47,936 nt of DNA from a virus (IMGVR_UViG_3300009788_000140:1-47936), one strand, 5' to 3'. Positions 1 through 47,936 are shown, numbered from the stretch's first letter. Numbers and translations are program-made. Notes: generated from the sequence alone by a model not told the origin.

Positions 1-155
1 GCATCCTGTACCGCTTTGATTTCGACGTCGGTCATATCATCGCCGCCATACGTTGTAGTGCAAGCGTTGACCAAACCCATAACCATTTCGGACATGGTGA
101 TTGCAACCTGACTATCCAGCTTGCGAATGGAACTAACAACTGTCTTGATACTCAT
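1..155 (-). CDS. Hypothetical protein, 5' part, runs off left edge
   Basis: An ATG at 155 on the minus strand follows a GAGG Shine-Dalgarno sequence about 9 bases upstream. The frame is open to the left edge, giving 51 codons that begin MSIKTVVSSIRKL. It is probably the first gene of the leftward arm. If the window ends are joined, the frame continues for about 11 codons into the right edge and stops at a TGA that overlaps the TTG start of the gene at 47919, making a protein of roughly 62 aa. No family is recognised; the visible part is soluble and rich in Val, Thr and Met. It lies just downstream of a 15-bp palindrome (173-187) that may control it. Confidence 0.6.
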   Translation of the reverse strand, partial: MSIKTVVSSIRKLDSQVAITMSEMVMGLVNACTTTYGGDDMTDVEIKAVQD

Positions 156-172
156 GTCGTATACCTCATAGT

Positions 173-187
173 TTACAACCGTTGTAA
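173..187. repeat. 15-bp palindrome, candidate operator
   Basis: TTACAAC-C-GTTGTAA is a perfect inverted repeat with 7-bp arms and a single central base. It lies 18 bases upstream of the ATG of the leftward gene. The size and symmetry suit a dimeric repressor. The phage encodes a ribbon-helix-helix protein (4585-4746) that could bind such a site, but that pairing is inference. Confidence 0.5.
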
Positions 188-331
188 CCTAGTGCGAGCC
201 AACCCCGCACCCTTACTATACGTGCACGTGGAAGGGTGAAGGGTCGTCGGGGGGTGGGGTACCAGACCAGAGGGGGTGCCGGGCCGTCAGGTGTATTAGG
301 TAGTTCACATACAAGATCACTGAAATTACCA

Positions 332-350
332 GTGGGCCTATGCGCCCCAC
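332..350. repeat. Inverted repeat GTGGG-N9-CCCAC, copy 1
   Basis: A 19-bp element with arms GTGGG and CCCAC, preceded by CCA. The same layout (CCAGTGGGC, then CCCAC at the same spacing) recurs at 495-513 over the rightward promoter. The matched pair suggests two binding sites for one regulator, possibly with looping. The arms are short, so chance is not excluded. Confidence 0.4.
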
Positions 351-477
351 ACCCCAACAGGTTCACTACATGCGTCCCAAGCTCCCCACATCCTTTCTTA
401 ACGTGTGTCACTAAACAAGGAAATCCGCCAACACGATTACCTAAAAACCCCACAACACGATAGCCGAAAAAATTCGC

Positions 478-506
478 TTGACATGAAATCCCCAGTGGGC
501 TATAAA
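478..506 (+). promoter_or_regulatory. Sigma-70-type promoter of the rightward arm
   Basis: TTGACA (478-483) and TATAAA (501-506) are separated by exactly 17 bases, the best promoter match I found. Transcription should begin near 513, leaving a short leader with the Shine-Dalgarno sequence AAGGAG before the ATG at 530. The second inverted repeat (495-513) covers the -10 and likely start point, a classic repressor position. Confidence 0.75.
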
Positions 507-513
507 GTCCCAC
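495..513. repeat. Inverted repeat GTGGG-N9-CCCAC, copy 2, over the -10
   Basis: The same 19-bp architecture as 332-350, here overlapping the TATAAA box and the predicted transcription start. It would block RNA polymerase if bound. No bound protein can be named from sequence. Confidence 0.45.
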
Positions 514-529
514 AACAAGGAGAAACGAA

Positions 530-844
530 ATGCCCAAGCCAACACCGAACCACGCACCCGCCATGCTCGCAGTAGCCGCCGAGCTTGATTACCAACACGA
601 GATGTGGGGCGAACGCAAACCCGACTCATATTCAGGCGGCGTGGCATTCGATCGCAGCCTTGATGAATACACCCTTTATATTCGCCGGTACGCCGAGCGC
701 ATGGCCGCAGGGAATTGCGTGACGGCAGAGGACTTCAAAGAGAAGGTTCACCTAGCCCGCAAAATCGCCGCGCTTTCGGTAGCCTGTCTCGCCGAGCACG
801 GTTGCTTGACACGTGCGGATGAAATAGCGGAGGCGGTGGCATGA
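530..844 (+). CDS. Conserved small phage protein, unknown function
   Basis: A 104-aa soluble protein, the first gene of the rightward arm, with Shine-Dalgarno AAGGAG eight bases before ATG. It resembles a widespread group of short phage proteins: a central YQHEMWGE-like motif (about residues 21-28), then a helical half with a conserved pattern around RKIAALSVACLAEHG (about 81-95). No biochemical role is known to me. Its position straight after the early promoter suggests early expression, perhaps in host takeover. It overlaps the next gene by ATGA. Confidence 0.75.
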   Translation: MPKPTPNHAPAMLAVAAELDYQHEMWGERKPDSYSGGVAFDRSLDEYTLYIRRYAERMAAGNCVTAEDFKEKVHLARKIAALSVACLAEHGCLTRADEIAEAVA

Positions 845-1077
845 ATGTGGTCAACGCAGCAGCGAATACCCTCACCTTTATAGGCGCAGATGTTGTTGCC
901 CGACGAGCCGAAGGGGGCCATAGGATCGAGCACGCGAAGTGGATGCTGCAAGGGATATCGAGGGGTTACATCCAGCACGAGAAAGCGCATCGCTGGCTTG
1001 GGTACGCACAGGGGCTTTTGGTGATGATGAGCGTCGCATCGTTGCACGATATGAAAGAAGCGAATAAACACGCATGA
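841..1077 (+). CDS. Conserved small phage protein, unknown function
   Basis: A 78-aa protein starting in an ATGA overlap with the gene before. It contains HEKAHRWLGYAQGLL (about residues 46-60) followed by LHDMKEANKH near the C terminus. This resembles short phage proteins with the pattern KAxRWLGxxQGxL and a DMKxxN tail, usually encoded among early small genes; their function is unknown. It has no signal peptide, and the hydrophobic stretch LLVMMSVASL is too short to be a clear membrane span. Confidence 0.7.
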   Translation: MNVVNAAANTLTFIGADVVARRAEGGHRIEHAKWMLQGISRGYIQHEKAHRWLGYAQGLLVMMSVASLHDMKEANKHA

Positions 1078-1301
1078 GCACCCACGAGAATCACAACAAC
1101 CCAAACTTCGATCCGCACACGCACGGGCGCAGCAAACCTGCCAATAAATCGTTCGCACGCGTATGTGCAGCAGTCGCGCTCACTGCCCCGGACCCTCTAT
1201 ACGTGCGCCCCAAACCCCCGGAGGAAGTCGCGCCGAGACTAAACGGGTCGCACAGTTGGCAAGCACGTTGGAAGGTGATGGTCAGTGGTGGGCAACCATG
1301 A
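1074..1301 (+). CDS. Hypothetical protein
   Basis: A 75-aa protein starting in an ATGA overlap with the preceding gene and ending in an ATGA overlap with the next. The N terminus is rich in His and Asn, the middle in Pro. The tail RWKVMVSGGQP resembles small phage proteins of unknown function. Support is positional (coupled overlaps on both sides, no competing frame); no domain is seen. Confidence 0.6.
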   Translation: MSTHENHNNPNFDPHTHGRSKPANKSFARVCAAVALTAPDPLYVRPKPPEEVAPRLNGSHSWQARWKVMVSGGQP

Positions 1302-1582
1302 GAAAGCGAATCGTGAAACCGGCACCCCGGAAACCCAACAGCTTCACCGCGTATAAACTGCGACAGGCTGTAAGGAAGGCAATCGCCAAGGTGCGTGAAA
1401 AGAAACGCGTCGAACCTGCGGTGCGCGAGATGTCGGACTTCGAACATAAACTGGTTTCCCTGCTTGATCGCATCGAGGTCGAACAGGACCCAACTCTTGC
1501 TTCGCTACGCTTCGCGCTGGCAGAGGAGCAGGGGTACACTGTTGTCGTTACTAGTGAACGTACGTCGGGAGAGATGAATTGA
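1298..1582 (+). CDS. Hypothetical basic/helical protein
   Basis: I place the start at the ATG at 1298, inside an ATGA overlap, rather than at an upstream ATG at 1163 that would overlap the previous gene by 139 bases. The 94-aa product has a strongly basic N-terminal third (KRIVKPAPRKP, then alternating Lys and Arg in an amphipathic helix) and an acidic, leucine-rich second half. The basic part could bind nucleic acid; that is only inference. No family is recognised. Confidence 0.6.
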   Translation: MRKRIVKPAPRKPNSFTAYKLRQAVRKAIAKVREKKRVEPAVREMSDFEHKLVSLLDRIEVEQDPTLASLRFALAEEQGYTVVVTSERTSGEMN

Positions 1583-1833
1583 AAGCCGTATATCTTGAGT
1601 GGTACGACTCCTCCAGTTTTAGAGCCGGGGACAGCGGTGGAGTATGGAAAAGCCGCGCCGACGTATCGCAAGCAGGTGAGCCATGCCGCTGTACGACGAT
1701 CGGGTTCATCCTTGCCGAAGACGAGCAATCGATCACTATCGGGGGGAGCTACACGGGCGGCTGCGTGTCGGGGGATATGAACATACCCAAGAGCGCGATC
1801 ACAAAGCGCCGTGTCGTACGGTGGAAGAAATGA
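1579..1833 (+). CDS. Hypothetical protein, TTG start
   Basis: An 84-aa protein starting at TTG, preceded by a GGGAGAG Shine-Dalgarno-like stretch and overlapping the stop of the preceding gene. It appears beta-rich: a YLEWYDSSSF segment, then TTIGFILAEDEQSITIGGSYTG-type strands cut by turns, and a basic C terminus (KRRVVRWKK). This pattern resembles small phage proteins of unknown function. It ends in an ATGA overlap with the ParB-like gene. Confidence 0.6.
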   Translation: MKAVYLEWYDSSSFRAGDSGGVWKSRADVSQAGEPCRCTTIGFILAEDEQSITIGGSYTGGCVSGDMNIPKSAITKRRVVRWKK

Positions 1834-2369
1834 ACGCCGTCAATTACATGGTCCGCTACTACCCACTCGTGGATGTCATGGGGTACCCGTGGGTTTACTA
1901 TGACCGGTACGAAACCTTCCTACCAAAGAAGTGTCCCCGCGATGAGATGGGCCATCAGCGCACCGGCCCGATGGACTGCACGCGGTTCGACCGACTGCTC
2001 GAAGACATTCGCGAGCACGGGAAAGAGAATCCGTTCATCGTTGAGTACTACTGCAAGGACCTTCCAAACGCGAAGGGGTTAAGGGACGCGCCTGTCCTTG
2101 CAATTCGCACTGGCAATAACTGCGCCGAGGCGATGAAGCAACTCGGGCTGACGAATGCGAAGGCATTATTCGTCGTCCCCAAATCCCAGATTACCAATCT
2201 CCCCACGAGCCCGCATTTTGACATTCCGATCGATGGAAACCTCGAACGCGAAATTAACGCGCTGTGGAGAGAGTTACCTCGCGGTAACGAAGACCCTATC
2301 GGTGAGAAAGCCGCGTCGCGAGATTCCGAATTACTAACCGACCTGATCAGGTCAACCAAGGAGAAGTGA
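1830..2369 (+). CDS. ParB/sulfiredoxin-fold-like protein
   Basis: The start is the ATG at 1830 in an ATGA overlap; an upstream frame from 1683 would overlap the previous gene by 150 bases. The 179-aa product has FDRLLEDIREHGKENPFIVE (about residues 53-72), resembling the ParB-type motif of a helix followed by Gly-x-x-x-Pro-Ile-x-Val. It is followed by AIRTGNNCAEAMKQLGL (about 91-107), which aligns with the box carrying a Gly-x-x-Arg-x-x-Ala pattern, although the usual Arg is replaced by Asn/Cys. Related folds include nucleases and NTPases acting on DNA. Loss of the key Arg makes activity uncertain, so this is a fold-level suggestion only. Confidence 0.5.
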   Translation: MNAVNYMVRYYPLVDVMGYPWVYYDRYETFLPKKCPRDEMGHQRTGPMDCTRFDRLLEDIREHGKENPFIVEYYCKDLPNAKGLRDAPVLAIRTGNNCAEAMKQLGLTNAKALFVVPKSQITNLPTSPHFDIPIDGNLEREINALWRELPRGNEDPIGEKAASRDSELLTDLIRSTKEK

Positions 2370-2370
2370 A

Positions 2371-2826
2371 GTGACTATTGTATTGAAGATCGAAAACACG
2401 AACGGGCCGGGCGGTGACAAAGCTGCTGTGGTTCGCTCATATGATCGTAACGAGTACCACAACATCGTTATTCTCGAAGCAGGCGAATCCTGCGAGGTCG
2501 ACGTGTTTGAAAACCGTATGATCCAGATCGATGAAGTGGACTCCGAGATCGTTCCCGAGCCGGTTGTTGAACCTGACAATTCAGGTGACGGTTCTGAGGA
2601 TGACGGCGCACCGAAAACCGCGACGGCAGGTGGGGATGACTCGAACATCGCAAACCCGGATTCCGAAGACCCCGGCGTTAAAGATGACGGTTCCGGTGAC
2701 GGTTCTGAGGATGATGGCGGTGCAGGACCCGATCCGATTGACCATTCGGTTGACAATCCTGACGCACTGGAGGGTGATGATGTCACCGACGAAACGAAGT
2801 CTGGTCTTGCGAAGCTGTTCTCGTGA
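2371..2826 (+). CDS. Small beta-domain protein with long acidic repeat tail
   Basis: A 151-aa protein from a GTG start with Shine-Dalgarno AAGGAG. Residues 1-58 look like a compact beta domain found in short phage proteins (IVLKIENTN, then ILEAGESCEVDVFENR). Residues 60-140 are disordered and very acidic, dominated by Asp, Gly, Glu and Ser. The octapeptide DGSEDDG occurs twice and is encoded by an exact 20-bp direct repeat (2584-2603 and 2695-2714). An acidic tail of this kind could mimic DNA or serve as a protein-docking tail, but nothing proves this. Confidence 0.65.
   Translation: MTIVLKIENTNGPGGDKAAVVRSYDRNEYHNIVILEAGESCEVDVFENRMIQIDEVDSEIVPEPVVEPDNSGDGSEDDGAPKTATAGGDDSNIANPDSEDPGVKDDGSGDGSEDDGGAGPDPIDHSVDNPDALEGDDVTDETKSGLAKLFS
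2584..2714 (+). repeat. 20-bp direct repeat pair in acidic tail
   Basis: GGTGACGGTTCTGAGGATGA occurs at 2584-2603 and again at 2695-2714, in the same reading frame of the acidic gene. It looks like an internal duplication that lengthened the disordered tail. Confidence 0.75.
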
Positions 2827-3041
2827 GTAAGATTTCCATAGGTGAAGTACGCCAACGCGGGTTGTTTGTGGAGCGAGTTATCCACGACCTGACCCGCGTT
2901 GGTCACCCTAAAACTGCCAGCATCTTTGCCATGAGCAACGGTTCACTCGTTGTGCCTGAGAATGATGTATACCCGGTAGTGCTTCGTGACAACCTCAACT
3001 CGGCGATGAGCTTCGTCGAACAGATCATTCCAGACGAATGA
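2823..3041 (+). CDS. Hypothetical protein
   Basis: A 72-aa soluble protein starting with GTG in a GTGA overlap and ending in an ATGA overlap. It has a short helical N terminus (EVRQRGLFVERVIHDL) and a hydrophobic, beta-like middle. No family is recognised; the coupled overlaps on both sides are the main support. Confidence 0.6.
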   Translation: MSKISIGEVRQRGLFVERVIHDLTRVGHPKTASIFAMSNGSLVVPENDVYPVVLRDNLNSAMSFVEQIIPDE

Positions 3042-3355
3042 GTGCACGGGACTTAACTGCGTGGCCTGCGCCGCACGACCCGGAACACCTGTTCACGAAG
3101 GCGTTGCTGATATACGGGCCGCTACCAGAAAAAGGATGGAGGATGACGCGAGATTGTGAGGGGAAAGTGTTTTCTGTGTACCCCCGTACTAGAATCACCC
3201 GTGTGTTCGCAAATGAGGTTACAGGGATGTTCGTGGAGGAAGTGAAGAAGCGATACGCACTCCGTAAATGGACCCCGTACCACAAGCAGCGTGTCGGACA
3301 GAGTTGGAAGAATCTATTTTTGAAATGGGTTTGGGAGAAGATCGATGAAGCATGA
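3038..3355 (+). CDS. Hypothetical basic protein
   Basis: A 105-aa protein starting at ATG in an ATGA overlap. It is rich in Arg, Lys and Trp, especially in the C-terminal half (KKRYALRKWTPYHKQR and a Trp-rich end). No signal peptide or membrane span is present. Its charge would suit nucleic-acid or protein binding. No family is recognised. Confidence 0.6.
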   Translation: MSARDLTAWPAPHDPEHLFTKALLIYGPLPEKGWRMTRDCEGKVFSVYPRTRITRVFANEVTGMFVEEVKKRYALRKWTPYHKQRVGQSWKNLFLKWVWEKIDEA

Positions 3356-3719
3356 CAAGTTTATAATCGCGGCGAACGTCCTCCTTCTGGTGGTGGTTGC
3401 TGTACTTCTATTAAGCTGCCAACCCTACATGACTTATCACGAATTGGAAGAAGCTGCACAGACTGATCCGAAAGCAGCAAAGCGGCTTGAAAGATTCACA
3501 AAGCACGCAGAAGATGCTGACGAGTTTATCTCTATGGTGAGCTACTGTGCTGATGGAAGCCGGTGCCAAATGAGGTGTGAATGGTATGGAGCTTCCCCTT
3601 CCAGCAAGAACAGTTCCATGCATCCTGAGCGAACAGAGTTTGAGAACCTCGACGAAAAGGTGCGTTGGTATCGACGCGTGCGGCACAGTTGCAGGTTCAT
3701 TTCAGTGGATCACTGGTGA
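3345..3719 (+). CDS. Predicted small lipoprotein
   Basis: A 124-aa protein starting at ATG, overlapping the gene before by 11 bases. The N terminus has a basic tip, a strong hydrophobic stretch (residues 7-24) and a lipobox-like LLSC with Cys25, predicting an exported lipoprotein. The mature part is hydrophilic with a helical segment and four further Cys around 68-77 and 115. Phage lipoproteins of this size sometimes act in superinfection exclusion or as outer spanins. It is far from the lysis genes, so envelope modification of the infected cell is the likelier guess. Confidence 0.6.
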   Translation: MKHDKFIIAANVLLLVVVAVLLLSCQPYMTYHELEEAAQTDPKAAKRLERFTKHAEDADEFISMVSYCADGSRCQMRCEWYGASPSSKNSSMHPERTEFENLDEKVRWYRRVRHSCRFISVDHW

Positions 3720-3916
3720 GTGATAATATATCAATCACTGGCTACCCGGATACGAAGCCCGAGATGATCCAGCAGTACTGTGCATGTATCGTGTTTATGG
3801 CGTGCTGGTTCGAGCAACAAAACGGTGCGAATGGGAAAGACACCGAGCAACAGTTCGACGAATTTAAGGGTCACGTTTGTGACAAAATGAAAAGCGAGTG
3901 CGAAGGCACCGCATAA
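3716..3916 (+). CDS. Hypothetical cysteine-containing protein
   Basis: I choose the GTG at 3716, which forms a GTGA overlap with the preceding stop, over an ATG at 3665. The product is 66 aa, with CACIVFMACWF (about residues 23-33) and a Cys near the acidic C terminus. The hydrophobic patch is short. No family is recognised. Confidence 0.55.
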   Translation: MSDNISITGYPDTKPEMIQQYCACIVFMACWFEQQNGANGKDTEQQFDEFKGHVCDKMKSECEGTA

Positions 3917-3927
3917 GGAGACGGAAG

Positions 3928-4233
3928 ATGGCACAGCAAGGTATAGATGTAGAAGATTACGTAGAAGGGCAAGAGCCTGATCTACAGGACCCGACCGTAG
4001 CGACCGAAGAAGTCGACCGGGATTTCATGGACAAGTTGGCGAAGACCATCACGATGTTCGAGGAAGTATTGAATGCAGGTCAAGCCGAATTGAGTCTCGG
4101 CGACTTACACCAATTCATAGACGCCCGTGGTAGCGCACTCGATGCGTTGGATGATGTCCAACTGAATGAGTGGCTGGATCATATGCGCCAGTCTTCTCGT
4201 TGCCCTTACCGGAGGTTCCCTGTCAGTGGCTAA
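3928..4233 (+). CDS. Hypothetical acidic helical protein
   Basis: The ATG at 3928 follows a strong AAGGAG Shine-Dalgarno sequence. The 101-aa product is acidic and largely helical, with a leucine-patterned central region (about residues 30-80) that could be a coiled coil or dimerisation helix. It overlaps the next gene by 8 bases. No family is recognised. Confidence 0.65.
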   Translation: MAQQGIDVEDYVEGQEPDLQDPTVATEEVDRDFMDKLAKTITMFEEVLNAGQAELSLGDLHQFIDARGSALDALDDVQLNEWLDHMRQSSRCPYRRFPVSG

Positions 4234-4582
4234 GAAGTCTGTCACCCAATTGTTGCGTGCGTTGACCTATCGAGATATGGTTGACTTCTCCGAGATCGTT
4301 GCACAAGAGCTAAACAACGCCGGGCATCCCGAGATCGAGGCGAGTACGATTGCCGATGTGTTCGTCGCGCTCCCTGCACATAACGAGCAGACCGACGAGA
4401 CGAATCAGATATTGCAGTCCATGTTCAGACGTAAGCGAGTTTTTTCAATACAGCCTTTGAAAGAGGGCGTGTTCAAAATCTCATGCGCGAGCTTCGAGGG
4501 TGCGGTTGTATTTGAGAAGGACATCCGTGAGGGAGTATCACAACTACTAGACACACTAACTGTGCTGAAGGCACTGGAGTAA
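4226..4582 (+). CDS. Hypothetical protein, GTG start
   Basis: The frame stays open upstream to an ATG at 4166, but a GGAGG at 4211-4215 sits ten bases before a GTG at 4226. Starting there also removes a spurious hydrophobic leader. The 118-aa product starts MAKKSVTQLLRALTY and appears as an alpha/beta domain with a helical N-terminal half (DFSEIVAQELNNAGH) and a beta-rich middle (VFKISCASFEGAVVFEKD). No family is recognised. Confidence 0.6.
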   Translation: MAKKSVTQLLRALTYRDMVDFSEIVAQELNNAGHPEIEASTIADVFVALPAHNEQTDETNQILQSMFRRKRVFSIQPLKEGVFKISCASFEGAVVFEKDIREGVSQLLDTLTVLKALE

Positions 4583-4584
4583 AC

Positions 4585-4746
4585 ATGAGCACCAAAGCGC
4601 GAAACAAACGCATCCACGTCATACTGGTCCCGAGACAGTATACGAAGATGCAAAAGCTGTCTGAGAAGACCGGCTACTCGATCTCGGAGCTAATGCGCCG
4701 AGCGGTGGACCTGTACCTCAATACAACGGAAAAGAAAGATGGCTAA
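4585..4746 (+). CDS. Ribbon-helix-helix (CopG-like) DNA-binding microprotein
   Basis: The ATG at 4585 opens a 53-aa frame. It shows a classic ribbon-helix-helix arrangement: a basic tip, a beta strand RIHVILVPRQ (residues 9-18), helix A QYTKMQKLSEKTG (18-30), a turn YSISEL, then helix B SELMRRAVDLYL (34-45). Proteins of this family bind DNA as dimers through the paired strands and usually repress transcription. It is the only clear DNA-binding regulator in the window, so it is a good candidate for the palindromes in the 156-529 control region. The end overlaps the next gene by 8 bases. Confidence 0.8.
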   Translation: MSTKARNKRIHVILVPRQYTKMQKLSEKTGYSISELMRRAVDLYLNTTEKKDG

Positions 4747-4969
4747 GTATCGCGCTGTTCTTCTTGTGCCGTCTATCGTTGAGTTCGAGTGCAACGGCAC
4801 TCAGGACGATGCGTCTAAGCAAGCGAAAGAAATTGCAGACGGCATGGGAAAAGCCAAGTCCTTGCACCCTAAGCAGATTGATACCGTTAATGCTATTTAC
4901 GGGCCAAAGGTATTGGAGGTCATTGTGACTGAAGGTGCACCCGCACCCCCGGTGAAGTTAGTGGCATAA
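4739..4969 (+). CDS. Hypothetical protein
   Basis: A 76-aa protein starting at ATG inside the end of the ribbon-helix-helix gene. It begins with a beta-strand-like AVLLVPSIVEFECNG, followed by a helix (DDASKQAKEIADGM) and a second strand (LEVIVTE), suggesting a small alpha/beta fold. The C terminus is Pro/Ala-rich. No family is recognised. A hairpin follows the stop codon directly. Confidence 0.6.
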   Translation: MAKYRAVLLVPSIVEFECNGTQDDASKQAKEIADGMGKAKSLHPKQIDTVNAIYGPKVLEVIVTEGAPAPPVKLVA

Positions 4970-4991
4970 AAAAGCCCCGGCGAACCGGGGC
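4968..4991 (-). terminator. Leftward-facing intrinsic terminator
   Basis: GCCCCGG (4974-4980), a four-base loop and CCGGGGC (4985-4991) form a perfect 7-bp GC stem. On the minus strand the loop reads UUCG and the stem is followed by six U (4973-4968). On the plus strand no U tract follows. It should stop leftward transcription, opposite to the genes here. A likely source is the minus-strand gene at 9542-10035. Confidence 0.7.
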
Positions 4992-5012
4992 AGGAGAGGA
5001 CAGACGACGACC

Positions 5013-5213
5013 ATGAAAAGCAAGGACTCAAAGATAAACCCTATGACGGGCGTTGTAAAGACTGAAGTGCTGTCAGAGTCACTACGATCGTTGCGAGACG
5101 GAGAACACGACGCGAGGTCCTACGTGACAGGTGCACTGAAGTATTTAACTGCGCACCCCCCAAATCCCTACATTGTTCCGCTACTTAGACACGCATTGGA
5201 GAAATTCGCATGA
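5013..5213 (+). CDS. Hypothetical protein
   Basis: A 66-aa protein starting at ATG with AGGAG in the spacer after the hairpin. It is hydrophilic, with a helical C-terminal half (SYVTGALKYLTAH, VPLLRHALEKFA). It ends in an ATGA overlap with the ATP-grasp gene, so it is translationally coupled to the modification cassette. No family is recognised. Confidence 0.6.
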   Translation: MKSKDSKINPMTGVVKTEVLSESLRSLRDGEHDARSYVTGALKYLTAHPPNPYIVPLLRHALEKFA

Positions 5214-6106
5214 AGTTATGGTGCTTCAACGACAAGCAATCGAAATGGGGTAGGATGCTGTTTCTCACTGCCCGCCAACGCGGAATTGACGCCGAGCTTT
5301 TCGGCCACCCGCGCCAAGTCACTGGGCCGGGGTACATGTTCTACCGGATGGAGCAGGGTAACGATGGTACCCAGCGACGCCATGCACTTACGGTCCTCGA
5401 CAAGCCCGGCATCATCGGCGTACAGAGCCGGTCGGATATTCGGGAGTACGAAGACAAGGTGCGGCAAATTGATACGTACCGTAGGTGGATGCCAGAGACT
5501 CGGCTCGTGTTCCAACAGAAGGATTCTGCATTGGCGGCGGATGCACTCGGCTTCCCATTCATATCGAAATCACGCAGCGGTTCCGCCAGCGGTTCCGTGC
5601 GCGTGATACCAGACATGAAGTCTGCATTGGTAGAGGCGGATGCAGTTTTCGGAGATGGCTTGGTAACTAGCCGCGAGGTCCAGAAGGGCTACCTCCTTTG
5701 GCAGAAGTTTTTTCGTAACGAGCATGTGTATCGCGTCGTGCGCATTGGCAACTGGTACTGGATGTTGCGCGTCTTCAATCGCCCCAATTCACCGCTTGCA
5801 TCTGGTTCCGGTAGATTCGAGCCGGTGATACCTGATACGTATGTGAAAAGGGAGGTACTGAGTACGGCGGTGAAGTTTTTCGATGCTGCTCGTACGAAGT
5901 GGTGCGGCATTGATTTGCTGTACGACGGCAGTGAATGGAAAGTACTTGAGACGACGCTCGCTTGGGACTTGCATTCACGTGGAGCGAATGTAGACTGTCC
6001 GGTGTTCGATCGCAACGGCGTGTTACCGACAGCAGGTTGGACTGGCGCTCACCAATTTGAGATACTACTAAGAGAAATCGAACGAGGAGTTTTCGATGGG
6101 ACGTAG
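5210..6106 (+). CDS. ATP-grasp-like ligase
   Basis: A 298-aa protein with the order of an ATP-grasp (RimK/glutathione synthetase-like) fold. It has an N-terminal alpha/beta domain, FPFISKSRSGSASGSV (residues 115-130) as the Lys plus Gly/Ser-rich ATP loop, a strand pair LLWQKFFRNEHVYRVVRIG (162-180), and GIDLLYDGSEWKVLETT (233-249) as the metal-binding end. Glu247 fits the metal ligand; the usual Asn two residues later is Thr. Such enzymes join a carboxylate to an amine or thiol using ATP. The substrate is unknown. It heads a cassette with two glycosyltransferases and a methyltransferase, overlapping the next gene by 11 bases, so modification of a shared target is likely. Confidence 0.65.
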   Translation: MKLWCFNDKQSKWGRMLFLTARQRGIDAELFGHPRQVTGPGYMFYRMEQGNDGTQRRHALTVLDKPGIIGVQSRSDIREYEDKVRQIDTYRRWMPETRLVFQQKDSALAADALGFPFISKSRSGSASGSVRVIPDMKSALVEADAVFGDGLVTSREVQKGYLLWQKFFRNEHVYRVVRIGNWYWMLRVFNRPNSPLASGSGRFEPVIPDTYVKREVLSTAVKFFDAARTKWCGIDLLYDGSEWKVLETTLAWDLHSRGANVDCPVFDRNGVLPTAGWTGAHQFEILLREIERGVFDGT

Positions 6107-6866
6107 AATGCTTGAGTCGGCAGATGACCGGCTAGAAATTATCCGTGACATCACACAGGTCACGCCCTATTACAACAACCCGCACATGTTGCGCCTGCAT
6201 CTTGAGAACTGGGCCGAATATCCTTTAGAAGTGTGGGAACATTTCAAGGTTATTATCGTTGACGACGGCTCCAAGTCGTACACCGCCCAAAGCATACTCA
6301 CCGATGCCCACCCACGACTGAAAGCGCGTATACGTTTGTTCCGTGTGTTGGAAGACATCCCATGGAACCAGCACGGCGCTCGCAACCTCGGTGCGGAGAT
6401 GGCTGACGACGGTTGGCTTTGGGTAGCCGACATGGATCGCATCGTTCTGTACCCACACATGCGTATGGCAATGGCTGCAAGACTGCTCCCCAAGCCGTAC
6501 GTTTCGCGTGGCATGGACCGCCGCAAGTATTTATCAAAGGTTGATCCACCGAAGATGACCAACCAATTTTTTATACCTAAACAGGTATATTGGGAAGCTG
6601 GTGGATACGACGAATGGTATAGTGGTACGTACGGTGGAGACTTCGAGTTTCTTGAAGCGATGGAAGCCGTCTCCGGGCCGATGACGTACATGCCCGGCGT
6701 GTACCATTTTCGGTACAGCCGTCACGTAGTTGAGGATGCAACAACTGACCTCGACCGCGATGCATACTGGAAGCCTCACGTGCAAAAAGCGCGAGAGAAA
6801 AAAGCTGCCGGTGGGCAGATGATGGTTAAGCCAATTAACTTCCAATGGGAGGAAGTACAGTTATGA
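6096..6866 (+). CDS. Family 2-like glycosyltransferase (GT-A fold)
   Basis: A 256-aa protein; Shine-Dalgarno GAGGAG precedes ATG 6096. It shows the GT-A pattern: FKVIIVDDGSKS (residues 50-61) as nucleotide-binding strand and loop, GARNLGAE (94-101), the metal-binding-like DMD at 112-114, and AGGYDEWYSGTYGGDFEF (168-185), which corresponds to the acceptor/catalytic-base end of GT2 enzymes. It probably transfers a sugar from a nucleotide-sugar donor. No membrane span is present, so it is cytosolic. It sits between the ATP-grasp and methyltransferase genes with coupled overlaps. The acceptor (DNA base, virion protein or small molecule) cannot be told. Confidence 0.75.
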   Translation: MGRRMLESADDRLEIIRDITQVTPYYNNPHMLRLHLENWAEYPLEVWEHFKVIIVDDGSKSYTAQSILTDAHPRLKARIRLFRVLEDIPWNQHGARNLGAEMADDGWLWVADMDRIVLYPHMRMAMAARLLPKPYVSRGMDRRKYLSKVDPPKMTNQFFIPKQVYWEAGGYDEWYSGTYGGDFEFLEAMEAVSGPMTYMPGVYHFRYSRHVVEDATTDLDRDAYWKPHVQKAREKKAAGGQMMVKPINFQWEEVQL

Positions 6867-7417
6867 AACATTTTTACCGGGACATTCAGGGGTGGTCTTC
6901 GTTCGTTTTCTTGTATGGCGAGGAAGTTGCTAAGGCCGACGATGGTGCAATTTTTGTCGAGGTAGGTGCATGGAAAGGTAAGTCAACCGCGTTCATGGCC
7001 GTTGAAATTATCAACAGTGGTAAGGACATCGAGTTCCATACCTTTGACACTTTCAAAGGCTCTGATGAGAAGTTGCATCACGCCGATGTAGCGATTCAGC
7101 AGGGTACTCTGGAGGAAGATTTTCGTCGCAACATTCGTGACGTTGCAAGATACGTGAACGTGCACGTCGGTGACTCATCGAAATGTGCAGCCCAGTTTAA
7201 GAACAACTCCATCGATTTCATCTTCCTCGACGGTGATCACACCGAGGAAGGGGTGACGGCTGATTTAGAGGCATGGTGGCCGAAGTTGAAGCCCGGTTGT
7301 CGCATGGGCGGTGATGACATTCGATGGAAATCTGTCCTCCGCGCAGTTGAGAAGTTCTTTGCCTGCACGCCGCACATGACGGCAAACGGGAAACACTGGT
7401 GGATGGTAAAGACGTAA
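6863..7417 (+). CDS. Class I SAM methyltransferase (Methyltransf_24-like)
   Basis: The start is the ATG at 6863 in an ATGA overlap, with GGAGG ten bases upstream. The 184-aa product has motif I FVEVGAWKGKST (residues 31-42) for SAM binding, FHTFDTF (58-64), HVGDSSK (101-107), and FLDGDHTEEGV (121-131), which is characteristic of the Methyltransf_24 group that methylates sugars or small molecules and accompanies glycosyltransferases. Gly-Asp-Asp near 150 ends the core. It probably methylates the sugar or product made by the neighbouring enzymes. No DNA-methyltransferase motif (such as DPPY or a Pro-Cys motif) is seen. Confidence 0.8.
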   Translation: MKHFYRDIQGWSSFVFLYGEEVAKADDGAIFVEVGAWKGKSTAFMAVEIINSGKDIEFHTFDTFKGSDEKLHHADVAIQQGTLEEDFRRNIRDVARYVNVHVGDSSKCAAQFKNNSIDFIFLDGDHTEEGVTADLEAWWPKLKPGCRMGGDDIRWKSVLRAVEKFFACTPHMTANGKHWWMVKT

Positions 7418-8130
7418 TGCTGCGAGTAATCTGCTGGAAGTGGAAACCCCAAAACCCTGAATTTAGGAGTACCTTCAATGCACAGGCTGTTAACACGCTT
7501 CGCAATATGGTGGAGCGACACTATCACCGCGATTTCGAGTTGGTTTGTTTTACCGACGATCCTGCTGGCATTGATCCTCGGATTCGTACTATCCCCGTTT
7601 GGGATACTTATGCGAATCTTACTTCTCCCCTTGGTGATAGCTACCCTTCTTGTTACCGCCGTTTGCTTGCTTTCCGCAGTGATATGCAAGAAATTGTGGG
7701 AGGGCGCTTTGTCTCTATGGACTTGGATTGTGTCATTACGGGCGACATAACCCCGCTCTGGGATCGAACCGAGGACTTCATCATCTGGCACGCCGAAACG
7801 CGGAACACTCCGTACAACGGATCGATGTGGATGATGGACCCCGGCGCACGCGAGATCGTGTACGACTTGTTCGATCCGCTGACCTCTCCGCTCCTGACTC
7901 GTGAGTTGGATTTATGCGGTTCGGACCAAGCATGGATCGCACATATCCTCGGTCCCGATGAAGCGACGTGGGATAAGGACGATGGCATATATGTTTGGCG
8001 TACACATTTGAGGAATCGATTGTGGCAGCTTCCGATGGATGCGCGTATTGTGTTCTTCCAAGGCAAGGAAGACCCATGGGATCAGTCGGCCATTGACAAG
8101 GCTCCATGGATTCTGGAGCACCATAAATGA
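7417..8130 (+). CDS. Glycosyltransferase-like protein with DxD motif
   Basis: The ATG at 7417 forms TAATG with the preceding stop; a start at 7399 is possible but less coupled. The 237-aa product begins with a strand MLRVICWKW, then FELVCFTDDP (residues 40-49), SCYRRLLAFR (78-87), and FVSMDLDCVITGD (98-110), where DLD at 102-104 fits the nucleotide-sugar/metal motif of GT8-like GT-A enzymes. Later YNGSMWMMDPG (133-143) matches the acceptor-side region. It completes the four-gene cassette and overlaps terL by ATGA, so the cassette is co-transcribed with packaging genes. Confidence 0.65.
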   Translation: MLRVICWKWKPQNPEFRSTFNAQAVNTLRNMVERHYHRDFELVCFTDDPAGIDPRIRTIPVWDTYANLTSPLGDSYPSCYRRLLAFRSDMQEIVGGRFVSMDLDCVITGDITPLWDRTEDFIIWHAETRNTPYNGSMWMMDPGAREIVYDLFDPLTSPLLTRELDLCGSDQAWIAHILGPDEATWDKDDGIYVWRTHLRNRLWQLPMDARIVFFQGKEDPWDQSAIDKAPWILEHHK

Positions 8131-9545
8131 GTGAGATCAACGAACACACATTGGACTTTGTAACTCCACCGACGATTGGCAAGTTCATGCTTGACGATTC
8201 GTTCGTACGTCTCATTATGGGACCAGTCGGAAGTGGCAAGTCTGCTGGATGCTTCATGGAGTTATTACGGAGAGCGCGTCTACAAGAGCCGGATAGGAAA
8301 GGTGTGCGCCGCACGCGCATGGCGATCGTCCGAAACACTTTGCAACAGCTACGCCAAACCTGTATGGCCGACATTGATATGTGGCTGAACCCCATCGCCC
8401 ATTACCGAACTACCGACGCAACTATACAAGTGCGGTTTCCCCTCGGAGATGGTACGCGTGTTGAGAGTGACTGGATGCTCATCCCCCTTGATACCAAGGC
8501 CGACCAACAGCGACTCCTGTCGCTCAACTTGACCGGCGCATGGGTGTCTGAGTTTCGTGAGATTGACCTTAGTCTTATCTCTGCCCTCTCTGGACGTCTT
8601 GGGCGCTTCCCCTCGAAGGCGGTTGCACATCCGACATGGTTCGGTATCGTCGCCGAGACAAACCCACCTGATGAAGACTCAGAGTGGTACACGGCACTTG
8701 AAATCGATAGGCCACCCAACTGGGCGTTTTACAAGCAGCCCGGTGGTATGTCAAAGGAAGCGGAGAATGTCGAGAATCTGCCGGATGATTACTACCCGAA
8801 TTTGCTCGCAAATAACAACTCTGATTGGTCGGATATTCATGTACATGCGCAGTACGGAAAGTCCCTTGGTGGTCAGGCTGTTTTCCGTGCGTCGTTTATA
8901 CCGGATTTCCATATTGTCGATCACGAGGAGCTTCTACTCGTCGATGACCTACCGATAATGATCGGGCAGGACTTTGGTCGAACCCCGGCATCGTTGATCG
9001 GACAGATCGATAACAGGGGGCGACTCGTTGTGCATGACGAACTAACGTCCGAAGACATGGGTATTGAGCAGTTTATTACAAAGCTGCTTCGCCCGTTGTT
9101 AGCGTCAGAAAAGTATTTAGGTCGTCGTATCTTTATGGTGGGCGATCCGAAAGGCCGGGACAAGTCACAGGTGAATGAGGATTCCCCATTCGATGTTTTA
9201 ACGCGATTAGGGTTCGATGTGCACGCCGCCCCAACGAACTACATTGACCCGCGTTTGCGTGCAGTCGAGCAACTTCTCCTGCACCAAGTTGACGGTGGCC
9301 CGATGCTCATCATAAGCGACGAATGCACTGTAACGAACACTGCGATGAAGTATTGGTATCGATACCGGAGAAAGCAGACCGGTGTGTTGGAAGACAAGCC
9401 AGAGAAAACGCACCCATGGTCAGACGTCGCTGACTGTTTGCAGTACATGGCGTTGTCGACCAACGCGAACTATCTGGGTGTGATCATGGCCCTTATGAAC
9501 CCCAGACCGAAACGGCAAGTGCCGAACAAAGTAGGCTGGACTTAG
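8127..9545 (+). CDS. terL: Terminase large subunit
   Basis: A 472-aa packaging motor. The ATPase half has Walker A GPVGSGKS (residues 32-39), an adenine-side segment with RNTLQQLR, and a Walker B-like AWVSEFRE (138-145). The nuclease half has GQDFGRTPAS (280-289) with Asp282, VGDPKG with Asp340 and DVADCLQYM with Asp433/436, the three acidic positions of the RNase H-like fold. It translocates DNA into the prohead and cuts the concatemer. It starts in an ATGA overlap after the modification cassette. The gene after it lies on the opposite strand, which is unusual; the two stop codons overlap. Confidence 0.92.
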   Translation: MSEINEHTLDFVTPPTIGKFMLDDSFVRLIMGPVGSGKSAGCFMELLRRARLQEPDRKGVRRTRMAIVRNTLQQLRQTCMADIDMWLNPIAHYRTTDATIQVRFPLGDGTRVESDWMLIPLDTKADQQRLLSLNLTGAWVSEFREIDLSLISALSGRLGRFPSKAVAHPTWFGIVAETNPPDEDSEWYTALEIDRPPNWAFYKQPGGMSKEAENVENLPDDYYPNLLANNNSDWSDIHVHAQYGKSLGGQAVFRASFIPDFHIVDHEELLLVDDLPIMIGQDFGRTPASLIGQIDNRGRLVVHDELTSEDMGIEQFITKLLRPLLASEKYLGRRIFMVGDPKGRDKSQVNEDSPFDVLTRLGFDVHAAPTNYIDPRLRAVEQLLLHQVDGGPMLIISDECTVTNTAMKYWYRYRRKQTGVLEDKPEKTHPWSDVADCLQYMALSTNANYLGVIMALMNPRPKRQVPNKVGWT

Positions 9546-10035
9546 GGCTTGTGTTCGATCACTTCACCCTCGATCCGAACGCCCTCACCCGTGTTGATAT
9601 GGATAGCGACGTTGAACCCACCACCTTGGTTTCCACCACCTTCCTGTTGCCGCTGAGTGCGACCGGCTAATACGGTAAGTTGCTTCACAGTATCTAAGAT
9701 AGATTGGGTGCTCGCATCTGTACGGGACATTATCTTATGGAGGATTGGGAGGCTTTCTTCAAGGAGAATCTCAGCCTTCTTGTGATTCGCTTCCCTGCGT
9801 TGGCATCCCCTGAAAACGCAAGCGTTGCTTCCTGCATCATGGACACAAATGTGGGGTTGACTTTTAGGCGTTCCCATTGAGGAGCCGTGATGTCATACCG
9901 TTCACAGGCCGATTTCGCATCACACAGCCCTGCTGCTATTTCCATACATATGAGGGGGGAAAGGTGTTTGAGGTCCAGAATGGTATCCTCTGGGACTATA
10001 TCTGTCGTCATTTTTTTGATACTCTTGGTTGACAC
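9542..10035 (-). CDS. Small-terminase-like protein on the opposite strand, frame broken
   Basis: No plus-strand gene fills 9546-10064; the coding signal is on the minus strand in two frames. The first frame (10035-9730, GTG start or ATG at 10011) encodes a helical region with IAAGLCDAKSACERYDI and QWERLKVNPTF, like the helix-turn-helix part of small terminases. The natural continuation, KKAEILLEESLPILHKIM and a Gly-rich, beta C terminus ending IEGEVIEHKP, is in the -1 frame down to 9542. One extra G in the GGG run (CCC at 9793-9795 on the plus strand) would join them cleanly. I see no standard slippery heptamer, so a real indel or a sequence error is more likely than programmed shifting. The predicted intact product is about 164 aa. 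Its place between terL and portal supports a packaging role. Confidence 0.55.
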
Positions 10036-10057
10036 AGACGCAGGATAGCAGCAAAAT
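10029..10057 (+). promoter_or_regulatory. Possible internal promoter before the portal gene
   Basis: TTGACA (10029-10034) and CAAAAT (10052-10057) are 17 bases apart. The -35 is perfect; the -10 matches four of six positions. A promoter here would restart rightward transcription after the opposite-strand gene. Transcription would begin almost at the ATG at 10065, leaving no leader, which weakens the case. Confidence 0.25.
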
Positions 10058-10064
10058 CCCTATC

Positions 10065-12221
10065 ATGGCTACAGGTAATCAATTTGGCATTCCCGAGCAA
10101 CCCCAGTCTCCCGGCATAAACATGCAGGGGAAAGGCTTGCTACGCGTTATCACCAACTCTGAATTGCAGGCCCAAGAAGACGCAGATGTCGAAGCCGAGC
10201 GTCAAATTGCGGAACTGGAACAGCAGGGAGTCGAACATGCGTTGGCTTCCTATGTCCGTAGTTGTATGTCAGACATGCGTAATTTCCGTAACTCGCAGGG
10301 TATTTCCGAGCGCCTGCTCGCCGCCCTCCGCACTTATAAAGGGGAGTACGACCAGACTACATTGAAGGCCATCCAAGAGTTTGGAGGCAGTGAGGTCTAT
10401 GCCAGAGTGACATCCACAAAATGTCGCGCCGCCACTGCGCTCCTTCGTGACGTTTATCTCGGTGCCGATCGTCCATGGGACATCGAACCGACCCCACACC
10501 CCGCCATCCCCAAAGAAGTTGATCAGGATATTCAGTCGCTTGTCAATGTTGAAGTCGGTACGATGATGCAGGCGAATGTTCCCGTCGACCCACAGGCTAT
10601 TGCGGATCGTGTTTCGGTGCTTCGCAAGCAGGCCGAACGCGCTTCCAAGAAGGTGGCTGTCGAGGAAGCGGATCGAGCGGGGGAGCGTCTTGATGACATG
10701 CTCACAGAAGGTGGTTTTTACGAAGCCTTTGCTGAGTTCCTGATTGATCTTCCAATTTTTCCGTACGCTGTAATTAAAGGGCCAGTTGTGCGCCGCAAGG
10801 AGCAGACTAAGTGGGTGGACGGCCAACCGCAGCGTGTGAGCGAGCCCAAGATGTTTTGGAATCGTGTTTCCCCATTCGACCTGTATTGGTCGCCCGGTGC
10901 CTCTCACGTGAAACAAGCCGATTTTGTCGAGCGAATTCAATTATCCAGAGCGGAGCTTTCTCAGTGCAAAGGATTACCGGGCTATAACAACGACGCACTC
11001 GATGCAGTGCTTGATGCTTCGTACTCAGAGGGTTTCCATGAGTGGTGGGACACCATTGACACTGAACGCAAGCAGATGGAGGACCGGGAACGGTGGACCA
11101 GAAGCTCAAGCAATCTGATCGACACGGCAGAGTTTACCGGATATGTATCGGGTAAAATCCTACGTGAATGGGGTAAGACAGAGCAGGAAGTTCCCGACGC
11201 ACTGCAAGAGTATTTCGTCACAGCGTGGTTGGTCGATCGCTGGGTCATCAAGGTTCAGTTGAACCCGACCACGAACAATCGACCGCCCTACTATATTTCC
11301 AGCTTTGAGAAAATTCCCGGCGCGATGATCGGTGATGGATTGCCAGATTTACTCGAAGACGTCCAAGCAATATGTAATGCTTCTGTCCGTGCGTTGGTGA
11401 ATAACGCCAGCATTGCATCGGGTCCACAAGTTGTTATTAACGACAAGGTACTCGATCCCACTGAGAACGATAACCTGTATCCATGGAAGCGGTGGCATGT
11501 GAATTATGATCCGTCGCTCGCTGCCTCTGGTAACAAACCAATTGAGTTTTTCCAGCCGAAGATGAACGCCCCAGAGTTGCTTGGTATCTACGAGAAGTGG
11601 AATACGATGGGCGACGAGATTTCTGCGATTCCCCGCTACATGACTGGCAACGAGAAGGTCGGTGGTGCGGGACGAACTGCGTCTGGTTTGGCTATGCTTA
11701 TGGGCAACGCCAGCAAGACACTCCAGAACGTCGCTGCCTCTGTTGACCGTGATGTCATCGAGCCGCTTTTGTATGAGCTTTTTGATATGGTGATGCACAC
11801 CCAACCGGGTGTTTTCAAGGGCGATGAACTCATCGTCGTGAAGGGCGTCAACCATGCTGTCAAGCGCGAACAGGATCGGATGCGACAACTTGAATTCCTG
11901 CAACTCACAGCGAACCCGATTGATCAAGCGATCATGGGACCAGTTGGCCGAGCGAACATCCTGCGCAGTGTCGCCGATAACCTCGGCTTGGAGCACGAGC
12001 GCACTATCCCGGATGATGAGGAGCTTCGTGCGCAGATTGAGCAGCAACAGCAGGCTGCGCAAATGCAAGCTGCTGCCGCGAATCGCGGTGGCGGTGGCAA
12101 TGATCCACAAAATACACCCGGCCCCAAGAATGAGCGGGCTGGGCCTGAAGCAGCCAGAGAGGAAGTGGAGGGAGACTTCACAGGCCCTACTGGTAGGCCC
12201 GGAATGAGGGCGGGAGGCTAG
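10065..12221 (+). CDS. Portal protein
   Basis: A protein of 718 aa from the ATG at 10065 (a TTG at 10029 would add 12 residues and overlap the minus-strand gene). Size, composition and position right after terL and before scaffold and capsid genes match the large portals of podoviruses. Recognisable portions are a helical N terminus, an acidic/aromatic core with FWNRVSPFDLYWSPGA (about residues 264-279), the region GDGLPDLLEDVQAICN, and a long C-terminal helix with a Gln-rich stretch. The C terminus is disordered and Gly/Pro-rich. Twelve copies would form the DNA channel at one capsid vertex, docking terminase and later the tail. Confidence 0.85.
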   Translation: MATGNQFGIPEQPQSPGINMQGKGLLRVITNSELQAQEDADVEAERQIAELEQQGVEHALASYVRSCMSDMRNFRNSQGISERLLAALRTYKGEYDQTTLKAIQEFGGSEVYARVTSTKCRAATALLRDVYLGADRPWDIEPTPHPAIPKEVDQDIQSLVNVEVGTMMQANVPVDPQAIADRVSVLRKQAERASKKVAVEEADRAGERLDDMLTEGGFYEAFAEFLIDLPIFPYAVIKGPVVRRKEQTKWVDGQPQRVSEPKMFWNRVSPFDLYWSPGASHVKQADFVERIQLSRAELSQCKGLPGYNNDALDAVLDASYSEGFHEWWDTIDTERKQMEDRERWTRSSSNLIDTAEFTGYVSGKILREWGKTEQEVPDALQEYFVTAWLVDRWVIKVQLNPTTNNRPPYYISSFEKIPGAMIGDGLPDLLEDVQAICNASVRALVNNASIASGPQVVINDKVLDPTENDNLYPWKRWHVNYDPSLAASGNKPIEFFQPKMNAPELLGIYEKWNTMGDEISAIPRYMTGNEKVGGAGRTASGLAMLMGNASKTLQNVAASVDRDVIEPLLYELFDMVMHTQPGVFKGDELIVVKGVNHAVKREQDRMRQLEFLQLTANPIDQAIMGPVGRANILRSVADNLGLEHERTIPDDEELRAQIEQQQQAAQMQAAAANRGGGGNDPQNTPGPKNERAGPEAAREEVEGDFTGPTGRPGMRAGG

Positions 12222-12222
12222 C

Positions 12223-12540
12223 ATGGTTTGCAAAGTCCATAAGTACGCCGATGGTGGCAAAGTTGTGAAGCGCGAGACGAATCTCAAGCCGCACGTTCCG
12301 CCAAGGCGTAAGTCGCCGATTCTTGAGAAAGCTGGTGATCCCGGTGGCCCCCATACCCCCGGTGCCAAAGCGAAACGAAAGAAGGCGAAGGGGAAGAAGA
12401 TGGCTGACGGTGGTAAGGTCGGTAGGAAGTCCTCGAAGAAGAAGCCTAAGCCGAGTATGCTCGGAACTGGCATGGCTGCTAAGGCTGGGGAGGCACTTCG
12501 GGACACACGTGCTAAACAAATGAAAGACCTTGGCATTTGA
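12223..12540 (+). CDS. Small very basic protein with ADGG motifs
   Basis: A 105-aa protein one base after the portal stop, with GGGAGG before ATG. It is extremely Lys/Arg-rich and probably disordered. Two short repeats, KYADGGKV (residues 7-14) and KMADGGKV (59-66), frame the basic middle. Related ADGG peptides occur in the two ejection-type proteins at 26746 and 27807. A basic virion protein that binds DNA or the inside of the capsid is a fair guess. No enzyme motif is present. Confidence 0.65.
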   Translation: MVCKVHKYADGGKVVKRETNLKPHVPPRRKSPILEKAGDPGGPHTPGAKAKRKKAKGKKMADGGKVGRKSSKKKPKPSMLGTGMAAKAGEALRDTRAKQMKDLGI

Positions 12541-12546
12541 TATTCA

Positions 12547-12563
12547 TGCTGATACTATCAGCA
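12547..12563. repeat. Small perfect inverted repeat
   Basis: TGCTGAT-ACT-ATCAGCA, 7-bp arms with a 3-base centre, in the short gap between two small head-region genes. It could fold as a weak hairpin in mRNA or bind a dimeric protein. No U tract follows, so it is not a terminator. Confidence 0.4.
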
Positions 12564-12594
12564 CCGTACGCAACGCATCTATGGAGATGAGGAA

Positions 12595-12801
12595 ATGAAA
12601 AATTCAACGCACAGCGGTAAAGGCAAGGGGTGGGGCAGTCTCACCAAGCAGCCGAAAGCCGAAACTTTGGTTGGTCCTAGCTCTGGCGAAGGCCATAGCG
12701 GTTCGCCGTCGAGCAAGTTTATCGGCGCAACGAAAGGCAACACTGATCTCCCCTGCAATCGCACCAGTGGTGTGAAACAGGGCGGCTACGCAGGTTCCTA
12801 A
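12595..12801 (+). CDS. Hypothetical small Gly/Ser-rich protein
   Basis: A 68-aa protein with a GATGAGG Shine-Dalgarno region before ATG. It is rich in Gly, Ser, Lys and Thr and is probably disordered. It lies in the portal-scaffold interval where podophages often carry small, fast-evolving head genes. No family is recognised. Confidence 0.6.
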   Translation: MKNSTHSGKGKGWGSLTKQPKAETLVGPSSGEGHSGSPSSKFIGATKGNTDLPCNRTSGVKQGGYAGS

Positions 12802-12802
12802 C

Positions 12803-13009
12803 GTGAAGGCACCAAAGCCAAAACAAAAGAGCCTGACTAGACGTCGGCTGGCGAAGATTGACGGAGTAAAGGACGTGAAAATCGGACGTGCCTCTGTCGA
12901 AGCTCGCGAGCAGGGCAACGCGCACGTCACGGGTCAAGGGGTTGACCGTGACGATTCTGGAATGAGTGATGTGGAGGAACGTCAGAAACGCCATGGCTTC
13001 CTATATTGA
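12803..13009 (+). CDS. Hypothetical small basic protein, GTG start
   Basis: A 68-aa protein starting at GTG one base after the previous stop. The N terminus is basic (KAPKPKQKSLTRRR); the remainder is mixed-charge and probably helical. It ends in a TTGA overlap with the next gene. No family is recognised. Confidence 0.55.
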   Translation: MKAPKPKQKSLTRRRLAKIDGVKDVKIGRASVEAREQGNAHVTGQGVDRDDSGMSDVEERQKRHGFLY

Positions 13010-13242
13010 AACCCACTCCTGAAGTAGTCCAATCCCTCGTGAACCTCAGAGTCTCCCCGGACTTTGAGGTTATTGTGCAGTTCCTCCGTGCCGAGCGTGA
13101 AGAAGCTCGCGACAACTGCGAAACCATCCCCGATGGCGTAAAGCTCTGGCGCGAGCAAGGCCGTGCAGGATTCCTAAAAGATTTCCTCGAACTGGACGAG
13201 AAATCAGCAGCAACCCTCCAGAAATTCAAATCCAACTTATAA
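13006..13242 (+). CDS. Conserved small head-region protein, TTG start
   Basis: A 78-aa helical protein starting at TTG in a TTGA overlap. It has LVNLRVSPDFEVIVQFL (residues 11-27) followed by a charged helix and LWREQGRAGFLKDFLEL (about 47-63). This resembles short proteins often found between portal and scaffold genes in podophages, where each copy has a short helical hairpin. The role is unknown; an assembly or DNA-end function is possible. Confidence 0.65.
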   Translation: MKPTPEVVQSLVNLRVSPDFEVIVQFLRAEREEARDNCETIPDGVKLWREQGRAGFLKDFLELDEKSAATLQKFKSNL

Positions 13243-13256
13243 CAAGGTGAATACAC

Positions 13257-14378
13257 ATGGCTAACGAACATCACGAAAATGTGCTCCCGCCCGCGATACA
13301 AGCGCAAGTGGACGCAGCAGACAAAATCATTGCCGACATGAATCTGGACCCGAACGCTCCACCGGCTCCTGATCCCGCACCGGCACCAGCCCCAGCCCCA
13401 GCCCCAGCCCCGGCACCTGCACCTGCACCTGCACCGGCACCGGCACCGGCACCTGCCCCGGCACCAGCACCAGCACCGGCACCTGCACCGGACCCAAATG
13501 ACCGGAAAGACTGGAAGCAGATGTACAGTGTCCTGAAGGGTAAGTACGACGCGGAAGTTCCACGCCTCCACGATGACATTCGCAACTCGAACAACGCTAT
13601 GCGCGGTTTGCAGGAGCAACTGGGTACGTTGCAGGCAACGGTCGCCGCGATGAAAGAGGTAAATAAGACGCCTCCAACGCCGCCTGCCCCCCTCGTCACC
13701 GATGAGGAAAGGGAGCAGTTTGGCCCGGACCTGATCGATGTTGTTGGCCGCGCTGCGCAAGAAGCTGTTCGACCTTACGTTGACCAGAGGGTCAGCGAGG
13801 TTGCTGCCAGTGTCACACAGGTGCAAGAAAGTGCTTCCCATCTTGAAACAGGTGTGGCAGAATCAAATCGTATTAGGTTGTACGAACGGTTGCATATCGC
13901 TGTCCCCGGATGGGACGTCGTTAACAAAGACCCAGTTTTTGTGACATGGCTTGGCGAAACTGACCAATATACCGGCCAGTTAAGAGGGAACCTGCTTCGT
14001 GCAGCATTTGAGCGCAACGACTCCGAAAGAGTCATTGCATTTTTTAAGGGCTTTCAAAAAGAACACGCAGTTGTTGTACCTGACCCTGACCCCGCTGCTC
14101 TGGTAGTTGACCCAGCCAATCCACCGGCTGAACTGACACCAGAACCACAGCAAACGTTGGAAGAATTGGTGGCTCCCGGAACGCCTAAAACCGGGACAAC
14201 TGGCGCTCACGATGAAGCTAATGGTCGAATCTGGACCCAAACTGATATTGAGGAGTTTTACGCGTACAAGAACGAATTCATCAAGAAGAACCCCAACCGG
14301 GAACTCCCTGATGATGTAGTAGCTCTCGAAAGAGACTTGTTCGCGGCTCAGACAGATGGGAAGGGAAGGATTCGGTAA
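13257..14378 (+). CDS. Scaffolding protein candidate with long Pro-Ala repeat
   Basis: A 373-aa protein immediately upstream of the capsid gene, the usual place for a scaffold. Residues 38-79 are almost pure alternating Pro-Ala, flanked by DPN and DPNDRK. Residues 85-200 form a probable coiled coil (MRGLQEQLGTLQATVAAM at about 118-135). The C-terminal third is mixed charge and helical, as in scaffold domains that contact coat protein. It would guide prohead assembly and then exit or be degraded. Function is assigned by position, length and coiled-coil character, not by a motif. Confidence 0.7.
   Translation: MANEHHENVLPPAIQAQVDAADKIIADMNLDPNAPPAPDPAPAPAPAPAPAPAPAPAPAPAPAPAPAPAPAPAPAPAPDPNDRKDWKQMYSVLKGKYDAEVPRLHDDIRNSNNAMRGLQEQLGTLQATVAAMKEVNKTPPTPPAPLVTDEEREQFGPDLIDVVGRAAQEAVRPYVDQRVSEVAASVTQVQESASHLETGVAESNRIRLYERLHIAVPGWDVVNKDPVFVTWLGETDQYTGQLRGNLLRAAFERNDSERVIAFFKGFQKEHAVVVPDPDPAALVVDPANPPAELTPEPQQTLEELVAPGTPKTGTTGAHDEANGRIWTQTDIEEFYAYKNEFIKKNPNRELPDDVVALERDLFAAQTDGKGRIR
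13376..13491 (+). repeat. Degenerate hexanucleotide repeat (Pro-Ala linker)
   Basis: About twenty near-identical 6-base units of the type GCACCG, GCACCT, GCCCCA or GCACCA encode alternating Ala-Pro. Third-base variation shows the repeat is selected as protein. It probably expands or shrinks by slippage. Confidence 0.85.
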
Positions 14379-14405
14379 TTATCGTAATTTTTCAGGAGCA
14401 CCACC

Positions 14406-15416
14406 ATGAGTTTTCCAGTCGCATCAACCCCCTTTCGAGGGTCAACGCCATCGGTGGCCTACACAGGGACATTCATCCCTGAAGTATGGTCAGGTAAACT
14501 TGTAGAGAAATTCTACAAGGCTACCGTTCTCGGTGCCATCGCTAACACGGACTATGAAGGCGAAATCAAGAACTTTGGTGACAAGGTTCAGATTCGTTCA
14601 CGTCCGACCATCACCATCCGTGATTACAAGGCCGATCTCGATCTGTCCTTGGATCGTCCGTCTGTTGATAAGCAAACGCTCAACATTGACAAGGGTAAAT
14701 ACTTTAACCTTGGTCTTGATGACGTTATGGAACTTCAGTCCGACATTGACCAGTTGTCGATTTGGGCCGAAGACGCTTCCGAACAGATGAAGATCACCAT
14801 TGACAGTCAAGTGCTTAACGGCTCGACCGCTGGCGATGGCACGGGTATCGTCAATTCCACCTTGCTCGACGCCAACAACGTCGGTAACACAGCCGGTGTC
14901 ATCTCTGGTGTGCTGCGGCTTGGTACCGATGGTGACCCTACTCATATCGCGAAAGCGGATGTAGGTACGGGTGCCGGTAATGATGGCTCGAACGAGATGG
15001 GCATTACAAACTATCTCGTGAATCTGGGCACTTGCCTCGATGAGCAGAACCTCCCGGAGACGGGCCGGTTCGTTGTCATTCCAGCTTGGGTTGCTGGTAT
15101 GATCAAGAAGTCCGATCTGCAAGACGCATCGTTGTCCGGTGATGGCACGTCCATCCTGCGTAATGGTCGCCTCGGCATGATCGATCGCTTCACGATCTAC
15201 CTGTCGAACATCCTTGTTCCTGCCAGTGGTTACTCCACTGCTTATCCGGTGATCTTCGGTACGAAGGCTGCTCTGACGTTTGCTTCGCAATACGTCAATC
15301 TGGAGACTCTGCGCTCCGAGCGTTCCTTCACGAATATCCTCCGTGGCTTGCAAGTTTTCGGTTATCGTATCGTGAACGGCGTAGCCCTCGGTTGCGGATT
15401 CGTCGAGAACAACTAG
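14406..15416 (+). CDS. Major capsid protein (HK97 fold)
   Basis: A 336-aa protein with Shine-Dalgarno AGGAG before ATG, after the scaffold gene. Features typical of phage coat proteins include an N-terminal FIPEVWSGKLVEKFYKA segment (residues 23-39), a strand-rich middle (KVQIRSRPTITIRDY at about 60-74), a helical spine-like stretch with IDQLSIWAEDASEQM, and a C-terminal part with GRFVVIPAWVAGM and a closing LRGLQVFGYRIVNG. It builds the icosahedral shell around the scaffold. Length fits a minimal HK97 fold without an N-terminal protease domain. A strong hairpin follows the gene. Confidence 0.88.
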   Translation: MSFPVASTPFRGSTPSVAYTGTFIPEVWSGKLVEKFYKATVLGAIANTDYEGEIKNFGDKVQIRSRPTITIRDYKADLDLSLDRPSVDKQTLNIDKGKYFNLGLDDVMELQSDIDQLSIWAEDASEQMKITIDSQVLNGSTAGDGTGIVNSTLLDANNVGNTAGVISGVLRLGTDGDPTHIAKADVGTGAGNDGSNEMGITNYLVNLGTCLDEQNLPETGRFVVIPAWVAGMIKKSDLQDASLSGDGTSILRNGRLGMIDRFTIYLSNILVPASGYSTAYPVIFGTKAALTFASQYVNLETLRSERSFTNILRGLQVFGYRIVNGVALGCGFVENN

Positions 15417-15446
15417 TCCCTAGCGGATTAGTTTGGGCTGATTCAG

Positions 15447-15480
15447 ACCCCGGTCGTGCCTTCGGGTGCGGCTGGGGTTT
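15447..15480 (+). terminator. Intrinsic terminator after the capsid gene
   Basis: A 14-bp stem (15447-15460 with 15465-15478, allowing four G-U pairs) is closed by a C(UUCG)G tetraloop and followed by UUU, then CCC. The U tract is short, so termination is probably partial. It would make capsid mRNA more abundant than adaptor and tail mRNA. Confidence 0.7.
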
Positions 15481-15497
15481 CCCAGAGGAGCAGGACG

Positions 15498-15875
15498 GTG
15501 GCTAAGACCTACAAAGACATCATTACTGAAGCGCGAGTCCTTCTTCAAGACACCGACTCCGAGAGCTACCGGTACACTGAGGTGGTCCTCATCGCAATCG
15601 TAAACCGTGGGTTGCAATCAGTTGGCCGATCTCGCCCCGATGCCTGCTACGATCTTTACACAGAGAATTCACTCGAAGTCCCCGAACTGGTGGAGAGTTC
15701 TCCGGGTAGCGATCAAGTCATTTACACTGCTGCTTTCGGTTTGGAGATGCAGTTCTTCAATCCCCTCCTTTCATATCTCGTAGGCATCGCCGAACTGGTT
15801 GATGACGAGTATACTGAGGATGGTCGGGCAGCATTGCTGCTCCAGTCATTCAAAGCGGAGCTAATGGGGTTGTAA
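15498..15875 (+). CDS. Head-tail adaptor-type protein
   Basis: I place the start at GTG 15498, with GAGGAG upstream, because the alternative ATG at 15456 lies inside the terminator hairpin. The 125-aa product begins MAKTYKDIITEARVLLQDTD, and the pattern YRYTEVVLIAIVNRGLQ (about residues 24-40), a turn, and a C-terminal helix pair fits the small adaptor proteins that plug beneath the portal in podophages. It comes directly after the capsid gene and 1 base before the next structural gene, as expected. Confidence 0.7.
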   Translation: MAKTYKDIITEARVLLQDTDSESYRYTEVVLIAIVNRGLQSVGRSRPDACYDLYTENSLEVPELVESSPGSDQVIYTAAFGLEMQFFNPLLSYLVGIAELVDDEYTEDGRAALLLQSFKAELMGL

Positions 15876-15876
15876 C

Positions 15877-16551
15877 ATGGCTACTGAATACACCGTATCA
15901 ATTAACGCTTTACTGAAAGACACCTTGCCTGAGTTGCCGGGTGTTGTTCGTTCGGTAGCGGCGAAGGAGTTTCGTCTGACCCTCCGTGAGTTCTTCGAGA
16001 AGACCTATGCATGGACAGCAGTTGTCAAGTCGGTTGTGGTTCCTCTCGGTGAGACACCCATCCAGTTGACTGACTCTGATGCTAATACAGAGGTCATTGG
16101 CATCATGCATGTTGCCAAGGGTAACACTGACGATGGCTTCGTGGACCTGATTCCATTGGCGGATCGTCCTTCGTCACGGTCACAAGGCGACACCGCCGAG
16201 TACCCAGACACGTGGTACGTCACTTCGAACCCCGATGAGTTGGTGCTGTACCCATATTTGAGTGTAGCTACAACCGATACACTGACTGTGAAGGTCGCTC
16301 TGATGCCGTCGTTTGATCTCGATGCAACTGAGAATGTACTGCCGAGACAGATCGTATCCAAGTACTACGATGCGATCATGGATGGCTTCCTTGCGCGTAT
16401 GTATGGACATCCGAATAAGCCCTACTCTGCCCCTATACTCGCAACGTCAAAACGTACCAGCTTTGTTACCTCAATGGGGTTCTATGCAGCCCAACGTAAG
16501 AGGGGCTATAATGGTACTCCCAACTGGCGGTACCCCGGAGGATGGAAGTAA
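15877..16551 (+). CDS. Tail/adaptor structural protein
   Basis: A 224-aa protein 1 base after the previous gene. The N-terminal helix (INALLKDTLPELPGVVRSVAA) is followed by beta-rich segments (VVKSVVVPLGETPIQL) and a C-terminal region with RQIVSKYYDAIMDGFLARMY. The layout resembles the tail-tubular or adaptor proteins that ring the portal. Its position between adaptor and tail-protein genes agrees. No enzymatic motif is seen. Confidence 0.65.
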   Translation: MATEYTVSINALLKDTLPELPGVVRSVAAKEFRLTLREFFEKTYAWTAVVKSVVVPLGETPIQLTDSDANTEVIGIMHVAKGNTDDGFVDLIPLADRPSSRSQGDTAEYPDTWYVTSNPDELVLYPYLSVATTDTLTVKVALMPSFDLDATENVLPRQIVSKYYDAIMDGFLARMYGHPNKPYSAPILATSKRTSFVTSMGFYAAQRKRGYNGTPNWRYPGGWK

Positions 16552-17669
16552 TGCCTAACAATATTGTATTCACCAACAACGCTAGTGCGCTTCTTGCCGC
16601 GACTATAAACAGCACTGCACTATCCATTCAGGTCGCCGCTGGCTATGGTGCGAATTTCCCTAGTCCGACAGGGGACCAGTATTTTTACCTGACTTTGGAA
16701 GACGACGCTGGAACCATCGAGATCGTGAAGATCACCGGTCGCGCTAGTGACATCCTTACACTGGACTCCGTTGCCGATCGTGGGCAGGACGGCACGACCG
16801 CCGCTACCCATGCGTTGAACACTACCCGATGCGAGCTTCGCCTCGTCAAGTCCACTATGGAGGAATTCCTCCAGAAGAACGGCGGTGGGATGACTGGCGA
16901 TCTCGACGTGAACGCGAACAACTTGGTCGATGCATATCTCACTGGTTCCGCCACTCGTATGCTCGCTGGTCAGATTGTCAATGTTCCACTGCGCGGTTTG
17001 CTCGATACGTCTACAAACGAGATCGCCGTCCCGACTGACGGTACGTCACGAGCCACTGCTGGTGGCACTGCCATCCTTGCTGTTGGCGATGACATTGTTG
17101 CTGAACTTGACACGGCAGGCGTTATCATTCTCGACAGTGCTACTATCGGCGTACGCGTTCCTGCTGGGGCATACTTCCGATTAGAAGGTGCCACTGCCGC
17201 GAATCACATGAACGTCGCGCACGATGACACTGACGTAGCCTTCACGTTCCCTAACACAACTCAGGTAACTTGGGACACCGATCTTGTCATGGCTGCTCCG
17301 ATCAAGATGGCAGGCAATGAAATCCAATTCGCGTCGCTGGTCGACTTCTCTCTTAAGAAGCAGGCTGTCTCGGGAATCGCTACGACTGTAGTAGATTATG
17401 AAGATGGCTCCTACGTCACCCTCACCCTCACGGCCGATATTGGGACCCTGACCTTGGACAACCCACCGGCTGTTGACGTCGGTGTGTTCCGATTCAAGGT
17501 CATTCAGGACTCCACAGCCCGTACGATTACGTGGCCCGCTAGCGTGAAGTGGCCCGGTGGTAGCGCCCCGACTCTCAGCACTGGTAGTGGAGAGATCGAC
17601 TTCATTGATCTCTGGACCGATGATGGGGGTACTACTTGGTATGGTGCCTACAACTCGGACTGGTCGTAA
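16551..17669 (+). CDS. Tail fibre/appendage-like beta protein
   Basis: The ATG at 16551 forms TAATG with the previous stop. The 372-aa product has an N-terminal domain (FTNNASALLAATINSTALSI) seen in virion appendage proteins, GGGMTGDLDVNANNLVD (about residues 108-124) as in trimeric fibre shafts, and a C-terminal region ending WYGAYNSDWS that resembles fibre or spike tips. Repetitive short strands suggest a trimeric fibre. It probably binds host surface or anchors a longer fibre. Confidence 0.65.
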   Translation: MPNNIVFTNNASALLAATINSTALSIQVAAGYGANFPSPTGDQYFYLTLEDDAGTIEIVKITGRASDILTLDSVADRGQDGTTAATHALNTTRCELRLVKSTMEEFLQKNGGGMTGDLDVNANNLVDAYLTGSATRMLAGQIVNVPLRGLLDTSTNEIAVPTDGTSRATAGGTAILAVGDDIVAELDTAGVIILDSATIGVRVPAGAYFRLEGATAANHMNVAHDDTDVAFTFPNTTQVTWDTDLVMAAPIKMAGNEIQFASLVDFSLKKQAVSGIATTVVDYEDGSYVTLTLTADIGTLTLDNPPAVDVGVFRFKVIQDSTARTITWPASVKWPGGSAPTLSTGSGEIDFIDLWTDDGGTTWYGAYNSDWS

Positions 17670-18132
17670 TGTTTCCCTTCTCCAGTTTACTCGCTGGGCG
17701 AAGCCAACTGCTTTACCTGCCGTTCATATCTATGACTGTCAATGGCGGATGGACCGCAGCCGCGTATGCGGGCTTTCGGATGGACACGGACAATACTCTG
17801 TACTCACGGAGGAAGCAGGTTTACACGCCGATCACTAACTCGTGGATACATGAGGACTCAAAGGGCTGACCGATGCATCAGAGTTCGAGGTACGGCTATT
17901 CAATATCGATCAATCCGCTATTGGGCAGGGTACTTTTAATGGGCGTGAAGACGAGCTTTGGTATGCGATAACATCAGACCAGCACACGTGGTTGTTTATC
18001 TTCGGCACGGAGTTTGGGCCTTTTATGTCATCGACCGTAACGGGTGAGTTTTCAATTCGTGAGATTGCGGACCCAGCGAACATCGCACACGGCAGTTTCT
18101 CTTTCACTGTTACCTATGAGGGTATGTCATAA
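17669..18132 (+). CDS. Virion protein read through a -1 frameshift site
   Basis: The zero frame from ATG 17669 (TAATG overlap) gives 66 aa ending SKG followed by TGA at 17867-17869. The -1 frame from there to TAA 18130-18132 is open and has no in-frame start until far inside. Joined, they give about 154 aa, with AYAGFRMDTDNTLYS (about residues 34-48) and ASEFEVRLFNID (about 70-81), a pattern I associate with small phage beta-sandwich virion proteins that are single uninterrupted frames. The break falls exactly on AAAGGGC (17860-17866), a canonical X-XXY-YYZ slippery heptamer with the stop codon next. Function is unknown; position between two tail genes suggests a virion part. A one-base sequence error in the GGG run is the alternative. 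Confidence 0.65.
17860..17866 (+). promoter_or_regulatory. Candidate -1 ribosomal frameshift site
   Basis: A-AAG-GGC in the zero frame, so Lys and Gly tRNAs can re-pair with AAA and GGG one base back. The zero-frame TGA follows at once. A GAGGA lies four bases upstream, closer than the usual stimulatory spacing. I see no strong downstream stem-loop. Confidence 0.5.
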
Positions 18133-20009
18133 TGCCCGCCATCAAGCTAGAAGCATTTCAGGGACTAATTCCTCGGGCATCGCCCCGGCTCTTGCCACCG
18201 ATGGCTGCTACGGCTGCGCGTAATACCAAACTCCTGAATGGGGAAGTGCGAGGCTTTCGTGCGTTGCGTGAGGAAGCCAGCTTTACAGCCGGGCCAGTCG
18301 ATCCTGTCAAGCGGGCGATTCGTGTCGTTGATAATGATGGCGTACTCGATGACACATGGCTTACGTTTGACTCTCGTGACGTAGATGTGGTGCGTAGTCC
18401 TATCGTGAACGATGCCTACGATCGCTACTATTGGGCTGGTGAAGGCCGTCCGACGATGAACACTTACGCTCGGATTGAGAACGGCGACGCCGGATACTAT
18501 CTTGGCGTCCCCACACCCACGAACGCATTAAGCGTGACACCCCCTTCAGGTTCGGATGAAACGCGGGCTTACGTATACACATTCCAAAGCACGTACGGCG
18601 AGGAAGGACCACCGTCGCCACCGACGATCGCAACTGGTGATGCTGGTCAGTGGGATTTGGCAAACATGGATACAACCATCCCTGATGCAGCGAGTCGCCC
18701 GGCGAGTGGTTGGAAGATCAACATCTACCGAACTGTAACAGGCTCGACAAGCTCAAATTTTTACTTCGTCGCTCAGATTGATCTTACTGATGTGCTTTAC
18801 GAGGACAACGAGTCTACTGAAACAGTCGCCCGCAATCGCCTACTGGAGTCGGTTACATGGGTGGAGCCGCCGACTGATTTGGAAGGCTTCGTCGCTATGC
18901 CTAATGGCTACCTCGTCGGTTGGAAAGGTAGGAGACTTGTGTTCTCAGAGCCGTACCGTCCGCACGCTTGGCCCGCAGGTTACGAACTCAGTACTGAGTA
19001 CCCAATCGTGGGACTCGTTGTCTGGGGTTCCACACTCGTGATCGGAACCAAGTCGCAGCCATATTTCGGACAGGGGACTACACCACTCGCGTTTACAATG
19101 CAGAAGCTTGATGCTGTCGAGCCCTGCTTGTCTCGGCGCGGTATGGTGGCGACGACTGCCGGTGCTTATTACCCGTCGATCAATGGCCTTGTCCTTGCCA
19201 ATTCAAGTGGCGCGAGGATCATTACGCAGGACATCTTGACGAAGGAAGAATGGGCCGCTTACGACCCGCAGAATATTTTCGCCGCGCAGTTTGGGCTGCA
19301 ATACATTGCGTTCAACAGCGAGAACTTCGGCTTCATTTTCAATCCCACAGAGCCGCAAACGAAACTGGTGGAATTGGATGGCTTTTCGGATATCGAGGGG
19401 ATCGAGACTGACCCGTACTCAGGTAAGGTACTCATCTTACAAAACAACCGGGCGATGGAATGGGACCCGACAGTTTCCGAGCGTCTCAACTGGCGTTGGC
19501 AATCGAAGATATACCAGTTCAAAGAGCCGCTGAATTTTGGAGCGTGCAAGCTCGACTTCCTAGCGGGTGTCGAGGACAATACTGACGACACCAGTGCTTA
19601 CTACGGTGCATATGATACGGCGCTGTTCGCCGCTGTGCCTGATGGCGTTGCTGGCGATCTTGACTATAACCCCGGTCTGAGCACGCTCAATGGCGGCGCT
19701 CTCGGTGGCGCACCAGCGCAAGCTGATGGCCTTGTCCCTGCATGGGCGGAAGCTGAGACGCGACAACCAATGGGGGGCAGTCTTATGTATCCAGTGACGC
19801 TGCTGAACTCCCAGACGCTCTCTGTTCGGTTACAGGTTAAGGTTGGGCCAGACGCCGAGATCAAGTTTGACAAGATCATTTACAATGAGGGTATTTTCCG
19901 ACTGCCGATGGGATTCAAATCTGATCTTTGGCAGTTCAATTTCTTAGGCAACACCGATTTCTATTCGGCGCAGATAGCTACCACCCCGCGAATGCTGAAG
20001 GTGGTCTAA
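18132..20009 (+). CDS. Tail nozzle-like structural protein
   Basis: A 625-aa protein beginning MPAIKLEAFQGLIPR, in a TAATG overlap. Its early part has YDRYYWAGEGRPTMNTYA (about residues 97-114) and GYYLGVPTPTNALSV (about 121-135), followed by an Ig-like region (YVYTFQSTYGEEGPPSPP) and many propeller-like strands with GYLVGWKGRRLVFSEPYRP. This order matches large nozzle/tail-tip proteins of podophages, which close the tail below the adaptor ring. No enzyme motif is visible. Confidence 0.65.
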   Translation: MPAIKLEAFQGLIPRASPRLLPPMAATAARNTKLLNGEVRGFRALREEASFTAGPVDPVKRAIRVVDNDGVLDDTWLTFDSRDVDVVRSPIVNDAYDRYYWAGEGRPTMNTYARIENGDAGYYLGVPTPTNALSVTPPSGSDETRAYVYTFQSTYGEEGPPSPPTIATGDAGQWDLANMDTTIPDAASRPASGWKINIYRTVTGSTSSNFYFVAQIDLTDVLYEDNESTETVARNRLLESVTWVEPPTDLEGFVAMPNGYLVGWKGRRLVFSEPYRPHAWPAGYELSTEYPIVGLVVWGSTLVIGTKSQPYFGQGTTPLAFTMQKLDAVEPCLSRRGMVATTAGAYYPSINGLVLANSSGARIITQDILTKEEWAAYDPQNIFAAQFGLQYIAFNSENFGFIFNPTEPQTKLVELDGFSDIEGIETDPYSGKVLILQNNRAMEWDPTVSERLNWRWQSKIYQFKEPLNFGACKLDFLAGVEDNTDDTSAYYGAYDTALFAAVPDGVAGDLDYNPGLSTLNGGALGGAPAQADGLVPAWAEAETRQPMGGSLMYPVTLLNSQTLSVRLQVKVGPDAEIKFDKIIYNEGIFRLPMGFKSDLWQFNFLGNTDFYSAQIATTPRMLKVV

Positions 20010-23000
20010 TGGCCCAAATCTCATTCGATCCCAACAAAGCGTATCCCTCGATACCGACAGTCGGAACTGATCTCGAATCGCACTCCCGTGCGATCGAAGC
20101 GATCAGGGAAGCACTGCAAGTTCACGAGCGCCGGTCCAAAGACGTGCTCAACAGCTTCGTTCGGGTTCAAGAACTAGCCGACCTCGGGTTGATCCAACTC
20201 GATGGTTCCATCGTTGAAGATATAACGCCGATCGATGAGATCACAACCCACCACCATAACCAGACTTACATACGTCTGGATGGAACCCTCGGGCCGACCA
20301 GCTACATCCAGTTCGATACTGAATATACTGACGGATCAAGCGAGGGCAAACTTCAGTGGAATATAGACGACGGTACCCTTGAGTTTGGCTTACCCGGTGG
20401 GCAGGTAAACCTTCAGATAGGGCAAGAGCAAGTCATCCGTTGCCGTAACACGACTGGTTCACAGATCGACAACGGTGAGGTCGTGTACATCATCGGTGCA
20501 TCAGGCAACAAGCCATTGATCGCCCTTGCTGATGCGGCTCTTATTGAAACAGCGCACGTCTTAGGGATAGCTACAGAGAACATCGCCCACAATGATAATG
20601 GGTTTGTCAATTTATCCGGTTTGGTCCGGGATGTGAATACAGACGGGATGACGCCGGGTGATGAACTGTGGTTGGACTCAACGCCGGGTGGATTCACTAA
20701 CGTCAGACCCGCACCCCCAAACCAGACAGTTGCCGTTGGTCGCGTCGTCGTTGCTAATGTAAGCGCGGGCGTTGTTCTCTCCCACCCCGACCCCTCCCAT
20801 AGAGAGACGGATTTAGACCTCTTGTTTGTGGGTACGGCTCTGGATAGTCCTGTTGTGGATGTTACAAGCAACGGGACGGTAATTACCCTAGCGTTGGATA
20901 CGGCGGGTGGCGTTGACATGCGGATCGTTTTCTCAACTGGTACGCTTACGCTTGACTGCCACCCAACGCCAGTAACGATTGCGTTGACACCCGGCACTGA
21001 TATTTCCCCGACGCTCAACTACGTTTATGTACTTGAGTCTACCGGCGCACTGGCGGTTTCAACGACGAGTTGGCCCTCTGCCGAGCATGCACCGATCGCG
21101 ACTGTGATGTGTCAGTCAGCGGCGTCAGCGCAGACGGACGGGCTATACAAAGTACATGCTTGGACAGACCACGTTGCCGATGCAAACAAGGGCCACCTTG
21201 GGCATATCAACTACTGGATACGTAGCAGGCCAGCGGGCTGGACGTCTGGTGCACTTGCCCTTGTTACCGATGGTGTTGGTGTGTTTGACCTTGCAGTTAG
21301 CTCTGGTGAAATACTTCAGTTGCATCCACATACATGGCCCGCGTTTGATACGTCGACTGGATCGGAAGTCATGGTCGTCAATGATTCGGTTGCAGCCTAC
21401 GTTCGCTCGGGCGACTTGACGGGTATAACCTTGGATGCAAGCGGCGTATCGCTAAGTAACAAGTACTTCAATGTCGTTGTTTGGGGTGTGATCTCTGAAG
21501 ATTCCGGTGACTGTCAGGTGATGATTAACCTGCCCACCGACAGTTATACTCTTTCGGCCAGTGCGGAGACTGATGTTGATGGCACAGCGGTATATGATAT
21601 ACCGACCGATTACGCAGGAACGGGTTTCCTGATCGCCCGCTTGACAATGCGCTTGCAAGGCAGCACTTACACTGAGGTACTGAATACAGACCTACGTGGT
21701 AAGTTCCCATCCACGACCGCAGGTGGCGGCGGTGCAGGTGGTGGTGGGGCGACTACTCTTGTCGGCCTTAGCGATACCGATATAGATTCTGCGAGCCAAT
21801 ATGATCTACTGTTCAAAGCAGGGGCGTTTTGGGAAGACACCGATGGGAATCTTCAGTGGAATCCGAGCGGCGCTTATTTACAACTGGCGAACAACTTCGC
21901 GATAAATTGGCTGGATGCTGATACCGTAAGTCAAGAGTTTCTCGTTCTCAACACCACCGGAGAATCGATACCGGGCGACTTAGTAGTGCAGATCGACTTT
22001 AATGACGGCTCCGAAGGTGGCACTTCTGCTGTCAACAATGGGTCTGCTGACGATCCTGTTTTCGCGACAAACACCTCCACCACTGCTGCTTCTGCGTTCG
22101 AGGGAGCGTTCGGTTGTCATATCATCGGCGCGTCTAATTCAGCGTATAGGGTAGAGATAAACGAAGGAGCGATCACCACCGATGCCTTCGGTATGAACGG
22201 TAACGATTTCTCCGTTCACTTCCGGTACAAATTATTCGAGCAAGCAGGGTCAAACTATATCTGCGAGGCGAAGACGGATATTGGAGGGGATGGTGATTGG
22301 TCTATTCAGCTTGATGGATTCAAGCGGTTGGAGTTCAGAATAGATGGTGTCGATCTAATATCTGACACTGACGTTCTTGACGCAGACACGTGGTATCACG
22401 TCGCCATGACGAAATCTGGTGACCTTATACGCCTTTTCAAGAACGGCTTCTTGATAGGATCGTATTCGTCAAGCTCTGGCGACTTTCCATCAGCAGATTC
22501 AGTCGAAGTATGGCTGGGTCGCTTCCATACCATGATGATTGACAGCCTCGTCATCGTGAAAAACCATGCGATATGGACTGATGATTTTACGCCTCCTGCA
22601 TTACCGGGCGCAACTCAAGTACAGACTTTCACCGTTGGTGATCCTGCTTTTGCTACCGTCATCGACGGACTGACACTCGATCTCACGTCAGATGAAACTG
22701 ACATTCACGGCACTCTGCACGTTTTTGGTGCAGTTGACTATGATACTACCTTGGACGTCCTCGGTGCAGTTACATTTGTCACCACCCTGAACGCTCAGGG
22801 GGCAGTTGACTTTGACACTACCCTGAACGTCGATGGGGCAGTTACATTTGTCACTACCCTGAACGCTCAGGGGGCAGTTGACTTTGATACTACCCTGAAT
22901 GTCGACGGAGTGGCTTCTTTTCAAGACGACCTATCTCTCAGCGCTGAGTCGGCTATCAACATCGATGACACTGAAGTAATGTCTCTTATTCCCGGAGTAT

Positions 23001-24583
23001 CGGGAGGAGACGCAAGCTGGAGTAGCGTCGTCACCCTACTCGACTTCAATGATGCCGACGCGGTTACAGTTGCTATAGACGCGGCGAACCCAACATGGGT
23101 ATCATCTTTTTTCGCCACTGCCCAGATTGACACTGCTCAGTCCCAGTTCGGCACATCTTCTTTGTTGTTGGATGGGAATAGTGACTACGTTCAGTTCCCA
23201 AACTCGACGGACCTTGATTTCGGAAGTGGTGATTTCACAGTTGAGTTTGCGGTGCGGTTCAATGGCGACCCCGGTGCGGGCAGCCATCAGTTCATCACGA
23301 AGTGGTTATCTTCGGGATCGCAACAATCGTATTCCTGCTCGATTACGACCAACCTTCTCCGCTTAGCGTACTCAACAACGGGCGGTAACACGGTGCTTGG
23401 ATACGATCAGTCGTGGAATCCGGCAGGTGATACTTGGTACCATGTTGCGTATGTTCGTTCTGGTGGCTTCATCTATCACTTCGTCGATGGCGTTCAGCTA
23501 GGCACCGAGATCGCGATCAGTGCTACGTTGTTCGCGGCGACCCAACCGTTAACGATCGGGACCATATTCGCTCCCGGATTTCTTCAGGGGCTTAACGGGT
23601 GGATGGACAATGTACGCATCACGAAAGGCGTCGGCCGATACACAGAAAACTTCACGCCGCCAACAGAGGAATATCCAGTTGAGGACTCAGACTGGGCCAG
23701 TGTTGTCCTGTTGACGAATCTTGATGGAGCCGACGCTGCAACGACCTATACGTCTGAGGACGACGGACTCAGAACAGCGACCTTCGTTGACAATGCCCAG
23801 CTTGACACTGCGCAGTTCAAGTTCGGAGTGTCCTCAGGTTTATTCGATCATGCGACCGACGAGATAACTTTCCCAACTCACGTCGATTTTGATTTTGGTA
23901 CCGGTGACATGACCGTCGAATTGCAGGTACGGATGGTAGATATCACCGACGTTAATTTGATTCGGTGGGGAAGCGCTGTGACGGGATTGATTTACGTCAA
24001 TGCTTCCAACAAATTAGTTTTCTGGTCGCAGAGATCAAATAGACTTGTAGGTACGACTTCGGTGGTCGCTAACACATGGAGCCACGTCGCTCTTGTTAGG
24101 GATAGTGGTACGTTCGAGATGTTCCTCGATGGGGTTACACAGGGAACTGTCGTACTAGCTCAAACGTATGATCAGGCTGTGTTTAGCCTCGGTCACGGTG
24201 GACCGAACGCAATGGACGGGTGGATAGATGAAGTGCGCGTCACAAAAGGCGTTGCCAGATACACGGCAAACTTCACACCACCGGTAGCACCGTTCCCGGT
24301 AGGCCCACCAGTTGCTGTAAGCGGCGGACTTCTTGTTGGGGATGCAGATTCCGATACGACACTAGATGGGATAGCAATAAGTGTCACTGGGTATTTCAAC
24401 CCCAAGCTGGTAACGGACGCAGAACTGAACGACGTTACCGACCCAATAAATACATCCGCTGGCAAGATTCAGGGCGCAACGGTATACAACATCACGCAAG
24501 ATGCCATGGCAACGGCGAAAGGTGAGGATGACGATTCGGTCTGGGTTGACGGAGCCGGTGCAACTATCAATACACCGGTTTAG
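20009..24583 (+). CDS. Large tail fibre/receptor-binding protein with three LamG-like domains
   Basis: The ATG at 20009 forms TAATG with the preceding stop. The product is 1524 aa. It has a helical N-terminal attachment region (residues 1-70), a beta region with RCRNTTGSQIDNGEVVYI, a Gly-rich hinge near 570, a first concanavalin/LamG-like domain (about 657-870, with DTDVLDADTWYHVAMT), six 12-residue repeats (907-978), and two more LamG-like domains (about 1001-1217 and 1227-1427, with GWMDNVRITKGVGRY and GWIDEVRVTKGVARY). The C terminus is a short helical end. LamG-like domains bind sugars, so host glycan recognition is likely. Three copies point to gene duplication. No lyase motif is seen. 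Confidence 0.75.
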   Translation: MAQISFDPNKAYPSIPTVGTDLESHSRAIEAIREALQVHERRSKDVLNSFVRVQELADLGLIQLDGSIVEDITPIDEITTHHHNQTYIRLDGTLGPTSYIQFDTEYTDGSSEGKLQWNIDDGTLEFGLPGGQVNLQIGQEQVIRCRNTTGSQIDNGEVVYIIGASGNKPLIALADAALIETAHVLGIATENIAHNDNGFVNLSGLVRDVNTDGMTPGDELWLDSTPGGFTNVRPAPPNQTVAVGRVVVANVSAGVVLSHPDPSHRETDLDLLFVGTALDSPVVDVTSNGTVITLALDTAGGVDMRIVFSTGTLTLDCHPTPVTIALTPGTDISPTLNYVYVLESTGALAVSTTSWPSAEHAPIATVMCQSAASAQTDGLYKVHAWTDHVADANKGHLGHINYWIRSRPAGWTSGALALVTDGVGVFDLAVSSGEILQLHPHTWPAFDTSTGSEVMVVNDSVAAYVRSGDLTGITLDASGVSLSNKYFNVVVWGVISEDSGDCQVMINLPTDSYTLSASAETDVDGTAVYDIPTDYAGTGFLIARLTMRLQGSTYTEVLNTDLRGKFPSTTAGGGGAGGGGATTLVGLSDTDIDSASQYDLLFKAGAFWEDTDGNLQWNPSGAYLQLANNFAINWLDADTVSQEFLVLNTTGESIPGDLVVQIDFNDGSEGGTSAVNNGSADDPVFATNTSTTAASAFEGAFGCHIIGASNSAYRVEINEGAITTDAFGMNGNDFSVHFRYKLFEQAGSNYICEAKTDIGGDGDWSIQLDGFKRLEFRIDGVDLISDTDVLDADTWYHVAMTKSGDLIRLFKNGFLIGSYSSSSGDFPSADSVEVWLGRFHTMMIDSLVIVKNHAIWTDDFTPPALPGATQVQTFTVGDPAFATVIDGLTLDLTSDETDIHGTLHVFGAVDYDTTLDVLGAVTFVTTLNAQGAVDFDTTLNVDGAVTFVTTLNAQGAVDFDTTLNVDGVASFQDDLSLSAESAINIDDTEVMSLIPGVSGGDASWSSVVTLLDFNDADAVTVAIDAANPTWVSSFFATAQIDTAQSQFGTSSLLLDGNSDYVQFPNSTDLDFGSGDFTVEFAVRFNGDPGAGSHQFITKWLSSGSQQSYSCSITTNLLRLAYSTTGGNTVLGYDQSWNPAGDTWYHVAYVRSGGFIYHFVDGVQLGTEIAISATLFAATQPLTIGTIFAPGFLQGLNGWMDNVRITKGVGRYTENFTPPTEEYPVEDSDWASVVLLTNLDGADAATTYTSEDDGLRTATFVDNAQLDTAQFKFGVSSGLFDHATDEITFPTHVDFDFGTGDMTVELQVRMVDITDVNLIRWGSAVTGLIYVNASNKLVFWSQRSNRLVGTTSVVANTWSHVALVRDSGTFEMFLDGVTQGTVVLAQTYDQAVFSLGHGGPNAMDGWIDEVRVTKGVARYTANFTPPVAPFPVGPPVAVSGGLLVGDADSDTTLDGIAISVTGYFNPKLVTDAELNDVTDPINTSAGKIQGATVYNITQDAMATAKGEDDDSVWVDGAGATINTPV
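22727..22942 (+). repeat. Six tandem 36-bp repeats in the fibre gene
   Basis: Six in-frame 36-bp units encode a 12-residue motif of the form GAVxFxTTLNxx. Units alternate between VDFDTTLNVD-type and VTFVTTLNAQ-type, so the real duplication unit is 72 bp; units 2 and 4, and 3 and 5, are nearly identical in DNA. The repeat probably forms a beta-helical rod that spaces the LamG domains. Confidence 0.85.
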
Positions 24584-24622
24584 TGTGTATACTCAGCCCA
24601 CCAACAATATAGGAAGACAGAT

Positions 24623-24889
24623 ATGAACAAGCAGCAAGTCGAACTGGCCGTAGGGGCAGGTATGGAAATACTCGGCGACAAGTCTGAGATTGTTATCCCC
24701 GTGAAGCTGAACGATGGGGTCTTTCTCCTGAAGCAGCTTTTGAGGCTGATCGCCAGCGGTCAGATGGGCCTGCAACCAACAGTGCAGCAAGAGCCGCCTA
24801 TTGCCCCGAACGCCCAGCCCGGCACTCCCGGCCCAGAGAAGCGTGCCGTTGCTCGTAAGAAACGAGTCAGTAAGAAGAAGAAGAAATAA
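24623..24889 (+). CDS. Hypothetical protein with Lys-rich tail
   Basis: An 88-aa protein with AGGAAG before ATG. The N-terminal half is a small alpha/beta-like segment (IVIPVKLNDGVFLLKQLLRLI), then a Pro/Gln linker and a C terminus almost wholly Lys and Arg. It overlaps the endolysin start by 1 base. The basic tail could bind membrane or DNA. No family is recognised. Confidence 0.6.
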   Translation: MNKQQVELAVGAGMEILGDKSEIVIPVKLNDGVFLLKQLLRLIASGQMGLQPTVQQEPPIAPNAQPGTPGPEKRAVARKKRVSKKKKK

Positions 24890-25416
24890 TGTTCGATGAC
24901 ATCATCACTGATATTTTGAAAGCGGAGGGTTGGGATACATACACCAACCGACCGAACGACCGTGGTGGCCCTACTAAGTGGGGCATCACTTATAAGGCTT
25001 GGGCCGAGTACGTTGGGTACGACCCAACCGAAGAAGGCATCAAAGCGATCACCGAGTCGGAAGCCCGAGTGTTCTACGAGGAGGAGTATGTTCGCGCCCC
25101 CCGCTTTGATCTCTTGCCCGGAATTTTACAGCCTATGGTTGTCGACTGCGGCGTGAATCACGGACCCCGAGCCGCGTCCAAGTGGGTGCAGCGAGCGATC
25201 GGCGTGAAGCAGGATGGAGCCATTGGCCCGAAGACTCTCGGCGCGGTCAATACTGCAAATCCCCTAACTACCTATCTGAAAATCTGCGCATTCCGCGTCA
25301 AATTGTATGGTCGGATCGTCACAAAGGACCCTACACAGGCCGAAAACGCTTGGGGCTGGAATAACCGTGCGGCGAAGTGGATGCTTTTACTTGCCGACCA
25401 TGTGGGTGATAGGTAG
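24889..25416 (+). CDS. Endolysin, GH108-type muramidase
   Basis: A 175-aa protein with the GH108 signature: LKAEGWDTYTNRPNDRGG (residues 10-27) and TKWGIT (29-34). Glu13 is the expected catalytic acid, Asp24-x-Gly-Gly the conserved loop. The second half has VDCGVNHGPRAASKWVQ and GVKQDGAIGPKTL, as in the peptidoglycan-binding region fused to these enzymes. It cleaves the glycan strand of peptidoglycan at the end of infection. It has no signal peptide, so it needs a holin; the next gene is a good candidate. Confidence 0.88.
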   Translation: MFDDIITDILKAEGWDTYTNRPNDRGGPTKWGITYKAWAEYVGYDPTEEGIKAITESEARVFYEEEYVRAPRFDLLPGILQPMVVDCGVNHGPRAASKWVQRAIGVKQDGAIGPKTLGAVNTANPLTTYLKICAFRVKLYGRIVTKDPTQAENAWGWNNRAAKWMLLLADHVGDR

Positions 25417-25425
25417 ACTTATATT

Positions 25426-25866
25426 ATGAACTGGATCGCAAAAATGTTGGGCGGGAAATTCGCTGAGAAAGTCGGCGATTACTTCATTGAAAAGCAGCAG
25501 CTAAAGAACAAGCTCAAGCTCACAGTGCTGCAAGGTAAGATTGACCTTCAGACGGCCAAGGTGCAATCCAAGATTGCACAGCAGAACCACATCCAGAACT
25601 GGGAGATGCGGTCCCTCGAACTACATTCGAAAGGATGGAAGGACGAGCTTGTTCTACTCGTCGTACTCTTTCCGTACATCGGCTGCTTCATTCCCGTTGT
25701 ACAGGATTACATCAATACTGGCTTTGAATACCTAGCGAAAATGCCCTACTGGGCCGTTGGACTCACAGTTGCAATTTGTCTCGCAATCTATGGCATCCGA
25801 CACAAGAACGCTTCGAGGATTCAAGCCCCCGGACTTCGCGATAAGGATGTAGAACCGGAGGGGTAG
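25426..25866 (+). CDS. Candidate holin
   Basis: A 146-aa membrane protein, 9 bases after the endolysin. It has an amphipathic N-terminal helix (residues 1-60, Lys/Gln rich), then two hydrophobic segments: LVLLVVLFPYIGCFIPVV (about 75-92) and YWAVGLTVAICLAIYGI (about 108-124), with a charged C terminus. Size and order fit podophage holin-like proteins of the Holin_3TMs type. It would form membrane lesions that let the endolysin reach the wall. The assignment rests on topology and neighbourhood. Confidence 0.65.
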   Translation: MNWIAKMLGGKFAEKVGDYFIEKQQLKNKLKLTVLQGKIDLQTAKVQSKIAQQNHIQNWEMRSLELHSKGWKDELVLLVVLFPYIGCFIPVVQDYINTGFEYLAKMPYWAVGLTVAICLAIYGIRHKNASRIQAPGLRDKDVEPEG

Positions 25867-25870
25867 TGCC

Positions 25871-26239
25871 ATGTGGGAAACTATACGGATGTTCGTATTC
25901 CCAACGGATCGCAAAGTGAGCCCAGTATCGGGCATCACCATTCTCGCGTTTTGGTTTTTCGTCGGTTGGAGCCTTGGCATGGTCCCAGCACTCGGATCGG
26001 GGTTTGCCAAAGCCAGCGACGTTCAGTCGATCACGGTAAGCCTGTTGGAAACTTCAATACTTGATCACCGCACACGTTATTGCCAAGCACCCGATGGCAC
26101 TGACATGAAGTCGTATTTTTTCGCCCAGACTCAGAACAAGGTCAGAGAATATAAATCTACCACTGGGTCTGAGTTTCAACTACCGCCATGTAAGGACCTA
26201 GTTTATGTCGCCGCTACCAGTACCACAGACGCAGATTAA
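25871..26239 (+). CDS. Membrane-anchored protein of the lysis region
   Basis: A 122-aa protein with GGAGGGG before ATG. One hydrophobic segment (ITILAFWFFVGWSLGMV, about residues 22-38) is followed by about 80 residues predicted outside the cytoplasm, with two Cys (about 71 and 107). Placed directly after endolysin and candidate holin, it could be an inner-membrane spanin-like component. It lacks an obvious long coiled coil and there is no clear lipoprotein partner nearby, so this is tentative. Confidence 0.55.
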   Translation: MWETIRMFVFPTDRKVSPVSGITILAFWFFVGWSLGMVPALGSGFAKASDVQSITVSLLETSILDHRTRYCQAPDGTDMKSYFFAQTQNKVREYKSTTGSEFQLPPCKDLVYVAATSTTDAD

Positions 26240-26744
26240 GATGCCAAAATATTATTGCATTCCCCCGGTCATTAAGGGGAATGTCGCTATCGGGCTGGAG
26301 AAGTTTTCAGACATGCTCGATCAGGTTGGTCCCCTCCACATCCTGCATTACGAGGAAACCGAGACGGAATACCTCGATGATGAGTTCAACCCCAACTACC
26401 AAGCCTATATGGACATGGAGAAGGATGGCAGATTTGTTTGCTTTACTTTGCGATTGGGGTGGAAAATGGTGGCCTATTTGCAGTACTATGTATTTCGTGA
26501 TATGCATACCCAACGTGTGTTGAACGCTAGAGAGGATGCTTTCTTCGTTCATCCACTGATGCGAGGGCAAAAGATAGCCCCGCAGCTACTCGCATATGCT
26601 GAAGACGCTCTCAAGGCGCTCGGTTGCCGATACGTCGGTATGACAAGCAAAGCCCCTGTCGGTGCACCCGACATTGGCCCGTTTTTGGAGAGGCGTAATT
26701 ACCGGCCAATCGCCGTGTACTACGCGAAGAAATTGGAGACTTAG
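26205..26744 (+). CDS. GNAT-family acetyltransferase
   Basis: A 179-aa protein; ATG 26205 has TAAGGA eight bases upstream and overlaps the previous gene by 35 bases, though an ATG at 26241 is possible. The GNAT pattern is VAYLQYYVFRD (strand 4), then EDAFFVHPLMRGQKIAPQLLAYAEDAL (strand, pyrophosphate loop RGQKIA, helix), and LGCRYVGMTSKAP plus FLERRNYRP. The loop resembles R/Q-x-x-G-x-A with one change. Such enzymes move an acyl group from CoA to an amine. In phages they may modify host or virion proteins. It sits between lysis and ejection genes, an odd place for a modifier. Confidence 0.75.
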   Translation: MSPLPVPQTQIKMPKYYCIPPVIKGNVAIGLEKFSDMLDQVGPLHILHYEETETEYLDDEFNPNYQAYMDMEKDGRFVCFTLRLGWKMVAYLQYYVFRDMHTQRVLNAREDAFFVHPLMRGQKIAPQLLAYAEDALKALGCRYVGMTSKAPVGAPDIGPFLERRNYRPIAVYYAKKLET

Positions 26745-26745
26745 C

Positions 26746-27807
26746 ATGTGTTGCAGTGATCCCCCAGCGCCACCTGACCTTGGCCCTATGTCTGAAGCGA
26801 GTACGGAAATCGCACGGATAAATCAGCAGACTTCCCAAGAGCAGCTTGCTTGGGGGCGGGAACAAGATGCGATGAATCGAGAGACGCTCCAACAGGTCCT
26901 CGACGTTCAGTTGCCTGCGATGCAGGCCCAGTTCGACACCGCACAGGCCGACCGCAAACGCTACGAGGAATTCTTCCGTCCGTTTGAAGATGAGTGGGCG
27001 AAGGAAGCTGCGAGCTACGATACCGAGGAGCGACGCCAGCGAGAGCGGGGCATGGCTACGGCTGATGTCAGTTCTGCGTTTGATGCTCAACGCCGCAACT
27101 CCCTACAGCGGTTGGAAAGCTACGGTGTCGATCCTTCCACCACACGTAACCAAGCACTCGATATTGGTGTGCGCACTCAGGAAGCCATGGCTTCTGCCGC
27201 CGCCGCTACGGGAGCTACCCGTCGAGTAGAGGATGTTGGCCGGGCGCTGAAGTCTGACGTCATTAACTTAGGTCGCGGCGCATTGTCGAACGCTGCCGGT
27301 TTCTATGGTCAGGCCGTAGGTGCTGGTGGTCAGGCCCAGCAAGGCGCACTCAACACTACGCAATCTGGCGTTGGAGCCATCCAGTCTGGTCTTGGTTTCT
27401 CAGGACAGGCATTACAAGGCTACGGTCAAGGTGCGGGCATTGCGAGTCAGGGCTTCGGTAATCAGATGCAGCAGTGGAACGCTGGGCAGAACCAAACTGC
27501 CGGTATGCTCCAAGGTGTCGGCGGCATTGCTGGTATGTTTATGGCTGATGGTGGTGAGGTCGAGGGTGTACCGACGGGTGCGGTTGCTGGTCAGCAGCAG
27601 CTTCCGCGCCAAGCTATTCCATTCCAAGAGGATGGTGAAGTATACGGCCCCGGTGATGGTTCAGGTATTGATGATCGCATTCCGGCACAACTGTCAGAAG
27701 GCGAGTTTGTTATTCCCGCAGATGTTGTGCGTAAGAAAGGCGAGGAGTTCTTTGAGAAGCTGATCGAGCAGTACCACACACCTGCCGCACAACAGAGGAT
27801 GGGCTAA
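26746..27807 (+). CDS. Internal virion/ejection protein
   Basis: The ATG at 26746 begins MCCSDPPAPP, a start typical of podophage ejection proteins. The 353-aa product has a helical N-terminal half (QEQLAWGREQDAMNRETLQQVL), a Gly/Gln/Ala-rich middle (residues 180-270), FMADGGEVEGVPTG (about 269-282), and a C-terminal GIDDRIPAQLSEGEFVIP (about 312-329), a motif I recognise in many phage virion proteins. It is followed by two more ejection-type genes, the usual order. It probably enters the host envelope with DNA. Confidence 0.75.
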   Translation: MCCSDPPAPPDLGPMSEASTEIARINQQTSQEQLAWGREQDAMNRETLQQVLDVQLPAMQAQFDTAQADRKRYEEFFRPFEDEWAKEAASYDTEERRQRERGMATADVSSAFDAQRRNSLQRLESYGVDPSTTRNQALDIGVRTQEAMASAAAATGATRRVEDVGRALKSDVINLGRGALSNAAGFYGQAVGAGGQAQQGALNTTQSGVGAIQSGLGFSGQALQGYGQGAGIASQGFGNQMQQWNAGQNQTAGMLQGVGGIAGMFMADGGEVEGVPTGAVAGQQQLPRQAIPFQEDGEVYGPGDGSGIDDRIPAQLSEGEFVIPADVVRKKGEEFFEKLIEQYHTPAAQQRMG

Positions 27808-29663
27808 TGGCTACCGGACTAGGTGCATTTACCGAGGGGCTGCAAGGCGGTATGGCGGCTCGGCAGAAGTACGATCTGAACAAGCAGTACCAACGCATCC
27901 TGTCTGACAGGGGTGATATTGCTGACAGGGCTTGGAACGTACGTCAGGCGGCTGATGAAGCAGATTGGATGTACACCCATAAAAAAGAGGGTATGACTGC
28001 TGAACAGGCGATGGAGGGGTATACCCCCAACCAACGCACAGTCCACAAAGACCCTGCCCTTATGCGCCTTGGCAAATTCCTTGGTGGGAAGATCAAAGGT
28101 GCGTTCGGTAGTCAGTCTGGCGTACCCGAGGCAGACTTCGCGTCGCCCGAGATCGCCCCGACCAGCCCAGTTCAGGCGCAGGCACAAGGCGGTAGTTTCC
28201 AACAGGGTCAGGGAATCCCCGGACAGGGCGGTCCTATGCAGCCGCCGATGATGGCTGATGGCGGCTCCATCGATGATGAAATGGAGCGGCAACGAGCATT
28301 GGGACGGAGGACAACAGGGACTCTTAATCGCGTACCGGAAACGGCTGGTGGGGTTGGCCCCGATATGATGCGCGACATTGGTCGTGGCGTCACGGAAGGC
28401 GCGTTCGATGATACGACACGCGCATGGGGAGCCGCCGATGAAGCCATGGGTGAGCGTTCGCGAGCTATCAGTGAAGCCGAAGGCGCAAGGGAAACCGGTG
28501 GCGCTATCCGTGACTGGATGTGGGAAGGTACCAAAGGCACTATCAAAACCGTCGCTGCACTTGCGAAAGACGTAGTTGTCGATAATCCGCTGGTACAGGG
28601 TGCTCTAGGCTTTGCAGGTATGGATGGCGGTGGTGAGCAAGGTATCCCAACTCTACAACAAGGTGGTGAGTACCCAATCCCGGATGACTTCGACCCGAAC
28701 ATGAAGCTCGCAACTGATAATGCCATCGATGCTCCCGACAAGACGGATGGGCAGATGGCAGAAGAAGCCATGAACGAGGGTGAAATTCAGGCGCTTGAGA
28801 ATCCAGACTTCGCGAAAATGGCTGCGGAGGGCACCCGACCCGACGACCTACCTACCATGACCACACTGGAGTGGGCGGACTACCGCAGTGCCATGTTCCA
28901 ACAGGAGTTGGAACGCGGTGCAGGTGTGAAGGAAGCATATGAGGCAGTTGAGTTCGCGACGGTTGAGGTACAGATGCGTGGTTTCCAACGCGGCGCTCAA
29001 CAGGCCGCACAGTTTCTTATAGGTGGGCATAACGAGGAAGCTGCCCTAGCGCTGACCAATGCATACCAATACTTCCCGAATGGTGCGGGTATCAGGTTTG
29101 GGTCCGTCACTGATCCGAAGACTGGACTGCCTGCGCTCATTGCAATGGGCACGGATGAGGAAACTGGGGAGCCTACTGGTGCACCCATGCTTATTACTAA
29201 CGACCGACTGAGTACTATGGTTGCCCAGATGTCTGACCCCAAGGCGTTTTCTGCATGGACGAAAGATGGACACCAACTCCAGTTGGATATTGCGAAGCTC
29301 GAAGAAACGCAGAAGCATCACACAGCTATGGAAGGCATCTACGCCACTAATGCTGAGACGGCCCAGATGAGGGCACTGGCTTCTGGTGAGAGTGGTGGCC
29401 TCTCTGCTTCAGAAATGCGTCTGCGGGAAGGTGTGTATCGAGATGTAATTAGTCAGGACTTAGACTTGGCTCTTGACAACCCTGAACATGCTCGTTCCCT
29501 CGCTCGTGCAATGACCAAACTGGAGTCGATGTATCCGGGCATAGATCAGAATGCGGTGGTCGATGAGGTCTATAGGGCATACGAAGCCGATCGGAAGAAC
29601 ATGAGCGGTGTGGAGGCGCTGATAAATCCACAGGCGCAGCAGACTGGCATACCGGAGGGTTAA
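27807..29663 (+). CDS. Second internal virion/ejection protein
   Basis: A 618-aa protein in a TAATG overlap with the previous gene. Its N terminus is helical (MATGLGAFTEGLQGGMAARQ). It carries MMADGGSIDDEM (about residues 149-160) and a Gly/Gln-rich linker. The C-terminal 250 residues are a long alpha-helical domain. It lies between the smaller and the giant ejection genes, matching the three-protein ejection apparatus of T7-like podoviruses. The sequence itself does not resemble T7 proteins in any way I can see. Confidence 0.65.
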   Translation: MATGLGAFTEGLQGGMAARQKYDLNKQYQRILSDRGDIADRAWNVRQAADEADWMYTHKKEGMTAEQAMEGYTPNQRTVHKDPALMRLGKFLGGKIKGAFGSQSGVPEADFASPEIAPTSPVQAQAQGGSFQQGQGIPGQGGPMQPPMMADGGSIDDEMERQRALGRRTTGTLNRVPETAGGVGPDMMRDIGRGVTEGAFDDTTRAWGAADEAMGERSRAISEAEGARETGGAIRDWMWEGTKGTIKTVAALAKDVVVDNPLVQGALGFAGMDGGGEQGIPTLQQGGEYPIPDDFDPNMKLATDNAIDAPDKTDGQMAEEAMNEGEIQALENPDFAKMAAEGTRPDDLPTMTTLEWADYRSAMFQQELERGAGVKEAYEAVEFATVEVQMRGFQRGAQQAAQFLIGGHNEEAALALTNAYQYFPNGAGIRFGSVTDPKTGLPALIAMGTDEETGEPTGAPMLITNDRLSTMVAQMSDPKAFSAWTKDGHQLQLDIAKLEETQKHHTAMEGIYATNAETAQMRALASGESGGLSASEMRLREGVYRDVISQDLDLALDNPEHARSLARAMTKLESMYPGIDQNAVVDEVYRAYEADRKNMSGVEALINPQAQQTGIPEG

Positions 29664-29664
29664 T

Positions 29665-32600
29665 ATGTCCCTATCCTCCCTTGAGGAATATCTCGACCGT
29701 GAATTCGGCGAGCTACCAGCGTCCGGTCTTGCAGAACGGGCACAGCGGCGTGGTACGAGTTTACTAGCCGAAGCCCCGACGATACGTGCTAAAGCAGAGG
29801 TGGATCAAGCACCCTCTGGCATACCCGAGTGGAAGCCGCCGATGGATGCCCAGCCGGAAAAAGGCGGTATGGATCGTACCCGGCTGCTCGGTTCCGGTGT
29901 TGTCCAAGCTGCGGAGCTAGGTGTTGGTGCGTTGGAATATGTCGCTCGCCAAAACAAGTTTCTCCGTCCTACAGTCGCTCCTGCGATCGAGGGCGTCAGG
30001 CAGGGTCTTGCTGGGGTACGTGAGGGTATAACGAGCGGGATTTCAGAAGACTACCTTGCTCATGTTGGCGGCGAGCTTCTGACACTTGACCCTGATAAGA
30101 CCATTTGGAGGGGTGGCCCTATCGAAGTTGCCGATGCTATTTACGGCAAGTTTTTACAGTCGCTCCCATCCACTTTGCTAGTCATGTTGCCAGCCGCCCG
30201 GATGATGAGGGCAGCGCAAACTTCTGGTGCACTGACTTACTTAGGTGCGTCAGAAGGCACGCTTTCCCTCGGCGGGATACAGAACAACATCGCCGACGAA
30301 ATTACCGCTATGACGCATGAGGAACTCCTGAAAGAGTCCCAGCGTTACGCACAAGTTTATAAGGAGGTTGGCGACGAGGTTACTGCCCGCCAGAACTTCA
30401 CCGCAGAGACTCAGGGCTTGGCCCCTGTGATCGGTGGTGTCAGCGTCGCAGCGATCTCTATGGTTACTGGTCGCCTACTTAGACCTGTATTCGAGCCGAT
30501 GAAAGACGCCGCTGGTGTCCAAGTCGGTATGGGTCTGGGCAAACGGATTGGCACCGGCTTCGCAGCAGAGGCACCGCAGGAAGGTAGCCAAGGTGCCGTC
30601 GAGCGTATCGCTGAGAATGCTGCCGCCCAAGCGTACGATCAGGACCGCAGGCTGTCCTCGGGCGTAGCTGAAGCATTTGCCCAAGAAGGGCTCATAGGTG
30701 GCCTGACAGGCGGTGCTGTAACTGGTGCTGTTGGACAGCGACCACAACGTCCACCGACTCCTCTACCGCCCCCTGCTGAAGACGAGGGTGGTCAGCTTGG
30801 CCTACCGGGCTTTGGTCCAACCACGAAAGAGCCGGGCTTTGGTATTGAGCCAGAAGGCTACCGTCCTCCCGAGATGACCCCAGAGAGGGCCGCTGTACCG
30901 GGTGTCATGCATGCCGAGCAGCAACAGGATATATGGCCTGATCCGGGTACGACTGAAGGTGTCATGGTGCCACCAGAGCAACGTGCGGGACAGGGTGTAC
31001 TACCTCTCGGCATTGCTGGTACTGCCCCCCTAGCTGAACGTGGTCCCGGCCAGCGTGCGTTGACCGAGGTTGATGAGCCTATACCAGACGGGCTTGACCA
31101 ACCCACTGCGGAGCCGCAGGAGGACTTGCAGGCACAGATTGAGGACATGCGTAAGCCATCTGGCCGCAGCGCCGTCTACGTTTCACCCGAGCAAGGTCCA
31201 ACCGATCAACTGCAACTGCCGAAGGGCGCGGTCATTATTCCGAACTTCGATGGAAAGGGCGGACGGTTGATCGCGAAGAACCAACAGGCGGCTCAGTACG
31301 CACGTGAGAGACGCGCTGAAGGTGGTTCAATGCAGGCGATCATCGGTGAACTCACCATGGCTGGTACTGGCAAGCCCAACGTACGAGCCGGGTACGCCGT
31401 ACAACTGCTCGACGAGAACGGTGCCGTTGCACGTGAGTCTCTTAAAGCTACGAAAGCCGAAGCGAACGCATTGAAGAAAGAGTGGGGCGCTGATGGCGAG
31501 GTTCGTATCTTGTCCGGTCCCGAAGCACTTGCACGCAGGAGTGACATACTGGAGAAGGAACAGATTGATCTTCGCACCGAAGACCCCACTGCTGTTGCTG
31601 AAGCCACAGCCGACTTGTTCCCTGAACAGCCCCAGCCTCTTACTGGTGCCGAGCAGCGTTCAACGACTGAGGGTATAGCAGTTCGCATGTTCGATCAGGA
31701 GAACAACCTGCTTGACGAACAGGTGTATGACACCCAAGAAGAAGCCGATTTGGATGCGGAGCTTTTCAGGACTGATCCTGAGTTAGCTGACGCACGTATT
31801 GTAGTTCAGCCGGTGCGTACGAAACTCCCACCCACAAAAGCTGGGGTCACTACTACGCAGCAGATTCCGCAGAGGGAGCTTAAGGGTCCACCCGAGGGAC
31901 CGCCACCGCGTCCTACTAGTGAGAAAGTTGCGGAGCCGAAACCCAAAGAAGCGCTGCTATACCAAGACGAGATCGAGGAATTCGATGAGACTATAACGAC
32001 TAAGGAAATCGAAGACTTGCCCGAGTTCGATGTCCTTTATGTTGTGGCGTCAGAAGCGGTGAACCCGGACAAGACAACTCGCTACGACGAGAGGTCGGAA
32101 GTTAAATCTTTCAGTACTCGGAAAGCCGCTCGTGCGTTTGCAACACGTGCGCGGAACAAGGCGCAGAAGCTCGCCACCAAGTACGGTACAGAAGCTACGG
32201 AGTCGAGGATCATTGAACAGACATCGCCAGAGTTGGAGAGTAAGTTTCAGGCAGCGGTTCAGTCGAGGGCCGATATCCAACAGGGTGTTGAAGTTCCATT
32301 GGGTACGCAGTATGAAACTGCTGAAGCTGCCACAGCAGCAGCCGCCCCCGACATTGGTGCTAGGAAGGAGCTTATTAGCAAGTGGCGTAAGAAGAACATC
32401 ACTGTCTCGCAGAAGAAGCAATTCATTCGTCGCCAGAGAGCATCGGTGTTACGTCGCAAGGCGAAGGTCAAGAAGGTTCGCGATACCCCGGTCATTACTA
32501 GGGCTGGACAGAAGCTTGTCAGCACAAAAGCATTGACCTATGAAACCGTATCTGGTGAAGAAACAGTTGCAAAAGCTGCCGAGCGTGTGGCCGCAGTCAA

Positions 32601-35600
32601 GGAAGCAAACACGCGTCTCAGGTATGCATTGAATCGCGCCAAGAAGTTCCTCGGACGGTTTGAGACTGGTGGCGAGTACGGAGTGTTTATCGCCGAGAAC
32701 ACTGACGACACTGGACAGAGGACACAAGCTGCACGTGACTTCTTACGAGCACGTGATGCGTTCACACAACTTACTGAGTTGGCGCAGTCGACTCTTGCTT
32801 CAGGAAACACTAGCAACGCCCATGCAGCACTCGCGAAGAAGGTTGCTATATCATTAGAGCGCATCAAGTTGAAGAAGATGTCGCCTGATCAGTTCGTCAA
32901 AGAGTTCGCAGCTATCAGTAAGGAAACTGAAGCCATGATGCTCCGTAGGGCGAAGGTCAAGGAGTCCGTCGAAACGCGAGAGGAGAAGATCGAGAAGTAC
33001 AACAAGGAGCAGGCAAAAGCTGCCAAGCGTCTTGAAACGCTGGAGTCAGTATGGAAGGGCGATCTGGTATGGGATGAGATTGTTAATCCAATCTTCCGCA
33101 AGTTCAGCGAGATAGCGCAGTACAACGCAGCAGACCCCTCCAAGAATGCGTACTACACACCGACGACTGAAGAAGTCGAAGCACTGCGTTATGCGATGCG
33201 TACGTATCGTAAGATGACAGAACGTTACCCGACCGATACTTTTTACAAACCATTGAAGGCGCAGCTTACCTACTATGGTTTCAAATTCAACTCGGACGGC
33301 GATGTCATTGTCGAAGACTTCTCGCCGAGTGATTATTTATTGGGGCCGGGCTTCCAAGCCAAGCTCGGTATATCCAGTCAAGCTGCCGAGCCGCCGACCC
33401 AGCCCACTGCACCGGTCTATGTGAAGAAGCCTGTAAAGAAAAAGGGTGAGAGCGTTGCTGAATACAACGCACGTGTTCGTGAGTGGTTCCGCAAGAAACA
33501 ACGTAAGGGTGTTGATCCATACGGCCACGCCGGGGTAGAGACTCCGCGTATAACCGTGGATTCGCCCGTTACAGACGTGAGTGGTAAGGTTCTCGTTGGT
33601 GCGCGAATATCGCCAGTGAGTGAAGGGGTGAGCAAGGCCGTTAGCCCGACAGCGATTCGCGAAGCCCAAGAGACTGCCGAGAACCGTAGAGCGGTTCAGG
33701 ATATACGTACAGCAAGGGCGTTGCTCCAAAGGTTTAAGGATATGGTTGCACCGTCCAAGATGACGATTACCGGCATCAAGCGACAGGAGCAACGCTTCAT
33801 TCGTGGCCTGCGTAAGATCGGTGCATGGACGGATGTGTCTCCGGGTATAGGTCGTATCAGTATGGGTGGTTTCAGGTCAAGAACTTATCGTCTCGTTGGC
33901 CCCCGTTTGGATGCGCATACGATGAATAAGGCCGATGCGAAAGCGAGTGTCGCACGTATGAACATAGCGATGCCGCGTGAGTTACTGCCGGTAGCACGGC
34001 GTATGGATGTTGCACCCCCACGGCCCGGCGAACAGAGTGCTGCCGAGCGCATGGAAGAACTCGTCGAGGAGAACAACAGAGAGTTCTTCTTGGAGGAACT
34101 TGCACTCGAAGAAAACACACCCGCCTTAGATAATGCTGCCAGTGTCGTAGGTGATATGATTCGTGACAAGTATTCACGAGCGAATATCGGCGACGTACTC
34201 GATGCAATCACCGAAGCACTGCCTGAAAGCCACTTCTATCATCGCCTCGCTGTTAAGCTGAAGTCGATGGGCATGTCAGATGTGACGTTGCAATTCGATT
34301 GGGCAGGGACGAAGTTCCACGGCAAGAAGCGTAACAACTACGGTGTGTTTGACCCAAGCACTAACCGTGCGTATCTGAACCGACGTCGCATGGGTGATGA
34401 CAAGAGTGCGATGACCGGTGCGAAAGCGATACACACCATATTACATGAGACATTGCACGCCGCTACGCATCGCTCGTTAGCGCATAGCACACCGCTGCGT
34501 AACCAGATGTTCCAGATTCGTGCGGCGGCTCACCACGCATGGGCGCGTCAGTTCGGTGCCAGCACTGTTCCAGTTGGCTTGAAACTGACCAACGCAGCAG
34601 GCGACCTCGCGCCGATCGATGAGTTCGTCGTGGAGGTATTTGCTGACGAGAATATGCAAGACTTCCTGCGCGACGTACCTGTAGAGATGGAAGGCGCAAC
34701 CACCTTCCTAGCGTCTGCATGGGCGCGTATCAGAGACGCCATCGTTGAAATTCTGGGGTGGGGTAATGTACCAGAGGTTCACAACCTCCTTGACGCATTC
34801 ATGTCGACTGAGGCACAGGTGTTTGAAGGTGCTGGCGTAGCTCGTGGGGGTAGCGAGTCCTTGGACATGGAAGCCTACGATACACCGCTGCGCGACATCG
34901 CGATGCCGTTCATAGAGCGCTTCATAGGCACCAGTGGCATTCTCCAACGTGTGCGTGAGAAGGGCAACAAAGCAATCTTGGCGCTCACATCGATGGAGCA
35001 GTTTGTCGAGCGGTTCACTGGTAAGCTAATTTTGAATGGCCGTGACTTGATTCAAGAGTACGACCAGTCCTTCCGCCGCCGTAACGCTAAAGCTGCGATG
35101 CATCTCGAAGTACCGCAAGAGCTTTCTGGCAGGTGGACTAAACTCGAAACAACCAACCCTGAAGATGCTCTCGCGGTTTCGCAGGTTGGTACTGAAGCGT
35201 CGCTACTGACGATCGACCCACGTGTTGCAGTGACCGACGAAGCGAATGCGCATCTTGGTGAGGAGCTACACGCGGATCACCAGCGGCTTCACAGTGCGTA
35301 TTCAGCACTGTCAACAGAAGGCAAGGCTGTCTTCAATGATGCGCTCGACTATTACGCCAATGCGTTAGAAACAGAAACCATGTTCCTGATGCAGTCGGCG
35401 TTGCGCGGTATGCTATCGACGAGTGACACACCTGCGCTGTCAACAGAGGAATTCGAGAAGAAGTTCAGCATTGCGGAACTGAAGAAGCTGAAGACCCGCG
35501 AGGATTTATCTGGAGCGTTATCAGAGTTCTTCGAGGAGGGGGGCAAGCGCGACATACTTGACACACTTTATAAGATGTCCATGGTGCCGCGTAAGCGCCA

Positions 35601-37914
35601 AGGAATCTACATGCCCATGATGCGATACGGTGATGACATCTCTTTCGCTGAGAAGGCACGGGAAGACGTAATTTACGAGGATCGAAAGGAAGCAATGGCG
35701 AAACGAGCCGAGCTTCTCTCTGATGACCCAACGCTCGATGTAGGAGTGTTTCCAACAGAGGAAGGGAAGTTTGCATTGCGCACGGTTGAGCGGGTATTCA
35801 TCATGGGAGAGTCTGTCTCTGAAGTGGAAACACTGAGAGACGAAATGGTGGCGGACCCGAGCAATGATCTTACAGCCGATGATTTCTTCGATACACAGAA
35901 GCGGCTGGCGAAGGAAACCCACGAGGCGATAGAATCTAACGCAGCGCTCAGTAGCATACTGAAGACGCTCAGTGGGAACAACGCTGCACAAGCAGCGATC
36001 AAGAATTTCTACCTACGCAACCTTTCCGAACAGTCGTTCCGTAAGCACGAGATCAAGCGGAAGAATCGGAAGGGCGTGCGTTACGACTTGCAACACCGCA
36101 ACCTCGCAACCTATGCGAAGCAGGCGTCGTACTACACGGCCCAGCTTGAGTTCGGCTGGAAGATGAGTAAGTCGCTACGTGACATGTATGACGTAGCTAC
36201 CAGAACTAAAAGTCCGTCCGGTACCGAAGGTGCCAAGCTGACCGAAGTCGTTAAGCATTTGCGATCACGCGATGCGCTCAGTGCCGATCTGCCTACACGC
36301 AATAAGCTCGTTTCCAAGAGCATCGAGGCAACTCACTTCTTCATGCTGGCGTCGCCGTCGTACTGGGCGATCAATGCGTCACAACCATGGTTAGTCACGT
36401 TGCCAACACTGGGCGCACGTCATGGTTGGATGGCTAGTGCGTCAGCTATGAAGCAGTTCCAGAGTGCGATTTTCAAAGACCTCGCTAGGGAAGCTGCCGA
36501 GATGAAGGGCGGGCTGACAGCGTTCGGTGGTGATACAGCACGCGTCGAGCAAACGTTCAACATCATTCGCCAGATCGAGAAGCGGTTGGAGTCGGAATAC
36601 GGAGCCGATGCAAAGGGCTACGTCGAGCTTCTTGAGTACCTTCGTGCCAACCACATCATCGACATCAATGTGTTTACCGAGATGCGTGACATCGCCGTAG
36701 GCAAGAAGAAGACTGCTTGGGATAAAACCATAGATGCGTCACGTATCATGGCTCACCTGACTGAAGTGAATAACCGTGTCGTGACGGCGCTGGCTGCGTA
36801 CCAACTCGAACTCAACGAGACTGGCGATGTCAAAGCTGCCCGCGACTACGCTGGTAAGATGGTGTCGCAAACACAGTTCAACTACTCAGCGGAGAATAAG
36901 CCACCGGTCTTCCAGAAAGCACCACTCCTGTTCCAGTTCATGCAGTGGCCGCAGCACATGTACGCACACTTGATACGCAACTATCAGGGTATGGTGAAGG
37001 CGGGTGTCATGGAGAAGTCAGAAGCGCGTAGCGCTCTGCTCGGTTTGATTGGAACCCACGCTGCCGTTGGCGGTATGACAGGCATGATGCTCCAGCCGAT
37101 CAAGTGGGCATTCGGTCTGACGCTGATGGCCTTTGGTGACGAAGACGAGCCATACACATTCACCAACGCCGTCTCTGGTCGCAGCTACGATCGCATGGTC
37201 GCTTCACTTGCAGACAGTGCGTTTGGAACCACTGCGGCCACGTTTATTTCGAAGGGCATTCCGGCAGGACTCGGTATTGATCTCTCAACGCGTATGTCAA
37301 TGGGTACTGTGTACTTCGTTGATCTCCGTGGTGACAATGCCCAAAGCGTGTTAGGTAGCATGGTGGCTTCGTTCGGTGGCGCAACACTCAACCAAGGGCT
37401 CAAGTTTGCAACGGGTGCTGGGAAGATCATGGATGGTGATGTGTATCGCGGACTCGAAACGATGATGCCGAAGATCGCCCGAGATGTGATGCGGGCCGGA
37501 AGGTACTATAATGAGGGTCTGGTGAATAACGCAGGTGACACGGTGATCCCTGCATCTGAGATGAGCGTCGGTGAAGTGATGGCGCAGTTCTTCGGGTTTG
37601 CGCCGACCGACATAAGTCAGGCTTACGAAGCGCAGAACATCCTCAAAGATGTAGAGGGCTACAACATCGATCGCCGCATTGGTCTAATGCGAAGGTTCCG
37701 TGACGCATCAACAGCAGATCGCAGCGGAGTGTTGGCAGATATTAAGACATTCAATCGCAGCAACCCAGCCGAGCGAATTACCGTCTCGGCGCTACTACAG
37801 AATCGGCGAGCGCAGAGAGTGCGTGAAGCAAGGTTCGAACGATATGGAGCAAACATAGATGAACGCAAAGCGAGGTTCTACGAAAAATACGCCGACCCGT
37901 ACCGGGACGAATAA
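29665..37914 (+). CDS. Giant ejection protein with embedded metallopeptidase motif
   Basis: A 2749-aa protein, the largest gene. Residues 70-300 are hydrophobic/Gly-Ala rich (GVVQAAELGVGALEYVARQ, LVMLPAARMM), suited to membrane entry. Residues 355-480 are Pro-rich and disordered. Residues 680-1150 are charged and helical. Residues 1590-1602 hold ILHETLHAATH, a zincin HExxH (His1594, Glu1595, His1598). A further DEFVVEVFADEN (from 1652) offers a Glu as third ligand, a layout I associate with peptidase domains in large phage virion proteins. The last 500 residues resemble the LPD38 region of large polyvalent proteins. It is probably packaged, then ejected to build a DNA channel. It could also cut peptidoglycan crosslinks or proteins. 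No polymerase motif was found. Confidence 0.75.
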   Translation: MSLSSLEEYLDREFGELPASGLAERAQRRGTSLLAEAPTIRAKAEVDQAPSGIPEWKPPMDAQPEKGGMDRTRLLGSGVVQAAELGVGALEYVARQNKFLRPTVAPAIEGVRQGLAGVREGITSGISEDYLAHVGGELLTLDPDKTIWRGGPIEVADAIYGKFLQSLPSTLLVMLPAARMMRAAQTSGALTYLGASEGTLSLGGIQNNIADEITAMTHEELLKESQRYAQVYKEVGDEVTARQNFTAETQGLAPVIGGVSVAAISMVTGRLLRPVFEPMKDAAGVQVGMGLGKRIGTGFAAEAPQEGSQGAVERIAENAAAQAYDQDRRLSSGVAEAFAQEGLIGGLTGGAVTGAVGQRPQRPPTPLPPPAEDEGGQLGLPGFGPTTKEPGFGIEPEGYRPPEMTPERAAVPGVMHAEQQQDIWPDPGTTEGVMVPPEQRAGQGVLPLGIAGTAPLAERGPGQRALTEVDEPIPDGLDQPTAEPQEDLQAQIEDMRKPSGRSAVYVSPEQGPTDQLQLPKGAVIIPNFDGKGGRLIAKNQQAAQYARERRAEGGSMQAIIGELTMAGTGKPNVRAGYAVQLLDENGAVARESLKATKAEANALKKEWGADGEVRILSGPEALARRSDILEKEQIDLRTEDPTAVAEATADLFPEQPQPLTGAEQRSTTEGIAVRMFDQENNLLDEQVYDTQEEADLDAELFRTDPELADARIVVQPVRTKLPPTKAGVTTTQQIPQRELKGPPEGPPPRPTSEKVAEPKPKEALLYQDEIEEFDETITTKEIEDLPEFDVLYVVASEAVNPDKTTRYDERSEVKSFSTRKAARAFATRARNKAQKLATKYGTEATESRIIEQTSPELESKFQAAVQSRADIQQGVEVPLGTQYETAEAATAAAAPDIGARKELISKWRKKNITVSQKKQFIRRQRASVLRRKAKVKKVRDTPVITRAGQKLVSTKALTYETVSGEETVAKAAERVAAVKEANTRLRYALNRAKKFLGRFETGGEYGVFIAENTDDTGQRTQAARDFLRARDAFTQLTELAQSTLASGNTSNAHAALAKKVAISLERIKLKKMSPDQFVKEFAAISKETEAMMLRRAKVKESVETREEKIEKYNKEQAKAAKRLETLESVWKGDLVWDEIVNPIFRKFSEIAQYNAADPSKNAYYTPTTEEVEALRYAMRTYRKMTERYPTDTFYKPLKAQLTYYGFKFNSDGDVIVEDFSPSDYLLGPGFQAKLGISSQAAEPPTQPTAPVYVKKPVKKKGESVAEYNARVREWFRKKQRKGVDPYGHAGVETPRITVDSPVTDVSGKVLVGARISPVSEGVSKAVSPTAIREAQETAENRRAVQDIRTARALLQRFKDMVAPSKMTITGIKRQEQRFIRGLRKIGAWTDVSPGIGRISMGGFRSRTYRLVGPRLDAHTMNKADAKASVARMNIAMPRELLPVARRMDVAPPRPGEQSAAERMEELVEENNREFFLEELALEENTPALDNAASVVGDMIRDKYSRANIGDVLDAITEALPESHFYHRLAVKLKSMGMSDVTLQFDWAGTKFHGKKRNNYGVFDPSTNRAYLNRRRMGDDKSAMTGAKAIHTILHETLHAATHRSLAHSTPLRNQMFQIRAAAHHAWARQFGASTVPVGLKLTNAAGDLAPIDEFVVEVFADENMQDFLRDVPVEMEGATTFLASAWARIRDAIVEILGWGNVPEVHNLLDAFMSTEAQVFEGAGVARGGSESLDMEAYDTPLRDIAMPFIERFIGTSGILQRVREKGNKAILALTSMEQFVERFTGKLILNGRDLIQEYDQSFRRRNAKAAMHLEVPQELSGRWTKLETTNPEDALAVSQVGTEASLLTIDPRVAVTDEANAHLGEELHADHQRLHSAYSALSTEGKAVFNDALDYYANALETETMFLMQSALRGMLSTSDTPALSTEEFEKKFSIAELKKLKTREDLSGALSEFFEEGGKRDILDTLYKMSMVPRKRQGIYMPMMRYGDDISFAEKAREDVIYEDRKEAMAKRAELLSDDPTLDVGVFPTEEGKFALRTVERVFIMGESVSEVETLRDEMVADPSNDLTADDFFDTQKRLAKETHEAIESNAALSSILKTLSGNNAAQAAIKNFYLRNLSEQSFRKHEIKRKNRKGVRYDLQHRNLATYAKQASYYTAQLEFGWKMSKSLRDMYDVATRTKSPSGTEGAKLTEVVKHLRSRDALSADLPTRNKLVSKSIEATHFFMLASPSYWAINASQPWLVTLPTLGARHGWMASASAMKQFQSAIFKDLAREAAEMKGGLTAFGGDTARVEQTFNIIRQIEKRLESEYGADAKGYVELLEYLRANHIIDINVFTEMRDIAVGKKKTAWDKTIDASRIMAHLTEVNNRVVTALAAYQLELNETGDVKAARDYAGKMVSQTQFNYSAENKPPVFQKAPLLFQFMQWPQHMYAHLIRNYQGMVKAGVMEKSEARSALLGLIGTHAAVGGMTGMMLQPIKWAFGLTLMAFGDEDEPYTFTNAVSGRSYDRMVASLADSAFGTTAATFISKGIPAGLGIDLSTRMSMGTVYFVDLRGDNAQSVLGSMVASFGGATLNQGLKFATGAGKIMDGDVYRGLETMMPKIARDVMRAGRYYNEGLVNNAGDTVIPASEMSVGEVMAQFFGFAPTDISQAYEAQNILKDVEGYNIDRRIGLMRRFRDASTADRSGVLADIKTFNRSNPAERITVSALLQNRRAQRVREARFERYGANIDERKARFYEKYADPYRDE

Positions 37915-39487
37915 GAAGTGTCCCAAGTGTAAGCGCCAGTCGCTTGCGAAAGACGGTTTTACTCCTTCTGGTAAGCAGCGGTACAGTTGTAGCAAAGTGG
38001 TTAGTGGTGACCGCAAGTTCTGTTACTCAACCACCAACCCCGACGCTCCGTACCGAGATCAAGCGGGTGATGCGAGAGAGCCTGATCAGAATCCCCGGTT
38101 CGCGAGAAAGTTGACAGGTATCAAGCGTTTCGTTATCACAAGCGCGCAAAACGCGACGCCGATCCACGACAACTTCTTTGCGTCCCTGATGAATTACTGC
38201 GACTACAACAGCGCAGAGCTAGTGGTCATACCGCTTCGATACAAGAACGCCACGTCGCGGTGGACGAAATCGCAGGAAAACGCAGAGGTTTGGGACCCAG
38301 CGCTTAAGCCGTTTCTTTATAACCAGCGTAAGAAGCTCAACGAGAATCTGGTACTGGTTGCCGATGTCAAGACACAGCCGACCGCTGCCCAACCGCTGTC
38401 ACGATTCGACTCGTTGACCGAGGGTGAGTCAGGCATCATCGGACATACGAAGGTGCAGATGAAAGTCATCCCTGTCCCTGCCGGTCGCTTCCCGAAAATC
38501 TTGGCGACTACCGGCGCGTGCACAGTGAAGAACTACACCGACACGAAGGCTGGTAAAGTTGGTGAGTTCCATCACACACTCGCTGCTCTTGTTGTCGAGA
38601 TCGTTGGCAAGAAGTTCTTCGTTCGCCACATCAATGCGACGAGGAATGGATCGTTCATTGACATCGATCGCGAGTACTCACCCGCTGGTGTCGCGAAGGC
38701 TGATCCTGCCCTTGCCCTAGTCTTCGGTGATACGCACCGCGAGTTCATCGATCCCAAGGTAGAGAGGTGCACGTATGTAAAAGGCGGCATGGTCGACGTA
38801 CTCGATCCGCAGCACCTTATCTTCCATGATCTACACGATGGCTATGCTCGCAACCCGCATCATCGACTGGACCCGTTCAGCGAGATCGCGAAGCGAGGAG
38901 TCGATATGCACCTTGTTAAGCGCGAGGTCGAGGATGATGTTAAGTGGATCAAGCGCGTTATCAGGCGCAGAAAGGCTGTCATAATCCCAAGCAACCACGA
39001 CAACTTCTTCGCCCGGTGGATCATCGATACCGACTGGCGACAGGACCCGGACAATGCCAGCTTCTATCTGGAGACTGCGAAGGTCATGGTCGATTCCACA
39101 CACATGACTGATAGTGGTATGTCACGGATCGATCCTTTCACGTACTGGGTTGATCAATGGAAGGGTAAGGCTCCTATCACATGTCTGAAACGTGACGAGA
39201 GCTTCATGCTCGGTGGTGTCGAGCTATCGATGCATGGCGACATGGGACCCAACGGATCACGGGGCTCACGGATGAACCTCCGACGCATCGGTGTCAAATC
39301 GATCGTAGGGCACAGCCATACGCCCGGTATCGAGGAAGGCTGTTACCAGACCGGCACTAGCACTCCGCTGAAGTTGGAGTACAACAGTGGCCCCTCAAGC
39401 TGGCTACAAGCACACGTGGTTCTATACGCGAATGGCAAACGAGCCATCCTCCCCATCATCGATGGGTCATGGCGTTTTGAGTCGTAA
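37859..39487 (+). CDS. Zinc-ribbon metallophosphoesterase
   Basis: The ATG at 37859 has GGAG nine bases upstream and overlaps the giant gene by 56 bases in another frame. The 542-aa product has a zinc-ribbon-like N terminus (Cys21, Cys24, Cys44, Cys55). It then has the calcineurin-type metal-binding series GDTH (290-293), HDLHDG (323-328), SNHD (378-381), HGD (459-461) and GHSH (484-487), all in order. Such enzymes cleave phosphodiesters with two metal ions; phage members include nucleases such as T5 A1, to which length and motif order are similar. DNA or nucleotide cleavage is likely. It is the last rightward gene before the terminator. Confidence 0.8.
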   Translation: MNAKRGSTKNTPTRTGTNKKCPKCKRQSLAKDGFTPSGKQRYSCSKVVSGDRKFCYSTTNPDAPYRDQAGDAREPDQNPRFARKLTGIKRFVITSAQNATPIHDNFFASLMNYCDYNSAELVVIPLRYKNATSRWTKSQENAEVWDPALKPFLYNQRKKLNENLVLVADVKTQPTAAQPLSRFDSLTEGESGIIGHTKVQMKVIPVPAGRFPKILATTGACTVKNYTDTKAGKVGEFHHTLAALVVEIVGKKFFVRHINATRNGSFIDIDREYSPAGVAKADPALALVFGDTHREFIDPKVERCTYVKGGMVDVLDPQHLIFHDLHDGYARNPHHRLDPFSEIAKRGVDMHLVKREVEDDVKWIKRVIRRRKAVIIPSNHDNFFARWIIDTDWRQDPDNASFYLETAKVMVDSTHMTDSGMSRIDPFTYWVDQWKGKAPITCLKRDESFMLGGVELSMHGDMGPNGSRGSRMNLRRIGVKSIVGHSHTPGIEEGCYQTGTSTPLKLEYNSGPSSWLQAHVVLYANGKRAILPIIDGSWRFES

Positions 39488-39555
39488 AAAGGGGGTGTCG
39501 TGGTAAGGGGCTAGTGTCGATCGTTTGGCACAGCCCCTCTCACGAAGCGGTTTTT
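39486..39555. terminator. Bidirectional terminator between convergent arms
   Basis: GGGGCT (39507-39512) pairs with AGCCCC (39532-39537), extended inside by GTG/CAC (39514-39516, 39529-39531) and outside by CGTG/CACG (39499-39502, 39541-39544). AAAAA at 39486-39490 and TTTTT at 39551-39555 give a U tract on either strand. It lies between the rightward and leftward gene ends, so it stops both transcripts. Confidence 0.75.
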
Positions 39556-39556
39556 C

Positions 39557-39814
39557 CTAGATGGGGCGGTTATTGGCGTCTCGCTTATACGAGCGGTTTT
39601 TCTTGCGCGTCACTACGCGGCGATTTGATTTGGCATTGGAACCTCCGTTGGACAGAGCCTTCTTATGATCTACTTCTTTACCGTCACCTTTTTTGACGGT
39701 GCCTTCTTTTTCCGCCTCGCGCCGGGCTTTGTTCCGCGCCGCTCTCTGCTTTTTCGCTTTAGGCGTTCCATGGTACTTCCTGTAGTACTCGGGGCTTCGT
39801 TCTCGCTTACCCAT
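39557..39814 (-). CDS. Small HNH-endonuclease-like protein
   Basis: An 85-aa, very basic protein with Shine-Dalgarno GGAG eight bases before ATG 39814. The C-terminal part has KEVDHKKALSNGGSNAKSNRR (about residues 46-66), which matches the metal-binding half of small HNH proteins: Asp-His, then Gly-Gly and Asn in spaced order, then NRS. A full HNH usually has another His; I do not see it clearly. The gene overlaps the 3' end of the DUF3310-like gene by 145 bases in another frame. It is the last leftward gene. Confidence 0.6.
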   Translation of the reverse strand: MGKRERSPEYYRKYHGTPKAKKQRAARNKARREAEKEGTVKKGDGKEVDHKKALSNGGSNAKSNRRVVTRKKNRSYKRDANNRPI

Positions 39815-40047
39815 TGCTCTGCTCCAAGGCGTTTAATTTCGCGTTGAGCATACCAAATAATTTTGTTCAGGTCATAAATATCAGTGGTTCCCTCCTTGCG
39901 TCCCAGCCTATATATAGCTTTGAATATGTTCCCTTGAGCGAAGTTCATGTTCAGGTGCTCAATGAGGTCCTGCATTTCCGCTGCGCCTTCCGGCAGTTGA
40001 TAGTAAACAGCAGTGTCGCCGTGGGGTATGACTGTCATTTTATCCAT
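39670..40047 (-). CDS. DUF3310-like protein with basic tail
   Basis: The start is ATG 40047 (CAGG nine bases upstream); TTG 40056 is an alternative. The first part shows MQDLIEHLNMNFAQGNIFKAIYR and NKIIWYAQREIKRL, the pattern of DUF3310/SaV-like phage proteins (hydrophobic helix, Gly-Asn, Lys/Arg, then a second helix). Function is not known; some are listed as nucleotide-kinase-like, without proof. The last 45 residues are strongly Arg/Lys-rich and are encoded in the region shared with the HNH-like gene, so they may be an out-of-frame extension. Confidence 0.65.
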   Translation of the reverse strand: MDKMTVIPHGDTAVYYQLPEGAAEMQDLIEHLNMNFAQGNIFKAIYRLGRKEGTTDIYDLNKIIWYAQREIKRLGAEQWVSENEAPSTTGSTMERLKRKSRERRGTKPGARRKKKAPSKKVTVKK

Positions 40048-40069
40048 GATGTGCAACCTGATCCTTTCT

Positions 40070-40411
40070 TTATAGGAGAACTGGGGGGCGGGGTGTTCTC
40101 GGCCCCACTATAAAAACTTTGGTATTCGACGGCCCAGACTCCACGCCATCGAGCGTCGTAGTGGTCAGGACACAGTTGTGCGAACCCGGTTCCACTATCG
40201 TAATGGTTCGTTGCCAGTCACCAATGATCGAGTCCAAGTTCTGAACTGCCGTACCATCACAGTAGAGGGTATAGAAGTCCAACTCCTGCTCCAGCAGTGG
40301 GGCGTTATCCGTATACGAATCCGGTGGTACGTAGGAAATATCGAAGTCCACTGCAAACACGAGGGTTGCCAGTGAAAGCAGTGCTACTGTTCTTAATATC
40401 GCTCGTTTCAT
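40070..40411 (-). CDS. Predicted secreted beta-sandwich protein
   Basis: The ATG at 40411 has GGAG upstream and forms ATGA with the preceding gene. The 113-aa product has a signal peptide (MKRAILRTVALLSLATLVFA, cleavage likely before VDF). The mature part looks Ig/fibronectin-like, with DWQRTITIV, HNCVLTTTTLDGVESGPSN and KVFIVG as strands, and two Cys that could form a disulfide. It should act in the periplasm or cell surface. An exported protein in a DNA-replication operon is unusual and may block superinfection; no motif proves it. Confidence 0.65.
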   Translation of the reverse strand: MKRAILRTVALLSLATLVFAVDFDISYVPPDSYTDNAPLLEQELDFYTLYCDGTAVQNLDSIIGDWQRTITIVEPGSHNCVLTTTTLDGVESGPSNTKVFIVGPRTPRPPVLL

Positions 40412-40506
40412 GGTGCTCTCCATATAATAATGATGGTTCCAATGGCGAAGCACAATGACCCCGCGAGGTAGAACCAGAAGGGTAGTAGCTCAATAAATTT
40501 ACTCAT
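40408..40506 (-). CDS. Membrane microprotein
   Basis: A 32-aa frame from ATG 40506 with AAGG nine bases upstream. It begins MSKFIELLPFWFYLAG and has one hydrophobic span (about residues 8-27), then a short basic end (WRAP). It overlaps both neighbours (TAATG before, ATGA after), which strongly supports translation. Its single span suggests an inner-membrane protein; function unknown. It pairs naturally with the exported protein encoded next. Confidence 0.6.
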   Translation of the reverse strand: MSKFIELLPFWFYLAGSLCFAIGTIIIIWRAP

Positions 40507-40676
40507 TACCCAGCCTTTGAGTCTTCTATATGTACAGATAGGACGACTCGCCATGGGTACGTCCACGATTCATCCCCCCTCCGAACGTATATATATTCGG
40601 GATGCCTCGTAACGACGTTCACGTCTTCAAGGACCGTAGATGCCTCAGCTTTTTTGTGCTCAATTGTGACTTTCAT
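40506..40676 (-). CDS. Hypothetical small protein
   Basis: A 56-aa frame from ATG 40676 with a strong AGGAGAGG sequence before it, located inside the end of the primase-helicase gene. It begins MKVTIEHKKAEASTV and ends with EDSKAG. Strand-like segments (KVTIEHK, YIYVRRGD, WRVVLSVHIE) suggest a compact beta protein. No family is recognised. Confidence 0.6.
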   Translation of the reverse strand: MKVTIEHKKAEASTVLEDVNVVTRHPEYIYVRRGDESWTYPWRVVLSVHIEDSKAG

Positions 40677-43557
40677 CGTCCTCTCCTATAGTGAGGTCTT
40701 CCAGTTCGATATTGAAGTCGTAGCATATAGCACGGGACATCGCCCATGATGTTCCGGCCCCAAGGGTTGCCCTGTGCTCAAACATACCGGCTTCGAGTTT
40801 GAAACGTTGCTCCAGATCACCCGACATGTTTAATTGCCGCGTCTTATAGAGCCATCGTTTGAAGTCACCCTTAGCTACCCGCAGCTTGCCTTGCTGCTGA
40901 CCAATCTGGTACGTGAGCTTCCGTAGGTGTGAATGGTTTCCAACTATGACTGGCTCATATTTACCACCAGCACTCGTTCGTAGATTCTCTACGACGAGCC
41001 GTTCGTGTTGGTGCTGCATCATGTACGCGAGCAGTAGTTCTTTCGGATCAGTAGCACTGCGAGCGGAGCCAACACGGGCGCGAAGCTGTTTGAATTTTCT
41101 CTGCAAATACTTTATCAGCTTCATCAGATCGAAGTTGGCACACCCCGCTATGTTCGCCATTTCAGCACCGGCCATCAGCGTAGCCATCGTAGCGATCCAG
41201 TAGCGTTCTGCTGCTTCCGCTTTGAAGTGGCCCTCAAGTTTGATACGCCATTCGTCTACTTTACGTGCTACCTTATCTGTGTTGTTGGTGAGGTACCTAG
41301 CGTAATCCTGTCCAACCATTCCGTAGTTGCTCTGGAGTTCGGCAACCATGCTGGCGATACGTGGGTCAGCGACAGGGCGTTGGTTAGCGGAAATGGCAAT
41401 CTCAAATATCCTGTATACACCTGCATCAGAAGCACCAGTCTCACTTGCCGCGAGATCAAAGACTGATTCGTTCGAGGTGCATATCAGCATCGTGTGCCAA
41501 GTCTGTGCTGCAATTGTTCGAGCACTGCGATCGGCGCGTTCACGGTCCTTTCCCTGCGTGACTTGGAAAGCTGTCTGAACGAACTCGTGCAGCGAGCGAT
41601 CGTCCCCTCTCACTTCATCCCAATACACCGGCAAGTTCTGTAGGTACGCTACCTTGTTCTTCACGGCTGTGGATGTGTCGTTCAGCGTCATCGTGCCGAG
41701 CTTCGGGTTGCCCCATACAGCGGCGGCAGTCTCCAATGACAAGCTCTTACCAGCACTCGTGCCAGTCGAAACGATAGCCATGATCGCACCCGACTGCCCA
41801 GTGAACTTGATCAGCGGTCCAGCGAACGCCGAAGCGAGCATGACCATGATGTGCTCCAACCCCTGCTCGTTATAGAAGTTAAAGACATCGTTCCATCGGT
41901 CAGCTTTCCCAACGGGTATGAAATAGTCAGCGATACCCTTGTGTTTGTGGTTCGCGGTAACGACGCTTTTCTTGATCGACCCATCTTTGAAGAATGCAGC
42001 ACCACCAGAGGCGAACCCAATGATGTTCTTGTCACCCTTGTCGTCCACTTTCTCGATCCACCCGAGTTGATCGGTGGTATCAAGTATCGCGTTTTCGTCC
42101 TGCAATTTCTGTAACCAAGTAGCCATGAGGTCCTTCCAATGTTTCTGCTCGTCTGTAGTTAGAGGTACGCCACGTATGCTGAGAGTCTCCCACGTTTTCG
42201 TGCTGCCCCACAAGTCACCACCTTGAACTTCAATGGCGATGGGCTTGCCCGACTTCGACTTCGCTTGTAGTACGTATGTATAGTCTCCAGTGTTCGTGGA
42301 TTTCTGCGCCTGCATCAGCCGCCATGTGCGCTTCAGCACCCGTTCGTATACCCACTCCGCAGACTCTTTATCAAATACCTTACGCTCGGTACCGTCATTG
42401 CCGGGCATGGCCCTCCAGTTGTTAGGATAGTCGCCGACCAACCCCTGCACTGTTCCCAATTTAGGTATGACTGTACCCGTTTTGGGTACCTCGGCCTGTG
42501 GGGGTGTGGGGTCAACGTACCCGAGCGCCATGGGTGTCTTCGATTTCTTCGACTTGTATATGGGGCACGCTTGACACAATGCTGGATGCCAGCCTTCAAA
42601 CGTCGAGCACTTCGTCGGCCCGGTCGTATCAGCGGCGAGTTTCTGCTGCCACTTTTCTTCAGTGGCGTCGTAGTCGTAGGCGATGTGCCTCGATGACATC
42701 GGATGAACCAGCTTCACGCCGCCGTCGAGATATTTTAGAAACAGGAGCGTGGAATTCCATTCAGGCTCGGACTGTTCTGCACCGCCCGTCACCATAATGT
42801 GCCGTAGCACAGCACAGTTACCTATCACCTGTTTGGTATATGCTTTGCGTGAGTTCTGGTTGGCTGAGTATTCATTCGTGACCGCTTTTCCTAACAGATG
42901 TGCGGGAATGCTGGTAGTTTTTACCAAGGGAAGACACTTCGCCAGTTCTTTCGGATCGAAGTCTTCGTCGGTTTCCCACACGAGTGTCACAGGTCGTGGG
43001 TTGTCGGGGTCCTTGCGATTGTGGGTGCCGGGTGGTCGCAATACTCGTGCGCTATCGCTGGTACACACGCTGTCAACGGGGAAGTTATGCGCAACGCAGT
43101 CGGCTTTCAAACCTTCAGCGAGCGGCAACCACTCAGCTACGGGGATGGCCTCCTTGAGCGGCCAGTACAGGTGAATCCCGTTGCCTGACTTAACCATCAA
43201 CGATGGCCGGGGCATCTTCGTAGCGAGCAGGTATTCTTTAATCGCGGCGACGGCTGAACCATCAGGGCAATCTTTGTTATCGACGTCGAGCCACAATGCT
43301 TTCAGGTGACTGACGTTCTTCGCCGTGCGCTTGACACGCAACTTGTCAGTCGGAGTTAGGAATGTCTCTTTGAAGGATGCGAGGGCATAGTAGATCGTGT
43401 GCCCTTTGGAATCGAGATCGAGCGCCAGCTTTGCAGCAACATCGTGTCGCGTCATCGTGTAATGAATGAAGACCTTCTTGTCTTCTATTTTCACGTGATC
43501 CGCGATGCAGATGTTCCCGTCCGGGACAACTCGTTTTAGAAATTCTCTCGTTTCCAT
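40660..43557 (-). CDS. Primase-helicase fusion
   Basis: A 965-aa protein. The N-terminal part matches archaeo-eukaryotic-type primases: KALWLDVDNKD (about residues 86-96, Asp91 and Asp93), then GNGIHLYWPLK with His129, then a C-rich linker that may bind zinc (about 325-345). The C-terminal half is a DUF927-like helicase with Walker A TGTSAGKS (598-605, Lys604) and Walker B VYWDEV (Asp647, Glu648). It would unwind the template and make primers at the fork. No phage DNA polymerase is seen in the window, so host polymerase probably extends them. A hairpin terminator separates it from the SSB gene upstream. Confidence 0.82.
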   Translation of the reverse strand: METREFLKRVVPDGNICIADHVKIEDKKVFIHYTMTRHDVAAKLALDLDSKGHTIYYALASFKETFLTPTDKLRVKRTAKNVSHLKALWLDVDNKDCPDGSAVAAIKEYLLATKMPRPSLMVKSGNGIHLYWPLKEAIPVAEWLPLAEGLKADCVAHNFPVDSVCTSDSARVLRPPGTHNRKDPDNPRPVTLVWETDEDFDPKELAKCLPLVKTTSIPAHLLGKAVTNEYSANQNSRKAYTKQVIGNCAVLRHIMVTGGAEQSEPEWNSTLLFLKYLDGGVKLVHPMSSRHIAYDYDATEEKWQQKLAADTTGPTKCSTFEGWHPALCQACPIYKSKKSKTPMALGYVDPTPPQAEVPKTGTVIPKLGTVQGLVGDYPNNWRAMPGNDGTERKVFDKESAEWVYERVLKRTWRLMQAQKSTNTGDYTYVLQAKSKSGKPIAIEVQGGDLWGSTKTWETLSIRGVPLTTDEQKHWKDLMATWLQKLQDENAILDTTDQLGWIEKVDDKGDKNIIGFASGGAAFFKDGSIKKSVVTANHKHKGIADYFIPVGKADRWNDVFNFYNEQGLEHIMVMLASAFAGPLIKFTGQSGAIMAIVSTGTSAGKSLSLETAAAVWGNPKLGTMTLNDTSTAVKNKVAYLQNLPVYWDEVRGDDRSLHEFVQTAFQVTQGKDRERADRSARTIAAQTWHTMLICTSNESVFDLAASETGASDAGVYRIFEIAISANQRPVADPRIASMVAELQSNYGMVGQDYARYLTNNTDKVARKVDEWRIKLEGHFKAEAAERYWIATMATLMAGAEMANIAGCANFDLMKLIKYLQRKFKQLRARVGSARSATDPKELLLAYMMQHQHERLVVENLRTSAGGKYEPVIVGNHSHLRKLTYQIGQQQGKLRVAKGDFKRWLYKTRQLNMSGDLEQRFKLEAGMFEHRATLGAGTSWAMSRAICYDFNIELEDLTIGEDDESHN

Positions 43558-43569
43558 TACAACCCCACT

Positions 43570-43610
43570 AAAAATTGGGGCCGGTAAGGGGGAGGACCCT
43601 CACCGACCCC
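43570..43610 (-). terminator. Leftward terminator between SSB and primase-helicase genes
   Basis: On the minus strand a 14-bp stem (43610-43597 with 43590-43577, two G-U pairs, six-base loop) is followed by AAUUUUU (43576-43570). It lies in the gap after the SSB-like gene. It should stop part of the leftward transcripts, giving more SSB than primase-helicase. Confidence 0.75.
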
Positions 43611-43617
43611 GGCGCTA

Positions 43618-44712
43618 TCAATCGAGGATCGAAGATAGCATGTCAGTTATGTCAGCATCAGTGGCGGGCGACACGCCCTCCGGTGCCTTCACTTCTGACG
43701 GTTCAGCCTTGGGCTTCGCGGCCCTTGGCTTGGGGGGTTGTACTACCGGCGCTACCGGTGCGGGGGCAATAGCATCTTCCTCCACTGCCGCAGCGCGTTT
43801 TGGTTCTGGGGCTGGGGCGATGTCGTCTGTCGACTCAGAGAAATGCTGCTCCTCTGTGTTAGACGCTTCCGGGGGAGCCGACTCTGATGCTTCTGCGGTC
43901 GCGTTCGACTCGCTACTGGCTGCATCGCTATCGTCATCGGTAGTTCCCCCAGTCGCGTGCTCGGCAGACGTATCAAGGATACGCCTAACTGTATCGGAGT
44001 CGCGAAGCTCCTCCACAGCGCCAAACTCGGTTTCGTTGAGAAAGCGGCCCGGTTTGAAAGACAGCTTCGGGTACGACACCGTAGTATCAAACCCGATCTT
44101 GGTTGACAGCATGTACGGCGACAACCCTTTCGGTCCTAGCTTAATCTCAGCGTACTCTTTCAGCGGGTTCAAACTCGCTGGTGGAATGCGAAGTAGCATG
44201 GTGGGAAGGTCTTCGAGCTTCTTCTCGCCAGAGACGAGTGCTTCCAACTCATGCAGGAAAAGAACAACGACACGACGCACATCCTGACAGGCGCGTGTCT
44301 TCTTGCCCTCGTCAGTTGTCTTCGATCCCCATACATTCATGGGGCACGATGCGCAGGCCGCGTTGATCGCGTTTGGTACATCCGTATCAGGCTTCAGGCC
44401 ATTAGCAGACCAACAGTCTGGCTTGGCAGTGTCGCCTTCGGTGTACTTGCCCTTGTAGTACGTCTTCGCCAAGAACTCACTCGACTGAATGAGAATTAAC
44501 TCGACAGACTGTACGGCGTTTTCCTCGTCGTCCAAATAGACTTGTTCCTCGCCGCCCTGACGAACTCGCCATGTACGGCCTCGGTAAGAGATGATCGGGA
44601 AACCCGAGTGCACCCCACCTGAGAACTCTTTCCTCCCCTCCATTGCCGCAGATGCAGTTTGCAAGTGGGCAGGAAGGTTTGCTCGTGCGGCTACTAGATC
44701 AGTACCGGTCAT
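43618..44712 (-). CDS. Single-stranded-DNA-binding-like protein with acidic tail
   Basis: A 364-aa protein in ATGA overlap with the gene upstream. The N-terminal 230 residues form the folded part, with strands (FPIISYRGRTWRVRQ) and four Cys in a zinc-binding-like set (Cys100, Cys120, Cys123, Cys142). The pattern KPDCWSANGLKPD, ACASCPMNVWGS and TRACQDVRR is familiar from phage proteins thought to bind ssDNA. Residues 250-350 are disordered and rich in Ala, Glu, Pro and Ser. The last nine residues, DMLSSILD preceded by Thr, resemble the acidic/hydrophobic tips of SSBs that recruit partners. Confidence 0.65.
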   Translation of the reverse strand: MTGTDLVAARANLPAHLQTASAAMEGRKEFSGGVHSGFPIISYRGRTWRVRQGGEEQVYLDDEENAVQSVELILIQSSEFLAKTYYKGKYTEGDTAKPDCWSANGLKPDTDVPNAINAACASCPMNVWGSKTTDEGKKTRACQDVRRVVVLFLHELEALVSGEKKLEDLPTMLLRIPPASLNPLKEYAEIKLGPKGLSPYMLSTKIGFDTTVSYPKLSFKPGRFLNETEFGAVEELRDSDTVRRILDTSAEHATGGTTDDDSDAASSESNATAEASESAPPEASNTEEQHFSESTDDIAPAPEPKRAAAVEEDAIAPAPVAPVVQPPKPRAAKPKAEPSEVKAPEGVSPATDADITDMLSSILD

Positions 44713-45104
44713 GTTGCTCTCCTTACACCAATAAATATGGATTCGCTGTACTTGACGCCGGGAACGTCGATGCCACCGTCTAACAGTTCACGAACGATTT
44801 TCGCGTTCGCTTTCATGTCGATAGCTTCGAGGTTACCAGTGCTGACAGCAAAGTTATAAAATGCGTCGCGGTCTTTGACCGAACACGACGAACGGTTTTT
44901 CTTGTACGCTGTTCCTGCGTCGGTCGGTGCCGACTCAAGGCCCTCTTTATCGAGAGCGGCTAGGATCAGACCGTCGAGCTTAACAAGTGCGTCGGTCATG
45001 CGTTGTGTTGAGTTAGTGAATACTTTCTTTGCTGCGTCCTTTGCGTCACGAATCTGGACGTACTTATCGATCAGTTCGGGCAGCTTCATCTGTTCCATGC
45101 TCAT
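44709..45104 (-). CDS. Conserved phage protein of unknown function
   Basis: Start is ATG 45104, with GAGG eight bases upstream; a longer frame from 45212 would overlap the previous gene. The 131-aa product has a helical N-terminal half (LPELIDKYVQIRDAKDAAKK), a GTAYKKNRSSCSVKDRDAFYN stretch (about residues 68-88), and a C-terminal GVKYSESIFIGVRR. I recognise this organisation from proteins encoded beside SSB-like or recombination genes in many phages; their role is not known. It ends in an ATGA overlap with the SSB-like gene. Confidence 0.7.
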   Translation of the reverse strand: MSMEQMKLPELIDKYVQIRDAKDAAKKVFTNSTQRMTDALVKLDGLILAALDKEGLESAPTDAGTAYKKNRSSCSVKDRDAFYNFAVSTGNLEAIDMKANAKIVRELLDGGIDVPGVKYSESIFIGVRRAT

Positions 45105-45114
45105 AGTGTCGCCT

Positions 45115-45504
45115 CTATCTGTGGTTGGTGATGATGACTCTATCGTCGGCTGACGATTTGGCCTTGGGAAGCTCGCGCTTGATGAATTCCTCTGGGGTTT
45201 CACCAAGCACACGCTTGTCTGAGAATGCGAGTGTTGCCAAGCCGATACGGGCGCGATGCCAGAGAGATAGCTTGGAACCGTGTAACCGAGTCATGTAGGT
45301 GATGAACGAATCGAGTTGTTCCCGAGTAGCGTTGATCGTGACTGGTGTGCCTTTCTTCATGCTTAGTCCACGTGTCATCATGGACGTTGCTTCGAGGGAC
45401 TCTGCGAATTCTTTTACTTCGTCTTTAAGTCCATAATTGGTTGCGTAAGAAAGTGCTGCGATGATGCGGCGCAAGCGCCAACGGGAGAGCCAATTTTGTA
45501 TCAT
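45115..45504 (-). CDS. Hypothetical basic/helical protein
   Basis: Start is ATG 45504 with AAGG eight bases upstream; a TTG at 45528 would overlap the helicase gene. The 129-aa product has an Arg/Trp-rich N terminus (WLSRWRLRRIIAAL), a helical middle and a basic C terminus. It lies between helicase and SSB-region genes, so a link to DNA replication is likely but no motif is seen. Confidence 0.6.
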   Translation of the reverse strand: MIQNWLSRWRLRRIIAALSYATNYGLKDEVKEFAESLEATSMMTRGLSMKKGTPVTINATREQLDSFITYMTRLHGSKLSLWHRARIGLATLAFSDKRVLGETPEEFIKRELPKAKSSADDRVIITNHR

Positions 45505-45514
45505 GGTGTTCGCC

Positions 45515-47023
45515 TTAGTTGTCGTCAAACATATCCAGAAGTGCGCCTTGTAGACTCGCCTTCTGTTGTAAGCGTTTGTAAATCTTGCTCTCGATAGGGC
45601 AAGAAGTCAAGTGAATAATCATGGACTTATGCTTCTGTCCGGGCCGTGTAATTCGTGCGTTCGCTTGCTCGTAAGTTTCGAGTGAAGTGGTTGGTGAGAA
45701 CCACACAATCGTATTTGCTGCCGTAAGCGTCAGGCCGTGACTCATGCACTTCGGGTGTGCTACTAACACGCGTGGGGAAGTCTGAAGTTGGAACCCGGTG
45801 AAGATTTCATCACGTCGTTTCTTCGAGATGCCGCCGTGTATCAACGAACAGTCGACGCCCTTTGTATACAGGCGTTGGTGAAGCTCTGTAGCTGCGTGCG
45901 TGAAGTCAGCAAAGATAATCACTTTGCCAAGCGACTGATCAATAATATCGAACAGTTCATTTACCCTACTCGTGTTGTCTAATCGAACAACGGATTTGTC
46001 GGTTGTGTACACCCATCCGCAGGCGATCTGCAACAACTTCATAAAGAGGACGCCTTCGTTCGCCGAGGTAATCAGCCCCTCCCTGAACGCAGCCTTGGCA
46101 GCGGCGATCATCTTCTTATACGTGATGTCTATCTGGTTGGAAGGTGGCACATCGATCGTCTTGTAAATGACCGGTGGTAGCTCAACACAATCGTCACGCT
46201 TGTACCGCACTGCCGGGTGCAACATTTCGAACACCTGATCGTTAGCGTTGGACTTGGCGATCCACTTAAACTGTGTGATCTGCGTCATGGTTTTGCGTTG
46301 GAACTCTTTGAAGAACTTCGGAGCGCGACGGGGAGTCAGCAACTTTGCAAGACCCCATGCATCAGTCGGGTTGTTAGGTGTTGGCGAACCAGTCATACCC
46401 CACACGTAGGGAACCCTCGCGATCAGCTTCGCAGCCTTCTTCCATTTATTCGTTTGCTTGTTTCGGAACGCACCGACTTCATCGAGAATCACCACGTCGA
46501 ACTTCATTGCGATAAGTTCAGGGAGAATCACACCAATGCCATCGTGGTTGATTACGTAGAACTGGTGATCCTCGGTGAGCACCTTCAGTCGTTTTGCTTT
46601 CGTACCGTGCAGGATGCCGACCGAGTGCCAGCCGAAGTACTGAAAGATTTCTCTATCCCACACCTGTGTGAGAGTCGATAGCGGTGCGACCACCAGCACC
46701 TTCTTTACCAAGCCTTCATGGATCATGTTATCACAGGCATACAGCGCGGCCCTTGTCTTACCTGTCCCCATTTCAGAGAGTACATATGCTCTTGGGTTCA
46801 TCGTGAGCAGAGCCGCCGTGATCTTCTGGGTACGGAAGGGTGGTGGGTTGTCGGGCCATGGATACTGCGCAACGATGGGGGCCGGGACAGTGTATCCCAG
46901 ATTTCGTAACAGACGTGTCACTTCAATCGTATGCGCGATCGTTCCGGCACCGATCAAGTTCCCAACTTGTTGGCTGCTCGGCAACTGGATCATGCCATCA
47001 GTTATGATTGGGCGTTTAGTCAT
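45515..47023 (-). CDS. SNF2-type superfamily 2 helicase/translocase
   Basis: A 502-aa protein with superfamily 2 motifs: LSEMGTGKTRAAL (residues 82-94, Lys89) as motif I, KVLVVAPLSTL (108-118) as Ia, VVILDEVGAF (177-186, Asp181-Glu182) as II, WGMTGSPTPN as III, KVIIFADFTHAATEL as IV and QANARITRPGQ as VI. The arginines in motif VI are those that contact ATP. SNF2-like phage helicases move along double-stranded DNA and may act in replication, recombination or removal of bound proteins. It overlaps the VRR-NUC gene by 1 base, so the two probably act together. Confidence 0.88.
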   Translation of the reverse strand: MTKRPIITDGMIQLPSSQQVGNLIGAGTIAHTIEVTRLLRNLGYTVPAPIVAQYPWPDNPPPFRTQKITAALLTMNPRAYVLSEMGTGKTRAALYACDNMIHEGLVKKVLVVAPLSTLTQVWDREIFQYFGWHSVGILHGTKAKRLKVLTEDHQFYVINHDGIGVILPELIAMKFDVVILDEVGAFRNKQTNKWKKAAKLIARVPYVWGMTGSPTPNNPTDAWGLAKLLTPRRAPKFFKEFQRKTMTQITQFKWIAKSNANDQVFEMLHPAVRYKRDDCVELPPVIYKTIDVPPSNQIDITYKKMIAAAKAAFREGLITSANEGVLFMKLLQIACGWVYTTDKSVVRLDNTSRVNELFDIIDQSLGKVIIFADFTHAATELHQRLYTKGVDCSLIHGGISKKRRDEIFTGFQLQTSPRVLVAHPKCMSHGLTLTAANTIVWFSPTTSLETYEQANARITRPGQKHKSMIIHLTSCPIESKIYKRLQQKASLQGALLDMFDDN

Positions 47024-47415
47024 CAGAGCGGATCACACCACGTACAGCGGTAGTTTCCCCCTACCTTGTTGCCGTGCTCACATGTCCCCGGTGCCCGGTT
47101 TTTGGGACCAGCTTCTTCCTCCAGCCATTCCAGTAATTCCCGTTCACCTGAATACAGAGCACCGATCAGGGCTTCGCCGATTACGAACACTTTACCACCT
47201 GCGTTCTCAACGTCGTCAATCGTTAAAAGTTGTCGGGGTGTGGGGTGCTTACCCGGCGCTTTCGTTTCAATTGCAAAGTAGATGCCTTTGTAACAGGCGT
47301 GACAGTCGAGACACGCAGCGCCGTAACCAGTTTGCACAGGCCAGTGCTGATATGCGCCGTACGACTTGAGTGTCTTCTTGACACGCGCTTTCACTTTCGC
47401 TTCTGGACCAGCCAT
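47023..47415 (-). CDS. VRR-NUC nuclease with C-terminal zinc finger
   Basis: A 130-aa protein with a PD-(D/E)XK nuclease core of the VRR-NUC type: GYGAACLDCHACYKGIYFAIETK (residues 30-52) with acidic and Lys catalytic residues (Asp37, Glu50, Lys52), then PTPRQLLTIDDVENAGGKVFVI (59-79). The C-terminal part has Cys112, His114, Cys124 and Cys127, a likely zinc finger absent from the minimal domain. VRR-NUC enzymes cut branched or structured DNA. Coupling to the SNF2 helicase suggests joint processing of recombination or replication intermediates. Confidence 0.8.
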   Translation of the reverse strand: MAGPEAKVKARVKKTLKSYGAYQHWPVQTGYGAACLDCHACYKGIYFAIETKAPGKHPTPRQLLTIDDVENAGGKVFVIGEALIGALYSGERELLEWLEEEAGPKNRAPGTCEHGNKVGGNYRCTWCDPL

Positions 47416-47919
47416 CTACTTGCCACCTATAAGGGGGAGTAATCCGCCAGCCGCTAATCCTTGCGCTAACCCCTGACCGAATCCCGCTTGAACCTGACCC
47501 GCCGACCCAAAGGACCCGCCTGCCAGAGCTTGCTGAAACTGCTGCTGAGATTGCTGCTGCATGGCTCTTACCTGCGTTGCGGTTAAATTCTGTGAAGCCT
47601 GAGACTGTTCGGACTTTGGGCGCTCCCAAATGTCCTCCCCCGCGTCGCACGTCATAATAGCCGTTGCACACCATTCCTCGAAGTCATCGCACAATATTTC
47701 GATGCACGTCTCGTTGTCTGGGGTTCTCGGTGAGATACGTGCCTTCAGTGAAATCATTTGGTCATTGAAGAACGCAAGTTTAATAAGGTCGCAATCTTCG
47801 GCGATCATATGTGCTTCGTCGGTTCGATACACATTCTCCCAAACCACATCAGGGATCATATTGCGGAATTCCTGCTTGAGCATTACTTTCAATGTGCGTG
47901 GCTCAAGTGTCTGGCTCAA
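47416..47919 (-). CDS. Hypothetical protein with Gln/Gly-rich C terminus
   Basis: A 167-aa protein starting at TTG 47919, with an unmistakable GAGGAG eight bases upstream. Residues 1-105 form a mixed alpha/beta domain with acidic patches (EDCDLIKLAFFNDQMISLKARI). Residues 110-167 are Gln-, Gly- and Ala-rich and likely disordered. It would be the second gene of the leftward arm if the ends join. No family is recognised. Confidence 0.65.
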   Translation of the reverse strand: MSQTLEPRTLKVMLKQEFRNMIPDVVWENVYRTDEAHMIAEDCDLIKLAFFNDQMISLKARISPRTPDNETCIEILCDDFEEWCATAIMTCDAGEDIWERPKSEQSQASQNLTATQVRAMQQQSQQQFQQALAGGSFGSAGQVQAGFGQGLAQGLAAGGLLPLIGGK

Positions 47920-47936
47920 TGGTTGTACTCCTCTCA

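Follow-up and report, generated by a model that had tools for sequence, protein, structure and literature searches.

The window analysed here is a 47,936-b virus record from IMG/VR, probably of a short-tailed phage; it carries four contiguous enzyme genes directly ahead of its terminase gene, encoding an ATP-grasp amide ligase (ATPg), a glycosyltransferase of the GT2 type (GT-A), a methyltransferase (MT) and a second, GT8-superfamily-like glycosyltransferase (GT-B) (Table 1). The first 13.5 kb of the record are 99.8% identical to a contig of the same species, L002, which reaches 2.76 kb further left than the record's left end, so that the 47,936-b record is an incomplete genome. The four coupled enzyme genes described in the initial annotation are real, being intact in both contigs and overlapping one another head to tail: by 11 bases between ATPg and GT-A, by an ATGA at 6863 between GT-A and MT, and by a TAATG at 7417 between MT and GT-B. 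A further ATGA at 8127 joins the stop of GT-B to the start of terL, which ties the cassette to the packaging and head unit and bears out the view that it belongs to one unit with terL; the four cassette genes and terL are thus predicted to be one translationally coupled unit. The start of MT is the ATG at 6863, with GGAGGAAG just before it and an alternative in-frame ATG upstream at 6845, while GT-B starts with the ATG at 7417, with a GTG alternative at 7399. Neither the GC content nor the codon-position GC of the cassette differs notably from that of the adjoining head genes. Genes for internal virion and tail-fibre-type proteins follow downstream of the major head protein gene.

Table 1. Features of the window, with positions in the 47,936-b record.
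Feature	Position	Strand	Remarks
Perfect hairpin, GCCCCGG-CGAA-CCGGGGC	4974-4991		immediately upstream of cassette operon
ATPg, ATP-grasp amide ligase	5210..6106	+	298 aa
GT-A, GT2-type glycosyltransferase	6096..6866	+	256 aa; DMD motif
MT, SAM-dependent methyltransferase	6863..7417	+	184 aa; PF13578, TylF/sugar O-methyltransferase-like
GT-B, GT8-superfamily-like glycosyltransferase	7417..8130	+	237 aa; DLD motif
terL, large terminase	8127..9545	+	start overlaps GT-B stop (ATGA)
ORF between terL and portal	9542-10035	-	possibly small terminase
Portal / head-tail adaptor type protein	10029..12221	+	phrog_332, phrog_1216
ORF ahead of capsid gene	13257-14378		possible scaffold; PHROG 13678, unknown function
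Major head protein	14406..15416	+	phrog_267, 1e-46; candidate acceptor
Long ORF	29665-37914		2749 aa; possibly virion-delivered

Some other features of the window are recorded here in their own right. The hairpin upstream of the operon is preceded by an A-run on the + strand and is terminator-like for the minus strand. The minus-strand ORF between terL and the portal gene is split in the record by a one-base length difference and is unbroken in L002 (12303-12797, 164 aa); an ORF on the minus strand, about 157-180 aa long, fills this slot in most TerL relatives, and the sole match is a PHROG of unknown function (36773, 7e-6). The ORF ahead of the capsid gene contains a long APAPAP repeat linker. 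The N-terminal 1445 aa of the 2749-aa ORF hit PHROG 10089, “DarB-like antirestriction” (9e-11), and it is this match that makes the product possibly a virion-delivered protein.

The four enzymes of the cassette

ATPg found no match in Pfam or PHROG and only weak LysX/RimK matches in NCBIfam (5e-4 to 7e-4). Its AF2 model, built from 43 homologues on viral contigs (pLDDT 94.9), gave 451 matches against the PDB at E ≤ 0.001, of which ArgX was the best (1e-12), and its nearest folds are those of ArgX/LysX and RimK (E 1e-12 to 1e-10, TM about 0.65-0.77), so that at the level of the predicted structure a two-domain ATP-grasp fold is confirmed. The identity to these enzymes is about 12-18%, but the positions of the linker Lys, the strand Lys, the Arg, the Asp and the Glu are shared: K83, K120, R131, R175, D235 and E247 are invariant in 43/43 homologues, and we take them, by the motifs of the family, to correspond to the catalytic positions of RimK. 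LysX, ArgX and RimK couple amino acids to protein carboxyl groups, the protein being a carrier or a ribosomal protein, and by analogy the simplest guess for the product of ATPg is an amide formed at a carboxyl of a glycan or at a virion protein.

The initial annotation had pointed to the absence of the usual Asn from the metal site of this enzyme and had treated it as a clue. The loss is genuine, since the E-x-N motif reads E-T-[S/T] in every one of the 43 homologues (Ser in 26, Thr in 17, and Thr249 in the protein studied here), but it is a trait of the family, the other catalytic residues being invariant, and not special to this phage. Occasional polar substitution of the Asn is on record for ATP-grasp enzymes (PMC4431377), so that its loss is no bar to membership, and the change is characteristic of the family, whose ligase seems to be active, and does not point to decay. 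The R2K/CDC123 clade also comprises ATP-grasp ligases found in some phages (PMC4431377), but membership of ATPg in the R2K clade was considered and rejected, because it has neither the lysine arrangement that defines the clade, in which a second Lys in the RAGNYA domain stands in for the linker Lys, nor its motifs: the linker lysine (K83 in YE[DN]K) is invariant, E-T-[S/T] stands in place of ExGD, and an R2K_3 match was obtained in one of 13 members, at no better than 0.0096. A motif scan of bacterial genome contigs found no ATPg homologue; one does occur, beside protease and MCP genes, in a Myxococcaceae MAG (L217), which makes the scan non-exhaustive and a phage-only distribution unproved. 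In the searches made, nearly all members of the family come from viral contigs.

GT-A belongs to PF00535 (37.3 bits, cut-off 23.3), with relatives in TVGG_00044 of Tetraselmis viridis virus S20 (31-33%) and in gp35 of mycobacteriophage Firecracker, annotated as a polypeptide GalNAc transferase. MT belongs to PF13578 (81 bits, cut-off 26.3; 1e-22) and scores 20.3 bits (4e-4) with the TylF model of Pfam, under the cut-off of 23. GT-B, which has no match in Pfam, corresponds to the glycosyltransferase family PHROG 1962 (4e-12) and is 48% identical to TVGG_00041 of S20; the GT8 model of Pfam reaches just 0.005, in 4 of 78 members. Its AF2 model (pLDDT 96.3) has a GT-A fold, with matches in the PDB to LgtC, glycogenin and GT8 enzymes at about 1e-8 and with GT6 enzymes also top-ranked, the DxD residues D102/D104 are invariant among homologues, and a C-terminal motif of the HG..[KD]PW type is present, reading FFQGKEDPW here. 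These families support the earlier assignment of the cassette to glycan tailoring rather than to base methylation.

RimK-like ATP-grasp and TylF-like enzymes are known from cellular tailoring pathways, a point in favour of a glycan on the host surface or of a small molecule, the host polysaccharide being altered for superinfection exclusion or a diffusible glycopeptide being made. The glycosyltransferase clusters of jumbo cyanophages have likewise been proposed to vary host O-antigen (PMC7824862), but the sugar-nucleotide genes of those clusters are absent from the cassette, which also holds no membrane protein, lipid-carrier transferase or flippase. A search of all four cassette proteins for membrane-type hydrophobic segments found none, and hence no machinery for envelope assembly; as the timing of a head operon would moreover be late for exclusion, a host-surface or small-molecule product is unlikely.

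Recurrence among the head genes of other phages

A scan of IMG/VR with ATPg only gave 46 loci, or 41 distinct ones once copies were removed and the present record was added. GT-B lies within 2 kb of ATPg in 37 of these 41, on the same strand every time; among the four exceptions, two are cut off by the end of the contig, a third has its GT-B 2.7 kb away and the fourth, L171, is without it. The initial annotation had suggested a search for its gene order in other phage genomes. All four families are found together in three more loci (L174, L186 and L194), in the order ATPg-MT-GTA-GTB, permuted with respect to this record, and L181 carries GTA-ATPg-GTB. What recurs is therefore not the scattered single members that the initial annotation had named as a refutation, but a pair of ATPg and GT-B, and three more times the four-family set. 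The divergences of ATPg and GT-B are correlated (Mantel r 0.58, p 1e-4), which is partly owed to co-inheritance within phage lineages, and on the GT-B tree the pairing with ATPg switches 12 times, at least 6 of them forced by supported branches.

This near-obligate linkage bears on the possibility that ATPg tags a host protein or a translation factor and that the glycosyltransferases are unrelated neighbours. Such a role would suit the nearest solved folds, LysX/ArgX and RimK, which work on protein carriers, and phage R2K ligases have been proposed to modify host proteins (PMC4431377); unrelated glycosyltransferases are, however, hard to square with the linkage to GT-B, and the R2K hallmarks are absent from ATPg, which makes this the least probable of the readings weighed here.

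With neighbouring genes labelled by PHROGs through representatives, terL, portal, MCP, connector or tail genes were recognised within 8 kb in 31 of the 39 ATPg loci examined, and head, connector or tail genes were likewise recognisable in 58/79 loci found with GT-B alone. The cassette occupies three insertion points among the head genes of unrelated phages: directly before terL (this record and L102), between portal/head-morphogenesis and protease/MCP genes (L174, L178, L179, L180, L194 and the Myxococcaceae MAG L217), and between the adaptor Ad1 and Neck1/tail terminator (L189, L197, L202, L207, L209 and L210). Homologues of GT-B also adjoin portal, protease or MCP-like genes in Bradyrhizobium sp. 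JYMT SZCCT0428 (L215, together with GT-A), Sphingobium jiangsuense DSM 26189 (L216), the same Myxococcaceae MAG and Bosea sp. WAO (L218), putative prophages all four and possible cultivable test systems. A conserved 186-aa protein neighbours the cassette in 14/39 ATPg loci; it was considered as the acceptor and rejected, since its motifs, in a protein with no family match, look sialyltransferase/DUF115-like, an enzyme type annotated in S20.

Among close relatives by TerL, the content of the slot before terL varies. L091 (88%) and L092 (86%) have neither the cassette nor any glycosyltransferase, so that the cassette is dispensable, L011 (86%) has MT and GT-B, L102 (77%) has ATPg and GT-B, and many relatives at 66-72% carry larger glycosyltransferase islands in which GT-B is the immediate or almost immediate upstream neighbour of terL; the slot is modular within the TerL clade of this record. 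The slot is inverted in one TerL subclade (L134-L137), where terL is closely followed by GT-B and GT-A on the other strand. Searches of GenBank phages, at the DNA level with the cassette plus terL and by tblastn with ATPg, gave no match, and none of Rhizobium phage RHph_TM3_14A (43% TerL), Rollin, vB_Pun_Y3 and Hodr has a comparable annotated cassette adjoining terL. The cassette is no isolated oddity but belongs to a modular type of head-operon island that recurs among phages.

The same distribution weighs on a modification of the phage genome, in which a sugar or aminoacyl group would be built on a modified base and restriction evaded. The cassette does adjoin a packaging gene, and in some phages, such as Shewanella phage Thanatos, modified bases are decorated by glycosyltransferases. 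Against this, the cassette genes sit in the head operons of many phages and not in replication modules, and the GT6/GT8-like fold of GT-B and the GT2-like GT-A are of carbohydrate- or protein-type transferases. A Pfam scan of 37 further proteins of the record and L002, from a genome that is incomplete and has many small ORFs without a family, found no base hydroxylase, thymidylate-synthase-like protein or dCMP hydroxymethylase, the domains in the scanned replication and accessory proteins being just of DUF927 primase-type, SNF2 helicase, GNAT and lysis-type. With no base-modifying gene found in the portions scanned of a genome that is not complete, DNA modification becomes less likely, and we regard it as improbable.

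A putative virion glycosylation island with a ligase

The closest described arrangement is that of the Cluster O mycobacteriophages Corndog and Firecracker, in which an O-methyltransferase and three glycosyltransferases lie in the head operon between portal and protease, followed by the capsid gene; in Corndog the enzymes were detected in infected cells and a modification of the capsid was proposed (PMC4351075; L214 in our set). The cassettes of L174, L178 and L194 occupy a similar slot, between portal and protease, and Firecracker gp35 is homologous to GT-A (hmm 1e-11), whereas gp34 and gp36 belong to other glycosyltransferase families, unrelated to GT-B or ATPg, and gp33 is only weakly related to the cassette MT. 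Neither phage has an ATP-grasp ligase in this region; gp34 (289 aa), of similar size, was tried as a candidate and rejected, not being homologous to ATPg. The claim that the set is undescribed thus stands in that no described system with these four enzymes was found in the literature searched, but not in the sense that nothing resembles it, since this analogue without the ligase exists.

A second comparable island, in Tetraselmis viridis virus S20/SI1 (NC_020840, L007), also has a head-operon location, adjoining head closure Hc1, and combines homologues of GT-A (31%) and GT-B (48%) with methyltransferases; it differs in having no ATPg and in its extra sialyltransferase-like, GT-D-like and FkbM-like genes, and no functional study of it was found in the accessible literature. 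In the cluster F1 mycobacteriophages Che8 and Rita, which are likened here by description and not by gene comparison, phage-encoded glycosyltransferases are also present and the glycans are reported to be covalent on the major capsid protein (PMC11256854 citing Freeman 2023); no ligase is described for them, and in the F1 relative Maravista the glycosyltransferase genes lie near the 3' genome end and not in the head operon. No paper on an ATP-grasp ligase coupled to virion glycosylation was found among the open-access papers searched. The new element with respect to known phage virion-glycosylation islands is thus the ATP-grasp ligase, which itself differs from LysX/ArgX and RimK in its Ser/Thr for Asn and in nearly always adjoining a glycosyltransferase; among the neighbours of the cassette, moreover, no gene for a carrier of the LysW type was noticed.

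Taken together, we consider it likely (probability roughly 0.6) that the cassette glycosylates a virion protein with a methylated glycan and that its ligase, using ATP, forms an amide on either the glycan or the virion protein. The gene context favours a virion protein over DNA or a small molecule as substrate. “Morons”, phage genes without virion roles, are also common in late operons, so placement alone is no proof of the target. Expressed late as a virion glycosylation island, GT-A and GT-B would transfer sugars from host nucleotide sugars to a virion protein, or extend the glycan, or both, the most likely acceptor being a product of the same operon, either the major head protein or a connector; MT would methylate a sugar hydroxyl, and ATPg would make an ATP-driven amide bond, its most likely partners being an amino acid or amine and a carboxyl of the glycan or the virion protein. 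We infer the presence of the product on the virion, its carrier protein, the order of the steps and the substrate of the ligase. A more specific proposal, which we put forward tentatively, is that the ATPg family, hitherto undescribed, is a near-obligate partner of the GT8-like transferase and equips a virion glycan, or a virion protein that is already glycosylated, with the amide of an amino acid or amine. The coat glycoproteins of such tailed phages would then be both methylated and aminoacylated, a virion modification of which the papers searched hold no earlier account.

Few tailed phages are known to have glycosylated virions, and those found are mycobacteriophages. If the proposed function is true, a head-operon island present in many uncultivated phages, and adjoining head genes in genome records of alphaproteobacteria and myxobacteria as well (putative prophages), would make coat glycosylation a widespread phenomenon with a varied chemistry. 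The pair of ligase and glycosyltransferase predicts a specific new chemistry, an amide-linked residue on a glycan or glycoprotein, and ATPg together with GT-B in a head operon may serve as a marker for finding cultivable examples.
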